Shown piece after piece: positions 1 through 64,000 of a stretch of 64,000 nucleotides of DNA. A program made the translations under genes and the position numbers. Origin of the DNA: Methanocaldococcus infernus ME (GTDB lineage: Archaea; AGJL01; Methanococci; Methanococcales; Methanocaldococcaceae). Every line of letters begins with the position of its first letter. Position 1 is the first letter of the stretch. Where the stretch lies: NCBI RefSeq assembly GCF_000092305.1, contig NC_014122.1:558001-622000 (forward strand), given 5' to 3'. The notes below the pieces were generated by a model. The model was not told the DNA's origin. It made no database searches and was given only the letters and a program-made list of their open reading frames with translations.

Positions 1-105
1 TGGAAGGTTATTGTCTAAGATGTAGTCTATATCTGTTATCTCTCCCTCTTTAACCATTCTTCCAACAGCTGTTTTTGGTTCCCACTCTTCTATGTTGAAC
101 CTCAT
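1..105 (-). CDS. rps5: 30S ribosomal protein S5, N-terminal part
   Basis: The first 35 codons of a minus-strand gene that runs off the left edge. The protein starts [12 protein letters not shown] and continues with [16 protein letters not shown], the typical N-terminus of archaeal uS5, a small-subunit protein at the decoding and mRNA entry site. It follows rpl18 by 11 bp, the normal spc-operon order. The ATG is preceded by a GGTGAAA ribosome binding site. Only the N-terminal arm is visible, so nothing can be said about the double-stranded RNA-binding fold. Confidence 0.93.
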
Positions 106-116
106 AGTTTCACCTT

Positions 117-704
117 TTAGAACATGCTGTCTATCTTAGCCTTTATTTCTTCAAAGTGTTCAGGTAACTTTTCAGGAGGTAAGCCCTTCTCTAAATACTT
201 TGAGAACTGTCTTCTGTATTTTTCTTCATCCTCTTCCTTTAAAAGCTCAGCATAAGCCTTTATATGCTCTCCTCTTATCCTTTCTTCACTTGGTAATATG
301 TCTTCTCCATGAGGAACCTCTAACCCAGCATCTAAGGCTCCTTTTAGTATAGCGAATAAGGCATTTCCTTTAGTAGCTCTATGTAATCCAATATCTAAAA
401 CAGCCTCTTTGTAACCCTTCTGTAAAGCCTTCTTTCCTAAGAGGTAGCCAGTTAAGTAAGCTGAGCATAAGTTTCCAGTATGTCCCTTGTAACCAAGCTT
501 TATTAACTCTCTTGAGTGGGCTGAAACTACTGTTCTATCTCCCTTCTCATCATATTCTACAATCTGAGCTATACAGTGGTTTAGTGTTCTCCTTGCCACC
601 AATCTTGGCTTTCTTGAGAGTAACAATCTTAACCTCTTTCTGTAATCTGTCTTAGCCTCTCTTCTTCTTCTGAACTTAACCCTGTAAGTTGGCCCATGTG
701 CCAT
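117..704 (-). CDS. rpl18: 50S ribosomal protein L18
   Basis: Archaeal uL18, 195 aa, which binds 5S rRNA with L5. The sequence opens [20 protein letters not shown] and carries the YRKRLRLL and HSREL segments and [16 protein letters not shown], all typical of the archaeal/eukaryal family, which is longer than bacterial L18. The C-terminal 40 residues are charged and helical. The start is set by GGTGAAAC seven bases before the ATG. It sits between rpl19e and rps5 in the spc operon. Confidence 0.97.
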
Positions 705-727
705 AAGTGTTTCACCTTAAAAATTTT

Positions 728-1177
728 TTATTGTTTTAAAAGCTCATGTTCTTTTAGGTATAAGTATAAGTGTGATCTACTTCTGAATGCTCCTCCTTTT
801 GCCATTCTGTAAAGTTTTCTATAAGTTTTTCTGTCTATCTTATTCTTCTCTTTTAACTCTTTTAATGTCTTTCTTAAAGCTCTTATTGTGTTCATCCACT
901 TCTCTTTTGGTGGAGTTCTTGCTCCCTTAGCCCCTCTCCTTGATCCTGGTCCTCTTCTTCTTCCCTTCTTTCTCTGCTCTTTCAACTTCTTAACTCTTGC
1001 TGAACTTATTCCCTTCTTTTGTAATTTTCTAATAATTCCTTTTTTTATTAAAACTCTTATGTCATCCTTACTTAAAGCAGATTTAACCTCATCTAAGTGT
1101 TCAGGGTCGATCCAAACTCTGTCAAGGCCACATTTCAATATCTCAGCAGCCATTCTTCTCTGAACTGAGACATCCAT
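728..1177 (-). CDS. rpl19e: 50S ribosomal protein L19e
   Basis: eL19, 149 aa, found only in archaea and eukaryotes. The N-terminus MDVSVQRRMAAEILKCG is the family signature. It is followed by a helix-turn-helix rRNA-binding region, a very basic KGRRRGPGSRRGAKGA stretch near residues 70-85, and a long helical tail (KTLKELKEKNKIDRKTYRKLY). Its start lies 2 bp after the rpl32e stop, so translation is probably coupled. Confidence 0.97.
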   Translation of the reverse strand: MDVSVQRRMAAEILKCGLDRVWIDPEHLDEVKSALSKDDIRVLIKKGIIRKLQKKGISSARVKKLKEQRKKGRRRGPGSRRGAKGARTPPKEKWMNTIRALRKTLKELKEKNKIDRKTYRKLYRMAKGGAFRSRSHLYLYLKEHELLKQ

Positions 1178-1179
1178 AT

Positions 1180-1590
1180 TTACTCACCCTTAGCCAACTT
1201 TAACAACTCTTCCTGTTTCTCTTCAGAGATGTTTAATATTCTTATTCCCAACTCTTTTGCTCTCTTTATAATTTCAATTTTCTTCCTCTTCCCAACTGTT
1301 GAGGCTATTCTTGCTCCCTGTGTTTTTGGGTCTAACTTCTCTAACTCTTTAACGTTGTGAACTAACACATCCTCTAAACCAGATGGGTGGAGATATCTAA
1401 CAGCCTTAGGCATTCTGTAACCTATCTCAACAACTGGAGGCTTTTCCTTCCACTTTAATCTCATCTTACTGTGTCTTCCCTTAGGTCTTCTCCACTTCTC
1501 TCCTAACCTCTTATGCCTATGGGCTTCTTGCCTTATAAAGTCAGGCTTTTTCATTTTCATTTTAAATTTTAGTCTTAATAGTCTGTCCAT
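1180..1590 (-). CDS. rpl32e: 50S ribosomal protein L32e
   Basis: eL32, 136 aa. The basic N-terminal part ends in [31 protein letters not shown], the conserved family motif, and is followed by [23 protein letters not shown]. An AGGTGAGG ribosome binding site precedes the ATG. The N-terminal extension before KKPDF is short and lysine-rich, as in other methanogens. It lies between rpl6 and rpl19e. Confidence 0.96.
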
Positions 1591-1602
1591 AAAATCCTCA
1601 CC

Positions 1603-2154
1603 TTAAATAGCTTTTCCAGCTTTCTCCACTATATAAATTCCATCCTGGAAGACTCTTGGGTCTCTATCCTTAATCTTTGTAGCCTGCTCTATGTTAGCAG
1701 CTGTTTGTCCAACCTTCTCTTTATCTATTCCAGTGACTATAACATCTTCTCCCTGAACTTTAACAGTAACCCCTTCCAAGATCTTAGCCTTCCTTGGGTG
1801 TTTCTCTCCTAAGAAGTTCTCTATGATAACTTCATCTCCTTTAACATAAACCTTCATTGGGAAGTGAGCATATCTTATCTTTAACTTGTATGTGAAGCCT
1901 TCAGTAACTCCCTTGATCATGTTATTTATATGTGCTCTAATGGTTCCAATCATAGCCTTATCCTTCTTTTTTGGGTAGTGACAATAGATGACAATCTCAT
2001 TATCTTCCTTCTTTATCTTTACATTTGGATGCTCAAATCTTCTTCTTAACTCCTTGTTTCCACTCTTAACTAAAACTTCATTTTCTCCAACAATATCTAT
2101 TTGAACATTCTCAGGAATCTTTATTCTCTCTTCCAAGTATGCTGCAATTGGCAT
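1603..2154 (-). CDS. rpl6: 50S ribosomal protein L6
   Basis: uL6, 183 aa, with two repeated RNA-binding domains near the factor-binding site of the large subunit. Visible signs are [20 protein letters not shown] at the start, [20 protein letters not shown] around residue 70 and [30 protein letters not shown] at the end. The start follows GGTGAAAC. The length is normal for archaea. Confidence 0.97.
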
Positions 2155-2177
2155 AAGTGTTTCACCTCACTATAAAT

Positions 2178-2570
2178 TTAGAAGACATAAGCTAATAGCC
2201 TACCTCCTAAGCCTCTCTTTTTAGCCTCTTCATGACTCATAACTCCTTCAGTGGTTGAAACTATCAATATTCCGAAGTCCCTTGCTGGTAAGTATCTCTT
2301 CTCAAATTTCTCATAACCTAACTTCTTAACTGGGAACCTTGGCTTTATAGCTCCACACTTGTTTATCTTCCCTATTAACTCAACCTTGTAAATTCCTCCT
2401 CTCCCATCTTCAATATATTCAAATTCCCCTATGTATCCATTATCTTGCATAACCTTTAAGACCCTTCCAATTAGCTTAGATGCTGGCTTTATATAGACAA
2501 CCTTTTTTCCAACTCTCTCACAGTTGGATATGTGGTTTAGAGCATTAGCTAATGGATCCATTAAACTCAT
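2178..2570 (-). CDS. rps8: 30S ribosomal protein S8
   Basis: uS8, 130 aa. It begins [16 protein letters not shown] and ends [15 protein letters not shown] with the conserved [12 protein letters not shown] segment, the 16S rRNA central-domain binding surface. A longer frame opening at a GTG (2579) is possible, but that GTG is part of the GGTGAG ribosome binding site four bases before the ATG used here, so the shorter protein is preferred. Confidence 0.96.
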
Positions 2571-2603
2571 GTTTCTCACCCTAAATAATTAATCTCAAAA
2601 TTT

Positions 2604-2765
2604 TTAGTGGAGTTTTTTAAATCCTAATTTTTGGGCTATCTCTCTAAAGCATTGTCTACATAAGTTTAGTCCATACTTTCTTATTAATCCAAATCCAACA
2701 TGCCCACATCTCTCACAAGGTCTAACTCCATAACCATATTTCTTTTTGTATGGCTTCTTTGCCAT
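2604..2765 (-). CDS. rps14: 30S ribosomal protein S14 (zinc-binding type)
   Basis: A 53-aa protein starting [20 protein letters not shown] and ending [13 protein letters not shown]. It is uS14 of the archaeal S14/S29e kind, with a CxxC...CxxC zinc site (CERC at about residue 17 and CRQC at about residue 37). It fills the gap between rpl5 and rps8, its normal place in the spc operon. A GGTGAGAGG ribosome binding site precedes the ATG. Confidence 0.96.
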
Positions 2766-2778
2766 CCTCTCACCTCAT

Positions 2779-3333
2779 TTATTCTTCTAATACTCTCTCT
2801 ACTTTAATTCCAAAGGTTTTTTCTATAAATTGAATAGCCTCTTCTCTTGTCAATCTGTGTTTTCTTGGAACCTTACTTCTACATCTTTTCCTTCTCATAA
2901 CCCTAAATCCTGGTCTCTCTAAGGTGACACAGACATCCATCCCATAAACTCCAATCATTGGATCATACTTTTGCCCAGGAAAGTCTATATGCTCATGAAT
3001 ACCAAATGAGAAGTTTCCATATTCATCAAATGAGAAGTCATATAAAGTCTTCCCTTCCTTTTGGAAAGCTTCAAATGCTTTCTTTAAAAATTCTTCAGCT
3101 TTCTTTCCTCTTAAGGTAACCTTTAAACCAATAGGTAACTTTTTTCTAATTCCAAAGCTTGGGTTTGTTTGCTTAGCCCTTGTCCTTATAGGCTTTTGTC
3201 CAGTCAATTCCTCTATAACCTTCTCTCCCTTGGTTAGCCTATCTCCACTCTCTCCAATTCCAAAATTTACAACAACCTTACCAATCTTAGGCCTTAACAT
3301 TGGGTTTTTATTCCATAACTCTTCATAGTCCAT
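2779..3333 (-). CDS. rpl5: 50S ribosomal protein L5
   Basis: uL5, 184 aa, which binds 5S rRNA and touches the P-site tRNA. Conserved stretches include KIGKVVVNFGIGESGDRL, GQKPIRTRAKQTNPSFGIRK and GIHEHIDFPGQKYDPMIGVYGMDV. The ATG follows GGTGAAGAAAC. Length and position between rps4e and rps14 are typical. Confidence 0.97.
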   Translation of the reverse strand: MDYEELWNKNPMLRPKIGKVVVNFGIGESGDRLTKGEKVIEELTGQKPIRTRAKQTNPSFGIRKKLPIGLKVTLRGKKAEEFLKKAFEAFQKEGKTLYDFSFDEYGNFSFGIHEHIDFPGQKYDPMIGVYGMDVCVTLERPGFRVMRRKRCRSKVPRKHRLTREEAIQFIEKTFGIKVERVLEE

Positions 3334-3344
3334 GTTTCTTCACC

Positions 3345-4082
3345 TTAGTACAATTTAATAACTGGTTTTTCATCCCCAATAACAAAGACATAATCTTTAA
3401 CTGTCTTAAATTTCTCTCCATCTGGAGTTTCAAGGGTTACAACTGTTTTATGTAATGGCTTTTTTTCAATATCTACAATCTTAGCTATCTCTCCAACGTG
3501 TTTTCCTCCAGTAATGTAGGCTAATTTACCAACTTCAAATGGAATATGATCCTTAATCTCTTGGTCAGGAATGCTTATTAGTAAGGTGTCTCCAGTTTTG
3601 TAAACATCTTCCTCTGCCTTGGTTGGGTCTGAAACTTTAATTATAATGTTTCTTCCATCATGTAGGTTCAACTGTATATGTCCTCCCTTAACAACAGTCT
3701 TGTTTTTTATTTTACATAACTTAACATCTGGATTTTCTGTTGGATATAACTTAACTCTTCCCTTTCTGTCAAATAAAACTCTATAGTTCTCATTAGCCTC
3801 TGGTAAGGAAACAACATCCATAAATCCAACTGGTAACTTCTCTTCCTTTCTAACTCTTCCATCAACTAAAATCTTACCCATCTTTATTATCTTCTTAGCT
3901 TCCTTTCTGTTGTCAGCATACTTTAGAACATCCCTAACTATTAAGAGTAGTGGTAAAGATTCACTCATTGGGTGAGCTCCTGGGAGAGGTCTGACAGTAA
4001 ATTTATGGGTTTTTCTTGGCAATTCCCACCTAACTGGAGCAGCCAACCTTTTCAAGTGTCTTTTTGGTCCTTTTCTACCCAT
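3345..4082 (-). CDS. rps4e: 30S ribosomal protein S4e
   Basis: eS4, 245 aa, archaeal/eukaryal only. It begins MGRKGPKRHLKRLAAPVRW. An S4-type RNA-binding region covers about residues 42-105 (LLLIVRDVLKYADNRKEAKK, then KILVDGRVRKEEKLPVGFMDV). A C-terminal KOW-like segment has GGKHVGEIAKIVDI. The GGTGGAATAAG ribosome binding site overlaps the end of rpl24, so the two are translated in tandem. Confidence 0.97.
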   Translation of the reverse strand: MGRKGPKRHLKRLAAPVRWELPRKTHKFTVRPLPGAHPMSESLPLLLIVRDVLKYADNRKEAKKIIKMGKILVDGRVRKEEKLPVGFMDVVSLPEANENYRVLFDRKGRVKLYPTENPDVKLCKIKNKTVVKGGHIQLNLHDGRNIIIKVSDPTKAEEDVYKTGDTLLISIPDQEIKDHIPFEVGKLAYITGGKHVGEIAKIVDIEKKPLHKTVVTLETPDGEKFKTVKDYVFVIGDEKPVIKLY

Positions 4083-4083
4083 C

Positions 4084-4449
4084 TTATTCCACCTTCTTTA
4101 TATTTTTGAATCTTCTTTCATCCTTATCATAGAGCTTTATGATCATAACATTTGATGGATGTATTGGATATGGAACCTCTTTTCCATCAGCTTTTCTATT
4201 GTAAGCTCCTTTTACATAAATTCTGTATCTCTTTAGATCTACCTTTGTAACCTCTCCTTCTAAGCCTTTAAAGTCTCCTCTCATTATTCTAACAACATCT
4301 CCCTTTCTAACAGGAATAGCATTTTTTCCTAACTTCTCCTTCAACTCCTTTGAGAGCATTGCACTCATAACCTTCCTTCTTAGGTGTAAAGGAGCATTGT
4401 ATAAAGCTTTTCTCTGTTTTCTTGGTTGCTTAGAGTTTGTGAAACTCAT
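4084..4449 (-). CDS. rpl24: 50S ribosomal protein L24
   Basis: uL24, 121 aa, an assembly-initiating protein with a KOW motif ([21 protein letters not shown] at residues 47-67). The archaeal N-terminus [21 protein letters not shown] is clear. The GGTGAT site five bases before the ATG fixes the start. Confidence 0.97.
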
Positions 4450-4460
4450 TTTAAATCACC

Positions 4461-4859
4461 TTATACTATTATCTTAGCTATTCTTGCAATCCCTGGCCAT
4501 CTCTCAGCAGCTTCCTTAGCAACTGGCCCTTTAATATCTGATCCCTTTGGGTTTCCATCTGGGGTTACAATGACAACAGCATTGTCATAGAACTTAACCC
4601 TTGTTCCATCAGGCCTTCTTATCTCCTTTCTTTGCCTTATCACAATTGCAGGAAGCACTTGTTTCCTCATCTCAGGAGTTCCTTTTTTAACAGTGACAAT
4701 AACCATATCTCCTACTCCAGCACTTGGTAATCTTCTTGAAACTCCCTTATAGTTCTTCACAGCAATAATTTGAACCTCTTTAGCTCCAGTGTTGTCTGCA
4801 CAGACACATCTTGCTCCTACAGGTAAGCCTCTTACTGGTTTTGAAGCTATAGCTTTCAT
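4461..4859 (-). CDS. rpl14: 50S ribosomal protein L14
   Basis: uL14, 132 aa, at the subunit interface. It shows the family motif [17 protein letters not shown] and, further on, [18 protein letters not shown] and [16 protein letters not shown]. It follows rps17 by 12 bp and is preceded by GGTGAAAGAG. Confidence 0.97.
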
Positions 4860-4871
4860 TCTCTTTCACCT

Positions 4872-5231
4872 TTATTCTTCTCCTTTTACCTCATCAATTC
4901 TTCCTAACTTCTCAATAACTACAAATCTCTTTGTTTTACTTATTGGCCTACATTCCATAACTCTAACAATATCTCCAGCTCTTGCATGTATGCATGGAGG
5001 ATTATGAGCAGCTAACTTGGAAGTTCTTCTTTCATATCTCTCATACTTCTTTATGTACTTGATAATCTCTCTCTTTATGATGACTGTTTTACTTGGTTTG
5101 TCACTAACTACAACTCCTACAAAGCTCTGACCTCTAACTGGAAGATTTCCATGGAACGGGCAATTTTTATCATCACATTCAACTTCAGGAACCTTTACTC
5201 CTGGGACACCAATGTTTTTGGCATTGCTCAT
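4872..5231 (-). CDS. rps17: 30S ribosomal protein S17
   Basis: uS17, 119 aa, with the OB-fold region [23 protein letters not shown] and the [21 protein letters not shown] segment. Archaeal forms carry the N-terminal extension seen here ([23 protein letters not shown]), which contributes two cysteines and a histidine. Its own TATA box appears to lie upstream of it (see the promoter at 5281). Confidence 0.97.
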
Positions 5232-5280
5232 AACTCTTTCACCTTTTAGAAATTTTTCTTAGTAAAAACTTAGGAAGTGA

Positions 5281-5289
5281 TATATAAAT
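5281..5289 (-). promoter_or_regulatory. TATA box in front of rps17
   Basis: The minus strand reads AATTTATATA here, about 50 bases upstream of the rps17 ATG. A transcript would start near 5255 and include the GGTGAAA ribosome binding site. The 59-bp gap between rnp1 and rps17 also suggests that the long ribosomal run has an internal promoter. TATA-like strings are common in AT-rich DNA. Confidence 0.45.
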
Positions 5290-5290
5290 T

Positions 5291-5575
5291 TTAGTAAGGG
5301 TAGAGTGGCTTAATCTTCTTTTTAAGCCTCTCTTCAGGTCTTCCAATTAAAAGCCTACCATCAACCTTAACCTTACAGTTGTCAAGGTGGAATAAGAAGA
5401 CAGCAAGAGCCTTAGGGATCTTAACTACTTTCTTCTCAGTTTCTATGAAAAGCATGTTTCTTGTTTCATCAACAACTCTTCCCTTAATTCCAACAAGAGA
5501 CTTGTTTGGAGATGATACTATCTCAACTTTTAAACCTATAAGCTCATGTCTCAAAATGTTGTGAGGAGTAATCAT
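5291..5575 (-). CDS. rnp1: RNase P protein component 1 (Rpp29/Pop4 family)
   Basis: A 94-aa protein with the Rpp29 Sm-like barrel: ILRHELIGLKVEIVSSPNKSLVGIKGRVVDETRNMLFI, then a basic C-terminus. It binds RNase P RNA with Rpp21 to process tRNA 5' ends. Its place between rps17 and eIF1 in the ribosomal operon is conserved in methanococci. The GC-rich hairpin at 5593-5630 ends 17 bases upstream of the ATG. This genome also encodes the protein-only HARP (28647-29315). Confidence 0.95.
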   Translation of the reverse strand: MITPHNILRHELIGLKVEIVSSPNKSLVGIKGRVVDETRNMLFIETEKKVVKIPKALAVFLFHLDNCKVKVDGRLLIGRPEERLKKKIKPLYPY

Positions 5576-5592
5576 AGTTCCATCTTTTCATT

Positions 5593-5630
5593 GGGAGTAG
5601 GGTGTGCCCTAAAAAGGGCATCCTACTCCC
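5593..5630 (-). promoter_or_regulatory. GC-rich RNA hairpin in the rnp1 5' leader
   Basis: An inverted repeat with outer arms GGGAGTAGG and CCTACTCCC (9 bp), a small GTG/T internal loop, inner arms TGCCC and GGGCA, and a six-base loop TAAAAA. In AT-rich DNA such a GC-rich stem points to a stable RNA structure. It lies between the T-rich end of eIF1 and the rnp1 ATG. It may be a translational control element for rnp1, a processing site, or a terminator followed by a new start; the sequence alone does not decide. Confidence 0.7.
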
Positions 5631-5664
5631 TTAGCATTTTAGGTAAGAAAAAGAAAAAAATAAG

Positions 5665-5973
5665 TTATCTAACTTCTATAGCATCTTCAGAGAAGCCCAT
5701 ATCAACTAAGAGTTTAACAACTTTTTTCCTCTGGTCTCCTTGGAGCTCTATAGTGTTATCCTTAACTGTTCCTCCACAGGCACACTTATCCTTAAGTTTC
5801 TTAGCCAACTCTTTTAAGTCTATAGCACTCTTATCAAAGCCCTCAATTATGGTCATTAGCTTACCAAATCTTCTCTTTGTGACATATATTTTAATTTTTT
5901 GTTCTTCCTTTGCAATTTCCTCACAAACACATAACTCCTTTGGTAAGCCACATTTTGGGCAGATCTCTGGCAT
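5665..5973 (-). CDS. Translation initiation factor 1 (SUI1/eIF1 family)
   Basis: aIF1, 102 aa. A zinc-knuckle-like N-terminus ([19 protein letters not shown]) is followed by the SUI1 fold ([52 protein letters not shown]). It helps start-codon selection on the small subunit. The ATG at 5973 is preceded by GAGGTG; an upstream in-frame TTG (5985) lies on that site and is rejected. It is followed by a T-rich tract at 5640-5664 on the transcribed strand. Confidence 0.95.
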
Positions 5974-6014
5974 GATACACCTCAACAGTTTATTAGGTTT
6001 TTCTATTATTTAAT

Positions 6015-6233
6015 TTATTGGTTGGTATTTAAATTTTTCTTTCTTTCATTTAAGATTGTTAATATTCTTGCTATTGTTCTCCTTATCTCTCTCATCCTTC
6101 CAGGATTTAAAGGAACTCCAGCAGTCATTTTATGGGCTCTCTCTTTTAAGAGTTCTCTTTTTAAATCCACTAATTTCTTTTTTAAGTCTTCATCTGACAT
6201 GTTTCTTAGCTCACTCTTTCTTATGATAGCCAT
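6015..6233 (-). CDS. rpl29: 50S ribosomal protein L29
   Basis: uL29, 72 aa, a helical hairpin near the exit tunnel. It begins MAIIRKSELRNMSDEDLKKKLVDLKREL and carries the conserved NPGRMREIRRTIARILTILNER. The ATG directly follows the rps3 stop codon. Confidence 0.96.
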   Translation of the reverse strand: MAIIRKSELRNMSDEDLKKKLVDLKRELLKERAHKMTAGVPLNPGRMREIRRTIARILTILNERKKNLNTNQ

Positions 6234-6869
6234 TTACTCCTCACCTTCTTCTATACTCTCTTCCTTAACTTCCATATCCTTCTCTTTAATAACTATCTCA
6301 TCTGGTAGTAAGACATCTGGTCTCATAATTTTAACTGTAACTCCTATAACCCCTGGCTTTGTTAAGGCTATAGCTCTTCCCTTATCTACAAGATCCTCAG
6401 CAGGCTCTCCACAGTGTTTCATGTATCCAGCCATAAACTTCTCAGTTCTTGCTCTTTCCCCTGTTAGCTTTCCAGAGATGATAACAACAACTCCTTTAGC
6501 TCCAGCATTCATAACTCTTCTTACTGCTGTGTGTCCAACTCTTCTGAAGTGCATTCCTCTTTCTAAGGCTCTTGCTATCTTCTCAGCAACAACCTGAGCA
6601 TCTAAGTCTGGATTCTCAACAGGCTTAACATCTATTTGAGGTCTATCTAACTTAAACTCTTTAGCTAAGATTTCAGTTAGTTCCTTTATTCTACTTCCTC
6701 TTCTACCTATAACAAATCCTGGCCTTTCAGCATAGATTGTTACCTTAGTCCCTATAGGTGTTTTCTTTATCTCACAGTGGCTATAACCAGCTTTAAATAA
6801 CTCCTTTTTAAAGAACTCATCAATTAAAACTTTTTTGACATTCTCTTTTATAAAGATCCTCTCTATCAT
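6234..6869 (-). CDS. rps3: 30S ribosomal protein S3
   Basis: uS3, 211 aa, at the mRNA entry channel. The KH domain is visible at about residues 45-75 ([21 protein letters not shown]). A C-terminal domain with [20 protein letters not shown] and an acidic tail follow. The start overlaps the rpl22 stop by ATGA, so translation is coupled. Confidence 0.97.
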
Positions 6870-7333
6870 TGCTCATCCACCTCTTTTAAAATAACTTGAA
6901 TATGGACTGTTTCATAGAACTTTGGAGTAGCCCTTCCAAAGGCTCTTGGCATGTATCTCTTTAAAGTTATTCCCTTGTTTGCTGAGATATGTAAGATCTT
7001 TAATTTATTGACATCTAACCCCTTGTATTCAGCATTGGCCTTAGCATTCTCTAAGACTTTTAAAATATAGCTTGCAGCCTTAACAGGATATCTTCCAGCA
7101 GGCCATCCTAACTTACCCTTCCTATGTCCAACTTTCTTACAGTGTCTTCTAAATAGAACTGGTCTTTTCATCTCTATAACATCTTTTAAGAACTGTATGG
7201 CTTTATCTAATGGCTTTCCACTTAACTCTTTACAGATCTCTCTTGCATGTTTCCTTGAGATTGGTAAATTTCTTCCCATGGCCTTAGCAACTTTTTCATC
7301 ATCTACCTTAACCTTATACTTCAACTTCCCCAT
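6866..7333 (-). CDS. rpl22: 50S ribosomal protein L22
   Basis: uL22, 155 aa, which lines the peptide exit tunnel. Signature stretches are [57 protein letters not shown] and [27 protein letters not shown] four bases before the ATG fixes the start. The rest of the S10 cluster (S19, L2, L23, L4, L3) is not next to it; EF-1beta and mfnE come first instead, as in M. jannaschii. Confidence 0.97.
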
Positions 7334-7348
7334 GTTTCTCCACCTTTT

Positions 7349-7618
7349 TTATGCTAATGAAACTTCAACTGTTTCAACACTCTCTACATCATCTATTTTA
7401 GATAAAGCTTGCTCAATTGGCTCAGTTCCTCCCTCTCTCTCCTCCATCTCAATGACAGCATAGACAGTGTATAAACCAAAGGCTAAGGGTTCATCAAATA
7501 ATCCTCTAACTTTAACATCCTGCTCTTCTAAAACCTTTTTAACCTTCTCTTTTAACTCTTCCTTGTTAACCTCTGGACTTGTTGGCATAATTTTTAATTT
7601 AACTAAGACACTTGCCAT
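7349..7618 (-). CDS. Elongation factor 1-beta (aEF-1beta)
   Basis: An 89-aa protein of the archaeal EF-1B guanine-exchange family, which recharges aEF-1A with GTP. Typical features are the start MASVLVKLKIMPTSPEVNKEELKEKV, the DEPLAFGLYTVYAVIEMEE core and the ending DDVESVETVEVSLA. It is compact compared with the eukaryotic protein, as in all archaea. It precedes rpl22 by 15 bp. Confidence 0.94.
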   Translation of the reverse strand: MASVLVKLKIMPTSPEVNKEELKEKVKKVLEEQDVKVRGLFDEPLAFGLYTVYAVIEMEEREGGTEPIEQALSKIDDVESVETVEVSLA

Positions 7619-7639
7619 TTCTTTCCCCTCTTCTCTTTT

Positions 7640-7807
7640 TTATGGTCCTTCAAACCCACACTTTGGACACTTGTATCTGTTTCCTAACTTTCTACACTTT
7701 TCACATCTAACTATTTCATACTCTCCACACTTTGGACATAGAAATCTTGTAGCTCTCTCCCTTGGAGCAATTTCAGCATTACAGCTTATACAGATATATT
7801 TAGCCAA
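7640..7807 (-). CDS. Small zinc-ribbon protein (HVO_2753-like)
   Basis: A 55-aa protein with four metal-binding pairs: CISC, CPKC, CEKC and CPKC, enough for two zinc ribbons. It matches the small archaeal zinc-finger proteins typified by HVO_2753 and lies beside EF-1beta, a conserved link with translation genes. The start is a TTG after AGGTGAGATC; no ATG lies near. Function unknown; a nucleic-acid or ribosome-linked role is inferred from context only. Confidence 0.85.
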
Positions 7808-7811
7808 GATC

Positions 7812-8432
7812 TCACCTACTAACTATTTTTGTGCAGATTGTGTTTTCCCCCTTGATTAGCTTAACAACTCTCTCAGGATATAAACCATTAACAACATAAG
7901 CAGTCATATTAAATTTTTGTAAAAGAGATGGAAAAGCCATATCTACTGAAGTCAAACCTTCTATCTCATTAGCATTAATGATATTTAATAGTTTCCCTTC
8001 CCTATAAATCCCATCTACATCAGTCACAATAATAATTTCCTTTAAATTTAAAAGCCTTCCTACATATAAACTTAGAGAGTCTGAAGTAACATTCCAGGAG
8101 TGCTCAGCTAAGTCTGTTGAGAGTAAAAGAGTGCTTGGTAGTAAGATAGCTACTCCAACTTTATCTATCTCCCTCTTTATGTCAAAAAGGGTTTTGTAAG
8201 TCTTTATATTCCCAACTTCTCCATAGATTTCTCCAACTAAGTCCATGCACTCAATAGCTAACTTATGTGAAACTGAAGGATCTAAATTGTAGGTTTTATC
8301 AACCTTCCTTACAACATTGGCAAACTCTCCTCCACCTGGCACAATAATAATTTTTTCTCCACATTCTTTTAAAGCCTTCAGTAAGGGCTTAGCCCTATAT
8401 AATAAAGAACCTCCAATCTTAACCAACTTCAT
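7812..8432 (-). CDS. mfnE: [5-(aminomethyl)furan-3-yl]methyl phosphate kinase, MfnE
   Basis: A 206-aa amino-acid-kinase family protein. The N-terminus [17 protein letters not shown] and the nucleotide loop [15 protein letters not shown] are clear, as is [11 protein letters not shown] in the middle. The M. jannaschii counterpart in the same neighbourhood phosphorylates 5-(aminomethyl)-3-furanmethanol phosphate in methanofuran synthesis. The ATG at 8432 overlaps the hypC stop (ATGA) and follows GTGGAG, so the longer frame opening at 8465 is rejected. Confidence 0.9.
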
Positions 8433-8668
8433 AGAACTCCACTTTTCTTTAACAGCTCTTCCCAAAGCTCTAAGCTTTCCTTAGCCTCTTTTTCAGGAAG
8501 TACTTCAATGGCATAGCCAGCATGTATTAAGATGTAGTCTCCAACTTTAACATTCTCTAACAGTGAGAGATTAGCCTTTTGCCTAACTCCTTTATACTCA
8601 GCAATGGCAAACTTAACTCCATTCTCTTCAATGATTTCTATAACTTTACATGGAATTGCTAAGCACAT
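8429..8668 (-). CDS. hypC: Hydrogenase maturation factor HypC
   Basis: A 79-aa HypC/HupF protein beginning [12 protein letters not shown]. Cys2, exposed after Met removal, binds the Fe(CN)2CO unit during NiFe-hydrogenase assembly. [20 protein letters not shown] is the conserved rest of the OB fold. The start is placed at this Met because the family N-terminus demands it; a longer frame adds 11 residues that overlap the upstream gene. It begins 2 bp after the stop of the proton-channel subunit. Confidence 0.95.
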
Positions 8669-8670
8669 GG

Positions 8671-10086
8671 TTAACCACTTATTACCTTTGCATATTTCCA
8701 TAAGTAGTTAGTAACCAACTCAGGATAAAGGCCTAAGAGGATGCATAAGGAAACTAAGATAAATAGAGAGATGAGAGCCAGTTTAGGGACTTCAACATTC
8801 TCCACTTCCTTACCTGGCTTTAGGAAGATTAAATAGAAAGCTTTCATCATACTCACAAAGGTTCCTATACTAACAAATATCATTATTATAGCTATCTCTG
8901 GAAGATTGGCTTCCATTGCAGCCTCGGCGAGTAAGAGCTTACTCTGGAAGCCATTGAAAGGAGGAACTCCACTGATAGCAAGCTTGGCAAATAGTATTAG
9001 TAAAGCTACAAATGGAATAGCTGTTATTAAACCTCCTAACTTATATAGATTGTTGGAACCTCCACATCTATTAACTATATAGGCTCCTATAAATAAAGCA
9101 CTCTTGTAAATAACATGGTTTATAGCATGGAACACTCCAGCAACTATTCCTAAGGGTGTTCCTAAGGCTAAGCCAGTGGCTACATAACCTCCTTGGCTTA
9201 TAGCATGGTAGGCAAGTAATCTTTTATAGTCACTCTGGGTTAAAGCCATCACAACCCCAAAAACCATCCCTAAAACTCCTAAGGCTAATAAAATCCCTTT
9301 AGCTGTTGGAAATATTGAAAGTGAGGAGAACAATTTTAATATAATTAATATTATTCCAACTAAGGTAAACTTTGAGAATGTCTGTAAGAGAGCTGAGATA
9401 AAGGCTTTACTTCTTCCATATAGGTCTGCTTTTATATTATGGAATGGAGGTAAGCCAGAACCATAGGCATAGCCAACAATGATTAGGAAGAGGGCAGTAT
9501 AAACTATAGGAGAGTTTATAATAGCTTTCTTCATGTCAGTTATGTTTAAGGTTCCAGTTACAGCCAATAATAGGCCAATTCCTAAGAGCATTAATGAGCC
9601 TGCAACTGTTCCAATAATTAAGTATCTTAAGCCAGCCTTATAGCTTTCTTCAGTTCCACTTAAAAAGACTAATCCAACTTGAACCATGGCTAAGATCTCA
9701 AAGAAGACATAGAGGTTAAAGAGATCATCAGTTAATACTATAGCTGAAACACTGGCAAAACCCATTAGAGAGAAAACAACAAACATATTATTCTTTATCT
9801 TCTCTCCCATCCCTGTAATTAAGACTAAAGAAGCTATCAAAGAAAGAACTAAGATAATTATCTTCTTAAAGTCATTGTAGTAATAGGCTATCCCTGAGAT
9901 ATAGCTCTCTATGTATCCATGTCCTCCAAAGTAGTAGTAGCCATAACTTCCCAAGAATGGGAGAATTAGTAAGGATAAGGCTACTATAAAAGTTAAGTAT
10001 TTAATTGCTCTATCTTTTCCATGGATTAAGTTGAATATAATAGCCATAATTAGAGGAAAAATAACTATCAATGGTAGAAGGTTCAT
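8671..10086 (-). CDS. Proton/ion-translocating membrane subunit (NuoN/MrpD/EhbF-like)
   Basis: About 471 aa and almost entirely hydrophobic, with roughly fourteen membrane segments. It belongs to the proton-conducting complex I/Mrp antiporter family: the middle carries [25 protein letters not shown] and [18 protein letters not shown], with the conserved Lys/Glu/His of the channel. In this lineage the best candidates are EhbF of energy-converting hydrogenase B or an MrpD antiporter subunit. Pairing with an MrpC/NuoK-like gene and hypC favours a hydrogenase link, but the sequence alone cannot separate the options. Start uncertain (ATG 10086 or TTG 10095). Confidence 0.8.
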
Positions 10087-10091
10087 CCCTA

Positions 10092-10445
10092 TCAATCCTC
10101 TTTTAATATGACTGAGCTTTTTAGAGTTTTATATTTTTTATATAGTATTACTGAGACTCCTAACATCACAGCCAGCATAGAGGCTTCAATAACTATATTT
10201 GTCAAGACAAGAGCATGGGTTAGAGGATAAGCAGAATTTTTTATGAAAAAGCTTTCTGATATGCCAGGCAACTTTATAGGGATAATTTTATTGTAGCCAA
10301 TGGTTATTAACATTAGATTAACACCATTACCCAAAATTTCCAAAGCTATAATTTTTTTTATAATATTATCTACAAAAAAGACTCCATAAAGGCCAATAAT
10401 AACCAAGATTCCTGACACTATAAAGCTTGCAGTTTGAAAGTCCAT
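10092..10445 (-). CDS. MrpC/NuoK-like membrane subunit
   Basis: A 117-aa protein with three membrane helices, resembling MnhC/NuoK: FIVSGILVIIGLYGVFF, then KIIALEILGNGVNLMLIT with the conserved Glu in helix 2, and PLTHALVLTNIVIEASMLAVMLGVSV with the typical ALVLTxIVI motif. It is the partner of the channel subunit encoded directly downstream. The ATG at 10445 follows GTGAT; the GTG at 10454 is part of that site. Confidence 0.82.
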   Translation of the reverse strand: MDFQTASFIVSGILVIIGLYGVFFVDNIIKKIIALEILGNGVNLMLITIGYNKIIPIKLPGISESFFIKNSAYPLTHALVLTNIVIEASMLAVMLGVSVILYKKYKTLKSSVILKED

Positions 10446-10460
10446 AGGAATCACATGAAT

Positions 10461-10488
10461 AATTTATCATTATTTTTAATGATAAATT
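10461..10488. promoter_or_regulatory. Perfect 12-bp inverted repeat, candidate operator
   Basis: Arms AATTTATCATTA and TAATGATAAATT with a TTTT loop, placed 16 bp upstream of the MrpC-like ATG. It lies between a symmetrical TATA-like string (around 10487-10500) and the probable transcription start of the minus-strand operon. A protein bound there would block the promoter, or the repeat could form a leader hairpin. It has no relation to the GGAA/TTCC element 57 bp away. Confidence 0.55.
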
Positions 10489-10513
10489 TTATATATAAAA
10501 TTTAAAGATAAAG

Positions 10514-10522
10514 TTTATATAC
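10514..10522 (+). promoter_or_regulatory. TATA box of the binding-protein gene
   Basis: TTTATATAC on the plus strand, with transcription expected about 25 bases downstream, near 10543. This falls at the edge of the GGAA-N6-TTCC palindrome, the usual arrangement for a repressor-controlled archaeal promoter. Confidence 0.6.
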
Positions 10523-10544
10523 TACTATCCTATTAAAATATGAA

Positions 10545-10558
10545 GGAAATCCATTTCC
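10545..10558 (+). promoter_or_regulatory. Candidate NrpR nitrogen-repressor operator (GGAA-N6-TTCC)
   Basis: The sequence is GGAA, six bases (ATCCAT), TTCC; the symmetry extends to 7-bp arms (AGGAAAT / ATTTCCT, 10544-10559). GGAA-N6-TTCC is the operator recognised by the nitrogen repressor NrpR in methanococci (nif and glnA promoters of Methanococcus maripaludis). It overlaps the predicted start of transcription of the downstream transporter gene. The string match is seen directly; NrpR control is inferred. Confidence 0.65.
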
Positions 10559-10574
10559 TACTGAGGTGAGATGA

Positions 10575-11828
10575 ATGAAGAAGTTATTTGTTATTTTCCT
10601 CTCTCTTTTTATAGTTTTAGCAACTTTCCTATCAGGTTGTACAGGAACAGGAGAAAGTGGAGAGAAGGTTATTAAAGTTGGGGTTTTAACAGATCTCTCT
10701 GGAGATTTATCAACAGATGGTAGGCAAATAAATAATATATTGAAGATAGCTAAGGACAATGTTGAGCAATACTTAAAGGAGAAAGGCTTAAACTACAAAG
10801 TTGAGCTTTATGTTGAAGATACACAAACAAATCCATCCCTATGTTTACAGAAGGTACAAAACTTAAAGGCTCAGGGTTGTAACTTAATTATTGGTCCTTT
10901 ATCAAGTTCTGAAGTTAAGAACATAAAGAACTTTGTTATGTCAAATAAGTTAGTAATTATTTCCCCAAGTTCAACAGCTATCCCACAACTCTTAGGATTT
11001 GCCAGCCCAGAGGATAAGAAATATATCTTTAGAATAGTTCCTAATGACAACTTCCAAGGAAAGGCTATAGCTGGAGAGTTAAAAGATATGGGTATAAAAA
11101 ATGTTGTTGTCCTCTATAGAGATGATGCTTGGGGACAAGGATTAGAATCTGCAGCAGTTACAAACATGAAAAATTTAGGAATAAATGTTATAGCAGAGAT
11201 CAAATATCCAAGTCAGCCAACTCCAAGTGATTGGAGCCCATACATACAAAAGTTATTAGACTATACAAAAGGAAAAGATGCTAAGGATACTGGAATCTTA
11301 GCCATAGGCTTTGGAGAGTTAGCTACACTAATGTCACAAATTCCTGACAATTCACCACTCTTAAACTATAAGTGGTTTGGATCAGATGGATTTGCAATGA
11401 ATGAGAATATATTAAAGGTTGCTAAAGCCAAGGGAGAGAAGGTTGGGTTCTATTCAACAGTGTTCTATGGAAAAAGTAAAGAAGCTGAGAAGATTGTTGA
11501 AGAATATAGAAAGAGAGGATATGGAGAAGAAGTTGGACAATATGCCCTCTGTGCCTATGATGCCTTTATGTTAGGAGTTATCTCCTATGCAGAGATGTTA
11601 AAAGAGAAGGGAAGTTATGATCCAGACTTACTAAGTAAGTTAATAAAAGAGAATGCTGTTAAATACTCAAATGGAGACTTTGGCTTCAAACCAGTTACTG
11701 GTTACATAGAGTTTAATGAGTGGAATGATAGAGCTACAGGAGACTACGGAATCTATGCAATAACCAAAGATGGCTGGAAGTTAGTAGGAATTTGGCACTA
11801 TAAGGATGGTAAGATAGAGTGGCTCTAA
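10575..11828 (+). CDS. ABC transporter substrate-binding lipoprotein (LivJ/Peripla_BP_6 type)
   Basis: A 417-aa secreted binding protein. A signal peptide (KKLFVIFLSLFIVLATFLSG) ends in the lipobox LSGC, so Cys22 is probably the lipid anchor. The mature part begins with a threonine/glycine-rich linker and IKVGVLTDLSGDLSTDGRQI, the family start. It continues with LIIGPLSSSEVKNI, ISPSSTAIPQL and FRIVPNDNFQGKAIAGEL. Ligands of this family are branched-chain amino acids, amides or urea; which applies here is unknown. No permease or ATPase genes lie nearby. The start follows GAGGTGAG. A nitrogen-type operator sits upstream. Confidence 0.88.
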   Translation: MKKLFVIFLSLFIVLATFLSGCTGTGESGEKVIKVGVLTDLSGDLSTDGRQINNILKIAKDNVEQYLKEKGLNYKVELYVEDTQTNPSLCLQKVQNLKAQGCNLIIGPLSSSEVKNIKNFVMSNKLVIISPSSTAIPQLLGFASPEDKKYIFRIVPNDNFQGKAIAGELKDMGIKNVVVLYRDDAWGQGLESAAVTNMKNLGINVIAEIKYPSQPTPSDWSPYIQKLLDYTKGKDAKDTGILAIGFGELATLMSQIPDNSPLLNYKWFGSDGFAMNENILKVAKAKGEKVGFYSTVFYGKSKEAEKIVEEYRKRGYGEEVGQYALCAYDAFMLGVISYAEMLKEKGSYDPDLLSKLIKENAVKYSNGDFGFKPVTGYIEFNEWNDRATGDYGIYAITKDGWKLVGIWHYKDGKIEWL

Positions 11829-11831
11829 AAG

Positions 11832-11862
11832 TTTATAAATCTCTTTTTTCTATTTTTTATCT
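11832..11862 (+). promoter_or_regulatory. TATA box and T-rich terminator between two genes
   Basis: TTTATAAAT (11832-11840) is a TATA box 46 bases ahead of the TTG start of the next gene. It is immediately followed by CTCTTTTTTCTATTTTTTATC, which looks like the oligo-T terminator of the binding-protein gene. Termination and new initiation are therefore packed into about 30 bp. Confidence 0.45.
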
Positions 11863-11885
11863 TAAAGATAATTTGGTGGTAATTC

Positions 11886-12761
11886 TTGCTCTATCTTCCA
11901 ATACTATCATTTATGTTTTCATTTAAATTTACAAAATTTTTAATTAACAAATTTATTAATTACAAGTTTGGCTATGACTTACACAAAAAAGAGAAGGTAA
12001 AGGTTCCTGAGATGTGTGGATTAGCTCCAGTTCTTTCCTCTTCTCTTTTCATCTCTCTTTTAAATCCAATCTATTCATCTATAATTCTTTTATCCTCCAT
12101 GGTTGGAGTTTTAGATGATCTAACTAATTTATCTCCAAAGGAGAAGCTCTTCTTGCTATTTATTATTTCTACTGCTCTCTCTCTTTATTTTTATCATAAC
12201 TTTACCCCTGATCTATTAATCTTTATTTTCTCTCTACCAATATTCTCAAACTTCACAAATATGTTAGCTGGCTTCAATGGCTTAGAGATAGGGTTAGGGG
12301 TTCTCTCCTCTTTATTTTTATCTCTTATTTTCTTGTTAGATCATAATATTTCAGCTTTTTTAATAGCTCTAACTTTTTCATCCTCTTATTTAGCTTTCCT
12401 ATACTTTAATAAGTATCCAGCAAGAGCATTCCCAGGAGATTGTGGAACCCTACCAATAGGAGCTTTTTTATCAGCTTTAAGTATAGTTAATAATGAATTC
12501 CTATATTTTGTTGTAATTATGATCCCTTACTTTATAGATGCCTCCTTAAAGTATTTATCTGCTGGTGTTATGAGTAGAGATAAGCATAAGCCAACAGTGT
12601 TAGGTGAGGATGGAAAACTATACTACAAAGGAGGCTATCTTTCTCTACCAAGGTTAATATTGAAATATAAACCAATGTCAGAGAAAAGCTTAGTCTTAAC
12701 CCTTTGGAGTATTGAAGTGCTCTTTGGAATGTTGGCTATCTTGATTAAGGTGACTCTATGA
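11886..12761 (+). CDS. UDP-GlcNAc (or similar) phosphodolichol sugar-1-phosphate transferase, GT4/MraY-like
   Basis: 291 aa with about ten hydrophobic helices. It has the glycosyl-transferase family 4 motifs: PEMCGLAP near residue 39, VLDDLTNLSPKEKL near residue 75 (metal-binding Asp pair), NFTNMLAGFNGLE near residue 118 and FPGDCGTLPIGAFL near residue 180. This family moves a sugar phosphate onto a polyprenol phosphate; archaeal members such as AglH start N-glycan assembly. The start is TTG after GGTGGT with five bases between. It overlaps moaA by ATGA. Confidence 0.87.
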   Translation: MLYLPILSFMFSFKFTKFLINKFINYKFGYDLHKKEKVKVPEMCGLAPVLSSSLFISLLNPIYSSIILLSSMVGVLDDLTNLSPKEKLFLLFIISTALSLYFYHNFTPDLLIFIFSLPIFSNFTNMLAGFNGLEIGLGVLSSLFLSLIFLLDHNISAFLIALTFSSSYLAFLYFNKYPARAFPGDCGTLPIGAFLSALSIVNNEFLYFVVIMIPYFIDASLKYLSAGVMSRDKHKPTVLGEDGKLYYKGGYLSLPRLILKYKPMSEKSLVLTLWSIEVLFGMLAILIKVTL

Positions 12762-13642
12762 AAGATAGATTTGGAAGAGATATTAAATCTCTAAGAATTA
12801 GTGTTAATTGTGAGTGTAACTTAAGATGTTTCTACTGTCATAAAGAAGGGCATAAAAGTAGTGAAAGATACCTAACTCCTGAAGACTTTGAAAAGATTGT
12901 CAAAACAGCTATGAAGTTTGGGATTGAGAAGGTTAAGATCTCTGGAGGAGAGCCACTATTAAGAGAGGATATAGTTGAAATTGTAAGGAGAATAAAAAAT
13001 TTAGGGATAAAAGATTTATCTTTAACTACAAATGGAACCTTGTTAAAAGATTTAGCTTATGAACTAAAAGAGGCTGGATTAGATAGGATAAATATAAGTC
13101 TATTCTCCCTAAATAAGGAAAGATTTGGTAAGTTCATTGGTGGAAACTTAGATGATGTCATTGAAGGGATAAGGATAGCTACAAAACTATTTTATCCTGT
13201 GAAAATAAACTATGTTGTGACAACAGTTAATATAGATGAGTTCAATGAAATGCTAAAATTCTGTAAAGAGGTTAAAGCTATCTTACAAGTTATTGAACTC
13301 ATCCCTACAACTGAGCCATTAAAAAAATTTTACTATAGTATTAATACTTTAGAAGAGAAGATAAAGGAGAGAGCTAACAAGGTATTTGTAAGAAAATTCC
13401 AAAATAGGAAAAAGTATTTTTTAGATGGCTTAGAGGTTGAGTTTGTAAAGCCTATGGATAACACTGAGTTTTGTGCAAACTGTTCAAGGATAAGGGTTAC
13501 CCATGATGGACACTTAAAACCTTGCCTCCTAAGAGATGATAATCTAATTGATATCTACAATGCTTTAAAAAAGAATGAAGACTTAGAGAAATATTTTTTA
13601 GAGTGTATATATAGAAGAGAACCCTATTTTAGGAAGAAATAA
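12758..13642 (+). CDS. moaA: GTP 3',8-cyclase MoaA (molybdopterin synthesis)
   Basis: 294-aa radical SAM enzyme. The first cluster motif is CECNLRCFYC near residue 19-28, followed by KISGGEPLLRED. The second, C-terminal cluster is EFCANCSRIRVTHDGHLKPCL, the MoaA hallmark. It converts GTP into the cyclic intermediate for the tungsten/molybdenum pterin cofactor needed by formate and formylmethanofuran dehydrogenases. The usual C-terminal Gly-Gly is absent; the protein ends REPYFRKK, common in archaeal forms. The 3' end overlaps the converging CooC-like gene by 14 bp. Confidence 0.93.
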   Translation: MKDRFGRDIKSLRISVNCECNLRCFYCHKEGHKSSERYLTPEDFEKIVKTAMKFGIEKVKISGGEPLLREDIVEIVRRIKNLGIKDLSLTTNGTLLKDLAYELKEAGLDRINISLFSLNKERFGKFIGGNLDDVIEGIRIATKLFYPVKINYVVTTVNIDEFNEMLKFCKEVKAILQVIELIPTTEPLKKFYYSINTLEEKIKERANKVFVRKFQNRKKYFLDGLEVEFVKPMDNTEFCANCSRIRVTHDGHLKPCLLRDDNLIDIYNALKKNEDLEKYFLECIYRREPYFRKK

Positions 13643-14351
13643 TCTTTTTGAAGATTTCTTCTATAGCTTCTAAAGCCTTTCCCTCTTTTATCTCCTCTCC
13701 CTTCAACTCAGCCTCTAAAACAGCTTCATCATATGGGATAAAGCCATAGATCTCAGCATCTAACTCTAACTCCATCTTATCCCTAACTTTATTAACAATG
13801 ACTCCAATCTTCTTTATTCCTAACTCTTTCCCTAACTTTATCATCCTCTTAGCTGTAACTATTGACTTCTTTGTAGGTTCAACAACAATTAACATTAAGT
13901 CTATTCCCTCTAAGGTTTTTCTACCAAAGTGCTCTAACCCAGCTTCCATATCTAAGATGACAACATCCTTTTCTTTTAAAATTAGGTGTCTTAAAAACTT
14001 TCTAAGTAGTGTGGAGGCTGGACAAACACAGCCCTCTCCACTCTTCTCAATAGTTCCCATAACAATTAAGGTTACATTTCCAACTCTATAGCCAATTTTA
14101 TCAATTAAATCATCAACCTTAGGATTTATATTATAGACTCCTCCTTCTAAGACAACCCTCTCATTAATTATATCTTCTCTCTTAGATAGTGGCTTTATCT
14201 CCTCCTCTATGCCAAAGGATAGAGCTAAGGTAGGATTTGGGTCACAATCTACAGCTATAACTCTATACCCATTCTTTTCAAAGAGTTTTATCAGGTTAGA
14301 GGCTATAAATGTCTTTCCTACACCTCCCTTACCAACAATAGCTATTTTCAT
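13629..14351 (-). CDS. CooC-like nickel-insertion ATPase (MinD/ParA family)
   Basis: 240-aa P-loop protein with the deviant Walker A motif KGGVGKTFIASNL at residue 7, VDCDPNPTLALSFG, and the Asp switch VVILDMEAGLEHFGR. The segment SGEGCVCPASTLLR contains the CxC nickel site of CooC, which loads nickel into CO dehydrogenase/acetyl-CoA synthase. As in M. jannaschii, it faces moaA tail to tail. Whether CODH or another nickel enzyme is the client is not shown here. Confidence 0.87.
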   Translation of the reverse strand: MKIAIVGKGGVGKTFIASNLIKLFEKNGYRVIAVDCDPNPTLALSFGIEEEIKPLSKREDIINERVVLEGGVYNINPKVDDLIDKIGYRVGNVTLIVMGTIEKSGEGCVCPASTLLRKFLRHLILKEKDVVILDMEAGLEHFGRKTLEGIDLMLIVVEPTKKSIVTAKRMIKLGKELGIKKIGVIVNKVRDKMELELDAEIYGFIPYDEAVLEAELKGEEIKEGKALEAIEEIFKKIISS

Positions 14352-14356
14352 GATTT

Positions 14357-14659
14357 TTAACCTTTATATTTTTGTATATCTTCTAAAAGGGTGTCACACA
14401 TCTTTATAACATCTCTTAAGCTCTCTTTTAAAACTTCTACTGGATCTGTACCTTCCTCAGTTATGATAACAAACTTTGGATTTGAAATATATCTCCCAGT
14501 CTCAGGGTTTAAGAGAGGATGCTCAATATGGTAAGATGCCATCTTTACTCCTTTTTTTGTTAACAATATATCTTTTAAAAGGTTTGGTAGAGAATGATCT
14601 TCTCCAACCAATTCAACCTCTAATAAGTTATCTTTCCTCTCCAGTATCTTTACCTCCAT
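14357..14659 (-). CDS. rpoL: DNA-directed RNA polymerase subunit L (Rpo11)
   Basis: 100-aa protein with the alpha-like dimerisation fold: VELVGEDHSLPNLLKDILL, then VKMASYHIEHPLLNPETGRYISNPKFVI. It pairs with subunit D to seed RNA polymerase assembly. Its 5' end overlaps the upstream DUF2067-like gene by 32 bp. It lies near, but outside, the rpoH-B-A operon. Confidence 0.94.
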   Translation of the reverse strand: MEVKILERKDNLLEVELVGEDHSLPNLLKDILLTKKGVKMASYHIEHPLLNPETGRYISNPKFVIITEEGTDPVEVLKESLRDVIKMCDTLLEDIQKYKG

Positions 14660-15254
14660 CTTCTCCCTCCAGGAAATATTTTTTAGCCAACTCTATACTT
14701 TTATTTAGAACTATTCTTCCTTCCTCAACTCTAAAGAAGCCCTTTTCTAAGGCTTCCTCTATAACATCCTCTGGTGGAACTCCATTTATATAGGAGACTA
14801 AGACAACCAAGTTTTTAACAGGCTTAGAGCCAAGCCTTGAAAATCTAAGCTCATTACTTATATTAAAGAGATTCTCTAAAATGCTGTTAAAAGTGTCTAT
14901 ATCTACATCTGTTTTTATATAGCTTTCATCCTCATTATAGATAACCTTATAGCCTAAAGCTTTTAAGGTTTCCATTACCAACTCTTTATTAACAGGATAC
15001 TTTAACTCTGAAAGATAATACTTATATAACCCTCTTTTGTCAGGATTATACTTATTCTTAATTTTATAAATTAAGCTCATCACATTTCTATAGTTCTCTT
15101 TTAAGGATTCTTTATCATAGCCATAGATGGAAACCTTAACCCTTCTATCTTTAGACTCAACTGTACAATTTAAACCCATCTTTTCCAGTGCTCTACAAAG
15201 TTCTAAAATTTCCTCATCTCTTTTTACTCTAAAGGCTACATCTCTCTTTATCAT
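14628..15254 (-). CDS. Conserved archaeal protein, DUF2067-like
   Basis: 208 aa, mixed alpha/beta and charged. From memory the N-terminal pattern (DVAFRVKRDEEILELCRALEKMGLNCTVESKDRRVKVSIYGYDKE) fits the archaeal DUF2067 family; this needs a profile search. It holds a second weakly repeated unit (NKELVMETLKALGYKVIYNEDESYIKTDVD), suggesting two similar domains. Function unknown. It overlaps both neighbours (ATGA with the DedA-like gene, 32 bp with rpoL), so it is probably co-expressed with rpoL. Confidence 0.7.
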   Translation of the reverse strand: MIKRDVAFRVKRDEEILELCRALEKMGLNCTVESKDRRVKVSIYGYDKESLKENYRNVMSLIYKIKNKYNPDKRGLYKYYLSELKYPVNKELVMETLKALGYKVIYNEDESYIKTDVDIDTFNSILENLFNISNELRFSRLGSKPVKNLVVLVSYINGVPPEDVIEEALEKGFFRVEEGRIVLNKSIELAKKYFLEGEDGGKDTGEER

Positions 15255-15721
15255 GCTGTAACACCCTTATAAAGTAAATATAGTAATATAACTGTCCCAT
15301 GCCTTATTAACCTTGAAATAAAAACAGCTATCATATACTTATTAAAAGGCATCTCAAAGAGGCCACAAACCCAACAGATGGCTTCAAAAGGAATAGGGGT
15401 GAAGCTAACTATTAAAACCCCTAAGATTCCATACTTCTCTAAGAACTCTGAAGCCTTTTTAAAATTATCTTCACCAACCAACTTTATTATTAAACCTTCT
15501 CCAAACCTCTTAGCTAAGAAATATGTAACCATAGCTCCTAAGTTACTTGCTACAGTTGAGATAATCAAAACTAAAAACCAGTTTAAGCCAAGTAAAAGAG
15601 CTATTGTTATAAAAATTTCAACAGGAAAGGGTTGAAAGATAGGTTCAGAGAATCCAATAATAAATATTCCCAAGTAGCCATATTCCTTAACTAAATTTAG
15701 AAAGATTTCTTTTAAATTCAT
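15251..15721 (-). CDS. DedA/VTT-domain membrane protein
   Basis: 156 aa with about four to five membrane helices. The VTT/DedA signs are the re-entrant loop F(S)EPIFQPFPVEIFI, NLGAMVTYFLAKRFG near residue 60 and FTPIPFEAICWVCGLFEMPFNKYM near residue 106. Family members move lipids across membranes or affect proton balance; the role here is unknown. It is coupled by ATGA to the rpoA'' stop codon, so it is the next gene of the RNA polymerase operon. Confidence 0.83.
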   Translation of the reverse strand: MNLKEIFLNLVKEYGYLGIFIIGFSEPIFQPFPVEIFITIALLLGLNWFLVLIISTVASNLGAMVTYFLAKRFGEGLIIKLVGEDNFKKASEFLEKYGILGVLIVSFTPIPFEAICWVCGLFEMPFNKYMIAVFISRLIRHGTVILLYLLYKGVTA

Positions 15722-18189
15722 TCTTTTTTACCTTCTTCATATTCCCTATCTATCTCTAACCTAACACAACCTGTTCCTAAGAATATTGGCTTTCCAACAA
15801 TGACATTCTCTATAACTCCTTTTAACTTATCAACCTCTCCCTTTTCAGAGGCTGAGTATAAGTGCTTAACAGTCTCTTCAAATGCTGCCCTTGCTAAGAC
15901 ACTTCCCTTTTCTCCAGCCACTCCATGCCTACCTATTGGCTTAACCTCACCATCAGCTGTCATCATGTCAGCAACTAACATTAGATGCCTTATATCAACC
16001 TCTAACCCTTGCTGTTCTAAAGTATTCTTCATCTCATTTATTATAGCATTCCTTGCAGCCTCTATTCCTAAAACTTCTTGAATTTCAATAATATTATTTG
16101 TTATGGTTCTTCTTGTATCTACTCCCTCTATTTTAAACACTTCTCTTAAGTTAGATCCTTGAGTATGTATTACATACTCTCCAGTTTTGTCATCCTTTTT
16201 AACTAAAACCCTTGTTATTCCTGGGATTCCCTTTAGTAATATATTCTTAATCTTAGGAATTCTCTTTCTCAATGACTTAACTGAAGGAGTCTTTACTTTT
16301 AAGTATAGAATATTTCCTTCTCTTTCAATCTTCACTCTAACCTTCTTTCTAATGGCTTCTTCAATTTCCTCTATATCTAAGCCTCTATCCTCTATAACTT
16401 TCTCATCCAACTCAACTTTTATAGACTGTGTCCATAGATCTATTCCTATAGACTTGGCTACATCTTGTAAGGTTAAGCTCTCTATCCTCTTGGCCACTTC
16501 TTCAGCCTTCTCTTTATCATACTTATATTCATCTGTTAGATAAACCTCCATAATTGGAGTTGAAGGCTCTTTCCTTGCATCAACTATTTCTATCATCCTT
16601 GGCAAACCTAAGGTAACGTTAAGCTCAGCAACCCCTGCATAGTGGAAGGTTCTCATTGTGTTATGAGTTATTAAACCTTCAGCTGTTGTAAATGTTTCTA
16701 AACCTTCAACACTTAAGTCATAGACATAGTTGTTGCAATCAACTTCTTCAATAGAAACTATTTCATCCCAAACTACATCTGATTCTACAGCTTTTTTAAG
16801 AACTTTTAACTCTTCAACTTCAAACCCTCTCTCCTTAGCAAGTTTTTCAAGGTTTAAGAGATGCCTCTGTAAAGTTAACCTTCCTATCTTCTGATTTTTA
16901 ATAAATTTCTCTACTTTACATGATGGATATCCTAACTTCTTTGATATATCTAAGAGTATTGTGCCTATTGAAGGAATCATATCTATAGGATCATAGGTAA
17001 CTTTAGATTCTAAAGACTTAACCAACTTGTTAAGTTCTTCAGCTCTTTTAGGTAGAGAAGAATTAATTTCCTCTGCAAACTTCTTAGCATATATGTGAGA
17101 GATTTCAATACCATTTTCTCTCTTAACACAGAATATCCCAAATCTTGTTAGTAATAGTGAGATTCCATCAATAAGTTCTTTAAATTGTGAATAAATCTTA
17201 ATTTTCTTTTTTTCAACATCCACTTTTCCATTTCCATCAAAGTATCCTTGTAATAATCCTCTAACAAATTCCTTTTCAGAGCTAAATACAAAATCAGGAA
17301 TTCTCTTCTCTTTTTTATCAAAGTTTTGGATAAGTTCACTTAATACTGGAGAGTAAAGTTTTATTTCATAACCTACTTCTAACCTAATTCCAAGCTTTTC
17401 TGCAAGTCTCTTAACTATTTTAACAACTTCTCTATTTTTATTGGGTATAGATATGAAATACTTTGTTGAGTAACCATCTGCAAGATACAAGCCTAAGAAG
17501 TATCCAAAATCAAAGTCTAACTTAAGAGTTCTATTTGTTGAGTAGTTAGTGAATTCACCAAGATCAATTTCAGAGATACAGTTTAGTGGCATATATCTTA
17601 TTGCTGGAATTCTGTCTCCAATTTTAAGTTCTCTACCCTCAATAGGAACTACTCTATTATCCTTCCTAACAACAAAGGAATGGTATGGAGTTGCTACTAT
17701 TGTCCTTCCTGATCTTGTTTTAATCTTTATAAGCTTTCCATTGAATTTATGCCTTATAACACTTATAATTCTCTTCCAATGAACCTTTTCATCTTGGTCT
17801 AAGCTTAGTGCATAGATCTCTACAGGTAGATCGCAGATCTCATGAACTCCTTGTTTAATGAACCCAAATTTATCTATACATTCATCAACAAATTTACCTA
17901 TCTCAACTATTCTAACATTCTCTCCTTCTTTAACTATTATCTTCTCATCATAAGGTAGAGACATCTGTGTACCTGGCTCTCCAATGGATTGAGCAGCTAC
18001 AATTCCAACAGCTTCATAAGGTTCTATTAGAGCATTTTTATAGGATTTTACAACTTCATCAATTATCTCCTCTATCATCTCTTCAGTTAAGCCCTCTTCC
18101 TTAGAAAGTTTTTCAAAAAGTTTATTTTTTAAAGAGTCTGGGATATCTAAGCTGTAAATTCTTTCCCTTAGCTTCTCTATATCCATCAT
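15718..18189 (-). CDS. rpoA2: RNA polymerase subunit A'' with an in-frame intein
   Basis: 823 codons. Residues 1-76 and 511-823 form the host protein (389 aa after splicing); residues 77-510 are an intein. The host part carries the conserved EAVGIVAAQSIGEPGTQM just before the insertion and TMRTFHYAGVAELNVTLGLPR just after it, then the jaw domain and the C-terminal EGEVKPIGRHGVAGEKGSVLARAAFE cleft segment. It forms the largest-subunit C-terminal half, including trigger-loop and bridge-helix contacts. The start follows GAGAGGGATA; the second Met is equally possible. It is the last polymerase gene of the operon. Confidence 0.96.
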   Translation of the reverse strand: MMDIEKLRERIYSLDIPDSLKNKLFEKLSKEEGLTEEMIEEIIDEVVKSYKNALIEPYEAVGIVAAQSIGEPGTQMSLPYDEKIIVKEGENVRIVEIGKFVDECIDKFGFIKQGVHEICDLPVEIYALSLDQDEKVHWKRIISVIRHKFNGKLIKIKTRSGRTIVATPYHSFVVRKDNRVVPIEGRELKIGDRIPAIRYMPLNCISEIDLGEFTNYSTNRTLKLDFDFGYFLGLYLADGYSTKYFISIPNKNREVVKIVKRLAEKLGIRLEVGYEIKLYSPVLSELIQNFDKKEKRIPDFVFSSEKEFVRGLLQGYFDGNGKVDVEKKKIKIYSQFKELIDGISLLLTRFGIFCVKRENGIEISHIYAKKFAEEINSSLPKRAEELNKLVKSLESKVTYDPIDMIPSIGTILLDISKKLGYPSCKVEKFIKNQKIGRLTLQRHLLNLEKLAKERGFEVEELKVLKKAVESDVVWDEIVSIEEVDCNNYVYDLSVEGLETFTTAEGLITHNTMRTFHYAGVAELNVTLGLPRMIEIVDARKEPSTPIMEVYLTDEYKYDKEKAEEVAKRIESLTLQDVAKSIGIDLWTQSIKVELDEKVIEDRGLDIEEIEEAIRKKVRVKIEREGNILYLKVKTPSVKSLRKRIPKIKNILLKGIPGITRVLVKKDDKTGEYVIHTQGSNLREVFKIEGVDTRRTITNNIIEIQEVLGIEAARNAIINEMKNTLEQQGLEVDIRHLMLVADMMTADGEVKPIGRHGVAGEKGSVLARAAFEETVKHLYSASEKGEVDKLKGVIENVIVGKPIFLGTGCVRLEIDREYEEGKKE
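16660..17961 (-). other. Intein with homing endonuclease inside rpoA''
   Basis: 434 residues between TQM and TMR of the A'' protein. It starts with Ser (SLPYDEKIIVKEGENVRIV, block A), has the TPYHSFVV block B histidine near intein residue 94, and ends with block F/G NYVYDLSVEGLETFTTAEGLITHN, whose His-Asn is followed by Thr. Two LAGLIDADG-type helices are readable (FLGLYLADGYS and LLQGYFDGNGK), each with an acidic residue, so the endonuclease may be active. M. jannaschii carries an intein in the same gene. Confidence 0.95.
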
Positions 18190-18198
18190 TATCCCTCT

Positions 18199-20859
18199 CT
18201 ACTGGCTGTATTTCATCTTAACCTTATCTATAATTCTATCTATATTGACAGCCTCCCCTCTATCTGCTAACATTGGATCTACTCCATCCTCTCCATATCT
18301 AAATTGAACCACTATTCCCCTTGAATCTCTAACTGTAAAGTCAAACTCAGACTTTAAGTCTTGTAGAGCATTAATTAACCTTCTCTGCATATAACCAGAC
18401 TGAGCTGTTCTAACTGCTTGGTCAACTAACCCTTCTCTTCCTCCAATAGCATGGAAGAAGAATTCAGTTGGAGATAACCCTTTCTTATAACTACTTCTAA
18501 CAAATCCATGAGCCCTTGCTCCTAAGTCTCCTTTTTCAAAGTGTGGTAACACTCTATCCTTATAACCTCTGAAAATTCTCTTTCCTCTAACTGACTGTTG
18601 TCCTATACAAGCTGCCATCTGGGTTATGTTTAAAATCTTCCCTCTTGCTCCAGTTATGGCCATAATTACAGCATGGTTGTCTAAACCAAGATATCTCTCA
18701 GCAATCTCTCCAGCTTTATCTCTTGCTTCTCTTAAGACTCTCATAATATGAGCTTCCCTTGACTCCTCTGGGCTCATCCCTGGGAGTAGTTCAAGCTCTC
18801 CCTTTTCATACTGCTCTATAATTTCATCAACCTTCCTCTCAGCTTCATCTAAAACCTTCTCAATTTCTCTTAAAGCCTCTTCTGGGAGATCTTCATCATC
18901 TATTCCAGTTGTGAATCCTCTTAACATCAATGTCCTTATAGCCATCTTTGTAGAGGAATCTAAGAACTTCCTTCCAGCTTCAGGACCAAATTCTTTAACA
19001 ATTGTATGCAATATTAACCCTGACTCTGCTCCATAACCTTTTTTGTCAATAACTCCTTTAACAAGCTCTCCATCCTTTATAATTACATAGGCATCATATT
19101 CACAGTTCTCCTTCTTACAAGAGTCACATTTTCTACAGATATTAGCCTTATATCTTAAATTAAGTCCTTTTGGTAAAGCTTTACTAAAGATCTTCTTCCC
19201 TGAATAGAGAGGAATACCATTCTCTACCTTATCAGGCTCCCAGAGCTCATCCTTAATTCCACCACTTCTTAATATTAAGGTGGCTTCATCCTTTGTGAAG
19301 TAGTTAGATGTCAATATATAAGCTCCTGAGATGAAGTCATGGATAGCTCCAATTATTGGCCCTCCAAATCTTGGAGAGAGGATATGTTTCTCAACAAGCA
19401 TTAGGGTTTCTGCCTCAGCCCTTGCCTCTTCAGTTTGAGGAGCATGTAAGTTCATCTCATCTCCATCAAAGTCAGCATTGTAAGGAGGACAGACACAGAG
19501 GTTATGTCTAAATGTTCTATAAGGAAGAACTCTAACCTTATGCCCCATAATAGACATTCTGTGGAGAGAAGGCTGTCTGTTGTATAAAACTATATCTCCA
19601 TCCATCAAGTGCCTCTCTACTATATCCCCCTCTTTTATATTCTCTACCCAAAAGTCTTTATTATTCTCATCTAACTTTATTCTATACTCATGAACCATTC
19701 CATCTCTTCCTACAATTTGCCTTATTATATACTTAGCCCCTGGGTGCTTATTTGGCCCATTCTTTATTAGCTCTTTAATCTTCTCTATATTGTACTTAGT
19801 AACCTTCTCAGGGACAGTTAGTTCCTTAGCAACAACCTCAGGAACTCCAACCTCATTAATACTTAAGCATGGATCTGGAGAAATAACAGTTCTTGAGGAG
19901 AAATTAACCCTCTTTCCTGCTAAGTTGTATCTAAATCTTCCTTCTTTTCCTTTTAACCTCTGAGCTAAAGTTTTTAAAGGCCTTCCACTCCTGTGCTTAG
20001 CTGGAGAAATTCCTGGAAGCTCATTATCAAAGTAAGTATCTATATGATACTGTAAGAGGCTCCAAACATCTTCAACAACCAAGTTAGGAGCTCCACTTTC
20101 AATATGCTCCATCAATCTATTGTTTGTTCTAACTATTTCAACCAACTTATGGGTTAGATCATCTTCACTTCTCTCTCCAGTTTCTAAGGTTATGGATGGC
20201 CTAACAGTTACTGGTGGAACAGGAAGGACAGTTAAAACCATCCACTCTGGCCTAGCTACTTTAGGATTTAAGCCAAGTAAAATACAGTCTTCATCTGGAA
20301 TCTTTTCTAATATCTCCCTAACATCTGCTGGTGACAGCTTAATTTCAGCCCCTTCCTCTATTCTGTAGAAAGATGAAGGTTTTTCAAATTTGATTTCCCA
20401 CTTAACCTCTCCACAGTATGGACAGACAGAAATTTTAGAAGCCTCTTGATAAGTTTCTTTACAAGCTTCCCACTTGTTTCCTCCTTCTCTCTCCAACTTC
20501 TCCATCTTTTCTAAGATCTCTCTCCTCTTATTCTCAGGAATTAATATTCTGCCACAGTGAGGACAGACAGCTTTTAAAATCTTATAGATGGTTTTAGCAA
20601 ATCCAACATGAATAATAGGTTTAGCTAACTCTATATGCCCAAAGTGTCCAGGACACTCTCCTATCCTTCCTCCACAGGTTTTACATCTTAACCCAGGGTC
20701 AATAACCCCTAATCTTGGGTCCATTAAACCTCCTTCTATTGGATAACCATCTTCATCATAAGTATCAGGAGTTACAATCTTAGCTACTGACATCTTTCTA
20801 ATATAGTCTGGAGAGAGAATTCCAAACATTATTTCCTTTAACTCCTTTGGGAGATCCAT
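18199..20859 (-). CDS. rpoA1: RNA polymerase subunit A' (Rpo1N)
   Basis: 886 aa, N-terminal half of the largest subunit. N-terminal zinc ligands CKTCGG and CPGHFGH, then CPHCGR; the catalytic metal loop NADFDGDEMNLH near residue 460 is intact and uninterrupted. Bridge-helix region GREGLVDQAVRTAQSGYMQRRLI near the end. M. jannaschii has an intein in this gene, so its absence here is a real difference. The start is the ATG after GAGGAGTG; the GTG nine bases upstream is part of the site. Confidence 0.97.
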   Translation of the reverse strand: MDLPKELKEIMFGILSPDYIRKMSVAKIVTPDTYDEDGYPIEGGLMDPRLGVIDPGLRCKTCGGRIGECPGHFGHIELAKPIIHVGFAKTIYKILKAVCPHCGRILIPENKRREILEKMEKLEREGGNKWEACKETYQEASKISVCPYCGEVKWEIKFEKPSSFYRIEEGAEIKLSPADVREILEKIPDEDCILLGLNPKVARPEWMVLTVLPVPPVTVRPSITLETGERSEDDLTHKLVEIVRTNNRLMEHIESGAPNLVVEDVWSLLQYHIDTYFDNELPGISPAKHRSGRPLKTLAQRLKGKEGRFRYNLAGKRVNFSSRTVISPDPCLSINEVGVPEVVAKELTVPEKVTKYNIEKIKELIKNGPNKHPGAKYIIRQIVGRDGMVHEYRIKLDENNKDFWVENIKEGDIVERHLMDGDIVLYNRQPSLHRMSIMGHKVRVLPYRTFRHNLCVCPPYNADFDGDEMNLHAPQTEEARAEAETLMLVEKHILSPRFGGPIIGAIHDFISGAYILTSNYFTKDEATLILRSGGIKDELWEPDKVENGIPLYSGKKIFSKALPKGLNLRYKANICRKCDSCKKENCEYDAYVIIKDGELVKGVIDKKGYGAESGLILHTIVKEFGPEAGRKFLDSSTKMAIRTLMLRGFTTGIDDEDLPEEALREIEKVLDEAERKVDEIIEQYEKGELELLPGMSPEESREAHIMRVLREARDKAGEIAERYLGLDNHAVIMAITGARGKILNITQMAACIGQQSVRGKRIFRGYKDRVLPHFEKGDLGARAHGFVRSSYKKGLSPTEFFFHAIGGREGLVDQAVRTAQSGYMQRRLINALQDLKSEFDFTVRDSRGIVVQFRYGEDGVDPMLADRGEAVNIDRIIDKVKMKYSQ

Positions 20860-20864
20860 AATTT

Positions 20865-22754
20865 TCACTCCTCATTATTTTTCTTGTTTTTTATCTTTTC
20901 TATAAATTCTGGGAAATCTTCAAGCTCAACCTTGTCCTTAACTCTAAACTTAGGACTTATACACATACTCTTTAACTCATCAACTAACAATTTGAAGGCA
21001 TAAGGAATTCTGATCTTAGCCATCTTTCTATCTACAAATGGGCTTTCCACTTCTCCACAAACAGGACAATATTTAATTTTTCTTCTAAAGTCAAAGATTG
21101 CAAAGTCTCCACAGTTTGAGCAAATATAGACATCATAAGGATCAGATTCATCCAATAGCCTCTCCTTTAACAACATAGCTGCTCCATGTCCAATTAAGAC
21201 ATCTCTCTCCATCTCTCCAAATCTTAAACCTCCCTCTCTTGCCCTTCCCTCTGTTGGTTGTCTTGTTAAAACTTGTACTGGCCCCCTGCTTCTTGCATGT
21301 ATCTTTCCTGCAACCATGTGGTGTAACTTCTGATAGTAGATAACTCCAATGTAAATTTCAACCTCTAACTTCTTTCCAGTCTTACCATCATACATAACTT
21401 CTCTTCCATGGTGTTTAAAGCCCAACTTCTCTAAAGCCTCTCTTAAGCTCATCTCTTCTTCTCCATTGAATATAGTCCCATCTATCCTTCTTCCTTCTAA
21501 GGATCCAACTTTTCCTCCAATCATCTCTAATAACTGTCCTACTGTCATTCTTGATGGAATACCATGAGGATTAATAATTATATCTGGAACAATTCCACTC
21601 TCAGTAAATGGCATATCTTCCTGATTAACCAATAAACCTATAACCCCCTTTTGCCCATGCCTTGAAGCAAATTTATCTCCAAGTTCAGGAACCCTTAAGT
21701 CTCTAACCTTAACCTTAACTAACTTATTCCCCTCCTTTGTTTCAGTTATCATAACCTTATCAACATAACCCTCTTCTCCATGCCTAACACAGACAGAAGA
21801 ATCTCTCCTCTGAGGCTTAATTTGAATTGTAATATCATACTCTTCCAAGAACCTTGGAGGGGATGTTTTTCCAACTAAGACTTCTCCACTCTTAACAAAG
21901 CTTTCAACAGAAACTATTCCATCCTCTTCCAAGTTTTTATAGAGCTCATCTGGCTTATTCCCTCTAACTTCCTTACTTGGAATCTCTATTTTATCCATCT
22001 GCCCTCCAGGGTATCTTCTTTCACAGGCTTCATAAGTTCTGAAGAAGGTACTTCTTCCTAAGCCTCTATCAACAGCTGATTTGTTGAAGATGATAGCATC
22101 TTCCATATTGAAACCTTCATAACTCATAATAGCTACTACAAAATTCTGCCCAGCTGGCCTTTCATCAAATCCTAATATATCTTGATGTTTTGTTTTAACA
22201 ATTGGAACCTGAGGATAGTGTAAGTAATGCCCTCTTGTATCCATTCTCCACTTAATATTACTCATTGGAAATCCTAAGGATTGCTTACCCATTGCAGCTG
22301 CCATTGTAATTCTTGGAGCAGAGTTATGCTCTGGATAAGGAGCAATTCCTGCACCTATTCCTAAGATGGTGAGAGGATTTATCTCTAAGTGTGTGTGTTT
22401 CTCATTCAACTCTTCCTCAGAGACTGCAATGTAAGCATTTTCCTCTTCCTCAGCATCTAAATACTCTATAACCCCTTCCTTAACCAAGTCATCAAATGTA
22501 ATTTCTCCTTTCTTTAATTTCTCTATATGCTCTTCAGTTAGCTTAGGCTTACCATTCTCAACTACAATTAAGGGTCTAACAATCCTACCAGCATCAGTAT
22601 TAATATGGATATCATTGTTTTCTTCATGATAGGCAACAGTTGTATACTTAGGAATTAACCCCTTTCTTCTTGCCTCTCTAATCTGTTTAACAAACTCCTC
22701 TGGCTTATCAGTGGTTCCTATCAATTTACCATTTAGGTAAATATTTACTTCCAA
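20865..22754 (-). CDS. rpoB1: RNA polymerase subunit B' (Rpo2C)
   Basis: 629 aa, C-terminal half of the second-largest subunit. Conserved stretches include [38 protein letters not shown], and [20 protein letters not shown], with a zinc site [23 protein letters not shown] near the end. I place the start at a TTG after AGGTGAAAATC; the GTG nine bases earlier is the ribosome binding site itself. The split between B'' and B' is a normal feature of methanogens. Confidence 0.96.
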
Positions 22755-22775
22755 GATTTTCACCTAAAAATTGTT

Positions 22776-24272
22776 CTATGTAAATTTCATTATTTCTATA
22801 GACTTTAAAAATTCAATGACTTCCTTCTCATCCTCTTTCTTGGTTATCTTAGCCATTATAGCAAAGTTCTTAACCAAACCACAGTTTTGCCCCTCAGGAG
22901 TTTCAGATGGACAGATCTTTCCCCAGTGTGTTCCATGTAATTCCCTTGCCTCAAAGTGTGGCTGAGACCTTGAGAGTGGAGAAACAATCCTTCTAAGCTG
23001 TGAGTTTGTTGCTAAGTAACTTGTTCTATCTAAGAGCTGGCTAACCCCAGTTCTTCCACCTATCCATGTTCCAGTAGCCATGGCTGAGTTAATTCTATCT
23101 GTTAATAGATCTCCTCTAACAGCTGCCTTAATTGAAGGCTCTTTATTCCTTGTACATTGCCTCTCCAATTGATATTTCATATCCTTAACAAGAGCTGAGA
23201 ATGCATCCCTAAACAGATCTTCTAATAGATCTCCAGCTAACTTAACCCTTTTAAATGCTAAGTGATCCTTATCATCCTCAGTTCTGTATCCAAAGTGTAA
23301 CTCTAAAACATTCCTTGCCATGATGCCAAGGAATTTAATTTTTTTGTAAAAGCTCTCTTCAGTATTTCCTAAGTGAGGCAGGAGATAGTTACAAAGAACA
23401 GATTTAGCCCTTGCAATTCTTTTCTCTTTTGTTTGATTTGGAACTATCTTCTTCCCTATAAAGTCAAGAGCTTCCTCCTGTGTATTTATATTATACTCCT
23501 CCCTAATCTCCTGAATATTTAAGAGAATTTCCATAACAAACCTTTCATCATTAACAGCTTCAATAATCTCTCTATCTGTCTCTGCTCCTAAGGCTCTCAT
23601 GAGAATAACAAAAGGAACACTGCCAGTTACCCCTGGGAAGTTGGCATAGATTAAACCATCTGGATACTTCTCCAAGGAACAGAGGGCTCTAAAACCTGAT
23701 CTTGTTGAGAAGATCTTAGCAACATCAACTAACTTCCCACTCTTCTCAGTTTTCTCACAAATAATTCTATTAGGAATTAAGTCTTCCTGTGAAATTAAAA
23801 CCTTCTCAGTACCATTTATGATAAAGTAACCAAATCTATCCCTTGGATCCTCACCCATCTTTATAATTTCCTCTTCACTCTTCCCATATAAGAGGCAAAT
23901 CTTAGAACCAAGCATGACAGGAAGTTCTCCAATATAAACATCTAATGTTTCCCCTTCTCTCTCCTCTCCTTCTTTCCCATAGATAGGAGTCATCTCTAAG
24001 TAGATAGGGACAGAGTAAGTTATCTCCCTAATCCTTGCTTCCATTGGTGTTATCTCTCTAATAGAGCCATCAGCTTCTTTTATTATTGGCTTTCCTAACT
24101 TTATTTTACCAAATTTAACCTTAAAACCTTCAGGAATATCTGTATCAACATATCCAATTTCATCTACTATCTTTTGTAATCTGTTCTCAACAAAATCATT
24201 GTAACTTTCTAATTGATGCTCTACTAAACTGTGTTCTTTAAAATAGGCATCTATCAATGTGTATTTATCCAT
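22776..24272 (-). CDS. rpoB2: RNA polymerase subunit B'' (Rpo2N)
   Basis: 498 aa, N-terminal half of the second-largest subunit. It contains DRFGYFIINGTEKVLISQEDLIPNRI and ends with RRIVSPLSRSQPHFEARELHGTHWGKICPSETPEGQNCGLVKNFA, the fork-loop region. A GGTGATGCC site precedes the ATG. It follows rpoH by 14 bp. Confidence 0.97.
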   Translation of the reverse strand: MDKYTLIDAYFKEHSLVEHQLESYNDFVENRLQKIVDEIGYVDTDIPEGFKVKFGKIKLGKPIIKEADGSIREITPMEARIREITYSVPIYLEMTPIYGKEGEEREGETLDVYIGELPVMLGSKICLLYGKSEEEIIKMGEDPRDRFGYFIINGTEKVLISQEDLIPNRIICEKTEKSGKLVDVAKIFSTRSGFRALCSLEKYPDGLIYANFPGVTGSVPFVILMRALGAETDREIIEAVNDERFVMEILLNIQEIREEYNINTQEEALDFIGKKIVPNQTKEKRIARAKSVLCNYLLPHLGNTEESFYKKIKFLGIMARNVLELHFGYRTEDDKDHLAFKRVKLAGDLLEDLFRDAFSALVKDMKYQLERQCTRNKEPSIKAAVRGDLLTDRINSAMATGTWIGGRTGVSQLLDRTSYLATNSQLRRIVSPLSRSQPHFEARELHGTHWGKICPSETPEGQNCGLVKNFAIMAKITKKEDEKEVIEFLKSIEIMKFT

Positions 24273-24286
24273 GGCATCACCAAAAA

Positions 24287-24523
24287 TTAGACAATTCTTT
24301 TTATAACTAATCTATATGCCACAAAAGTGCCAGCTGTAGGACTTTCCCTTATGATCTTAACAACATCTCCTTCCTTAGCCCCTATCTCTTGAATAACTGG
24401 ATCATCCTCATAGATCTTAGGAAGCTGTTGAATTTTAATTCTTAATTTTTTTAATAGCTCTTCAACTTCTTCCTTACTCAAAATTTCATGTTTTGGCACT
24501 AATATATGATCAGTGACTTTCAT
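24287..24523 (-). CDS. rpoH: RNA polymerase subunit H (Rpo5)
   Basis: 78 aa, homologue of the C-terminal part of eukaryotic Rpb5: [22 protein letters not shown] and then [27 protein letters not shown]. It is the first gene of the polymerase operon, which runs H-B''-B'-A'-A'' as in most archaea. The start follows GAGGTAGGATTT. Confidence 0.96.
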
Positions 24524-24619
24524 AAATCCTACCTCTCTTTTAGAGATTTCCTAATTAAGAAATAAAAGAGATAAAATAGGAATTCCAAAAATGAAGCATC
24601 TAACTAAATAATTTGTTGT

Positions 24620-24629
24620 TATATATATT
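24620..24629 (-). promoter_or_regulatory. Putative promoter of the RNA polymerase operon
   Basis: TATA-like AAATATATATAA on the minus strand, giving a transcript start near 24595 and a leader of about 70 bases before rpoH. The 126-bp gap to ileS and the T-rich ileS end fit a transcription boundary here. Confidence 0.5.
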
Positions 24630-24649
24630 TTTTACTATCATTTGTTAAT

Positions 24650-27600
24650 TTAAATTCTTTTTATGTGTATTCTAATCTCATATTTCTCTCCAGTTGGGGT
24701 TTTTATCTCCCAATCCTTTGAATAGTCAGAGCTTTCTATATCACTAAGTTCTCCTCTAACCTCTTTTTCAATAATTTTTATATATTTATCCTCAAATTCT
24801 AAGCCCTCTATCTTAAACTTAATTCTCTCCTCTATATCTAAGTCTAACTCTTTCCTCATGGCTTGAATTCTCCTTATAACCTCTCTCATTAATCCCTCTT
24901 TTAGTAACTCTTCATCTATCTCAGTGTTTATAAAGACTGTTCCCTTACTAAACTCAACTCCAGCTATATTGTCAGGAATCTCTACTTTAATACTTACATA
25001 CTCAGGCTTAATTTCATAACCATCTATTATAACAGAGCCTTCCTTTAACTTTTCCATCAACTCTTTCCCATCAACCTTCATTAAGGCTTCAACAACCTTT
25101 GGAACTTCACTTTTGTATCTCTTACCAAGCTCTCTATAGTTAGGTTTAACAATGTATTTACCTTCAACCTCTCCAAATTTAATTTCCTTTATATTTCCTT
25201 GCTCCTTTATTATATAACCATATTTTTCAACAGCTCTCTTAACTTCTTCTCCTCCAGCTATAATAATTTCTTTTAAAGGATATCTTAAGCTATACTTTAT
25301 TCTATCCCTTCCTCTATAGATGGAATCAACAATATCCCTAACAATCTCCATTTCCTTTTCTAACTCCTCACTGATAAAGTGCTCATCAACATCTATTGAA
25401 TACATAAATATAGATTCTTCCATATCCTCAGTTTTTAAATTTTGGTAAATAGCCTCTCCTATATGTGGAGCTACTGGAGCTATAATTTTACAGAGCTTCA
25501 ATAGGACATAGTATAAAGTTTGATAGGCTGACAACTTGTCTATATCCTCTTTTTCCTTCCAAGTTCTCTCTCTTATTAACCTTATATACCATCTACTTAG
25601 GTCATTTAATATAAAGTCCTTTATAGCCCATGTATAAGTATGGAAGTGAGGAATTTCCAAGCTTTCAATAGCCTTCTTTGCCAAGCTATTAACTCTACTG
25701 ATAATCCACTTATCTTCATCTTTTAAGTGTTTAAAGTATTCTTCATTAGGTTTAAAGTTATCTAAAACCATATAATTGACTGAGAACATATAGGCATTCC
25801 AAAGGGTGTTAAATAAGCTTAAAACATCTTCAACTTCACTCCAAACAAATTTTAAATCTTCCCAAACCTTGTTAGCACTTAATAAATAGAATCTTAATAT
25901 ATCAGCTCCATACTTCTCAACAACATCATCAGGGTTAACAATATTTCCTAAACTCTTACTCATCTTTTCTCCATGCTCATCCAAGGTGAAGCCATGCATT
26001 AAACACTTCTTATATGGAATGTCATTGAATACTATAGCTGAGAGAGCATGCTGAGAATAGAACCACTTAGTTACTTGGTCATGTCCCTCTGTTATGAAAT
26101 CTGCTTTTTTCAAGGTTTTGGAGCCAATGGAAGCATAAGGAGCTAAACCAGAGTCAAACCAAACATCTAAGACATCTGGAACCCTCCTCATCTCCCCTCC
26201 ACATTCACATCTTAAAATAACTTTATCAACTGTTGGCTTGTGTAAATCATCTAACTCAATGTTGTTAATCATCCTCTCCTTCAACTCTTCAACACTTCCT
26301 ATAACAACATAATTTTTACACTTCTCACAAACCCAAATTGGTAGAGGAATTCCCCAGTATCTTTGCCTTGATATGTTCCAATCTCCAACATACTTAACTC
26401 CATTAATATACCTCTGCTCAACCCACTCAGGGATCCACTCAACAGTTTTAGCCTGATCAATAATATTCTCCTTAATCTCAGATATCTTTAAGAACCACTG
26501 TTCTGTTGCTCTAAATAGTAGAGGGGTTTTACATCTCCAGCAGTGTGGATAACTATGCTTTATCCTTCCAGCATGGACTAAAAGCCCTTTATTTCTTAGA
26601 GTTTCTATAATTTCATTATCAGCATCTTTTACAAACCAGCCCTTCCACTTCCCCTCAGTGTATCTTCCCTGGTCATCTATTGGAGAGTAGATAGGAATAT
26701 TATACTTCTTAGCAACCTCATAATCCTCTTCCCCATGCCCTGGAGCAGTGTGGACTAAACCAGTACCACTTTCTAAGGTTACATGCTCCCCTAAAATAAC
26801 AGTATGGACATTCTCTAAGTTGTGAAGCTCTCTTAACTTCTCATTCTCCTCTAAAAGAGGAGGCTCATATTTCAACCCTTCTAATTCTCTACCTTTAACT
26901 TTCTTAATTATTTTATAGCTCTCAACTTTAGCTTTCTTTAACACATCTTCTAAGAGTTTCTCAGCAACTATCCAAGTCTCTCCTCCAACATCAACATAGA
27001 CATAGTCATAGTCAGGATGGACAGCAACAGCTAAGTTAGCCATTAATGTCCATGGTGTTGTTGTCCAAATAATTAAATAAGCATTTTCTTCCTTTAACTT
27101 AAACTTAACATAAACTGATGGGTCATAAACCTCTTTATACTCCCCCCTAACCTCATGCTCAGCTAAGGCTGTTTCACACCTTGGACACCAATAAACTACC
27201 CTCAAGTCTTTAACCAATAATCCCTTTTCATGAGCTCTCTTTAATGTCCACCATCCAATCTCCATATACTCCTTAGTTATTGGCATATATGCATTATCCC
27301 AATCTAACCAAACTCCTAAGTTTTTAAATTGATTCTCCATAATTTCCTTATGCTTTAAGGCAAACTCTTTACACTTCTCTATAAACTTATCTACTCCTAT
27401 CTTCTCAATCTCCTTCTTGCTCTTAATTCCAAATTCTTGCTCAACCTTAACCTCTATTGGTAAGCCATGCATGTCCCAACCAGCTTTATCTAAGACATTA
27501 AATCCCTGCATTCTCTTAAATCTTAAATATGTATCCTTAATAATCTTATTCCAAGCTGTTCCTAAGTGTATAGCTCCAGAACAGTATGGAGGACCATCAA

Positions 27601-27724
27601 CAAAGTAAAACTCTTTATTTTCTTTATTTTTTTCTTTAACTTTCTCATATATCCTATTATTTTCCCAAAATTTCTTTATCTCTTTGTCAAGTTCTCTAAA
27701 ATTTACCTGTTTCACTCTCTCCAA
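24650..27724 (-). CDS. ileS: Isoleucyl-tRNA synthetase
   Basis: 1024-aa class I synthetase. HIGH box HLGT within [17 protein letters not shown] near residue 50, CP1 editing domain with [21 protein letters not shown] and the downstream [13 protein letters not shown], KMSKS box [10 protein letters not shown] near residue 590, and an anticodon-binding C-terminal part. A [11 protein letters not shown] zinc-type motif lies near residue 395. The start is a TTG preceded by GAGGTGAAAGGT; the GTG codon three positions earlier belongs to that site. Confidence 0.96.
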   Translation of the reverse strand: [1024 protein letters not shown]

Positions 27725-27742
27725 ACCTTTCACCTCAGGGGC

Positions 27743-28249
27743 TTATTCCTTTAAATATTTACTAATCTTCTTAATTCTATTAACCAACTGCTCAATAAAC
27801 TTATTTTCTTTACATTCCTCACTTTCACAAGTGCCATTTTCTTCAGGGATATTTTCAATCTCTTCCAAAACTTCTTTATCATCTATTTCTAACTTTTTGT
27901 AAATCTCAAGCAATGTTTTCTTTAATTTTAGATCATTTTCTAATAACATGTAGATGAGCTCTTCATAGGGAATTAAACCCTCAATTATATTAAAATGTCT
28001 CTTAAAGAGCTTAGTATTGTAGATATATTCTAAAGCTTCCAAAATCTTAATTTTATTGTCCAATCTTAAAATATCAGCAACTATTTTTTGCTCTTCCTCT
28101 TCTAATTTTTCAACTTCTTCAATATTATTCTTTAATCTTTCAGCTTCTAATTTAACTCTCAAGTTACTCAACTCTCTTAACTTGTCTTCTCCCAAATTTA
28201 TTAATTCTTCTTTCTCTTTAATAATATCATTAATATCAGGATATTTCAT
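27743..28249 (-). CDS. Coiled-coil protein of unknown function
   Basis: 168 aa, highly charged. Residues 1-80 predict a long coiled coil (KEKEELINLGEDKLRELSNLRVKLEAERLK, then VEKLEEEEQKIVADILRLDNKIKILEAL). A helical middle follows and an acidic linker with CESEECKEN near residue 140. I do not recognise a family. It is followed closely by ileS (10 bp) and may be co-transcribed. Start: ATG after GTGAT; a frame opening 9 bases earlier is less likely. Confidence 0.7.
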   Translation of the reverse strand: MKYPDINDIIKEKEELINLGEDKLRELSNLRVKLEAERLKNNIEEVEKLEEEEQKIVADILRLDNKIKILEALEYIYNTKLFKRHFNIIEGLIPYEELIYMLLENDLKLKKTLLEIYKKLEIDDKEVLEEIENIPEENGTCESEECKENKFIEQLVNRIKKISKYLKE

Positions 28250-28266
28250 AAATATCACAACTAAAG

Positions 28267-28638
28267 TTATGAGACTTTCCTCTTCTTTTTAGATTTGTAA
28301 TAACCTTTTAAAATAGGTAACTTAGGAAAGTCATCAAGTAATTTATAGTATATACTTCCATATCTCTCACTTATAACCACTATATGAGCTGGGGGGTGTA
28401 TCTTTCTTATCCTATCTATTGCCTTTGGAGCCTTTTCAGCTATCTTAGCTAAGCATGCAGCTTTACAAGGCTTTTTAACCTCTCCAAGTATCTGCCCAAG
28501 AATCTCATCAGCAGCCTCTGGCACTATTATCTTTGGCTTCCCTACAATTGTTAGGTTTGCATGCCTATCAACATCAGCTAAGGCATTCTTTAGCTTTTCA
28601 TAACTATCTCCTCTAATTAAAATTAAGGTCATACTCAT
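28267..28638 (-). CDS. Small conserved protein of unknown function
   Basis: 123 aa with an alternating alpha/beta pattern (TLILIRGDSYEKLKNALADVD, HANLTIVGKPKIIVPEAADEIL) and two close cysteines, KPCKAACLAKIAEKAP, that could bind a metal or form a disulfide. The basic tail KGYYKSKKKRKVS may bind nucleic acid. I do not recognise the family. It lies between HARP and the coiled-coil gene. The start could be the first Met or the third codon Met (28632). Confidence 0.7.
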   Translation of the reverse strand: MSMTLILIRGDSYEKLKNALADVDRHANLTIVGKPKIIVPEAADEILGQILGEVKKPCKAACLAKIAEKAPKAIDRIRKIHPPAHIVVISERYGSIYYKLLDDFPKLPILKGYYKSKKKRKVS

Positions 28639-28646
28639 CCCATGTT

Positions 28647-29315
28647 TTAAATTTTGTGTTTTAGATACTCTTCAAGCATGAAAGGGAAGTCTGCAGCATT
28701 CACAAACCTTAACCCAAGCCTCTGAGCCCACTTCTCTATTCCTCCATCACTTGCCACAACAGCAGCATCCAACTCCTTAGCTAAGAGAAGGACATCAAGA
28801 TCAGGAGCACTATCTAAGGTTCCAACCCTTAAAGCTTCCCTATACTTGTTTCTAAAACTACTTATGTTTTTTGTTAAAACTTTATTTATTATTTCCTCCT
28901 TCTTCATCTCAGGATGTTTTTTAGTTAAGTCATAAACCATATTTGAAGATTTTATTATATACTCTTCCCCTATCCTTAACCCTTTATTTATTCTCTCCCT
29001 TAAGTCTTTAATATACTCATAAAAAATTTCAGAGGGGAGCTTAATCTCATATCTGTTAGGAGTTTTTTTAACAAGCCATGTATCAACCTTAACTATAATA
29101 TCCCTTGGACATCCCTCATTTTCTAAGAAGCCTATTAGTTCATTATAGACAGATGGATAAGGAATATGGCAAGAGATATTTAACTTAACCCTTGCCTGAG
29201 CTATTAGATCTATAATCTTATTTGTTAGCTCAGTTATACTTTCTAAACCTAAAGCCTTCCTAACTGATGGCTCAGTGAAGGCACTGGTGTCTAAGCAAAA
29301 CCTCTGTCTATGCAT
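28647..29315 (-). CDS. Protein-only RNase P, HARP type (RNA ligase partner family)
   Basis: 222-aa PIN-domain protein. Signature N-terminus HRQRFCLDTSAFTEPSVRKALG with the first active-site Asp, a helical insertion in the middle, and the C-terminal acidic cluster TLDSAPDLDVLLLAKELDAAVVASDGGIEKWAQRLG. Homologues of Aquifex RNase P (HARP) cut tRNA leaders without RNA; in archaea that also have the RNA-based enzyme their physiological role is unclear. Here rnp1 of the RNA-based enzyme is in the same window. The ATG follows GAGGTTTATAGA one base after the hypB stop, rejecting a start 18 bases earlier. Confidence 0.9.
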   Translation of the reverse strand: MHRQRFCLDTSAFTEPSVRKALGLESITELTNKIIDLIAQARVKLNISCHIPYPSVYNELIGFLENEGCPRDIIVKVDTWLVKKTPNRYEIKLPSEIFYEYIKDLRERINKGLRIGEEYIIKSSNMVYDLTKKHPEMKKEEIINKVLTKNISSFRNKYREALRVGTLDSAPDLDVLLLAKELDAAVVASDGGIEKWAQRLGLRFVNAADFPFMLEEYLKHKI

Positions 29316-29316
29316 T

Positions 29317-29967
29317 CTATAAACCTCTAACAAATTCTAATATCTCATTAAATCCCTCCATAGTTTTTAAACTTAACTTCACAACCTTAGCATTAGGATT
29401 TATTGTTTTTGCATCTCTAACCATCTTTTCTACATCAGCCCCAACATAGTTGGCTAAGTCTATCTTATTTATAGCTACTAAATCTGAAACCCTTACAATG
29501 TGAGGATGCTTAGCTATAATATCATCTCCCTCAGTTGTTGAAACTACCAAGATCCTTTTATGTGCTCCAAGGTCAAAGTCTGTAGGACAAATTAAATTAC
29601 CAACATTCTCAATAAATAAATAATCTATTTCCTCTAAGTTTAACTCTTCCAATGCATGCTTAACAAGGTGAGCATCTAAGTGACACTCCTTTCCAGTATT
29701 TAGAGGAACTACCTCAACATCATATTTTTTAAATCTTTCAGCATCATACTTAGCTATTACATCCCCAGCTATGCAAGCTATTCTATATTCATCTTTCAAG
29801 TGCTCAATTAACTTCTCAATTAGTAAGGTTTTTCCACTTCCTATAGCTCCCATGAAGTCAATAGCTTTAACATTATACTTATCTAACAATTTTCTATTTT
29901 CTTCAGCAAGTCTCTTATTAGCCTTAATTATGTCTTTAGCAATTTCAATAACCCCAATTTTATGCAT
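29317..29967 (-). CDS. hypB: Hydrogenase nickel incorporation GTPase HypB
   Basis: 216-aa SIMIBI GTPase. P-loop GAIGSGKTLLIEKLI near residue 44, the switch/metal region NTGKECHLDAHLVKHAL (Cys and His that bind nickel or zinc), IENVGNLICPTDFDLGAHKR and the guanine motif NKIDL. It delivers nickel to NiFe hydrogenases together with HypA; hypC is elsewhere in this window. The ATG at 29967 follows AGGTGAT. Confidence 0.95.
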   Translation of the reverse strand: MHKIGVIEIAKDIIKANKRLAEENRKLLDKYNVKAIDFMGAIGSGKTLLIEKLIEHLKDEYRIACIAGDVIAKYDAERFKKYDVEVVPLNTGKECHLDAHLVKHALEELNLEEIDYLFIENVGNLICPTDFDLGAHKRILVVSTTEGDDIIAKHPHIVRVSDLVAINKIDLANYVGADVEKMVRDAKTINPNAKVVKLSLKTMEGFNEILEFVRGL

Positions 29968-30068
29968 TAATATCACCTATAGTAATTTTAGGAGATAATA
30001 AAAAATTTTAATAGTTTATATTGAGCTTACCTAATTATTTAATCTTTGAGTAAAATAGTTCAAAAAAT

Positions 30069-30902
30069 TTAATTTTTTAAAACTTTTAAAATAGATTCTC
30101 TCATCACTTCAATGTTAGGCTCAACTCCAGTCCAAATTTTAAAAGCCTCAGCTCCTTGGTAGATAAGCATGCCTAAGCCATCTATGGTTTTAGCTCCAAC
30201 CTTCTTAGCTTCCTTTAGTAGTGTTGTTTCAAGCGGGTTATAGACAAGATCCATAACAACCATATCTTTCCTTAACCTCTCTTTACTAACTATTGGTTTT
30301 TCATTAACATTTGGATACATTCCAACAGGAGTGGCATTTATCACTATATCAACATCTTCTAAATCAACATTTAAGTCAGAGTAGCCAACTTCCCTATTAA
30401 GCTTTTCCTCTATCTCCTTGGCCAACTTTTTAGCCTTCTCAAGGGTTCTATTTGCTATAACTACAAAGTTATCTTTTGCAAGTTCAAAAGCTACTGCCCT
30501 TGCAGCCCCTCCAGCACCAAAGATAACTATCTTTTTATCTTTAACTTTCCCTATCTCCTCTTCTAAAGCTCTTCTTGCTCCTATTCCATCAGTGTTATAG
30601 CCAATAGCTATATCATCTTCAATCTTTACAGTATTGACAGCACCTATTAGCTTAGCTTCTTCACTCAACTGATCTAAATACTTTATTATCTCCACCTTAT
30701 GAGGAATGGTTACATTAAAGCCAACCATTCCAAGAGCTTTAGCTCCATCTACAACAAACCTTAACCTCTCTGGCTTAACATCAAAGGCTAAATAAACATA
30801 GTTTAGATTTTTATCTTTAAATGCTGCATTGTGCATAACTGGAGAGAGGGAGTGTTCAACAGGATGCCCTATTAAGCCTACAAGCTTGGTTTTAGCATCC
30901 AT
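30069..30902 (-). CDS. aroE: Shikimate dehydrogenase
   Basis: 277 aa. Substrate-binding N-terminus LVGLIGHPVEHSLSPVMHNAAF with the conserved SLSP serines, NVTIPHK with the catalytic lysine near residue 66, NTDGIGARRALEEE, and the NADP-binding loop FGAGGAARAVAFELA followed by ANRTLEKAKKLA. It reduces 3-dehydroshikimate in aromatic amino acid synthesis. It begins 1 bp after leuB's stop. Confidence 0.95.
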   Translation of the reverse strand: MDAKTKLVGLIGHPVEHSLSPVMHNAAFKDKNLNYVYLAFDVKPERLRFVVDGAKALGMVGFNVTIPHKVEIIKYLDQLSEEAKLIGAVNTVKIEDDIAIGYNTDGIGARRALEEEIGKVKDKKIVIFGAGGAARAVAFELAKDNFVVIANRTLEKAKKLAKEIEEKLNREVGYSDLNVDLEDVDIVINATPVGMYPNVNEKPIVSKERLRKDMVVMDLVYNPLETTLLKEAKKVGAKTIDGLGMLIYQGAEAFKIWTGVEPNIEVMRESILKVLKN

Positions 30903-30903
30903 A

Positions 30904-31899
30904 TTATAACCTTTTTATAATTTCTTCAGCCATCTCAAAGGTTTTTAAATTCCCTCCTAAGTCTGGAGTTGTTAGTCCAAGGGCTAAAACTTCTTCTAAA
31001 GCCTTCTCTATTCTATTAGCTGTCTCATGCTCTCCAAGATATTTTAGCATAAGGACAGCACTTAATATAGTTGCTGTTGGGTTAGCTATTCCCTTTCCAG
31101 CTATGTCTGGAGCTGAGCCATGGACAGGCTCAAATAGCCCATGCTCATCCCCTATATTGGCTGAAGGAGCTAAGCCAAGTCCTCCAACAGTTCCAGCAGC
31201 TCCATCTGATAAGATGTCTCCAAATAGGTTAGAGGTAACAACAACATCAAACACATGAGGCTTTGTTATGATATACATGTTCATAGCATCTATATAGTAG
31301 TCTTCTACCTTTATGTCCTTATATTCTTGAGCTACTTTATAAAAGACTCTTTTAAATAAACCATCAGTAACCTTTAGAACATTGGCTTTATGGGCACAAG
31401 TCACTTTTCCCTCTTTCCCTTCCTTTTTTCTCTCTCTTGCTAATTCAAAGGCAAACTTAAATATTCTCTCAGAGGCTTTCTCTGTTATTACTCTTGTAGC
31501 TGTTGTTATTCCCTCATCAATCTCTGCCTCTATTCCCTTATAAAGTCCTTCTGTATTCTCCCTCACAATTACATAGTCTATATCATCCCTTAAGCACTTA
31601 ACCCCTTTATAGGATTTAACTGGCCTAACATTGGCATATGTATCTAAGATGTGTCTAAGCTTAACTATAACATCAGCAGCTGTTTCTCCAGCAGCTCCAA
31701 AGAGAACAGCTTCACTTTCTAAAGCTTTCTCTATGGTTTCCTCTGGAAGAGCCTTCCCAGTTCTTTTATAAACCTCATCTCCAGCTTCAGCATAGATGAA
31801 TTCAAAATCTAAGCCAGTAGCTTCTAAAACCTTTATTGTTGCAGGAACCACTTCTTTCCCTATCCCATCTCCCTCAATGACACATATCTTATGAGCCAT
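30904..31899 (-). CDS. leuB: 3-isopropylmalate / 3-methylmalate dehydrogenase
   Basis: 331-aa member of the isocitrate/isopropylmalate dehydrogenase family. MAHKICVIEGDGIGKEVVPA at the start, the substrate arginines in LRHILDTYANVRPVKSY, the RENTEGLYKG helix, KANVLKVTDGLFKRVF with the catalytic Lys, and the magnesium-binding SNLFGDILSDGAAGTVGGLGLAPSANIGD. It fits the M. jannaschii enzyme active in leucine and isoleucine (citramalate) synthesis better than the AksF homoisocitrate enzyme. The start ATG follows GGTGGTTAGTG. Confidence 0.9.
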   Translation of the reverse strand: MAHKICVIEGDGIGKEVVPATIKVLEATGLDFEFIYAEAGDEVYKRTGKALPEETIEKALESEAVLFGAAGETAADVIVKLRHILDTYANVRPVKSYKGVKCLRDDIDYVIVRENTEGLYKGIEAEIDEGITTATRVITEKASERIFKFAFELARERKKEGKEGKVTCAHKANVLKVTDGLFKRVFYKVAQEYKDIKVEDYYIDAMNMYIITKPHVFDVVVTSNLFGDILSDGAAGTVGGLGLAPSANIGDEHGLFEPVHGSAPDIAGKGIANPTATILSAVLMLKYLGEHETANRIEKALEEVLALGLTTPDLGGNLKTFEMAEEIIKRL

Positions 31900-31917
31900 C
31901 ACTAACCACCAATAACC

Positions 31918-31938
31918 TTTTACTTCAAAAAAGTAAAA
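31918..31938. promoter_or_regulatory. Inverted repeat between leuB and the radical SAM gene
   Basis: Perfect 8-bp arms TTTTACTT and AAGTAAAA with a five-base spacer, in the 70-bp gap between two divergent genes. It lies 19 bp upstream of the leuB ATG and 32 bp upstream of the radical SAM ATG. A shared operator is possible; a chance AT-rich palindrome cannot be excluded. Confidence 0.4.
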
Positions 31939-31969
31939 AGTAGGTAATAAAATTTTAGGTTGGTCTATT

Positions 31970-33037
31970 ATGTTCTTCCTTGGAGAAACTGCTCACATCT
32001 CTGGTTTGTGTCATAGTATAGTTAGAGGAGAACTTTATAACACTTGCCCCCTATCCTGTAGATATTGTTATGCTAAGTGGTATAGAGAGGAAAAAGAAGG
32101 AGAGAATAAAAAGATTTTTAAATTAATCAATTTACTGAAGGATATTGATTTACCAATAACTCCAGTTAGATTTTCAACCCTCTCAGACCCTCTTTTAAAA
32201 CCAAGATTTTTTAATAAGGTTATAAAGCTCATCTTGAAGTATGAGATTCCAATTATAATAAATACAAAGCTCTATAGAAGAGAGGTAATAGGTACTTTAA
32301 AAGAGCTCTCAGATCTCTGTGTCTTACAAGTTAGTATCCCTTCCCTAACCCAAGTAGAGGAGTTAGAGAAAGTTCCAGTAGAGGATAGATTTAAATTGAT
32401 AGAAGAGCTTTCTGATTATCTACCAATAGCTGTTAGGCTACAGCCCTTTATCCCAGGAATTAGTGATAAAGAGTTAGAGAACTTTTTTAAGAGGATTGAG
32501 TTAGCTAATCTATTAATAGTAGAATTTTTAAGGGTTCCTGAAGAAGAGCTAAGTTTTTATAAAAAGTTTGAGCCAAGTGTTAGCTGGGAAAAATATTTAC
32601 CTAAGGCTAACTTATTAACCCCTTCACTAAGCTACAAGATAAAAATTTTAACTAAAGTTAGAGAGCTTTGTAATGACTATGAAATAAAGCTAACAACCTG
32701 TAAAGAGGGATTATTTAACTTTCATGATAATATAGATTGCTGTGGCTTTGAATTTCTAAAAGTTCCCTATAAGAGGAGAGCTACATTATATGATGCTTAT
32801 GCCCTACTTAAGGAAAAGAAGAGAGTTGAGATAGAGGAGTTTTTCAAATATTGTGAAAAAAGATTTTTGTCTGGGAAAACCTTGGAGGAATATCCTAAGT
32901 GGTATGCTAAGCCATTTATAAAGCATGAGAAGAGGTTAAGAAAGCTGTTAATGTCAGAAGTATTAAATTATTTAACTCCACTAATTAAGGTTGAAAACTC
33001 TCATCTAACATTAAGTTCCTTCTCTCCAATCTTCTAA
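31970..33037 (+). CDS. SPL-like radical SAM protein
   Basis: 355 aa. The cluster motif [12 protein letters not shown] (CxxxCxxC) is near residue 27. [22 protein letters not shown] and VLQVSIPSL are typical of the SPL/MJ0683-type radical SAM proteins. C-terminal Cys residues ([16 protein letters not shown]) may hold another metal site. The substrate is unknown; it is not claimed to be a photoproduct lyase. Its end overlaps the converging ahcY by 27 bp. Confidence 0.82.
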
Positions 33038-34261
33038 ATACTTTTTCTGCTCTTCTGTTAGTTCATCTATCTCAATTCCCATAGACCTTAGCTTTAACTT
33101 AGCTATCATTAAATCTTGCTCATAAGGAATTCTATAAACCCTTGGCTCCAACTCTTTATAATGCTCTTTTATATACTCTGCTGCCAATGCTTGGTTAGAG
33201 AAACTCATATCCATAACTTCACATGGATGCCCATCAGCACAGACTAAGTTAACTAACCTACCATCTCCTAATAAATATAGTTTTTTACCATCCCTTAATT
33301 TGTATTCTCTAACTCCATTTCTAACTTCTTTAATTTTTTCAGCCAACTCTTCCAAATCTCTCTTATTTATCTCATTATCAAAGTGGCCAGCATTTGCTAA
33401 GATAGCCTTATCCTTCATCTTTACCATATGCTCTTTTCTAATCACATCCTTACAGCCAGTTGTTGTTATAAAGATGTCTCCATACTTAACAGCCTCTTCC
33501 ATCTTCATAACTCTAAATCCATCCATCCTTGCCTCTAAGGCTCTTATTGGATTAACTTCAGTAACTATAACCTCTGCTCCCAAGCCTTTAGCTCTCATGG
33601 CTACTCCTCTACCACACCAACCATAGCCAGCAACAACAACAGTTTTACCAGCAATTAGTAAATTTGTAGCTCTTATTATCCCATCTAAGGCACTCTGTCC
33701 TGTCCCATATCTATTATCAAATAAATATTTTGTATAGGCATCATTCACATCCATCACAGGGAACTTTAAAGCTCCTTCTTTTTCCATGGCCTTTAACCTT
33801 ATAATTCCTGTTGTTGTTTCTTCACAGGCTCCTCTTATCTTCTCTATAAGCTCTGTCCTTTTAGTATGGACTAAAAAGATGAGATCACAGCCATCATCTA
33901 TTATAATGTCTGGCTCATGGTCTAAAACTCTATTTAAGTTTTCATAATACTCTTCTCTTGTCTCTCCTCTCCATGCATAAACATGCATTCCCTTCTTAGC
34001 ACATGCAGCTGCTACATCATCTTGAGTAGAGAGAGGGTTACAGCCAGTTATAGCTATCTTTGCCCCACCTTCCATTAAAGTCTCTGCTAAAACAGCTGTC
34101 TTAGCCTCAAGGTGTAAAGCCATTCCAATGGTTAATCCTTTAAAAGGCTTCTCTTCCTTAAACCTCTCTCTTATTAGTGAGAGAACAGGCATATGCTCCT
34201 TAGCCCACTCTATCTTTCTCTCTCCCTCTTTCCAGAGGTTTATGTCTTTAACCTTATACAT
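33011..34261 (-). CDS. ahcY: S-adenosyl/S-inosyl-L-homocysteine hydrolase
   Basis: 416 aa. Conserved blocks include [37 protein letters not shown], the substrate-binding [10 protein letters not shown], and the NAD-binding [24 protein letters not shown]. The C-terminus lacks the KPDHYRY-type tail found in eukaryotic enzymes. In M. jannaschii the homologue acts on S-inosylhomocysteine made by a SAH deaminase; which substrate is used here is inferred from relatedness. It removes the product of SAM-dependent methyl transfer. Confidence 0.93.
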
Positions 34262-34352
34262 AGTAAAGCCCTCCCAAAGTTGTTAAGTTAAAAAATTTAT
34301 AAAAACTATTTTTCTAAATAATATATAAAAACAAGCATTTTAGGTGAGAGCT

Positions 34353-35273
34353 ATGAGGTTTGTGGTTGGACACAAAAATCCAGATACAGATAGTATAGTA
34401 TCTTCTATAGTCTTAGCCTATTTCTTAGACTGTTATCCAGCTAAGTTAGGGAAGATAAACCCAGAAACAGAGTTTGTTTTAAGAAAATTTGGAGTTATGG
34501 AGCCTGAAACTATTGAGAGTGCCAAAAATAAAGAAATTATTTTAGTTGACCACTCAGAAAGGAGCCAGAGCTTAGATGATTTAGATGAAGGGAAGTTAAT
34601 AGCTATTATTGACCATCATAAAGTTGGTTTAACAACCTCTGAGCCAATTATATACTATGCTAAGCCTGTAGGAAGTACAGCAACAGTTATAGCTGAGCTT
34701 TACTTTAAGAAAGCTCTTGACTTAATAGGAGGAAAGAATAAGGAGCTAACTCCTGACTTAGCTGGCTTACTGTTAAGTGCTATCCTCTCTGATACTGTTC
34801 TCTTCAAATCTCCAACAACTACAGAGTTAGACAAGGAGATGGCTAAAAAATTAGCTGAGATAGCTGGAGTTAAGGACATTGAAAGCTTAGGTTTAGAAAT
34901 CTTAAAGGCTAAATCAGTAGTTAGTAAGATGGAGCCAGAGGAAATTATTAAGATGGACTTCAAGGACTTTAACTTCAATGGTAAGAAGGTTGGAATAGGG
35001 CAAGTTGAAATTATAGATATAAGTGAAATAGAGGATAAGAAGAAGAGAATTAAAGAGTTGTTGGAAGAGAAGCTAAAGAGTGAAGGTTATGATCTTATCT
35101 TGTTTATGATCACTGACATCATGAAGGAAGGTAGTGAAATTTTGGTTATAGGAAATAAGGAGATGTTTGAGAAGGCATTTAATGTTAAGTTAGAAAACAA
35201 CTCTATCTTCTTACCAGGAGTTATGTCAAGGAAGAAACAAGTTGTTCCTCCTTTAGAGAGAGCTTATCAGTGA
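34353..35273 (+). CDS. ppaC: Manganese-dependent inorganic pyrophosphatase (family II)
   Basis: 306-aa DHH-family enzyme. Metal-binding motifs are readable: VGHKNPDTDSIVS near residue 5, VDHSERSQ, IIDHHKVG near residue 90, and the C-terminal substrate motif GVMSRKKQVVPPLE. It hydrolyses pyrophosphate with Mn/Co. Start at ATG 34353 after AGGTGAG; the GTG within that site is rejected. spcS follows 5 bp after the stop, as a two-gene unit also known in M. jannaschii. Confidence 0.95.
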   Translation: MRFVVGHKNPDTDSIVSSIVLAYFLDCYPAKLGKINPETEFVLRKFGVMEPETIESAKNKEIILVDHSERSQSLDDLDEGKLIAIIDHHKVGLTTSEPIIYYAKPVGSTATVIAELYFKKALDLIGGKNKELTPDLAGLLLSAILSDTVLFKSPTTTELDKEMAKKLAEIAGVKDIESLGLEILKAKSVVSKMEPEEIIKMDFKDFNFNGKKVGIGQVEIIDISEIEDKKKRIKELLEEKLKSEGYDLILFMITDIMKEGSEILVIGNKEMFEKAFNVKLENNSIFLPGVMSRKKQVVPPLERAYQ

Positions 35274-35278
35274 TTTTC

Positions 35279-36559
35279 ATGAACTTTTCTAATTTTATCC
35301 CTGAGCACATGGAGAGAAGAGGGAAGATAGTCTTAGAGGAAAATTTAAGGATAATAGAAAGAGTTTTAGAACAAAGATCTGTCCCTGAGGAAGGGATTAA
35401 AGAAGAGCTAATAGAGTTGTTATTAACCAAGCTCTCTTTAATGGACACTGATAAAGACCCAAGGGCTATAAGGATAGGGGAGAGAGAAGCAAGAGTTTGG
35501 AGCAAGTTACAGGAGAGAAGTGTCTTCTATTTTAACCATGGAGTAGGAAGAAGTGGGAATTTAATAGACCCTCAACCTAAGGCTCCAGGAGCAAGTATTA
35601 TGTATAAGCTAACTAACCAACTTTTAACAAGCTTTTTAAAAAAACTTGGCTTGAAGGTTAAAGCCTTTGCCACACCTGTAGCCACTGGCTTGTCCCTCTC
35701 TTTATGCCTCTCAGCTCTGAGAAGGAAGTATGGGATTAGAGAAGTTATTTACCCATTTGCAGGGCATAAGAGTCCAATTAAGGCCATTTCCTTAGCTGGC
35801 TTAAGGATGAGGTTAGTAGAAACTAAGATATTTGGAGACACTGTTAAGGCTCCAGTTGAAGATATAGAGAAAGCTATAAAAAAGGATAGATGTGCTGTTC
35901 TCTCTACCTTAACTTTTTTCCCACCAAGGGAAGAGGATTTAGTTGAGATTGCTAAGCTTTGTGAAGAGGAAGGAGTTCCTCATATAGTAAATGGAGCCTA
36001 TGCTATACAAAATAACTTTTATTTAGATAAGTTGAAGAAAGCCTTGAAATATAGAGTTGATGCTATAGTAAGCTCAACAGATAAGAATCTATTCACACCA
36101 ATAGGAGGAGGAATTATCTATAGTAAGGATGAGAAATTTTTGAAGGAAATTTCTCTATCCTATCCTGGAAGAGCTTCAGCCAACCCTATAGTAAATACTT
36201 TAATCTCTCTATTAGCAATTGGCTTTAAGAGATATAAAGAATTAATGAAAGAGCAGAAGGAGAGTAAAGAGCTCTTGGATAAGCTTTTAACTGAGCTTGC
36301 TGAGGAAAAAAATGAAAAGCTTTTAGAGGTTAAGAATCCTATAGCTTCAGCCATCACTACAAAAAAAGATCCTATAGAGCTTGCTGGAAAGCTTTACAAC
36401 TTAAGGGTTACAGGCCCAAGGGGAGTTAGAAAGGATGACAAGTTTGGGACAAGTTACTTAGGAGTTTATAAGTATAACTATATTGTTATTAATGCTTCCA
36501 TTGGAGTTAGGAGAGATGATATTTATAAGGTTGTGGAGAAGCTTAGGGAGGTTATTTGA
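35279..36559 (+). CDS. spcS: O-phosphoseryl-tRNA(Sec) selenium transferase (SepSecS)
   Basis: 426-aa PLP enzyme. IPEHMERRG at the N-terminus, FNHGVGRSGNLIDPQPKAPGAS, FAGHKSPIKAISLAG, and the PLP lysine in VSSTDKNLFTPIGGG. It turns Sep-tRNA into selenocysteinyl-tRNA, so this genome uses selenocysteine (UGA) in some proteins. None of the genes in this window reads through a UGA. The ATG follows GTGATTTTC, which overlaps the stop of the pyrophosphatase gene. Confidence 0.95.
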   Translation: MNFSNFIPEHMERRGKIVLEENLRIIERVLEQRSVPEEGIKEELIELLLTKLSLMDTDKDPRAIRIGEREARVWSKLQERSVFYFNHGVGRSGNLIDPQPKAPGASIMYKLTNQLLTSFLKKLGLKVKAFATPVATGLSLSLCLSALRRKYGIREVIYPFAGHKSPIKAISLAGLRMRLVETKIFGDTVKAPVEDIEKAIKKDRCAVLSTLTFFPPREEDLVEIAKLCEEEGVPHIVNGAYAIQNNFYLDKLKKALKYRVDAIVSSTDKNLFTPIGGGIIYSKDEKFLKEISLSYPGRASANPIVNTLISLLAIGFKRYKELMKEQKESKELLDKLLTELAEEKNEKLLEVKNPIASAITTKKDPIELAGKLYNLRVTGPRGVRKDDKFGTSYLGVYKYNYIVINASIGVRRDDIYKVVEKLREVI

Positions 36560-38156
36560 AGTTACATTTTGAATATCTGAGTTCTATTTTTTCATATTTT
36601 TCAGGATTTATATTTTTGAGATATTCAAAGTATAATTCCCAATGTTCTTTGTTATCCAATCTTGGCCCAAGAGTGATATCTTCAATGTAGTCCCTTAAAT
36701 CCTTTTCTATTTCAACATATAGCTTTGGTGGAGTATGAGTTTCATCTAATTTTATTTTATCCTTATGGAATTTTAAGTTATAAACCTTTACAACTCTACA
36801 TTCTTTCTCTTCTTTGTAATATTTGGATTTTACTAAGTATCTAATTTCATCTAATATAGCTCTTACAATTATCTTTACCGTTTCATAGATTTCTGGGTCT
36901 TTACCAATAAGATCTTTTAATGACCCTACTAACTTATCTATGTCTTCTAAGGTTTTTAATAACTTTTTAAATCTTTCATCTTTATTGTTTTCATCTTCAT
37001 AGATTACATAATATAGACAATATATATCTTTAATATTTCTTTCAAACTCAATATTTTTAGAAATTATAATATTTTTATAAACTTCGGAATAGTCATGTTC
37101 ATAATCAAAAAAATCTTTTTTTATGCCTATACAAACTCCTTTAGCTTCTTCGTTATTCTCATCTTTTCCATAAGTTCTCCATAAGAATAAATTATCTCCC
37201 TCGACTACAAAACTTCCGATAAATACTTGAAACTCCATATCTTCCTTAAAATTTTGCACATCTTGTTCATTTTTAATTTCATAAATATCTTTTAAGTTTT
37301 TTAAATTTTTATTAACAATTATTCTTAAAAGTGTTTTACCTTCTTCTGGATCATTCATATAAGATACATTGTATAATCTAAAGTAAGAACCATTTAAAAG
37401 ATTTTTTACAACTGTAGGTTTAGTATAGTGGTAAATTACTCCTTTATCTGAAACAATTAACTCTTTTTTAAGATCTATAATATAAAGTTGTATTTTACAT
37501 AACAATCCAAAAATTTTTGTAAATATATCTTCATCAATTTTTTCTTTTGAATACAATCTTTGTTTTAAATATTTAAATATGTATATTAAAGGACTATAAA
37601 AGTTAGGATCTATTTCTAATACTTTTTTAAAACATTCTATTGCTTCTTTATATTTATCTAATGCTTTTTCATATTTTTTTGATTCCTCCTCGTGTTTACC
37701 TAATTTAGCAAGTATAATTCCTTTATAATACCAAGCGGCTGGATTATTTGGATCGAGTTTTATTGCTTTATCAAAACATTCTATCGCTTTTTCATATCTC
37801 TCTAATTTATATAACGAATCTGCTTTATAATACCAAGCGGCTGGATTATTTGGATCGAGTTTTATTGCTTTATCAAAACATTCTATCGCTTTTTCATATC
37901 TCTCTAATTTATATAACGAATCTGCTTTATAATACCAAGCGGCTGGATTATTTGGATCGAGTTTTATTGCTTTATCAAAACATTCTATCGCTTTTTCATA
38001 TCTCTCTAATTTATATAACGAATCTGCTTTATAATACCAAGCGGCTGGATTATTTGGATCGAGTTTTATTGCTTTATCAAAACATTCTATCGCTTTTTCA
38101 TATCTTCCTTCATTATAGTATTTTAAACCTTTTTCATAATATTTTCTTACATCCAT
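36552..38156 (-). CDS. TPR repeat protein with C-terminal DUF2971-like domain
   Basis: 534 aa. Residues 1-140 are four tetratricopeptide repeats of 34 residues, of which three units are identical (EKAIECFDKAIKLDPNNPAAWYYKADSLYKLERY); a fifth, diverged repeat follows to about residue 185. Residues ~235-530 look like DUF2971: YHYTKPTVVKNLLNGSYFRLYNVSYMNDPEEGKTLL, then DNLFLWRTYG and GVCIGIKKDFF. The function of DUF2971 is not known. CG-containing codons are far more frequent than in neighbouring genes, which suggests transfer. Start after GGTGAGAATAT. The 3' end overlaps spcS by 8 bp, converging. Confidence 0.85.
   Translation of the reverse strand: MDVRKYYEKGLKYYNEGRYEKAIECFDKAIKLDPNNPAAWYYKADSLYKLERYEKAIECFDKAIKLDPNNPAAWYYKADSLYKLERYEKAIECFDKAIKLDPNNPAAWYYKADSLYKLERYEKAIECFDKAIKLDPNNPAAWYYKGIILAKLGKHEEESKKYEKALDKYKEAIECFKKVLEIDPNFYSPLIYIFKYLKQRLYSKEKIDEDIFTKIFGLLCKIQLYIIDLKKELIVSDKGVIYHYTKPTVVKNLLNGSYFRLYNVSYMNDPEEGKTLLRIIVNKNLKNLKDIYEIKNEQDVQNFKEDMEFQVFIGSFVVEGDNLFLWRTYGKDENNEEAKGVCIGIKKDFFDYEHDYSEVYKNIIISKNIEFERNIKDIYCLYYVIYEDENNKDERFKKLLKTLEDIDKLVGSLKDLIGKDPEIYETVKIIVRAILDEIRYLVKSKYYKEEKECRVVKVYNLKFHKDKIKLDETHTPPKLYVEIEKDLRDYIEDITLGPRLDNKEHWELYFEYLKNINPEKYEKIELRYSKCNFK
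37735..38105 (-). repeat. 102-bp perfect tandem repeats coding TPR units
   Basis: Units begin at 37735, 37837, 37939 and 38041. The first three are complete and identical base for base; the fourth is identical for about 65 bp before diverging. Since third codon positions are also identical, the copies are recent or kept alike by recombination. Repeat number may differ between strains, changing the length of the TPR arm by 34 residues per unit. Confidence 0.95.
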
Positions 38157-38225
38157 ATATTCTCACCAAATACGGATAATTAAATATGAAAGTGAAATAT
38201 ACTAATTTATTTAGTCAAATATATA

Positions 38226-38930
38226 TTAAACCTCTGATTTTATTAACCCCTCTAACTTCTCCAAATCAAACAATAAATGGTTTGGCTCTAACCCTACTTC
38301 TCCATTAACTCTTTTACAAAAGACACAGTAATATTTATCATAGCCCTTCAACCCAACTAACTCAGATTTCTCTCTAAATCTTTAAAGATGCCATAAATTT
38401 CCTTAGCACTTCTCTCTCCACTTAACTTCTACAAATAAGGCTTTATTTTCACTCAACTCTTCTTCAAAATTTTCTTCCTTAAAAAGTCTAAAATACATTG
38501 GGGGTATTCCTCCAGTTATGGAGTGGATTTTAACAACTGCTTCTATATCAACATTTTCAAATATTTTCTAACATGTAAAAACTTCAATGGAGACAAACTT
38601 TAACTGAGCTATCCTTCTTCCATAGAGAGAACTTTTGTAAAACATTATACTCTTCATAAGCCCAACAAGGGAGCCACAGAGATTATAAAAAATCTGTCAT
38701 CTAATATTTCATCAATCACATGCTGAAAACTGCTGAAGTATTTTTATCCTCTAACAAGAGAACTCATCAATAACCACTTTTATCAGCTAAAAAATTGAAC
38801 CAATAGTTTTCATAAACTGTTTTATAAGCTCAGTCTTTCCTACTCTTCTTCTACCATATAAGATCAAAACCTCTTTTTTATCTGACTCATAAAGCTTTTT
38901 TAATAGAGCTTCTTCTCTATTTACAAACAT
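38226..38930 (-). pseudogene. Decayed archaeal ATPase gene (PF01637/DUF234 type)
   Basis: An intact start MFVNREEALLKKLYESDKKEVLILYGRRRVGKTELIKQFM contains the P-loop of the archaeal ATPase family. Then stop codons, deletions and frame changes appear, with recognisable pieces in different frames: VIDEFS, SSLYGRRIAQLKF, SITGGIPPMYFRLF, KALFVEVKWREK, and near the end FCKRVNGEVGLEPNHLLFDLEKLEG. The pieces keep the order of a complete ~450-aa protein but total far less, so at least half is lost. M. jannaschii has many paralogues. CG dinucleotides are rare here, unlike in its neighbours. Confidence 0.85.
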
Positions 38931-38940
38931 TAGGACCACC

Positions 38941-38981
38941 AAGATTATCTTAGCTAAGATTATCTTGAGCAAGATAATATT
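38941..38981. repeat. Three 15-bp-spaced AAGATTATCTT repeats
   Basis: AAGATTATCTT at 38941 and 38956 and a variant AAGATAATATT at 38971, spaced exactly 15 bp. ATCTTAGCTAAGAT (38947-38960) between the first two is a perfect 14-bp palindrome. The block lies just upstream of the ATPase remnant's start codon, so it could have been its operator; it can equally be a simple expanded repeat. Confidence 0.6.
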
Positions 38982-39041
38982 TTGTAGAATATATAGAATA
39001 AATTAAAATCTTTTTTCTAAAATTTTAAAAGATTTAATGTT

Positions 39042-39491
39042 TTATTCCCTTATCGTTGCCTTTAATCTTTTTTCCTTTAAAATTAAATCTAAGCCGTCAT
39101 CAATATTTTTAACAACAATATCAGAGTTTAAAAGTGTTTTTGTCCAAGTTCCTTCATCTCCCAAGACACATATTCCCAAATCAGCATTTTTTAATAATAG
39201 TTCGTCATTCGCCCCATTTCCAAAGGCAATGATTTTTTCATTTTTGTATTTTTTCCTAATTTCTTTCAAGATTTCATTTTTTGCTATTTTTTCACTTCCA
39301 TACTTTTCTTTATCAACTTTAATTCCCTTAATACCAAGCTCATTTTCTATATCTTTTAATGTTCCAAAGGTATCTGCGGAGAGGATAAAAATTTCATGAT
39401 ATTTTCTTAGTTCTTTTATTCGCTTTTTTGTCGAGTCCTTTATAACTCCATCTGTTGCTATTGTTCCGTTTAGGTCTAATATAATTATCAT
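39042..39491 (-). CDS. HAD-superfamily hydrolase (soluble P-type-ATPase-like)
   Basis: 149 aa. HAD motif I is DLNGTIATDGV at residue 6 (DxN instead of the usual DxD, as in P-type-ATPase-like small HAD proteins), motif II is LSADTFGT, and motif III/IV is AFGNGANDELLLKNADLGICVLGDEG. The second Asp of motif I is replaced by Asn, which in this subfamily is linked with unusual or weak phosphatase activity. Divergent from the TIM-barrel gene. ATG after GGTGAGAGT. Substrate unknown. Confidence 0.85.
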   Translation of the reverse strand: MIIILDLNGTIATDGVIKDSTKKRIKELRKYHEIFILSADTFGTLKDIENELGIKGIKVDKEKYGSEKIAKNEILKEIRKKYKNEKIIAFGNGANDELLLKNADLGICVLGDEGTWTKTLLNSDIVVKNIDDGLDLILKEKRLKATIRE

Positions 39492-39527
39492 ACTCTCACC
39501 ATGCTATTAGATTTTCTAATAATTATG

Positions 39528-39560
39528 TTTATATATTCTAATTAAGTACGTTTATATATA
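39528..39560 (+). promoter_or_regulatory. Divergent promoter region with two TATA boxes
   Basis: TTTATATATT at 39528-39537 and TTTATATATA at 39551-39560 on the plus strand, 23 bp apart. The upstream one would start transcripts near 39555, keeping the AGGTGAT site at 39571. An ATG at 39560 overlaps the second TATA box and is therefore an unlikely start codon. Confidence 0.45.
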
Positions 39561-39580
39561 TGGCACATAAAGGTGATTGT

Positions 39581-40243
39581 TTGCTTGGGGTGTGTGTTAG
39601 AATTAAAAACACGAATCTCATTGAAAAATTTAAACAATTTGAACTCATAGATTGGGGCTTACATTTCTGCCCATACAATAAAAAAATGGAAAATATCATT
39701 GGTTTTCACGCCCCAATCGTAGATTTAGGAGATCCAAATAGCAAAGCTCTAAGCGTTTTAAAACATATTGTTGATATAATTTCAGATCATGACTACTTAA
39801 CACTTCATATAACCAATGGGAAAGACCCAAATATTGATGTTTTAATTTCCAACTTATCTGAATTAGTTGATTATGCAAGAAAAAAGGATGTAAAGATTTG
39901 CATTGAAAATTTAAGAACTGGATTTTCATCAAATCCGAATAATTTAATTGAGATAGCTGACGTTACTGGCTGCTTAATAACTTACGATATTGGACATGTT
40001 GATTATGAGAACAGAGTTAAATATATAGAGATATTTTCAGATAAGATATATAATGTCCATGTTTATGAATTAGAGATTCCAAAGATTGGACATGTTGCCC
40101 CAAAAAATCTTGAAAAACTAAGGCCAACATTAGACAAACTTTTGGATGTTGGTTGTGATTTCTGGCTTATTGAACTGATGGATATTGAGGAAATAATAAG
40201 GACTAAAAAGCTGTGTGAGGAATATCTAAAGGAACATAGGTGA
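39581..40243 (+). CDS. Xylose-isomerase-like TIM-barrel protein (sugar phosphate isomerase/epimerase type)
   Basis: 220 aa with the AP-endonuclease-2/xylose isomerase pattern: GFHAPIVDLG, LTLHITNG, VKICIENLRTG (metal-binding Glu), LITYDIGHVDYE (Asp-x-Gly-His), VHVYELE and FWLIELMD at successive strand ends. These acidic and His residues fit a divalent-metal site. The start is set at TTG 39581 after AGGTGATTGT; an upstream ATG at 39560 sits in the promoter. The stop codon forms part of the next gene's GGTGAT ribosome binding site. Substrate unknown. Confidence 0.78.
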   Translation: MLGVCVRIKNTNLIEKFKQFELIDWGLHFCPYNKKMENIIGFHAPIVDLGDPNSKALSVLKHIVDIISDHDYLTLHITNGKDPNIDVLISNLSELVDYARKKDVKICIENLRTGFSSNPNNLIEIADVTGCLITYDIGHVDYENRVKYIEIFSDKIYNVHVYELEIPKIGHVAPKNLEKLRPTLDKLLDVGCDFWLIELMDIEEIIRTKKLCEEYLKEHR

Positions 40244-40248
40244 TTATA

Positions 40249-41055
40249 ATGTATTATATAGATTTTAAAACGTCTTTTAATAAGTTGGAACTCTCAGAGG
40301 AAACATTTAAAATTATAGGTGAATTTGGAATAAATTTAAAAGATATTGCAATTGGGGAATTTGCTGGGAAAGATAGTGTTGCTGCAATAATAGAGGCATT
40401 TAAGGAATTTGATGCTATACTGCCAGTGGTTGCATTTACTGGGACAGACTATGGAGATAAAAATATATTTTACAAAAATTGGGAGACATTAAATAATAGG
40501 ATAAAAAATCTCCATAAAGATAAAGTTCTATTACCTTTGCATTTTATGTTTGAACCCAAACTATGGAATGCATTAAATGGGAGATTTGTCTCATTAATTA
40601 TTAAAAAATTTGGCTTTTACACACCATGCATAGGATGCCATGCATATTTGAGGATTTTGAGGATTCCGTTATCAAAGCATTTGGGAAGAGTGATAATAGG
40701 AGGAGAGAGGGTTTATCACAACAGTGATTTTAAGATTGACCAGTTGGAGATGGTTTTGGAAGTGTATGAAAAAATATGTAATACATTTGGTGTTAAATTA
40801 GAACTTCCAATAAAATATGTTAAAGAAAACAGTAAAATAAGGGAAATTATTGGAGAGGATTGGAAACAGGGGGAGAGACAATTTTCATGTGTATTCAGTG
40901 GAAATTACAGAGATAAAGATGGAAAAATTATATTTGAAGAGGAAAAGGTTAAGAAATTTTTAGATGAATTCATATATCCAGTTTCTGTTGAGATTATTAA
41001 AAGAGGATATGAAGGAGATTTTAGATATATTGAAATTGTTAAGGAGTTTATTTAA
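40249..41055 (+). CDS. PP-loop ATPase-like protein of unknown function
   Basis: 268 aa. GEFAGKDSVAAII near residue 35 resembles the SGGKDS pyrophosphate-binding loop of the adenine-nucleotide alpha-hydrolase group, followed by a second strand LPVVAFTGTDYGD. CIGCHAYLRI near residue 127 gives a CxxC pair, and RVIIGGERVYHN follows, as in tRNA-thiolating or sulfur-transfer PP-loop enzymes. The fold call rests on these motifs only. It is translationally linked to the TIM-barrel gene before it. Confidence 0.62.
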   Translation: MYYIDFKTSFNKLELSEETFKIIGEFGINLKDIAIGEFAGKDSVAAIIEAFKEFDAILPVVAFTGTDYGDKNIFYKNWETLNNRIKNLHKDKVLLPLHFMFEPKLWNALNGRFVSLIIKKFGFYTPCIGCHAYLRILRIPLSKHLGRVIIGGERVYHNSDFKIDQLEMVLEVYEKICNTFGVKLELPIKYVKENSKIREIIGEDWKQGERQFSCVFSGNYRDKDGKIIFEEEKVKKFLDEFIYPVSVEIIKRGYEGDFRYIEIVKEFI

Positions 41056-41143
41056 TTTTATTTGTATTTGTTTAAATAAAACTTTGATTACGATTTTTCA
41101 TTTTTTATTATTTTTTGCCAAAACATTAAATTAAAGTGGTATT

Positions 41144-42430
41144 ATGAGGGCAATACTGGTTTTATTAGATGGTTTAGGAGACAGACCTTCGGAAATCTTA
41201 GGCAATAAAACGCCATTAGAAGCAGCATACACGCCAAATTTGGATGAATTTGCAAAAAGAGGGATAACGGGATTAATGGTTCCATATAAAGAGGGGATTC
41301 CATTAGGTTCTGAAGTGGCTCACCTTTTACTTTGGGGATACAGTTTAAATGACTTCCCAGGTAGAGGGTTGATTGAAGCACTTGGGGAAGGTATAGAGGT
41401 TAAAGATAACGAGATTTATTTAAGAGCAACGTTTGGTTTTGTTGAAAAACATAATGGAGAACTACTTATAAAAGATAGAAGAACAAAAGACATAACAAAA
41501 GAAGAGATTGAGGAGCTTATAGACAGTCTACCAACTTACGTTAATGGTTATGAATTTGAACTAAAATATACCCATGATGCACACTGTATTTTAATAATAA
41601 GGGAAGAAAATGGATGGATTTCAGATAAAATTTCAGATAGTGACCCATTTTATATGAACAGGCATGTTCTGCAAATCTGTCCAATAAAAAAACTCTGCAA
41701 AAGTAGGATGGAATATAACAAAGCAAAATCTACTGCTAAAGCATTAAACGAATATCTAAAAAAGTGCTTTAAAGAATTGGATAACCACGAAATAAATAGA
41801 AAAAGGGCAGAAATGGGGAAACAAAAAGCAAACATGCTATTAACAAAATGGGCAGGAAAATACAAAAAAGTAGAACCATTTAGTGAAAGATGGGGGATGA
41901 GAGGGGTTGTCATTGGTAATAGTGCAGTGTTCTGTGGTTTAGCGAAGTTTTTAGGATTGGATTATATCAAATGTGGAGATTTTAAAAAGGCAATTGAGAT
42001 GGCAGTTAACTTAGATTATGATTTCATCCATATCCATACAAAAGAGATAGATGAGGCAGCCCATACAAAAAATCCAGAACTTAAAAAGAAAGTTATTGAA
42101 AAGATTGATGCATGTTTGGAACCTCTCTTAAACTTAGAGAATGATTTAATTATTATTACAGGAGATCACTCAACACCATCAGTTGGAAATTTAATTCACT
42201 CTGGAGAGAGTGTTCCTATAACAATAGTAGGAAAGAATGTTAGGAGAGATGATGTTAAGGAATTTAATGAGAGAGCATGTGCAAAGGGAAGTTTATATAT
42301 AAGAGCATGTGATTTAATGAATATCATCTTAAACTACACAGATAAGGCTTTGTTATTTGGATTAAGACCAAACAGAATTTTAAGATATATTCCAGATGAC
42401 AATAAAACAAAGCATTTAAAAATTGACTAA
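41144..42430 (+). CDS. apgM: Cofactor-independent phosphoglycerate mutase, archaeal type (ApgM family)
   Basis: 428 aa, alkaline-phosphatase superfamily. Metal motifs are VLLDGLGDRPSEILGNKTPLEAAYTPNLD at the N-terminus, SDPFYMNRH, HIHTKEIDEAAHTKNP and ITGDHSTPSVGNLIHSGESVP near the C-terminus. It matches the longer of the two M. jannaschii ApgM paralogues in length. Conversion of 2- and 3-phosphoglycerate is the family activity; because it ends an operon of sugar-type enzymes, a different phosphate substrate is possible. Start ATG after GTGGT. Confidence 0.87.
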   Translation: MRAILVLLDGLGDRPSEILGNKTPLEAAYTPNLDEFAKRGITGLMVPYKEGIPLGSEVAHLLLWGYSLNDFPGRGLIEALGEGIEVKDNEIYLRATFGFVEKHNGELLIKDRRTKDITKEEIEELIDSLPTYVNGYEFELKYTHDAHCILIIREENGWISDKISDSDPFYMNRHVLQICPIKKLCKSRMEYNKAKSTAKALNEYLKKCFKELDNHEINRKRAEMGKQKANMLLTKWAGKYKKVEPFSERWGMRGVVIGNSAVFCGLAKFLGLDYIKCGDFKKAIEMAVNLDYDFIHIHTKEIDEAAHTKNPELKKKVIEKIDACLEPLLNLENDLIIITGDHSTPSVGNLIHSGESVPITIVGKNVRRDDVKEFNERACAKGSLYIRACDLMNIILNYTDKALLFGLRPNRILRYIPDDNKTKHLKID

Positions 42431-42433
42431 TTT

Positions 42434-42662
42434 TTACTTTTTTTGATTATCTCCTGCAACAACAATTAGTTTATCAATCTTAAATTTATCCTTTAAAACA
42501 AAATCTCTTCAAACTCCTGTCCAAGCACATAATTTGTTTTTAGGATATATAGTTGATTGTGGAACAAGGTTATTTAAGTCTAAAGGTGTAATGTCTTGCT
42601 GAGTAAATAATTTCTGGTGGTACTTGTTGTAATCTCTACTTTCATACTCATTAGTATCAACA
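42434..42662 (-). pseudogene. Remnant of an unidentified gene downstream of cbf5
   Basis: In one frame it reads VNVDTNEYESRDYNKYHQKL then DITPLDLNNLVPQSTIYPKN and CAWTG; after a frameshift near 42512 it reads QEFEEILF; after another it reads KDKFKIDKLIVVAGDNQKK and stops. The three pieces look like one C-terminal region of about 80 residues broken by two frameshifts. There is no start codon with a ribosome binding site. I do not recognise the family. Confidence 0.6.
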
Positions 42663-43625
42663 TTAACCTCTCTTTTTCCACATTCTTGGATATGTCCCTC
42701 TCTCCATGAAAACCCTTTCCATATCAACAGCTTCCCCCTTATCCTTCTCTAAAATTTCCTTTGTGCTCATTAAAGCCTTTCCTATTCCAATAGCCTCTCC
42801 CTTCAAGGTTTCAACAACTACTAAGTCCCCTCTATTTATGTCCTTACTTAGCTTAGATATCCCCTTAACATAAACATTAGCCCCATGACAGATGGCATCA
42901 ACAGCAGAGTCTTTAACAACAATCTTTTTTAAATGCTCTAACCCCTTCTCCATTGGCTTTATTATCTTTCTTAACTCTTCCTCATCCTTATCCTCTTTCC
43001 AAAAGATATAGGCATCTAATAAATCTTGTAAATAGACACAATCTTTTTCCTCAAAGTTCCCACTCTTTGTTCTCCTAAGCTCTTGCATGTGGGCAGAAAC
43101 ACCTAATGCCTCTCCAATGTCCTCACAGAGCTTCCTTATGTAAGTTCCTGACTGACATTTAACCCTAAAGAGAACATCTTTTCCATCTTTCTCTAAGAGT
43201 TCAAGCTCATGTATCTTTCTAATCCTAACCCTCTTCTTAACTGCAGACTTTAAAGGAGGCCTCTGATAAATCTTTCCAGTAAATTCTTTAAAAATTTCCC
43301 TAACTTTGTCTTCATCTATATCTCTATGTAAATGCATTAAACAAACATATTCCTTAGGTGGGATGTGCCAAAGGTCTATAGTTCTAACAGCTCTCTCAAG
43401 GGCTACAGGAAGGACACCAGTAACCTTAGGATCAAGGGTTCCACCATGGCCACTCTTATTAATGTTTAAAATTTTCCTAACCCAGCTTGACACCTCATGA
43501 GATGTTGGTCCTCTTGGTTTGTCAATAACTACAATTCCATACTTTATTAAATCCTCTATCTTCCTCTTCTCTGGGTAAGAACCATATTTTTCATCAGTTT
43601 CAGCTTCTTCTCTAACAACTAACAT
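42663..43625 (-). CDS. truB: Archaeal Cbf5 / tRNA and rRNA pseudouridine synthase (TruB family)
   Basis: 320 aa. Catalytic Asp in GHGGTLDPKVTGVLPVALERA near residue 60, then VKCQSGTYIRKLCEDIGEALG, and a C-terminal PUA domain with VKDSAVDAICHGANVYVKGI. It is the catalytic protein of H/ACA guide RNPs; nop10, encoded at 52266-52457, is its direct partner. The ATG follows GAGGAGGACTTAA, which overlaps the stop of the small membrane protein gene. Confidence 0.96.
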   Translation of the reverse strand: MLVVREEAETDEKYGSYPEKRKIEDLIKYGIVVIDKPRGPTSHEVSSWVRKILNINKSGHGGTLDPKVTGVLPVALERAVRTIDLWHIPPKEYVCLMHLHRDIDEDKVREIFKEFTGKIYQRPPLKSAVKKRVRIRKIHELELLEKDGKDVLFRVKCQSGTYIRKLCEDIGEALGVSAHMQELRRTKSGNFEEKDCVYLQDLLDAYIFWKEDKDEEELRKIIKPMEKGLEHLKKIVVKDSAVDAICHGANVYVKGISKLSKDINRGDLVVVETLKGEAIGIGKALMSTKEILEKDKGEAVDMERVFMERGTYPRMWKKRG

Positions 43626-43781
43626 TTAAGTCCTCCTCATCAATTTAATTAATCTTAAATAAGCTACAACAATAGAGAATAGAATAAAGATAATTAAAAA
43701 AGCTACATTATTGGTTTTCTCATAAATTAAATAGCCAATTAAAAAGCCAGTGAAAATTATGATTAAGAAGTCAATAACCAA
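43626..43781 (-). CDS. Small two-helix membrane protein
   Basis: 51 residues with two hydrophobic segments (VIDFLIIIFTGFLIGYLIY and NVAFLIIFILFSIVVAYL) joined by EKTNN and a basic tail RLIKLMRRT. It opens with TTG inside the end of the FAD oxidoreductase gene and ends exactly where the cbf5 ribosome binding site lies, so it fills the gap between two genes without spare sequence. Function unknown. The start codon is the weakest part of the call. Confidence 0.6.
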   Translation of the reverse strand: MVIDFLIIIFTGFLIGYLIYEKTNNVAFLIIFILFSIVVAYLRLIKLMRRT

Positions 43782-44949
43782 TATGGTTAACCACCTTTAA
43801 CACTCCCATAGCTATCCCTTCAACCTCAATTCCACCCTTTCCCTTAGCCCCATCTCCAACTAATAAGAGTTTGTCATTAACTATATTTTCTATATATATG
43901 CCACTCTTAGCATGATTCACAGGAATTCCATCCCTATATGATTGGATGTGCAAAATCTTATAATCTATTCCCTTAAATAGATTTTCAATATCCTCTAAGC
44001 CTAAGTCTATCTCTTTCTTTATGTTGTTTGTTATCTGGGCTTGGTGAGTCATAATTAGATGATAACCCTCAGGAGCTAAGCTTTTATCAACATTTGTAAC
44101 CTGGTTAAGTCCATTGATCCTTTCACACTCAGGAGTGAAGAGAACACCAGAGTGTTTAATTAAACCTCTCTTAGAGGCTATACTTATCTTTATCCCTTTA
44201 GCCTCTTCAATCTTCTTATCTAAAAATTTTATATTGCTAATTCTCTCTGTTTCTTTGGGAGAGATATTACTTATAACCTTATCAAACTCCTCTCCATCAA
44301 CATAAGCCTTTTCATCTATTTCAATCTTTTTAACCTCATACTCTTTAATAATCTTCCCTCCCCTACTTAAAATAATCCTTTCAAGCTCATCTATAACTCC
44401 TTTACATCCTCCAATTGGAACCCCTGGCCCTCCAAATTTATAGTAGTTCTTGGCTATCTCATAGATCTCTTCCATCTTAACATCATAGGCTGATAAGGAT
44501 AAAGCCCAGCCAGTGAAAGAATTTCCAACCTTTAAAGCTAAATCTACATCTTCTAAAAATTCTCCAAAGCTCATATCTTTGTCAAAGTTCCCAATTTTTA
44601 AATTTGTAGCCATCTTTAAAGCTTTAAGCTTCTCTCTAACCCCCAAAAGAGAAAACAGTTCTTTGTATAAATATTCTTTCCCACCTATAAGAAATGTGCC
44701 ATCTGGCTTAGAGTCTATAATCTTTACATTGGCTCCAGCCAACTTTAAAGCCTTGGCTAAATATCCTCTACTTCCATGAGGAATCATATGCAAAGCTCCA
44801 GTTGTTAGTTGAAAACCTTCCATCTCTATATTTGTAAATCTCCCTCCAATAAAGGGAAGTTTTTCATAGATTGTTATTTGGTGTTTCCTACTTAATATAG
44901 CTCCAGCTAATAAGCCACCTAAGCCAGAACCAACAATAGCTATTTTCAA
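43771..44949 (-). CDS. FAD-dependent oxidoreductase, phytoene desaturase-like
   Basis: 392 aa. The Rossmann start is KIAIVGSGLGGLLAGAILSRKHQITIYEK, then GGRFTNIEMEGFQLTTGALHMIPHGSRG; the C-terminal FAD motif is KLLLVGDGAKGKGGIEVEGIAMGVLKV. It belongs to the amine oxidase/carotenoid desaturase superfamily; the substrate is unknown, with archaeal lipid or carotenoid chemistry as one option. Start TTG 44949 after GAGGTGTTGATC; the GTG upstream is the ribosome binding site. Confidence 0.83.
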   Translation of the reverse strand: MKIAIVGSGLGGLLAGAILSRKHQITIYEKLPFIGGRFTNIEMEGFQLTTGALHMIPHGSRGYLAKALKLAGANVKIIDSKPDGTFLIGGKEYLYKELFSLLGVREKLKALKMATNLKIGNFDKDMSFGEFLEDVDLALKVGNSFTGWALSLSAYDVKMEEIYEIAKNYYKFGGPGVPIGGCKGVIDELERIILSRGGKIIKEYEVKKIEIDEKAYVDGEEFDKVISNISPKETERISNIKFLDKKIEEAKGIKISIASKRGLIKHSGVLFTPECERINGLNQVTNVDKSLAPEGYHLIMTHQAQITNNIKKEIDLGLEDIENLFKGIDYKILHIQSYRDGIPVNHAKSGIYIENIVNDKLLLVGDGAKGKGGIEVEGIAMGVLKVVNHIGY

Positions 44950-45021
44950 GATCAACACCTCTAAACCTTTATAAGTGATGAGGATTAGAAATTTAATATT
45001 AAAACTAAATTTAGGATAGCT

Positions 45022-46089
45022 ATGATAGATGAAATTTATAGAAGATTGGAAGATAAGTATTTTTTAGAGAAGGGGTTAATAGATAGAGAAGAAGCTCTAA
45101 AACTTTTTTCAATTGATAAGGTTAGAGATTATTTAGAATTATTTAAGATTTCTTCCCTTGTTAGAGATAAATTTAAAGAGAAGATAGAGATAACTTCTAC
45201 TATACATATAACTAATATTTGTAAGATAAGCCCTAAATGCCTATACTGTGGCTTTGCAGCAGGAACTTCTGAAGAAGGCTACTATAAAGGGTTTAGGCTA
45301 AGTGATGAAGAGATAAAGAGATGTGCCTTAGCCATAGAGGAGAGTGGGATTAGAAGGGTTAGCTGTTCCTCAGCCCATACTGAGAGAGGAGAGGTTGTTA
45401 GAGCAGCAAGGATAGTTAAGGAGAACACTAACTTAGAGGTTTTAGTTAATGCTGGCTCTGATTTAACTGAAGAGCATATAAAAGAGCTAAAAAAGTTAAG
45501 AGTTGAAACAGTTTGCTGTAACTTGGAAACAATAAATGAAGAAATATTTAAAAGAGTTAAACCTGGAGAAGAGTTAGAAGATAGAATTAAGGTTTGTAAG
45601 TTGGTTAATAAGTATGGAATAGAGTTATCTTCTGGCCTACTTATTGGTATAGGAGAGAGTTATGAAGATAGAGTTGACCACCTATTCTTTTTAAAGGAGA
45701 ACTTTGAGATTGGGGAGATCCCAATAATGGGCTTTAATCCCTACAAAGGGACACCTATGGAGCATTTTGAAAAGTGCCATCCATTAGAGCAGGGTAAGAC
45801 AATAGCTATAACAAGGCTAATTTTTCCAAAGATTAGGATAACTTCTCCATCTCCAACTATTGGAGCTGAAAACATCTATCTCCCTTTAATGGCTGGAGCC
45901 AGTAATATAGCTACAGTGATCCCTAAGAACTATCCTCTATTGGTTAAAGGTGTTGGAAATCCTAAGACAGCAAACTTAGAAGAGGTTGTTAAAACCATAG
46001 AGATGTTAAACCTAAAACCAAAACTTGACCTTGAAAGGTTTAGGAGATACTATGATAGGTATAACAGAGATGTACAAAGATATTGGTGA
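45022..46089 (+). CDS. hmdB: HmdB, radical SAM protein for FeGP cofactor synthesis
   Basis: 355 aa. The unusual cluster motif CKISPKCLYCGF (C-x5-C-x2-C) near residue 67 marks the HmdB group, related to biotin synthase/HydE-type enzymes (biotin-synthase-like barrel with GLLIGIGESYEDRVDHLFFLKE and GFNPYKGTPME). HmdB helps build the iron-guanylylpyridinol cofactor of [Fe]-hydrogenase Hmd. The hmd gene itself is not in the window. The gene overlaps the next ORF in another frame. Confidence 0.93.
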   Translation: MIDEIYRRLEDKYFLEKGLIDREEALKLFSIDKVRDYLELFKISSLVRDKFKEKIEITSTIHITNICKISPKCLYCGFAAGTSEEGYYKGFRLSDEEIKRCALAIEESGIRRVSCSSAHTERGEVVRAARIVKENTNLEVLVNAGSDLTEEHIKELKKLRVETVCCNLETINEEIFKRVKPGEELEDRIKVCKLVNKYGIELSSGLLIGIGESYEDRVDHLFFLKENFEIGEIPIMGFNPYKGTPMEHFEKCHPLEQGKTIAITRLIFPKIRITSPSPTIGAENIYLPLMAGASNIATVIPKNYPLLVKGVGNPKTANLEEVVKTIEMLNLKPKLDLERFRRYYDRYNRDVQRYW

Positions 46090-46561
46090 GATGATAGGAG
46101 TTAAGTATAGAGTGGTTAACCCCTACAAGGAAAAGGTGAATTGCTCTATTTTAATAATTTCTAAGGGTTATAAGGAGAGAGTTAAAAAGTTAAATCCTGA
46201 GGCTAAGATATTTGAGGTTAGAGCAGCAACTTTTAGAGATTTAATAGAAAGCTTGGAAATGCTAAAAGAGATAGGGGATGAGAAAAAAATTGAAGAAAGT
46301 ATAAGAAAAATAAGGGAGAGGGAAAGAGAAGTTAAAAAGCTCTTAAAAAGAAAAGCTAAAGTTAATCCAAAGTCTAAATTTTTGGAAAGAATAGCTTTAG
46401 ATCTAAATTTAGAAATCTCTGAGGATGGGATTGAGTTAGTGCCAGACTACTTAGGGGGGAATATAAGAACTCATAGATATGACTTAGGACTAATTGAAAG
46501 AATTGAGGATAGATATAGGCAAGTTATTGAAATCATTAATTCGTTTCCATCCTTGTTTTAA
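46052..46561 (+). CDS. Unknown protein downstream of hmdB, ending in the CRISPR array
   Basis: 169 aa with start MIGITEMYKDIGEMIGVKYRVVNPYKEKVN. The middle is a lysine/arginine-rich coiled helix (KIREREREVKKLLKRKAKVNPKSKFLERI) followed by ISEDGIELVPDYLGGNIRTHRYDLGLIERI. The last residues FPSLF and the TAA stop come from the first CRISPR repeat, so the natural C-terminus may have been lost. It overlaps the hmdB 3' end by 38 bp, so the two are linked and a role in Hmd cofactor formation is plausible. The family is not recognised. Confidence 0.72.
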   Translation: MIGITEMYKDIGEMIGVKYRVVNPYKEKVNCSILIISKGYKERVKKLNPEAKIFEVRAATFRDLIESLEMLKEIGDEKKIEESIRKIREREREVKKLLKRKAKVNPKSKFLERIALDLNLEISEDGIELVPDYLGGNIRTHRYDLGLIERIEDRYRQVIEIINSFPSLF

Positions 46562-47764
46562 TGGACTGGTGATTCAAACTCAAGCCGTCCTCAATTTTTA
46601 TTTTTTGATCAACAATGTTTCCATCCTTGTTTTAATGGACTGGTGATTCAAACGATACTCAAGAGAACTATATCTTGAATATGAGAAAGGTTTCCATCCT
46701 TGTTTTAATGGACTGGTGATTCAAACTTCTGGTAAGTCTTCTAATTCATTAATTATCTTTTCGTTTCCATCCTTGTTTTAATGGACTGGTGATTCAAACC
46801 AGGGCTATTACAGTTCCTACAGCTCTATCTATGTTTCCATCCTTGTTTTAATGGACTGGTGATTCAAACATAAAGAGAAAACATGAAGAGATTAAAGAAA
46901 CAAAGGTTTCCATCCTTGTTTTAATGGACTGGTGATTCAAACTGATACCCCTAAAAGAGTATTCCTAAGAAAAATAAGAAGATGTTTCCATCCTTGTTTT
47001 AATGGACTGGTGATTCAAACTGAAAAGGCATTAATGAGTAGAATTATTCAATATACGTTTCCATCCTTGTTTTAATGGACTGGTGATTCAAACAAATGAA
47101 TGAAATAGAATTAAGTGGGGGCATAAAAAGTTTCCATCCTTGTTTTAATGGACTGGTGATTCAAACAATGTATAGAGGAAAATTTGGTGTTAGTGGGTCA
47201 ATGACAGTGTTGGGTTTCCATCCTTGTTTTAATGGACTGGTGATTCAAACAATCCGGGGAGTATCGTCCAATATCCAGAACAGGATGTTTCCATCCTTGT
47301 TTTAATGGACTGGTGATTCAAACGGAAAAAATAGAATGGTTAGAAAAAGAACAAGAAGAGAGTTTCCATCCTTGTTTTAATGGACTGGTGATTCAAACAA
47401 ATGGTGATCCAATCACATACATAGATGAGTATAGCAGTTTCCATCCTTGTTTTAATGGACTGGTGATTCAAACTTATTATATGAAATAATAAGTGAAGTT
47501 GAAAAATGTTTCCATCCTTGTTTTAATGGACTGGTGATTCAAACGTGTTTTGTGGAAAGTGACAAATGATTCAGAATATTGTTTCCATCCTTGTTTTAAT
47601 GGACTGGTGATTCAAACGACAGAGGGGAAGACTACTACGACATGTTGCCAAAAGGTTTCCATCCTTGTTTTAATGGACTGGTGATTCAAACGACAAAAAA
47701 GAAGTTTGAAGAGACAAGAGAAATTTTGTTTCCATCCTTGTTTTAATGGACTGGTGATTCAAAC
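46543..47764 (-). CRISPR. CRISPR array, 17 repeats and 16 spacers
   Basis: Seventeen copies of a 37-bp repeat that begins GTTTCCATCC and ends GGTGATTCAAAC on the plus strand; all copies read as identical. Starts: 46543, 46617, 46690, 46763, 46833, 46906, 46984, 47057, 47130, 47214, 47287, 47362, 47437, 47508, 47581, 47655, 47728. Spacers are mostly 33-38 bp, with two longer ones of 41 (46943-46983) and 47 bp (47167-47213). Read on the minus strand the repeat ends ATGGAAAC, like the 5' tag of type I archaeal crRNAs, so transcription from the right is likely. No cas gene is in the window. Confidence 0.98.
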
Positions 47765-47855
47765 CCTTAATGTCTGCCCTTATTTTATATCAAAACTCCT
47801 ATAAAAAACTTTCTTTTTAAACCCGAGTTTTCTTACTGGTTGGTTATTGAACCCC

Positions 47856-47865
47856 TATATAAAAG
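47856..47865 (-). promoter_or_regulatory. TATA box for array transcription
   Basis: CTTTTATATA on the minus strand, 92-101 bases right of the last repeat, so a transcript would begin about 60-70 bases before the first repeat on that strand. A near-identical box lies at about 48081-48090. Confidence 0.5.
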
Positions 47866-48179
47866 TAAGAAAGATTGTTCCCTCCATTTAAAAATACTAT
47901 GCACAACCGTTAAAACAAAGCTCAACAATTAACCCATATTTCACTAAAAATAAAGTCTAACTAAACCTAAAACCTACAAAATAACAGCAAACAAGCCAAA
48001 AAACTAAAAAATCACAATTCTCCAACGAAAAAATCAGTATTACTTTTTCCCAATTTTCTCGTACCAATTTCCAACAACCCCTATATAAAAGCAAGAAAAC
48101 TTAATTAAAAACATTAATAACGATATCTAAATAACTAATAACAAAAAAATAAAAACCCATCAAACTAATTCCTTTTGAT

Positions 48180-48200
48180 GAAACTTTTTCTAAAAGTTTC
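48180..48200. repeat. 9-bp hairpin in the leader
   Basis: Perfect inverted repeat GAAACTTTT, loop TCT, AAAAGTTTC. Located between the two copies of the 70-bp leader duplication. It may be a protein-binding or termination site; no T-run follows it on the plus strand. Confidence 0.5.
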
Positions 48201-48383
48201 AAAGAAAAACTTAATTAAAAACTTTAATAACCACAATAAACTTATTAATAACAAAAAATAAAACCTATTAAATCCACAAATAAATATTAACAAAAAGAAA
48301 ATTTTTCATAATCTTTACATCCAGCTTTTTAAACCTCAAAGTTAAAAATTGGCTATTTTTCCTTTTTTAAAAAATTAAAAACT

Positions 48384-48392
48384 TTTATATAT
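48384..48392 (+). promoter_or_regulatory. TATA box of hcp
   Basis: TTTTATATA about 50 bases upstream of the hcp start, giving a predicted transcript start near 48410. An AAGGTGAAAAAG ribosome binding site follows. Confidence 0.55.
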
Positions 48393-48440
48393 CCTATTTT
48401 ACAAGAAGATTTATTAGAAACTCTAAAAAGGTGAAAAAGA

Positions 48441-50054
48441 ATGTTCTGTTTCCAATGCCAAGAGGCTGCAAGAAATGAAGGCTGTACAGTAAGAGGAGTC
48501 TGTGGGAAGGATGAAGAAACTGCAAACCTTCAGGATTTATTAGTTTATACTATAAAAGGTTTAGCCTATGTTTGCAATAAGGGCTATTTAGATGAAGAAA
48601 TTACAGATTATATACCAAAAGCTCTCTTCACAACAATAACAAATGTCAATTTTGATAAAAATGACATTATAAGCTATATAAAGAGAGGGGTTGAGCTAAG
48701 AGAGAAGGTTATAGAGAAGTTAAACTTAAATAGGGAAGAGCTTCCTAAGCAAGCCACTTGGACTTATGAGAGTGATGAAGATATAATAAAGATGGCTAAC
48801 TCTGATGAAGTCAGAATCTTAGCTGAAAAAAATGAAGATATTAGAAGTTTAAAGGAACTTATCACCTATGGAATTAAAGGGATTGGTGCTTATCTAACCC
48901 ATGCCATGAGGTTAGGATACAACAATGAGGAGATACATAAATTTATAATTAGAGCTTTCTCAAGGCTAATTGAAAGTGAAGATGTTGATGAGCTCTTTAA
49001 CTTAGCCTTAGAAACTGGAAAGTATGCAGTTGAAACCCTTGCATTATTGGATAAGGCAAACACTGAAACTTATGGACATCCAGAGATAACAGAGGTTAGC
49101 TTAGAAGTGAGAGATAGGCCAGGAATATTAATAAGTGGTCATGATTTAAAAGACTTGGAAGAGTTGTTAGAGCAGAGTAAGGGGCAAGGTGTAGATATCT
49201 ATACACACTCTGAAATGTTGCCAGCTCACTATTACCCATTCTTTAAGAAGTATGAGCACTTTGCTGGAAACTATGGAGGATCTTGGTGGAGACAGACAGA
49301 GGAGTTTGAAAAGTTCAATGGGCCAATAGTGATGACAACAAACTGTTTAGTACCTCCTAAGGATAGTTATAAAGATAGAGTCTATGTCACTAATGAAGTT
49401 GGCTATCCAGGATTAAAGAGAATTCCTGAGAAGAATGGGAAGAAAGACTTTAGTGAAGTTATTGAGCATGCTAAAAAGTGTAAGCCACCAACACCTTTAG
49501 AGAAGGGTAAGATAGTTGGAGGCTTTGCCCACAACCAAGTTTTAGCCTTAGCAGATAAGATAATAGAGGCTGTGAAAAGTGGAAAGATTAGAAAGTTTGT
49601 TGTCATGGCTGGATGTGATGGAAGACATAAAACAAGGGAATACTATACTGAATTTGCCAAGAAGTTGCCAAAGGATACAGTTATCTTAACCTGTGGATGT
49701 GCAAAGTATAGGTTTATAAAATTAGACTTAGGAGAGATTGATGGGATCCCAAGAGTTTTAGATGCTGGGCAATGTAATGACAGTTACTCATTAGTTAAGA
49801 TAGCCTTAGCCTTAAAGGATGCCTTTGGATTAGAAGATATTAATGATCTCCCTATAGCCTATAATATAGCTTGGTATGAGCAGAAGGCTGTGGCTGTGTT
49901 ATTAGCACTACTATACTTAGGAGTTAAGAACATAGTCTTAGGCCCTACATTGCCAGCATTCTTATCTGAGAATGTAGCTAAGGTTTTAGTTGAGAAATTT
50001 GGAATCTCTCAAATAACTACTGTAGATGAAGATATTAAAAGGCTGGTTGGCTAA
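48441..50054 (+). CDS. hcp: Hybrid-cluster protein (hydroxylamine reductase)
   Basis: 537 aa. N-terminal 4Fe cluster ligands [22 protein letters not shown] (Cys 3, 6, 15, 21). Hybrid-cluster ligands are visible in [28 protein letters not shown] and [10 protein letters not shown] toward the C-terminus. Family members reduce hydroxylamine or nitric oxide and may act in nitrosative or oxidative stress. Two small genes follow, the cupin one known beside hcp in M. jannaschii. Confidence 0.95.
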
Positions 50055-50084
50055 ACCCACTTAAAAATTTTTTTGTGATTTACT

Positions 50085-50465
50085 ATGAAAAAGTTAGATG
50101 AGATAAAGGAGAAGGTTGAGAGAATTATAAATTTAAAGGCTAAGCTTACTCTATTGGCTAAATTTGAGAATATAAAAAGATATGATAGTAAGATTATCTC
50201 TGACTTAGCAAAAAATCAGGAGGAAGCTTTACTCTTACTATATAAGAAGTTCTTGATCTACTACAATGAAGAGCCAAAAATAACTATAGAAATTGAAGGG
50301 AAAATAAAAGAGATTTTAGAGGAATTGGTTAAATTAGAAAGAGAGTTAGCTAAAACCTGTGGGCCAAATTTTGGAATAAGACAGCCAATAATCCACTGTC
50401 TAAATGATGATGAGGAATTTTTATTTTATATAGAAGGTGGTAATAGTGATAGAGAAGGTTTATAA
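50085..50465 (+). CDS. Helical protein of unknown function in the hcp operon
   Basis: 126 aa, mostly helical and charged (KLDEIKEKVERIINLKAKLTLLAKF). A conserved-looking C-terminal patch TCGPNFGIRQPIIHC holds two Cys and a His that could ligate iron or zinc. It starts 30 bp after hcp and its 3' end overlaps the cupin gene by 20 bp, so the three form a unit. Family not recognised. Start ATG after GTGATTTACT. Confidence 0.75.
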   Translation: MKKLDEIKEKVERIINLKAKLTLLAKFENIKRYDSKIISDLAKNQEEALLLLYKKFLIYYNEEPKITIEIEGKIKEILEELVKLERELAKTCGPNFGIRQPIIHCLNDDEEFLFYIEGGNSDREGL

Positions 50466-50796
50466 CTTTACAACCAATGCTAATAAGAAGTTAATTGAGA
50501 AGATAGTTAATACTGAGCATGTTATTATAAATCATATGGTCTTACCAAAGGGAGAGAAGATTCCTAAGCATATATCTAACTCCTATGTCCATCTAATTAT
50601 AATTAAAGGAGAGATGACACTAACTTTAGAGGATCAGGAACCTAATCTTTATAAAGAAGGAAGTATAGTTTATGTCCCATTCAATACAAAGATGCTAATT
50701 GAAAATAAAACCTCTGATTTGCTGGAGTTTTTTGTTATAAAGGCTCCACATCCTAAAAAGTTAGGGGCTCCAGAAGAGGCTATAAAGTGTGAATAA
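50446..50796 (+). CDS. Cupin-domain protein
   Basis: 116 aa, single cupin: HMVLPKGEKIPKHISNSYVHLIIIKGEMTLTLEDQEPNLYKEGSIVYVPFNTKMLIENKTSDLLEFFVIKAPHP in sequence. The metal-binding histidines of the first cupin motif are partly present (PKH and VHL), the second motif has lost the usual His. Start GTG after GGTGGT with four bases between. M. jannaschii has a similar cupin beside its hcp. Possible role: ligand sensing or metal binding for the stress operon. Confidence 0.82.
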   Translation: MIEKVYNFTTNANKKLIEKIVNTEHVIINHMVLPKGEKIPKHISNSYVHLIIIKGEMTLTLEDQEPNLYKEGSIVYVPFNTKMLIENKTSDLLEFFVIKAPHPKKLGAPEEAIKCE

Positions 50797-50820
50797 ACTT
50801 TTTTATTTTTCTATTTTATC
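50797..50820 (+). terminator. T-rich terminator after the cupin gene
   Basis: CTTTTTTATTTTTC begins 4 bp downstream of the stop codon, typical of intrinsic oligo-T termination in archaea. A TATA-like AAATTTATAAAG at 50845-50856 then begins the aspartokinase promoter. Confidence 0.45.
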
Positions 50821-50891
50821 ATAAAATTTAAATCTTTAACAAACAAATTTATAAAGTCTAATTTTTATTTATATCTCTTTTAAACTTCTAA

Positions 50892-52453
<1,562 letters not shown>

Positions 52454-52457
<4 letters not shown>

Positions 52458-53242
52458 GATTCTACCCTATAGTACTTTCCTTCTCCACCATACTTTTTAA
52501 TGAACTTTATAGCTCTCTCACAAACCTTTTTAAACACTTCCTCCCCACTCTTATAGTCTGGAGCTATAACCTCAACCCTATACTTAGGAGCTCCAACATA
52601 AGTTATTTTAACCTCAACATCCTCATAAGGATTAGCCTTTAAAGCATTTGTTAGGGCTCTTTTTATCTTCTTAATTCCATCTGGCTCAAAGCATGTCATC
52701 TCTATGATTCCTTCAACCTCAACATTTGTTAGCTCTATACTCTCCTTAGCCACTTCATAGAGAGTCTCTTTCCACTCATCACTTATCTCTAAGTCATCTA
52801 AGGCTTCTTTACCCTCTATAACCAAGGTTTCAAAGGCATTATATAGCTCTCCAAACTCATCCTCTAACAAGTAGCCAACCTCATCCCAAGCTTGCTCTAA
52901 ACTTTTCCCAAGCTTTTCAGCTGCTCTTTCAAGCATCTTCACTGCTCTCTGGAACCTCTTCCACTCCTGAACCTTCTCTCTCCTTTGTTGATCACTAACT
53001 CTCTTAAGGGATAAGTCTATATGCCCCTTCTCCTTATTTACCCTTAAAACCTTAGCTACAACCCTCTGGCCAACCTTGACATGATCCCTTATATTCCTAA
53101 CCCATCCTGAAGTAACCTCTGAGATATGAATTAACCCTTCTTTCCCAGGATACTCTAAAAGCTCAACAAATGCTCCATAAGGTTTAACCTCTTTCACAGT
53201 TCCTATAACTATGTCTCCCTCTTCAGGGAAATCCTTTCTCAT
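52454..53242 (-). CDS. Translation initiation factor 2 subunit alpha
   Basis: aIF2alpha, 262 aa. S1 domain at residues 10-80 (DIVIGTVKEVKPYGAFVELLEYPGKEGLIHISEVTSGWVRNIRDHVKVGQRVVAKVL), a helical domain, then an alpha/beta domain. Together with beta and gamma it carries initiator tRNA. ATG 53242 follows AGGTGAG; an upstream GTG frame of 12 residues is rejected. Nop10 follows directly in the same operon, as in other archaea. Confidence 0.95.
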
Positions 53243-53276
53243 GTTTCTCACCTTAAATTTGTTTTTGGTGTTCCTC

Positions 53277-54128
53277 ATGTTAGTTATTAAAAAGCTTGGA
53301 AATGTTAAAAGTTTAAAGGAAATTGTTGATGAGCTAATAGACTTTACTGGAGTTATTGAGGTTGATAAGTATCTACTAATCTATAGAAACTCAAAGTTAA
53401 TAAAGGTAATTGATGAGACTGGGGAGAAAGATTTACTATATGTTATTAAAGAGTTAAAAAGTAAGGATAGCTTTTATATAAAGGTGTTTGAGTTAGAGAA
53501 GGATCTCTCAAACTTAAGCTATAATAAAATCTTAGAGTATTTAAATCATTTAGAGGTTGGAGATTATATAATCTTAAACTCTTACTCTAACCTCCTCTCC
53601 TTGGACGGATTCTTTGAAATAGTTCCAAAGAGATTTAAGGATGAAAAAGGATATGTTGGAGTTAAAGATAAAAATATAATTTTTTGTGTCTATAAAACAA
53701 AGAGAAAGTTATACTTTAAAGAGAAGGCTTTAACCAAGATAAAAACTTTATTTGCAGTTAGCTTAGTCTATGCTAAAAAAATTTCTGATGAGATTGTTAA
53801 TGAGTATAAGGAAGGAAAGCTTTATAATGTTTTATCTTTTGAAGAGCTTATAAAGAATATTGAAAAGAGAGAATTTAAAACTTTTTATGGACCATTAAGT
53901 GAGGCTCTAACTGAAGAGCCTTCTTTAATTAAGATTGATGAAGGCTATATAGTTTCAAGAGCTAAGAAACCAATCTATGCCTTCTATAAGGAGTATGATG
54001 GAAATAAAGCATATAGATATCTAAAGAACTTGTGTATTGTTAATGACATAGAGTTTAAGATCTATCCAATAACAGAAGAAGAGTATAAAAATTTTAGCTT
54101 ATTTTCAAAAAATAGGGTTAAGTTATAG
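53277..54128 (+). CDS. Archaeal protein of unknown function (possibly DUF2226)
   Basis: 283 aa, no membrane helices. Residues 1-60 resemble a profilin-like or ligand-sensing fold (NVKSLKEIVDELIDFTGVIEVDKYLLIYRNSKLIKVIDE). A second part around YGPLSEALTEEPSLIKIDEGYIVSRAKKP looks like a repeat. It may be the archaeal DUF2226 family, on the basis of memory only. Start at ATG 53277 after GGTG, rather than the frame opening at 53211, which would run through the divergent aIF2alpha start. Converges on reverse gyrase with an 11-bp overlap. Confidence 0.68.
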   Translation: MLVIKKLGNVKSLKEIVDELIDFTGVIEVDKYLLIYRNSKLIKVIDETGEKDLLYVIKELKSKDSFYIKVFELEKDLSNLSYNKILEYLNHLEVGDYIILNSYSNLLSLDGFFEIVPKRFKDEKGYVGVKDKNIIFCVYKTKRKLYFKEKALTKIKTLFAVSLVYAKKISDEIVNEYKEGKLYNVLSFEELIKNIEKREFKTFYGPLSEALTEEPSLIKIDEGYIVSRAKKPIYAFYKEYDGNKAYRYLKNLCIVNDIEFKIYPITEEEYKNFSLFSKNRVKL

Positions 54129-57100
54129 AGAGAATTTCCTTGTAGAGTTCATTTAGAACTTCTATGTAGTCAATTTCTCCATTCTCTATCTTATCCATAA
54201 TTTCCTCTAACTCCCTTGTCCTCTTCTCTGATATAAGCTCAGGATAGTTTGTTATTAAATAGTTATAAACCTCTATTCCTAACTTTGTTGGAACCAACTT
54301 ACCCTTATCCTTACTCTTTATTACATATCCCCTATCCAGTAACTTTTTAATAATTTGAGCATAGGTTGATGGCCTTCCTATCTTCCTCTCTTTCATGAGT
54401 TTAACAACCTCTCCCTCATCATACAGTGGAACCTTTGGAATTCTTCTAACACTCTTCTCTAAAACTTTTAACTTATCTTTCTCAACCCTTGGCAATTTTT
54501 TTAACTTCAGCCAATAAAGCTTAGACCATCCATCAAACTTAACCTCTATATATCCTTCAATTTTCTCATCTAACTCTTTAATATATATTTCTTCATACTC
54601 CACTAAAACCTCTTTCATCTGAGAGGCCATAAATCTCCTAAATATTAAGTCATAAACCTTAATATGATTCTTTGTTAACCTAATGTTGTTCTCTTTTATG
54701 AACTCTATTAGCTCTTCAGTATCCATAGGCTTTGTTGGTCTAATACACTCATGAGCTCCTTCCATGAAGAACTCTCTATTTTTTAGATAATCTTCTAAGC
54801 CATTTAATTTTAAATATTCCTTAGCTACTCTCATCCCATCTAAAGAGACCCTTGTTGATGAAGTTCTATGATATGTACAGAGACCAAGCTCAAACAAGTC
54901 TTGAGCTATGCTCATAACCTCATCAACACTTAGGTTAAACCTCTTTGTAGCCTCTTCTAATAAAGTGTCTGTGGTAAATGGAGGCTGTGGCTCTATCTTC
55001 CTCTCATAAATTTTAACTTCTATATTAACCTCTTCCCTGTCAAACTCTCCATCAAAAACCTTTGACACATAGATATCTTCTTCCAATCTTAGGGAAAGTA
55101 AGTTAACTTTCTCCCTGTGCTCATTATATCTCTCTATAATCCAACCTAAAACAGGAGTTTGAACCCTTCCAGCAGATAGGTAGTTTTTCCCAAACACTTC
55201 CCAAAGTTTTTGGCTCAATCTAAAGCCTATCCATCTATCCTCAATTCTTCTAACCACCTGTCCCTTAACCTTGTTCTCATCAAGCTCCAACTTCTCCTTA
55301 TTTTTAAAGGCTTCAACAGCCCTTAAGATAGCTCTCTTGGTAATTTCATTGAACCCTACCCTATATATAGAGTTGTTAAAAGGCATTACATTTAGAGCTA
55401 TGTCATAACCTATCTTCTCTCCCTCTGTATCTATATCAGTGGCTATAAAGATGGCATCAACTTCATCAGCTATCTCTCTAATTATCTCTATATTCTCCTT
55501 AGAATCCATGAAATTGACATTTTCTTTTATAAGCTCTTCAATATCCTTCTGGTCAGTGAATTGCTCTCCATCAACCTTTTTTATTGAGCAATAAATTGGA
55601 ATATATAAATTGTCTTCAATCTTAACCCCATAAAACCCTTCCTTTGTAACAAGATCAAAGACATGCCCTCCACTTGCAGTTATAATTAAGTTTAAATCTC
55701 CAACACAAACCTCATAGATATTCCTATTATTTATCTTCCTAACTGAGGGCTTACCAAAGAAGCTGGCTATAGTTCTTGCTTTATTAGGACTTTCAACAAC
55801 CATTAACACAGACTTCAATAAATCAGGAACCTCTTTCTTCCTCTTCTCTCTCCTTAACCTCTCTCTATCTTCATCAATCTCTTTAATAATTTCTTCTAAA
55901 TTAACCTCTGAAACATGTTTAAACTCACTCTCATACATGAAAATCATATATTTACTCAAATATTCCAATAACTTTTTATCATCACTCAACACTATAGATA
56001 AACCCTTGGTTAAGCCAAACTCTGTCATCCTTGAGGTTCTACCTGATGCTTGGATATAGGTTTTAACATCAGGAAGTAAGAGATAGATATCATCTTCCTC
56101 TCTTAAAGAGAAGTTTCTTATCTTTAATTTCTCTCTAACAATATTCTCAATTTCCTCTAAGCTCTTCCCCTCTATCTCTATCTCTTCCTTTAACTTCCCC
56201 TCCTCAACTAACTTCCTAACATACTCCCTTAACTTAATCTTAAACTTTGGAATTCCATAAAATAGAGAGTATCTAACTCTCTCAGGCATGTCTAAGCCTC
56301 TAACTAAGACACCATAGTAAGAGGCTACCCCTATTAAAACTTCTAACTTACCCTCTTTAAAGTCTTCAAATCCTTTCTTATCCTTTGAATGTATAAGCTT
56401 AGCCTTAACTCCCTCTTCTAATAATCTTTCCTCTATTTCCTTAGCCTTCTCAACCCCATAATCCATAGAGACAAAGATTAAGCCACCATCTCCCAACTTT
56501 TTAACATATCTAACTATTTCTTCTACACTCAGTTTATCATCATAGAGATCTGTAACATCCCTCAACTTGTTCATCCCAAAGCCAACCTCAAAGTTTAAAA
56601 GCTCTCTGTAGAGCTTAACCCTATCCCCATAACTCTTCCCTGTGGCTGAGGCTATAACTAAACAGCCATGCTTAACATCTTTAATTTTCTCCTTTAATTC
56701 CTCTCTAAGTTTCATAGCATCTTCAAATTTCCCAATCCTTATAAGGAAAACAATTTTTGAAGCTAAGTTAATATGCTCCTCTGAAAATCCTAAGAGCATT
56801 AAAGTCCTATCTATATTTTTTGAAGATTTTAAGAGAGCATCAACATCATCAACAAAGATAAAGTCAAATTTAGCCTTTGGCATGTTTTTTGTTAAATAAC
56901 TTGAAGTAGTTATTAAGATGTCAAACTCATTATTCTCTATCTTCTCCTTAGCCTCTCTCTTTTCCCTATTCTTTAGCTCAGAGTGGTAAGCAACTACATT
57001 AATCTTTAAATTCTTCTCTTCTATGATCTTTGTTATTCTCTCATATGTTTGCTTAACTAAGAGTGTTGTTGGTAGAATGATATAGCATCTTTTTCCCTTA

Positions 57101-57447
57101 CTTGCTAAGTATAGAGAGATGAGAACTCCAAAGAAGCTTTTCCCTACACCAGTTGGAGCCACTATAGAAAAACTTTTATTCTTTAAAACCCTCTTAGCCC
57201 ACATCTTTTGAATACTTAATAACTTATAACCTAAACTCTTAACAAAATCTTCAAACTCTTTAAATTCTCTCCAAACCTTACAGTAGTTCTTTAAATTCTT
57301 AACCTCTATTTTTTTACAGAGCTCTAACTTCTCTAACCTTATATCCTCTGGAAGACAGTTTTCACAAACTCCTATAGTTAGTCTTTCACTACTTATTTCT
57401 CCCCCACAGTTTGGACACATCTCTTTAAATATCATTGGAACTGGCAT
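54118..57447 (-). CDS. rgy: Reverse gyrase
   Basis: 1109 aa, helicase-topoisomerase fusion that introduces positive supercoils, found only in thermophiles. N-terminal zinc finger EMCPNCGGEISSERLTIGVCENC; SF2 helicase with Walker A APTGVGKSFFG near residue 97 and FVDDVDALL near 200; Toprim motif VESPNKARTIASFFGK near 550 with IFIATDIDTEGEKIG; catalytic tyrosine in GLCTYHRTSST near 860; and a short C-terminus. No intein, unlike M. jannaschii reverse gyrase. Start after GTGAT. Confidence 0.97.
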   Translation of the reverse strand: MPVPMIFKEMCPNCGGEISSERLTIGVCENCLPEDIRLEKLELCKKIEVKNLKNYCKVWREFKEFEDFVKSLGYKLLSIQKMWAKRVLKNKSFSIVAPTGVGKSFFGVLISLYLASKGKRCYIILPTTLLVKQTYERITKIIEEKNLKINVVAYHSELKNREKREAKEKIENNEFDILITTSSYLTKNMPKAKFDFIFVDDVDALLKSSKNIDRTLMLLGFSEEHINLASKIVFLIRIGKFEDAMKLREELKEKIKDVKHGCLVIASATGKSYGDRVKLYRELLNFEVGFGMNKLRDVTDLYDDKLSVEEIVRYVKKLGDGGLIFVSMDYGVEKAKEIEERLLEEGVKAKLIHSKDKKGFEDFKEGKLEVLIGVASYYGVLVRGLDMPERVRYSLFYGIPKFKIKLREYVRKLVEEGKLKEEIEIEGKSLEEIENIVREKLKIRNFSLREEDDIYLLLPDVKTYIQASGRTSRMTEFGLTKGLSIVLSDDKKLLEYLSKYMIFMYESEFKHVSEVNLEEIIKEIDEDRERLRREKRKKEVPDLLKSVLMVVESPNKARTIASFFGKPSVRKINNRNIYEVCVGDLNLIITASGGHVFDLVTKEGFYGVKIEDNLYIPIYCSIKKVDGEQFTDQKDIEELIKENVNFMDSKENIEIIREIADEVDAIFIATDIDTEGEKIGYDIALNVMPFNNSIYRVGFNEITKRAILRAVEAFKNKEKLELDENKVKGQVVRRIEDRWIGFRLSQKLWEVFGKNYLSAGRVQTPVLGWIIERYNEHREKVNLLSLRLEEDIYVSKVFDGEFDREEVNIEVKIYERKIEPQPPFTTDTLLEEATKRFNLSVDEVMSIAQDLFELGLCTYHRTSSTRVSLDGMRVAKEYLKLNGLEDYLKNREFFMEGAHECIRPTKPMDTEELIEFIKENNIRLTKNHIKVYDLIFRRFMASQMKEVLVEYEEIYIKELDEKIEGYIEVKFDGWSKLYWLKLKKLPRVEKDKLKVLEKSVRRIPKVPLYDEGEVVKLMKERKIGRPSTYAQIIKKLLDRGYVIKSKDKGKLVPTKLGIEVYNYLITNYPELISEKRTRELEEIMDKIENGEIDYIEVLNELYKEILSIT

Positions 57448-57549
57448 TCTATCACATTTTAAATTTTAAATTAATTCAATTATTCCATAAAAAAGAGTTT
57501 AAAAAGTTTGTGGTTAGTATCAAAGTTTTAAATATTTAAATCCCTATTG

Positions 57550-57569
57550 ATATAAAAAAATAAAAAATT
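57550..57569 (-). terminator. T-rich terminator after rpiA
   Basis: On the minus strand the rpiA stop is followed by AAAATTTTTTATTTTTTTATATC, a double T-run with weak dyad symmetry, which fits intrinsic archaeal termination of the carA-carB-rpiA unit. Confidence 0.5.
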
Positions 57570-58235
57570 TTATTTTTTAAGAGCCTTAACTCCCTTCTTT
57601 GTACCAACTAAAACTTTATCAACTCTACTGAAGATTCCATTCTCTACAACTCCAGGGATATTATTTATCTTTTCCTCTAACTCTTCAGCATTCTCAACTT
57701 TTATATTAACATCTAAGATAAAGTTCCCATTGTCAGTTATCACTGGCCCCCTTTTCCTCTCCCCAAGCCTTATAACTGATTCTCCACCAAGCTCTTTTAG
57801 CCTTTTCATCACAACCCTGTAAGAGTGAGGAATTACTTCAACAGGGACAGGGAAGGAGAGAGAGTCTTTAACCTTGCTCTCATCAACTATAACAACAAAT
57901 TCCTTAGCATTGTAATCAACTATCTTCTCCCAAGTGTGGCATCCTCCTCCTCCTTTAATTAAGGCTAAGTCTTTTTTTCTAACCTCATCAGCTCCATCTA
58001 CAGCTATGTCAACATCATAATCCTCTATACTTACTATAGGGATTCCATAGTGAGAGGCTAAAAGCTTAGCCTCATAAGAGGTTGGCACTCCAAAGATGGC
58101 TATATCCTCATTTTCCATCCTTTTGGCAAGCTCTTCTATAAATAAAGCTGCTGTTGATCCACTTCCCAAGCCAACAACAGAGCCATCTTTGATTAACTTA
58201 GCTGCTTCCTTAGCTACAGCTCTCTTTAAATCCAT
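57570..58235 (-). CDS. rpiA: Ribose-5-phosphate isomerase A
   Basis: 221 aa. Substrate-binding loop VVGLGSGSTAALFIEEL near residue 20 and the catalytic DVDIAVDGADEVRKKDLALIKGGGGCHTWEKIVDYNAK. It supplies ribose 5-phosphate for nucleotides; methanogens without the oxidative pentose pathway use it with the RuMP route. It begins 2 bp after carB's stop, linking it to pyrimidine synthesis. Confidence 0.95.
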   Translation of the reverse strand: MDLKRAVAKEAAKLIKDGSVVGLGSGSTAALFIEELAKRMENEDIAIFGVPTSYEAKLLASHYGIPIVSIEDYDVDIAVDGADEVRKKDLALIKGGGGCHTWEKIVDYNAKEFVVIVDESKVKDSLSFPVPVEVIPHSYRVVMKRLKELGGESVIRLGERKRGPVITDNGNFILDVNIKVENAEELEEKINNIPGVVENGIFSRVDKVLVGTKKGVKALKK

Positions 58236-58237
58236 TT

Positions 58238-61200
58238 TTATCCCTCAAAGAAATCATTTATGCAATAGACATCAATATCCTTCTCCCTTATACTCCTTAT
58301 AGCCTCTAAGGCTGCTCTTGCTCCTGCTACAGTGGTTATATAAGGAATTCTTAAGTCTATGGCTGTCTTTCTAATTAATTGCTCTGCTTCCTTAGCCTCT
58401 TTACCCTTAGAAATATTTATAATTAAGTCTATCTTCCCAGATTTCATTAGGTCTATGATGTTAGGCCTACCTTCAAAAACCTTATATACTCTCTCAGCAT
58501 CAATTCCATGATTTTTTAACACCCTATAGGTTCCTTCAGTGGCTAAAATTTTAAACCCTAACTCTTTAAACCCTTTAGCTATATCAACAATTTTCTCCTT
58601 ATCCCTTCCAACTGTAAATAGCACTGTCCCCTCGGTTGGCAATTTATAACCAGCTGCTAACTGAGCTTTATAATAGGCTAATCCAAAGTTTTTATCTATT
58701 CCCATAACTTCTCCAGTAGACTTCATCTCTGGAGATAGCTCAATCTCAACCCCTGGCCACTTTTCAAATGAGAACACAGCCTCTTTAACACAAACCATTT
58801 TTGGCTCTCTCTCTTTAACATTTAACTCTTTTAACTTCTTTCCTAACATGACCTTAGCAGCTATCTTAGCAAGAGGTAAGCCTATAGCCTTACTTAAGAA
58901 TGGGACAGTTCTTGAAGCTCTTGGGTTAGCCTCTAACACATAAACCTTGTCATCCTTAATAGCATATTGAATATTTATTAACCCTTTAACATTCAACTTT
59001 AGAGCTATCTTTCTTGTATAGTCTTTAATTATTTCAATAACTTCCTTTGACAATGTTTGAGGAGGGATAACACAGGCTGAGTCTCCACTATGAACCCCAG
59101 CTTCTTCAATGTGCTCCATAATTCCTCCTATTAGTACAGATTCCCCATCGCAGATGGCATCAACATCAACCTCTGTAGCATCTTCTAAGAACTTATCTAT
59201 TAAGACAGGATGCTCTTCAGAGACTTCAACAGCCTCTTTTATATATTCTTTTAACTCCTCTTCATTGTACACTATTCTCATTGCCCTTCCTCCTAAGACA
59301 TAGGAAGGCCTAACCAAAACTGGGTAGCCAATTTCCTTAGCTATCTTTAAAGCCTCTTCCTCATTGTATGCTATCCCATTTGGGGGCTGAGGAATATTTA
59401 ACTCCTCTAAGATCTTAGCAAACTTCTCCCTATCCTCAGCTAAGTCTATAGACTCCTTAGAAGTCCCTATAATATAGTTCTCTAAGTACTTTGCCAAGTT
59501 TAATGGTGTCTGTCCACCAACTTGAACTATAACCCCATCAGGCTTTTCATTCTCAACAATATTTAGGACATCTTCCCAGTATAGTGGATCAAAGTAAAGC
59601 TTATCAGCTGTGTCATAGTCTGTTGAAACTGTTTCAGGGTTACAATTAACCATTATAGCCTCATAACCTTCCTCTTGAACAGCCTTTATAGTATGGACAC
59701 AACAGTAATCAAACTCTATCCCTTGTCCAATCCTATTTGGCCCAGAACCAAGGATGATAATTTTCTTTCTCTTTGAAACTCTTGACTCATCCTCTCTATC
59801 TGTGTAAGTTGAATAATAGTAAGGTGTTTTAGCCTCAAACTCTGCTGCACAAGTATCAACAAACTTATATTTAGCTTTCACTACCTCTTTTCTAAACTTT
59901 CTAAAGGTTAGGGGCTCTATATTATAAATATTGGCTATCTGTGTGTCAGAGAAGCCATAGTATTTAGCCTCTCTAATTATGTCTTCACTTAACCTACTTC
60001 TCTTCATCTTTTCTTCCATATCTACAATATTCTTAATTTTTCTGATAAACCACTTGTCTATCTTTGTCAGCTCAGCTATTTCTTCAACACTAAAGCCATT
60101 CTGTAAAGCATACTTTATATAAAAGATTCTCTCAGGTGTTGGAATTCTTAGTTTCTTCTCTATCTCCTTCTTCTCCAACTTTCTATATCCATCTAACCCA
60201 TGAACCCCTATTTCCAAACCTCTTAAGGCTTTTTGTAAAGCTTCTTCAAATGTTCTACCAATAGCCATTACCTCTCCAACACTCTTCATCTGTGTAGTTA
60301 GTGTTGGATCAGCTCCTCTCAACTTTTTAAAGTCCCATCTTGGAACCTTAACAACAACATAGTCAATAGTTGGCTCAAATGCTGCTGATGTCCCAGTTAT
60401 CTCATTCTCTATCTCATCAAGTGTTAGACCAACAGCCAACTGAGCAGCAACCTTAGCTATTGGATAACCAGTAGCTTTACTTGCCAAGGCTGAGCTTCTT
60501 GAAACTCTTGGGTTCATCTCTATAGCTACAATTCTTCCATCCTTTGGATTGAGGGCAAACTGAATATTACTTCCTCCAGTTTCAACACCAACAGCTCTAA
60601 TAATCTTTATTGAGTAATCTCTCATCTTCTGATATTCTTCATCACTTAAAGTTTGAGCTGGAGCTACAGTTATAGAGTCTCCTGTGTGAACACCCATAGG
60701 ATCCATATTTTCAATGGTACAGATGATAATGACATTGTCATTTTTATCTCTAATAACTTCATACTCAAACTCTTTCCATCCTAAGACAGATTCTTCAATT
60801 AGAACTTGATTCTTTAAACTGTACTCTAAACCCTTACTTACAATCTCCTTTAACTCCTCTGGATTGTAGGCAATTCCTCCACCAGTCCCTCCTAAGGTGA
60901 AGGCTGGCCTAACAACTATAGGGTAGCCAATCTCTTCAGCAAACTCTAAGGCTTCATCAACACTAAAGACTGTTTTACTTCTTAAAACCTCAACTCCAGC
61001 CTTTTTACAGCACTCTTTAAATAACTCTCTATCCTCTCCTCTCTTTATAGCCTCTAAGTTAGCTCCTATAAGTTCAACATCATACTTATCCAAGATTCCC
61101 TTTTCAGCTAACTCAACAGCTAAGTTTAAGGCTGTCTGTCCTCCTAAGGTTGGTAGAATAGCATCAGGCCTTTCTTTTTCTATAATCTTTTCCAACACTT

Positions 61201-61414
61201 CAGAAGTTAATGGCTCAATATAAACCCTATCAGCCATGTCTGTATCAGTCATAATTGTAGCTGGGTTAGAATTTACTAAGACAACTTCATAACCTAACTT
61301 CCTTAAAGCTTTACAGGCCTGAGAGCCAGAGTAGTCAAATTCACAGGCTTGACCAACAACTATAGGCCCAGAACCAATAATCAATATTTTTTTAATGTCT
61401 TCTCTTTTTGGCAT
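58238..61414 (-). CDS. carB: Carbamoyl-phosphate synthase large chain, single unsplit gene
   Basis: 1058 aa. Two homologous ATP-grasp halves: first from [52 protein letters not shown], second from [26 protein letters not shown]; each has a [14 protein letters not shown]- or [14 protein letters not shown]-like loop. The C-terminus carries the regulatory methylglyoxal-synthase-like domain. M. jannaschii has the same protein split into two genes. Start ATG 61414 after AAGGTGA, ten bases past the carA stop; the longer frame runs into carA. Confidence 0.96.
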
Positions 61415-61424
61415 TCTCTTCACC

Positions 61425-62474
61425 TTAGTACTCTCTAACAATCTTTTTAAACTCTTCAAAATAGCTTAATGTATCATGTGGCCCAGGTCTTGCCTCTGGG
61501 TGGTATTGAACCCCTTTTATTGGCAGTTCCTTATGCTTAATTCCCTCAATGCTCTTATCATTTAGATTTATCTGAGTCACTTCTAAACAGTCAGGGATTT
61601 CATAAACAGCATAGTTGTGGTTTTGTGAGGTTATATAAACTCTTCCAGTCTCAAAGTCTTTAACTGGCTGATTTATTCCATGATGACCAAACTTTAACTT
61701 CTTTATCTTTGCTCCTAAGGCTAAGGAGAGGAGTTGATGCCCTAAACAGATTCCATAGATTGGTAGCTCATTGATAAGTTTCTTAATGTTCTCTATAATT
61801 TCTTTTAAAACCCTTGGATCTCCAGGACCATTGGAGATAAAGAGGCCATTTGGATCATAGTCCAAGATCTCCTTATAGGAAGTGTTGTAAGGAACTATGA
61901 TAAGTTCAATATTATTATCTAACAAGTTATTGACTATCCCTCTCTTAACTCCACAGTCTAATAAAACCACTCTTCTCTTCCCCTTCCCTATAACCTTTGG
62001 CTCTTTTATGCTAACTTCCTCAACAAGGTTAAGCTCTGAGATGTCTTTATGTTTCTTAACCTTCTCCAACAACTCCTCTTTATCCTCCCCTATCCCAGCC
62101 TTCATGGCTCCATAAACTCTTATCCTCTTAGTTAGCTCTCTTGTATCAACTCCATAAATCCCTGGAACATCATACTCTTTAAGTAAGTCATCAAGCTCTT
62201 TCTTACCCTTGTGATGAGAGGTAAAGTTAAGCTCTTTTATCACTACTCCCTCACACTTAACTCCATCAGATTCAAACCATTCCTCAGAGACTCCATAGTT
62301 TCCTATTAAAGGATAGGTGAAGGTTAAAATTTGTCCCTTGTATGATGGGTCTGTTATAGCTTCAACATAGCCAACCATGGCTGTACAAAAAACAATTTCT
62401 CCTAAGCATTCTTTTTCAGAGCCAAATCTCTTGCCTTCAAAAATAGTTCCATCTTCTAAAACAAGATAAACCAT
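61425..62474 (-). CDS. carA: Carbamoyl-phosphate synthase small chain
   Basis: 349 aa. N-terminal domain with [18 protein letters not shown] and [31 protein letters not shown]-type segments, and the class I glutaminase [35 protein letters not shown] with catalytic Cys in GICLGHQ, then [10 protein letters not shown] and [14 protein letters not shown]. It supplies ammonia to CarB. The ATG follows AGGTGTATAAA; the upstream GTG lies in that site. Confidence 0.96.
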
Positions 62475-62632
62475 TTTATACACCTATTTATTTAAATATT
62501 TGATTATAAACTTTCAAAATTTTTTAATTCTGGGCTTGTGCTAACATCTAAATGCTCCTGAGGGTATTTAAAATTTTGTTATATTAAGTGTTTCCAAATT
62601 TATTAATCTTAGAAAAATATAAATATAGGATG

Positions 62633-62641
62633 TTTATATAA
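62633..62641 (+). promoter_or_regulatory. TATA box of the inositol-phosphate synthase gene
   Basis: TTTATATAA, 46 bases upstream of the ATG, with a predicted transcript start near 62665. A strong GGTGGGAGG site follows before the start. Confidence 0.55.
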
Positions 62642-62686
62642 TAGACATCAAAGAACTTTTTTAAACAAATTTTTTTAGGTGGGAGG

Positions 62687-63832
62687 ATGAAAGTAGCTAT
62701 TTTAGGACAGGGGTATGTTGGAAGTATCTTCTCTATAGGGTTGGAGAGAATAAAAAATGGAGAGATAGAGCCTTATGGAGTACCTCTTTCTAATGAGTTA
62801 CCTATAAAAATTGAAGATATAGAAATAGTTGCAAGCTATGATGTTGATAAGAGTAAGATAGGAAAGACAGTTTATGAAGTTTGTAAAAGATATTATGACA
62901 AAGTTCCAGAGAGCTTAAAAGATATTGTTGTAGAGAAGGGAATTCACTTAAGAAGCTTAAGAAACTTGCCAATAGAGGCTGAGGGATTAGAGGACAATTT
63001 AAGCTTATCAGAGGCTGTTGATAAATTAATAGAGAGCTGGAAAGAGAAAGGAGTTGAAGTTATTGTCAATGTCTGTACCACAGAGTCTTTTGTCCCATTC
63101 AATGATAAAGAGGAGTTAATAAAGGCTATTGAGGAAGATAAGAAGGAGAGGGTAACAGCTACTCAAGTCTATGCCTATGCAGCTTGTAAGTATGCTAAAG
63201 AGGTTGGAGGAGCAGCATTTATAAATGCCATCCCAACTTTAATAGCCAATGATAAAGCCTTTGTAGAGCTTGCTAAGGAAAGTAACTTAGTTATCTTTGG
63301 AGATGATGGAGCCACTGGAGCTACTCCATTAACAGCTGATGTTATAACCCACTTATGCCAAAGAAATAGGCATATAAAATATATTGTTCAGTTCAACATA
63401 GGAGGAAACACTGACTTCTTAGCTCTAACTGATGAAGAGAGAAATAAGAGTAAGGAATATACAAAGTCAAGTATTGTTAAAGATATACTTGGCTATGAGC
63501 CTCCTCACTATATAAAGCCAACTGGTTACTTAGAGCCAATAGGAGATAGGAAGTTTATATCTATGGATATTGAATATATTTCCTTCAATGGAGCTATTGA
63601 TGAACTAATTATAAATGGAAGGATAAATGATAGTCCAGCCTTAGCTGGTTTATTGGTAGATTTAGTTAGACTTGGTAAGATGGCTATTGAGAGAAAAGAG
63701 TTTGGAACTGTTTATGAGGTTAATGCCTTCTATATGAAAAATCCAGGACCAATAGAGAAGAAGAATATCCCAAGAATAATAGCCTATGAAAAACTAAGAA
63801 TGTGGGCAGGCTTAAAGCCAAGATGGTTATAA
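62687..63832 (+). CDS. Inositol-phosphate synthase family protein
   Basis: 381 aa. Rossmann N-terminus KVAILGQGYVGSIFSIGLERIKNGEIEPYG, VASYDVDKSKIGKTV, and the middle block IFGDDGATGATPLTADVITHLCQRNRHIKYIVQFNIGGNTDFLAL, in which the active-site lysines and the GGNTDFL motif resemble myo-inositol-1-phosphate synthase. The C-terminus carries NDSPALAGLLVDLVRL. The enzyme cyclises glucose 6-phosphate for inositol lipids. Closely related archaeal family members of other function exist, so the substrate is inferred. Confidence 0.8.
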   Translation: MKVAILGQGYVGSIFSIGLERIKNGEIEPYGVPLSNELPIKIEDIEIVASYDVDKSKIGKTVYEVCKRYYDKVPESLKDIVVEKGIHLRSLRNLPIEAEGLEDNLSLSEAVDKLIESWKEKGVEVIVNVCTTESFVPFNDKEELIKAIEEDKKERVTATQVYAYAACKYAKEVGGAAFINAIPTLIANDKAFVELAKESNLVIFGDDGATGATPLTADVITHLCQRNRHIKYIVQFNIGGNTDFLALTDEERNKSKEYTKSSIVKDILGYEPPHYIKPTGYLEPIGDRKFISMDIEYISFNGAIDELIINGRINDSPALAGLLVDLVRLGKMAIERKEFGTVYEVNAFYMKNPGPIEKKNIPRIIAYEKLRMWAGLKPRWL

Positions 63833-63833
63833 C

Positions 63834-63871
63834 TCTTTTTTTTTAGCAAAGTTTTTATTTTTTATAGACTT
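63834..63871 (+). terminator. T-rich terminator
   Basis: CTCTTTTTTTTTAGC followed by GTTTTTATTTTTTATAG just after the stop codon, two oligo-T runs fitting archaeal termination before the next gene. Confidence 0.5.
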
Positions 63872-63907
63872 TAAAAATATTTTAAAAATCTCTTTTTGTA
63901 GATAACC

Positions 63908-64000
63908 ATGGAGTTCATAATAAAGGCTAAGGGGCATAGGAATGTTTCAGCAAGGCATAAGGGAACTATTGAAATAACTAAAGAAGATTATTTAACTCCA
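63908..64000 (+). CDS. DUF371 protein, N-terminal part
   Basis: First 31 codons of a gene running off the right edge: MEFIIKAKGHRNVSARHKGT then IEITKEDYLTP. The KGHRNVSARHKGTIEITKE pattern matches the archaeal DUF371 family of small proteins with unknown function. The ribosome binding site is weak. Confidence 0.75.
   Translation, partial: MEFIIKAKGHRNVSARHKGTIEITKEDYLTP

Follow-up and report, generated by a model that had tools for sequence, protein, structure and literature searches.

Upstream of livJ, the gene for a LivJ-type amino-acid-binding lipoprotein of Methanocaldococcus infernus ME, we found an element, GGAAATCCATTTCC, that its sequence context marks as very probably an operator of the repressor NrpR; livJ would be repressed in ample nitrogen, and under limitation LivJ would feed an amino compound to the transporter LivGFHM. 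The livJ start is thus predicted to bear the same switch as the nitrogen-fixing genes of this organism, and since the element is also retained in relatives, organic nitrogen is probably scavenged once ammonia is exhausted. This makes livJ a new, conserved, predicted member of the known NrpR regulon. No earlier report of livJ in that regulon was found in the literature on LivJ and Methanocaldococcus or on NrpR regulons and amino acids.

The livJ promoter and its gene

The window is the whole stretch of DNA that was analysed, 64 kb of the 1,328,194 bp M. infernus genome (G000:558001-622000). The following features were located in it:

10514 to 10522, + strand: TATA box TTTATATAC of the livJ promoter (sequence)
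10545 to 10558, + strand: predicted NrpR operator GGAAATCCATTTCC at the expected transcription start (motif search; conserved before orthologues)
10563 to 10569, + strand: probable ribosome-binding site GAGGTGA (sequence)
10575 to 11828, + strand: livJ, encoding a LivJ-type amino-acid-binding lipoprotein of 417 aa with the lipobox LSGC at residues 19-22 (ORF, domain, structure)

The element reads GGAA-ATCCAT-TTCC and lies 22 bases 3' of the TATA box and 16 bases 5' of the livJ ATG (10575). A first-pass annotation of this DNA had described a TATA box at 10514-10522, a GGAA-N6-TTCC element at the predicted start site and a gene for a LivJ-type lipoprotein, and all three were borne out; the product combines a PF13458 domain (Peripla_BP_6 / LivJ type), the lipobox and a periplasmic-binding-protein fold. 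Most other sites in the M. infernus genome have an ATA-rich spacer, and ATCCAT differs from it.

Transporter and ligand of LivJ

The first-pass annotation had also remarked that livJ has no permease or ATPase gene beside it. This holds at the locus, but a complete set, livG, livF, livH and livM, forms an operon elsewhere (G000:395.2-398.7 kb; L066:2357-7187) that is convergent with glnA, which rules out livJ as an orphan without a transporter. The operon lies 170 kb from livJ. No other liv permease/ATPase set was found in the genome, in which livJ likewise encodes the single LivJ-type protein. In relatives, livJ heads the operon and directly precedes livG, livF, livH and livM. Identity between M. 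infernus livGFHM and the Methanocaldococcus genes immediately following livJ is approximately 71-87%, so that binding protein and transporter appear to have become separated in the M. infernus lineage. No perfect operator was found upstream of livGFHM in M. infernus; two perfect sites occur in the operon region, but one serves glnA and the other lies inside glnA, and both were rejected as a livGFHM operator.

Two further liv loci were recorded. A methanogen-like livJ-livJ-G-F-H-M operon (54-76% identity; L187:5977-11965) lies on a contig binned as the bacterium Thermodesulfatator, which may reflect either gene transfer between domains or mis-binning. In genome G006, which we take to be FS406-22, the livM reading frame is interrupted by stops and falls into two (G006:C1:665412-666346, L068), although both livJ genes are intact.

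The structure model of LivJ was of high confidence, with a pLDDT of 90.6. Its closest solved structures were TM1135 LivK, LivJ-type proteins with Leu, Atu2422 with Ala, and the GABA-B and mGlu receptors, and the ligands of the top structural matches were Leu, Ala, Val, GABA or Glu. Our best guess based on the modelled fold is therefore that LivJ would bind an amino compound, urea or amides being possible too. Against NCBIfam PRK15404, used as a proxy for a branched-chain ligand, the livJ product scored 54.9 bits, the cut-off being 477.

The element could be a true NrpR operator and LivJ nevertheless no component of nitrogen uptake, if the protein bound a non-nitrogenous or signalling ligand or acted as an extracellular sensor without LivGFHM. 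The position of livJ apart from its transporter, the liv operon without an operator, the score far under the branched-chain family cut-off and a fold common to amino-acid receptors would all fit such a role. However, livG, livF, livH and livM come after livJ in relatives, and the related proteins of solved structure have amino acids as ligands, so that we consider this explanation improbable and favor uptake of an amino compound by LivJ together with LivGFHM.

GGAA-N6-TTCC sites in the genome and across Methanococcales

The window contains two copies of GGAA-N6-TTCC, not significantly more than the 1.34 expected by chance, and the second copy (4172) lies inside an ORF. In the whole genome 71 copies were counted, all classed by one automated ORF rule; nine of them are intergenic, and each of these nine sits at most 120 bp upstream of a gene. 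The control palindrome AAGG-N6-CCTT occurred 42 times in the same genome, with four intergenic copies and none of the 42 upstream of a gene. Nine intergenic copies are a modest excess over the approximately 3.6 expected by chance from the composition of the whole genome, and the case for an operator therefore rests on the genes that are preceded and on conservation. Raw motif enrichment was dropped as evidence, as most copies are coding: the mere presence of the motif is uninformative, and its position is significant. The intergenic sites besides that of livJ were located as follows:

two sites before nifH
one site before a 210 aa gene followed by nifE (nif operon)
one site before an ammonium transporter gene (second amt)
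one site between modA (modA operon) and a metallo-beta-lactamase gene
one site before glnA, common to a divergent PAPS-reductase-like gene
one site at G000:506164-506177 (L158:1165), 35 bp before the narK-nas nitrate operon
one site before glnK-amtB

The search for further sites, which the first-pass annotation had suggested as a check, thus returned eight companion intergenic sites that flank nitrogen genes throughout. Their functional coherence is complete, and the known NrpR regulon members nifH, glnA, glnK-amtB and modA bear the motif in M. infernus. Just downstream of nifE, two inverted ORFs of 72 and 64 aa that match in sequence stand, in a transposase-like arrangement, on either side of a 487 aa gene (L159:1187-5077).

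The promoters of livJ were also compared in related species. A perfect site at most 100 bp from livJ was present in M. infernus (G000) and seven other genomes (G006, G013, G024, G025, G032, G033 and G035), and a one-mismatch site was found at a similar place in G008, G027, G028, G030 and G031; in G034 a site lies 190 bp upstream of livJ. The spacer changed between genomes though the element was kept, and the chance expectation is approximately 0.001-0.002 per promoter. In four related genomes (G027, G028, G030 and G031; L207-L210) the operator position of the livJ promoter is occupied by GGCA-N6-TTCC, GGCA being possibly a tolerated variant half-site. G006 and G013 each have two tandem livJ genes; in the copy that is nearest to the window gene, GGAAAATACTTTCC precedes the start of the match by 33-38 bases, and no site was found upstream of the other copy. 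No livJ was found in the seven genomes of genus g2, presumably Methanococcus.

In the protein tree, the operator-bearing livJ genes were placed in two clades, one with the window gene (support 87/90) and one of a second family (94/87), and no perfect site was found in a separate clade of ten Methanocaldococcus livJ paralogues (96/98), presumably including M. jannaschii (G003). The element is therefore kept before livJ orthologues across the order, and the paralogous clade is operator-free. In Methanocaldococcus, perfect livJ operators occur in genomes with a second nifH-type match (G000, G006 and G013). G024, G025 and G032, members of the second family, lack such a match yet bear the livJ operator, which rules out a strict tie between operator and nif and points to a link with nitrogen supply, not strictly with nitrogen fixation.

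The palindrome could instead have arisen by chance, the promoter being AT-rich, and livJ expression could be indifferent to nitrogen, as may be the case for the operator-free paralogues. The frequency of the motif in the genome and the intergenic copies expected from composition would agree with this, but the low chance for this one promoter (approximately 0.0015), the recurrence of the element with changed spacers at the livJ start of seven other genomes and the nitrogen genes at all eight companion sites make it very unlikely. The divergent livJ spacer, the lack of a perfect operator before livGFHM, the distant site in G034 and the operator-free paralogous clade nonetheless count against an NrpR operator.

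NrpR and the nitrogen regulon

The repressor itself is encoded: a single nrpR gene at approximately G000:681.3-682.9 kb specifies a winged helix (HTH_12) and two NRD1_2 domains. Directly upstream of nrpR, and overlapping it, lies a gene for an AA_permease_2 amino-acid permease (L080:2373-3455); because of this overlap, repressor and permease may form one operon. The presence of nrpR, the conserved element and the companion sites support the earlier suggestion of a nitrogen-limited uptake system, as far as sequence evidence can. In the mechanism that we infer, NrpR would occupy the livJ start region in ample nitrogen and block transcription; when nitrogen becomes limiting, a rise in 2-oxoglutarate would release NrpR, in the way described for the nif genes of Methanococcus, and allow the lipoprotein to be made. 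The substrate captured by LivJ, an amino acid or some related amino compound, would then be passed to LivGFHM.

M. infernus was reported to grow on N2 and nitrate, ammonium being consumed first (PMC13381448). The first-pass annotation had called its source an archaeon usually thought to use ammonia or N2, to which nitrate has to be added. The M. infernus narK-nas operon lacks fsr and matches the operon described in that study, published in 2026, in which NrpR goes unmentioned (PMC13381448). The site before narK-nas predicts that this operon is under NrpR control, which would be consistent with ammonium reportedly being used ahead of nitrate. During diazotrophy, M. thermolithotrophicus was reported to show increased levels of narK, mod and a gene for an ammonium transporter (PMC9765008).

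Organic-nitrogen uptake thereby joins the predicted nitrogen-starvation response of hyperthermophilic methanogens, to which the use of ammonium, N2 and, since recently, nitrate is usually ascribed, and a complete, testable regulon is available for an organism already cultured under defined nitrogen regimes. More tentatively, and with some doubt on our part, NrpR control of LivJ-type organic-nitrogen uptake might date back to the ancestor of Methanococcales and not depend on nitrogen fixation. In M. infernus the receptor alone, and not the transporter core, would be switched, so that scavenging would be tuned via the binding protein, and most Methanocaldococcus would have kept an operator-free paralogue.

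GGAAN6TTCC is the published NrpR operator, and its intergenic copies mark the regulon of M. maripaludis, which comprises nif, glnK-amtB, glnA, two molybdate transporters and a Na+-alanine symporter (PMC2723118); the nif operons of Methanocaldococcus sp. FS406-22, a strain with published genetic tools, were likewise reported with an NrpR operator (PMC8809328). M. infernus shares with M. maripaludis the operator, the repressor family and two operators before nifH (PMC2723118), and the target classes nif, glnA, glnK-amtB, molybdate transport and an amino-acid importer are common to both. However, the amino-acid importer is represented by an ABC-type LivJ binding protein in M. infernus and by the Na+-alanine symporter in M. 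maripaludis, and the M. infernus set includes narK-nas. Compared to LivJ-HMGF of E. coli, TM1135 and LivJ of S. pneumoniae, M. infernus LivJ has the same fold and family, and the same permease/ATPase set is encoded in the genome; it differs in its identity of approximately 20%, in the displacement of livJ from the operon and in its predicted control by nitrogen supply.
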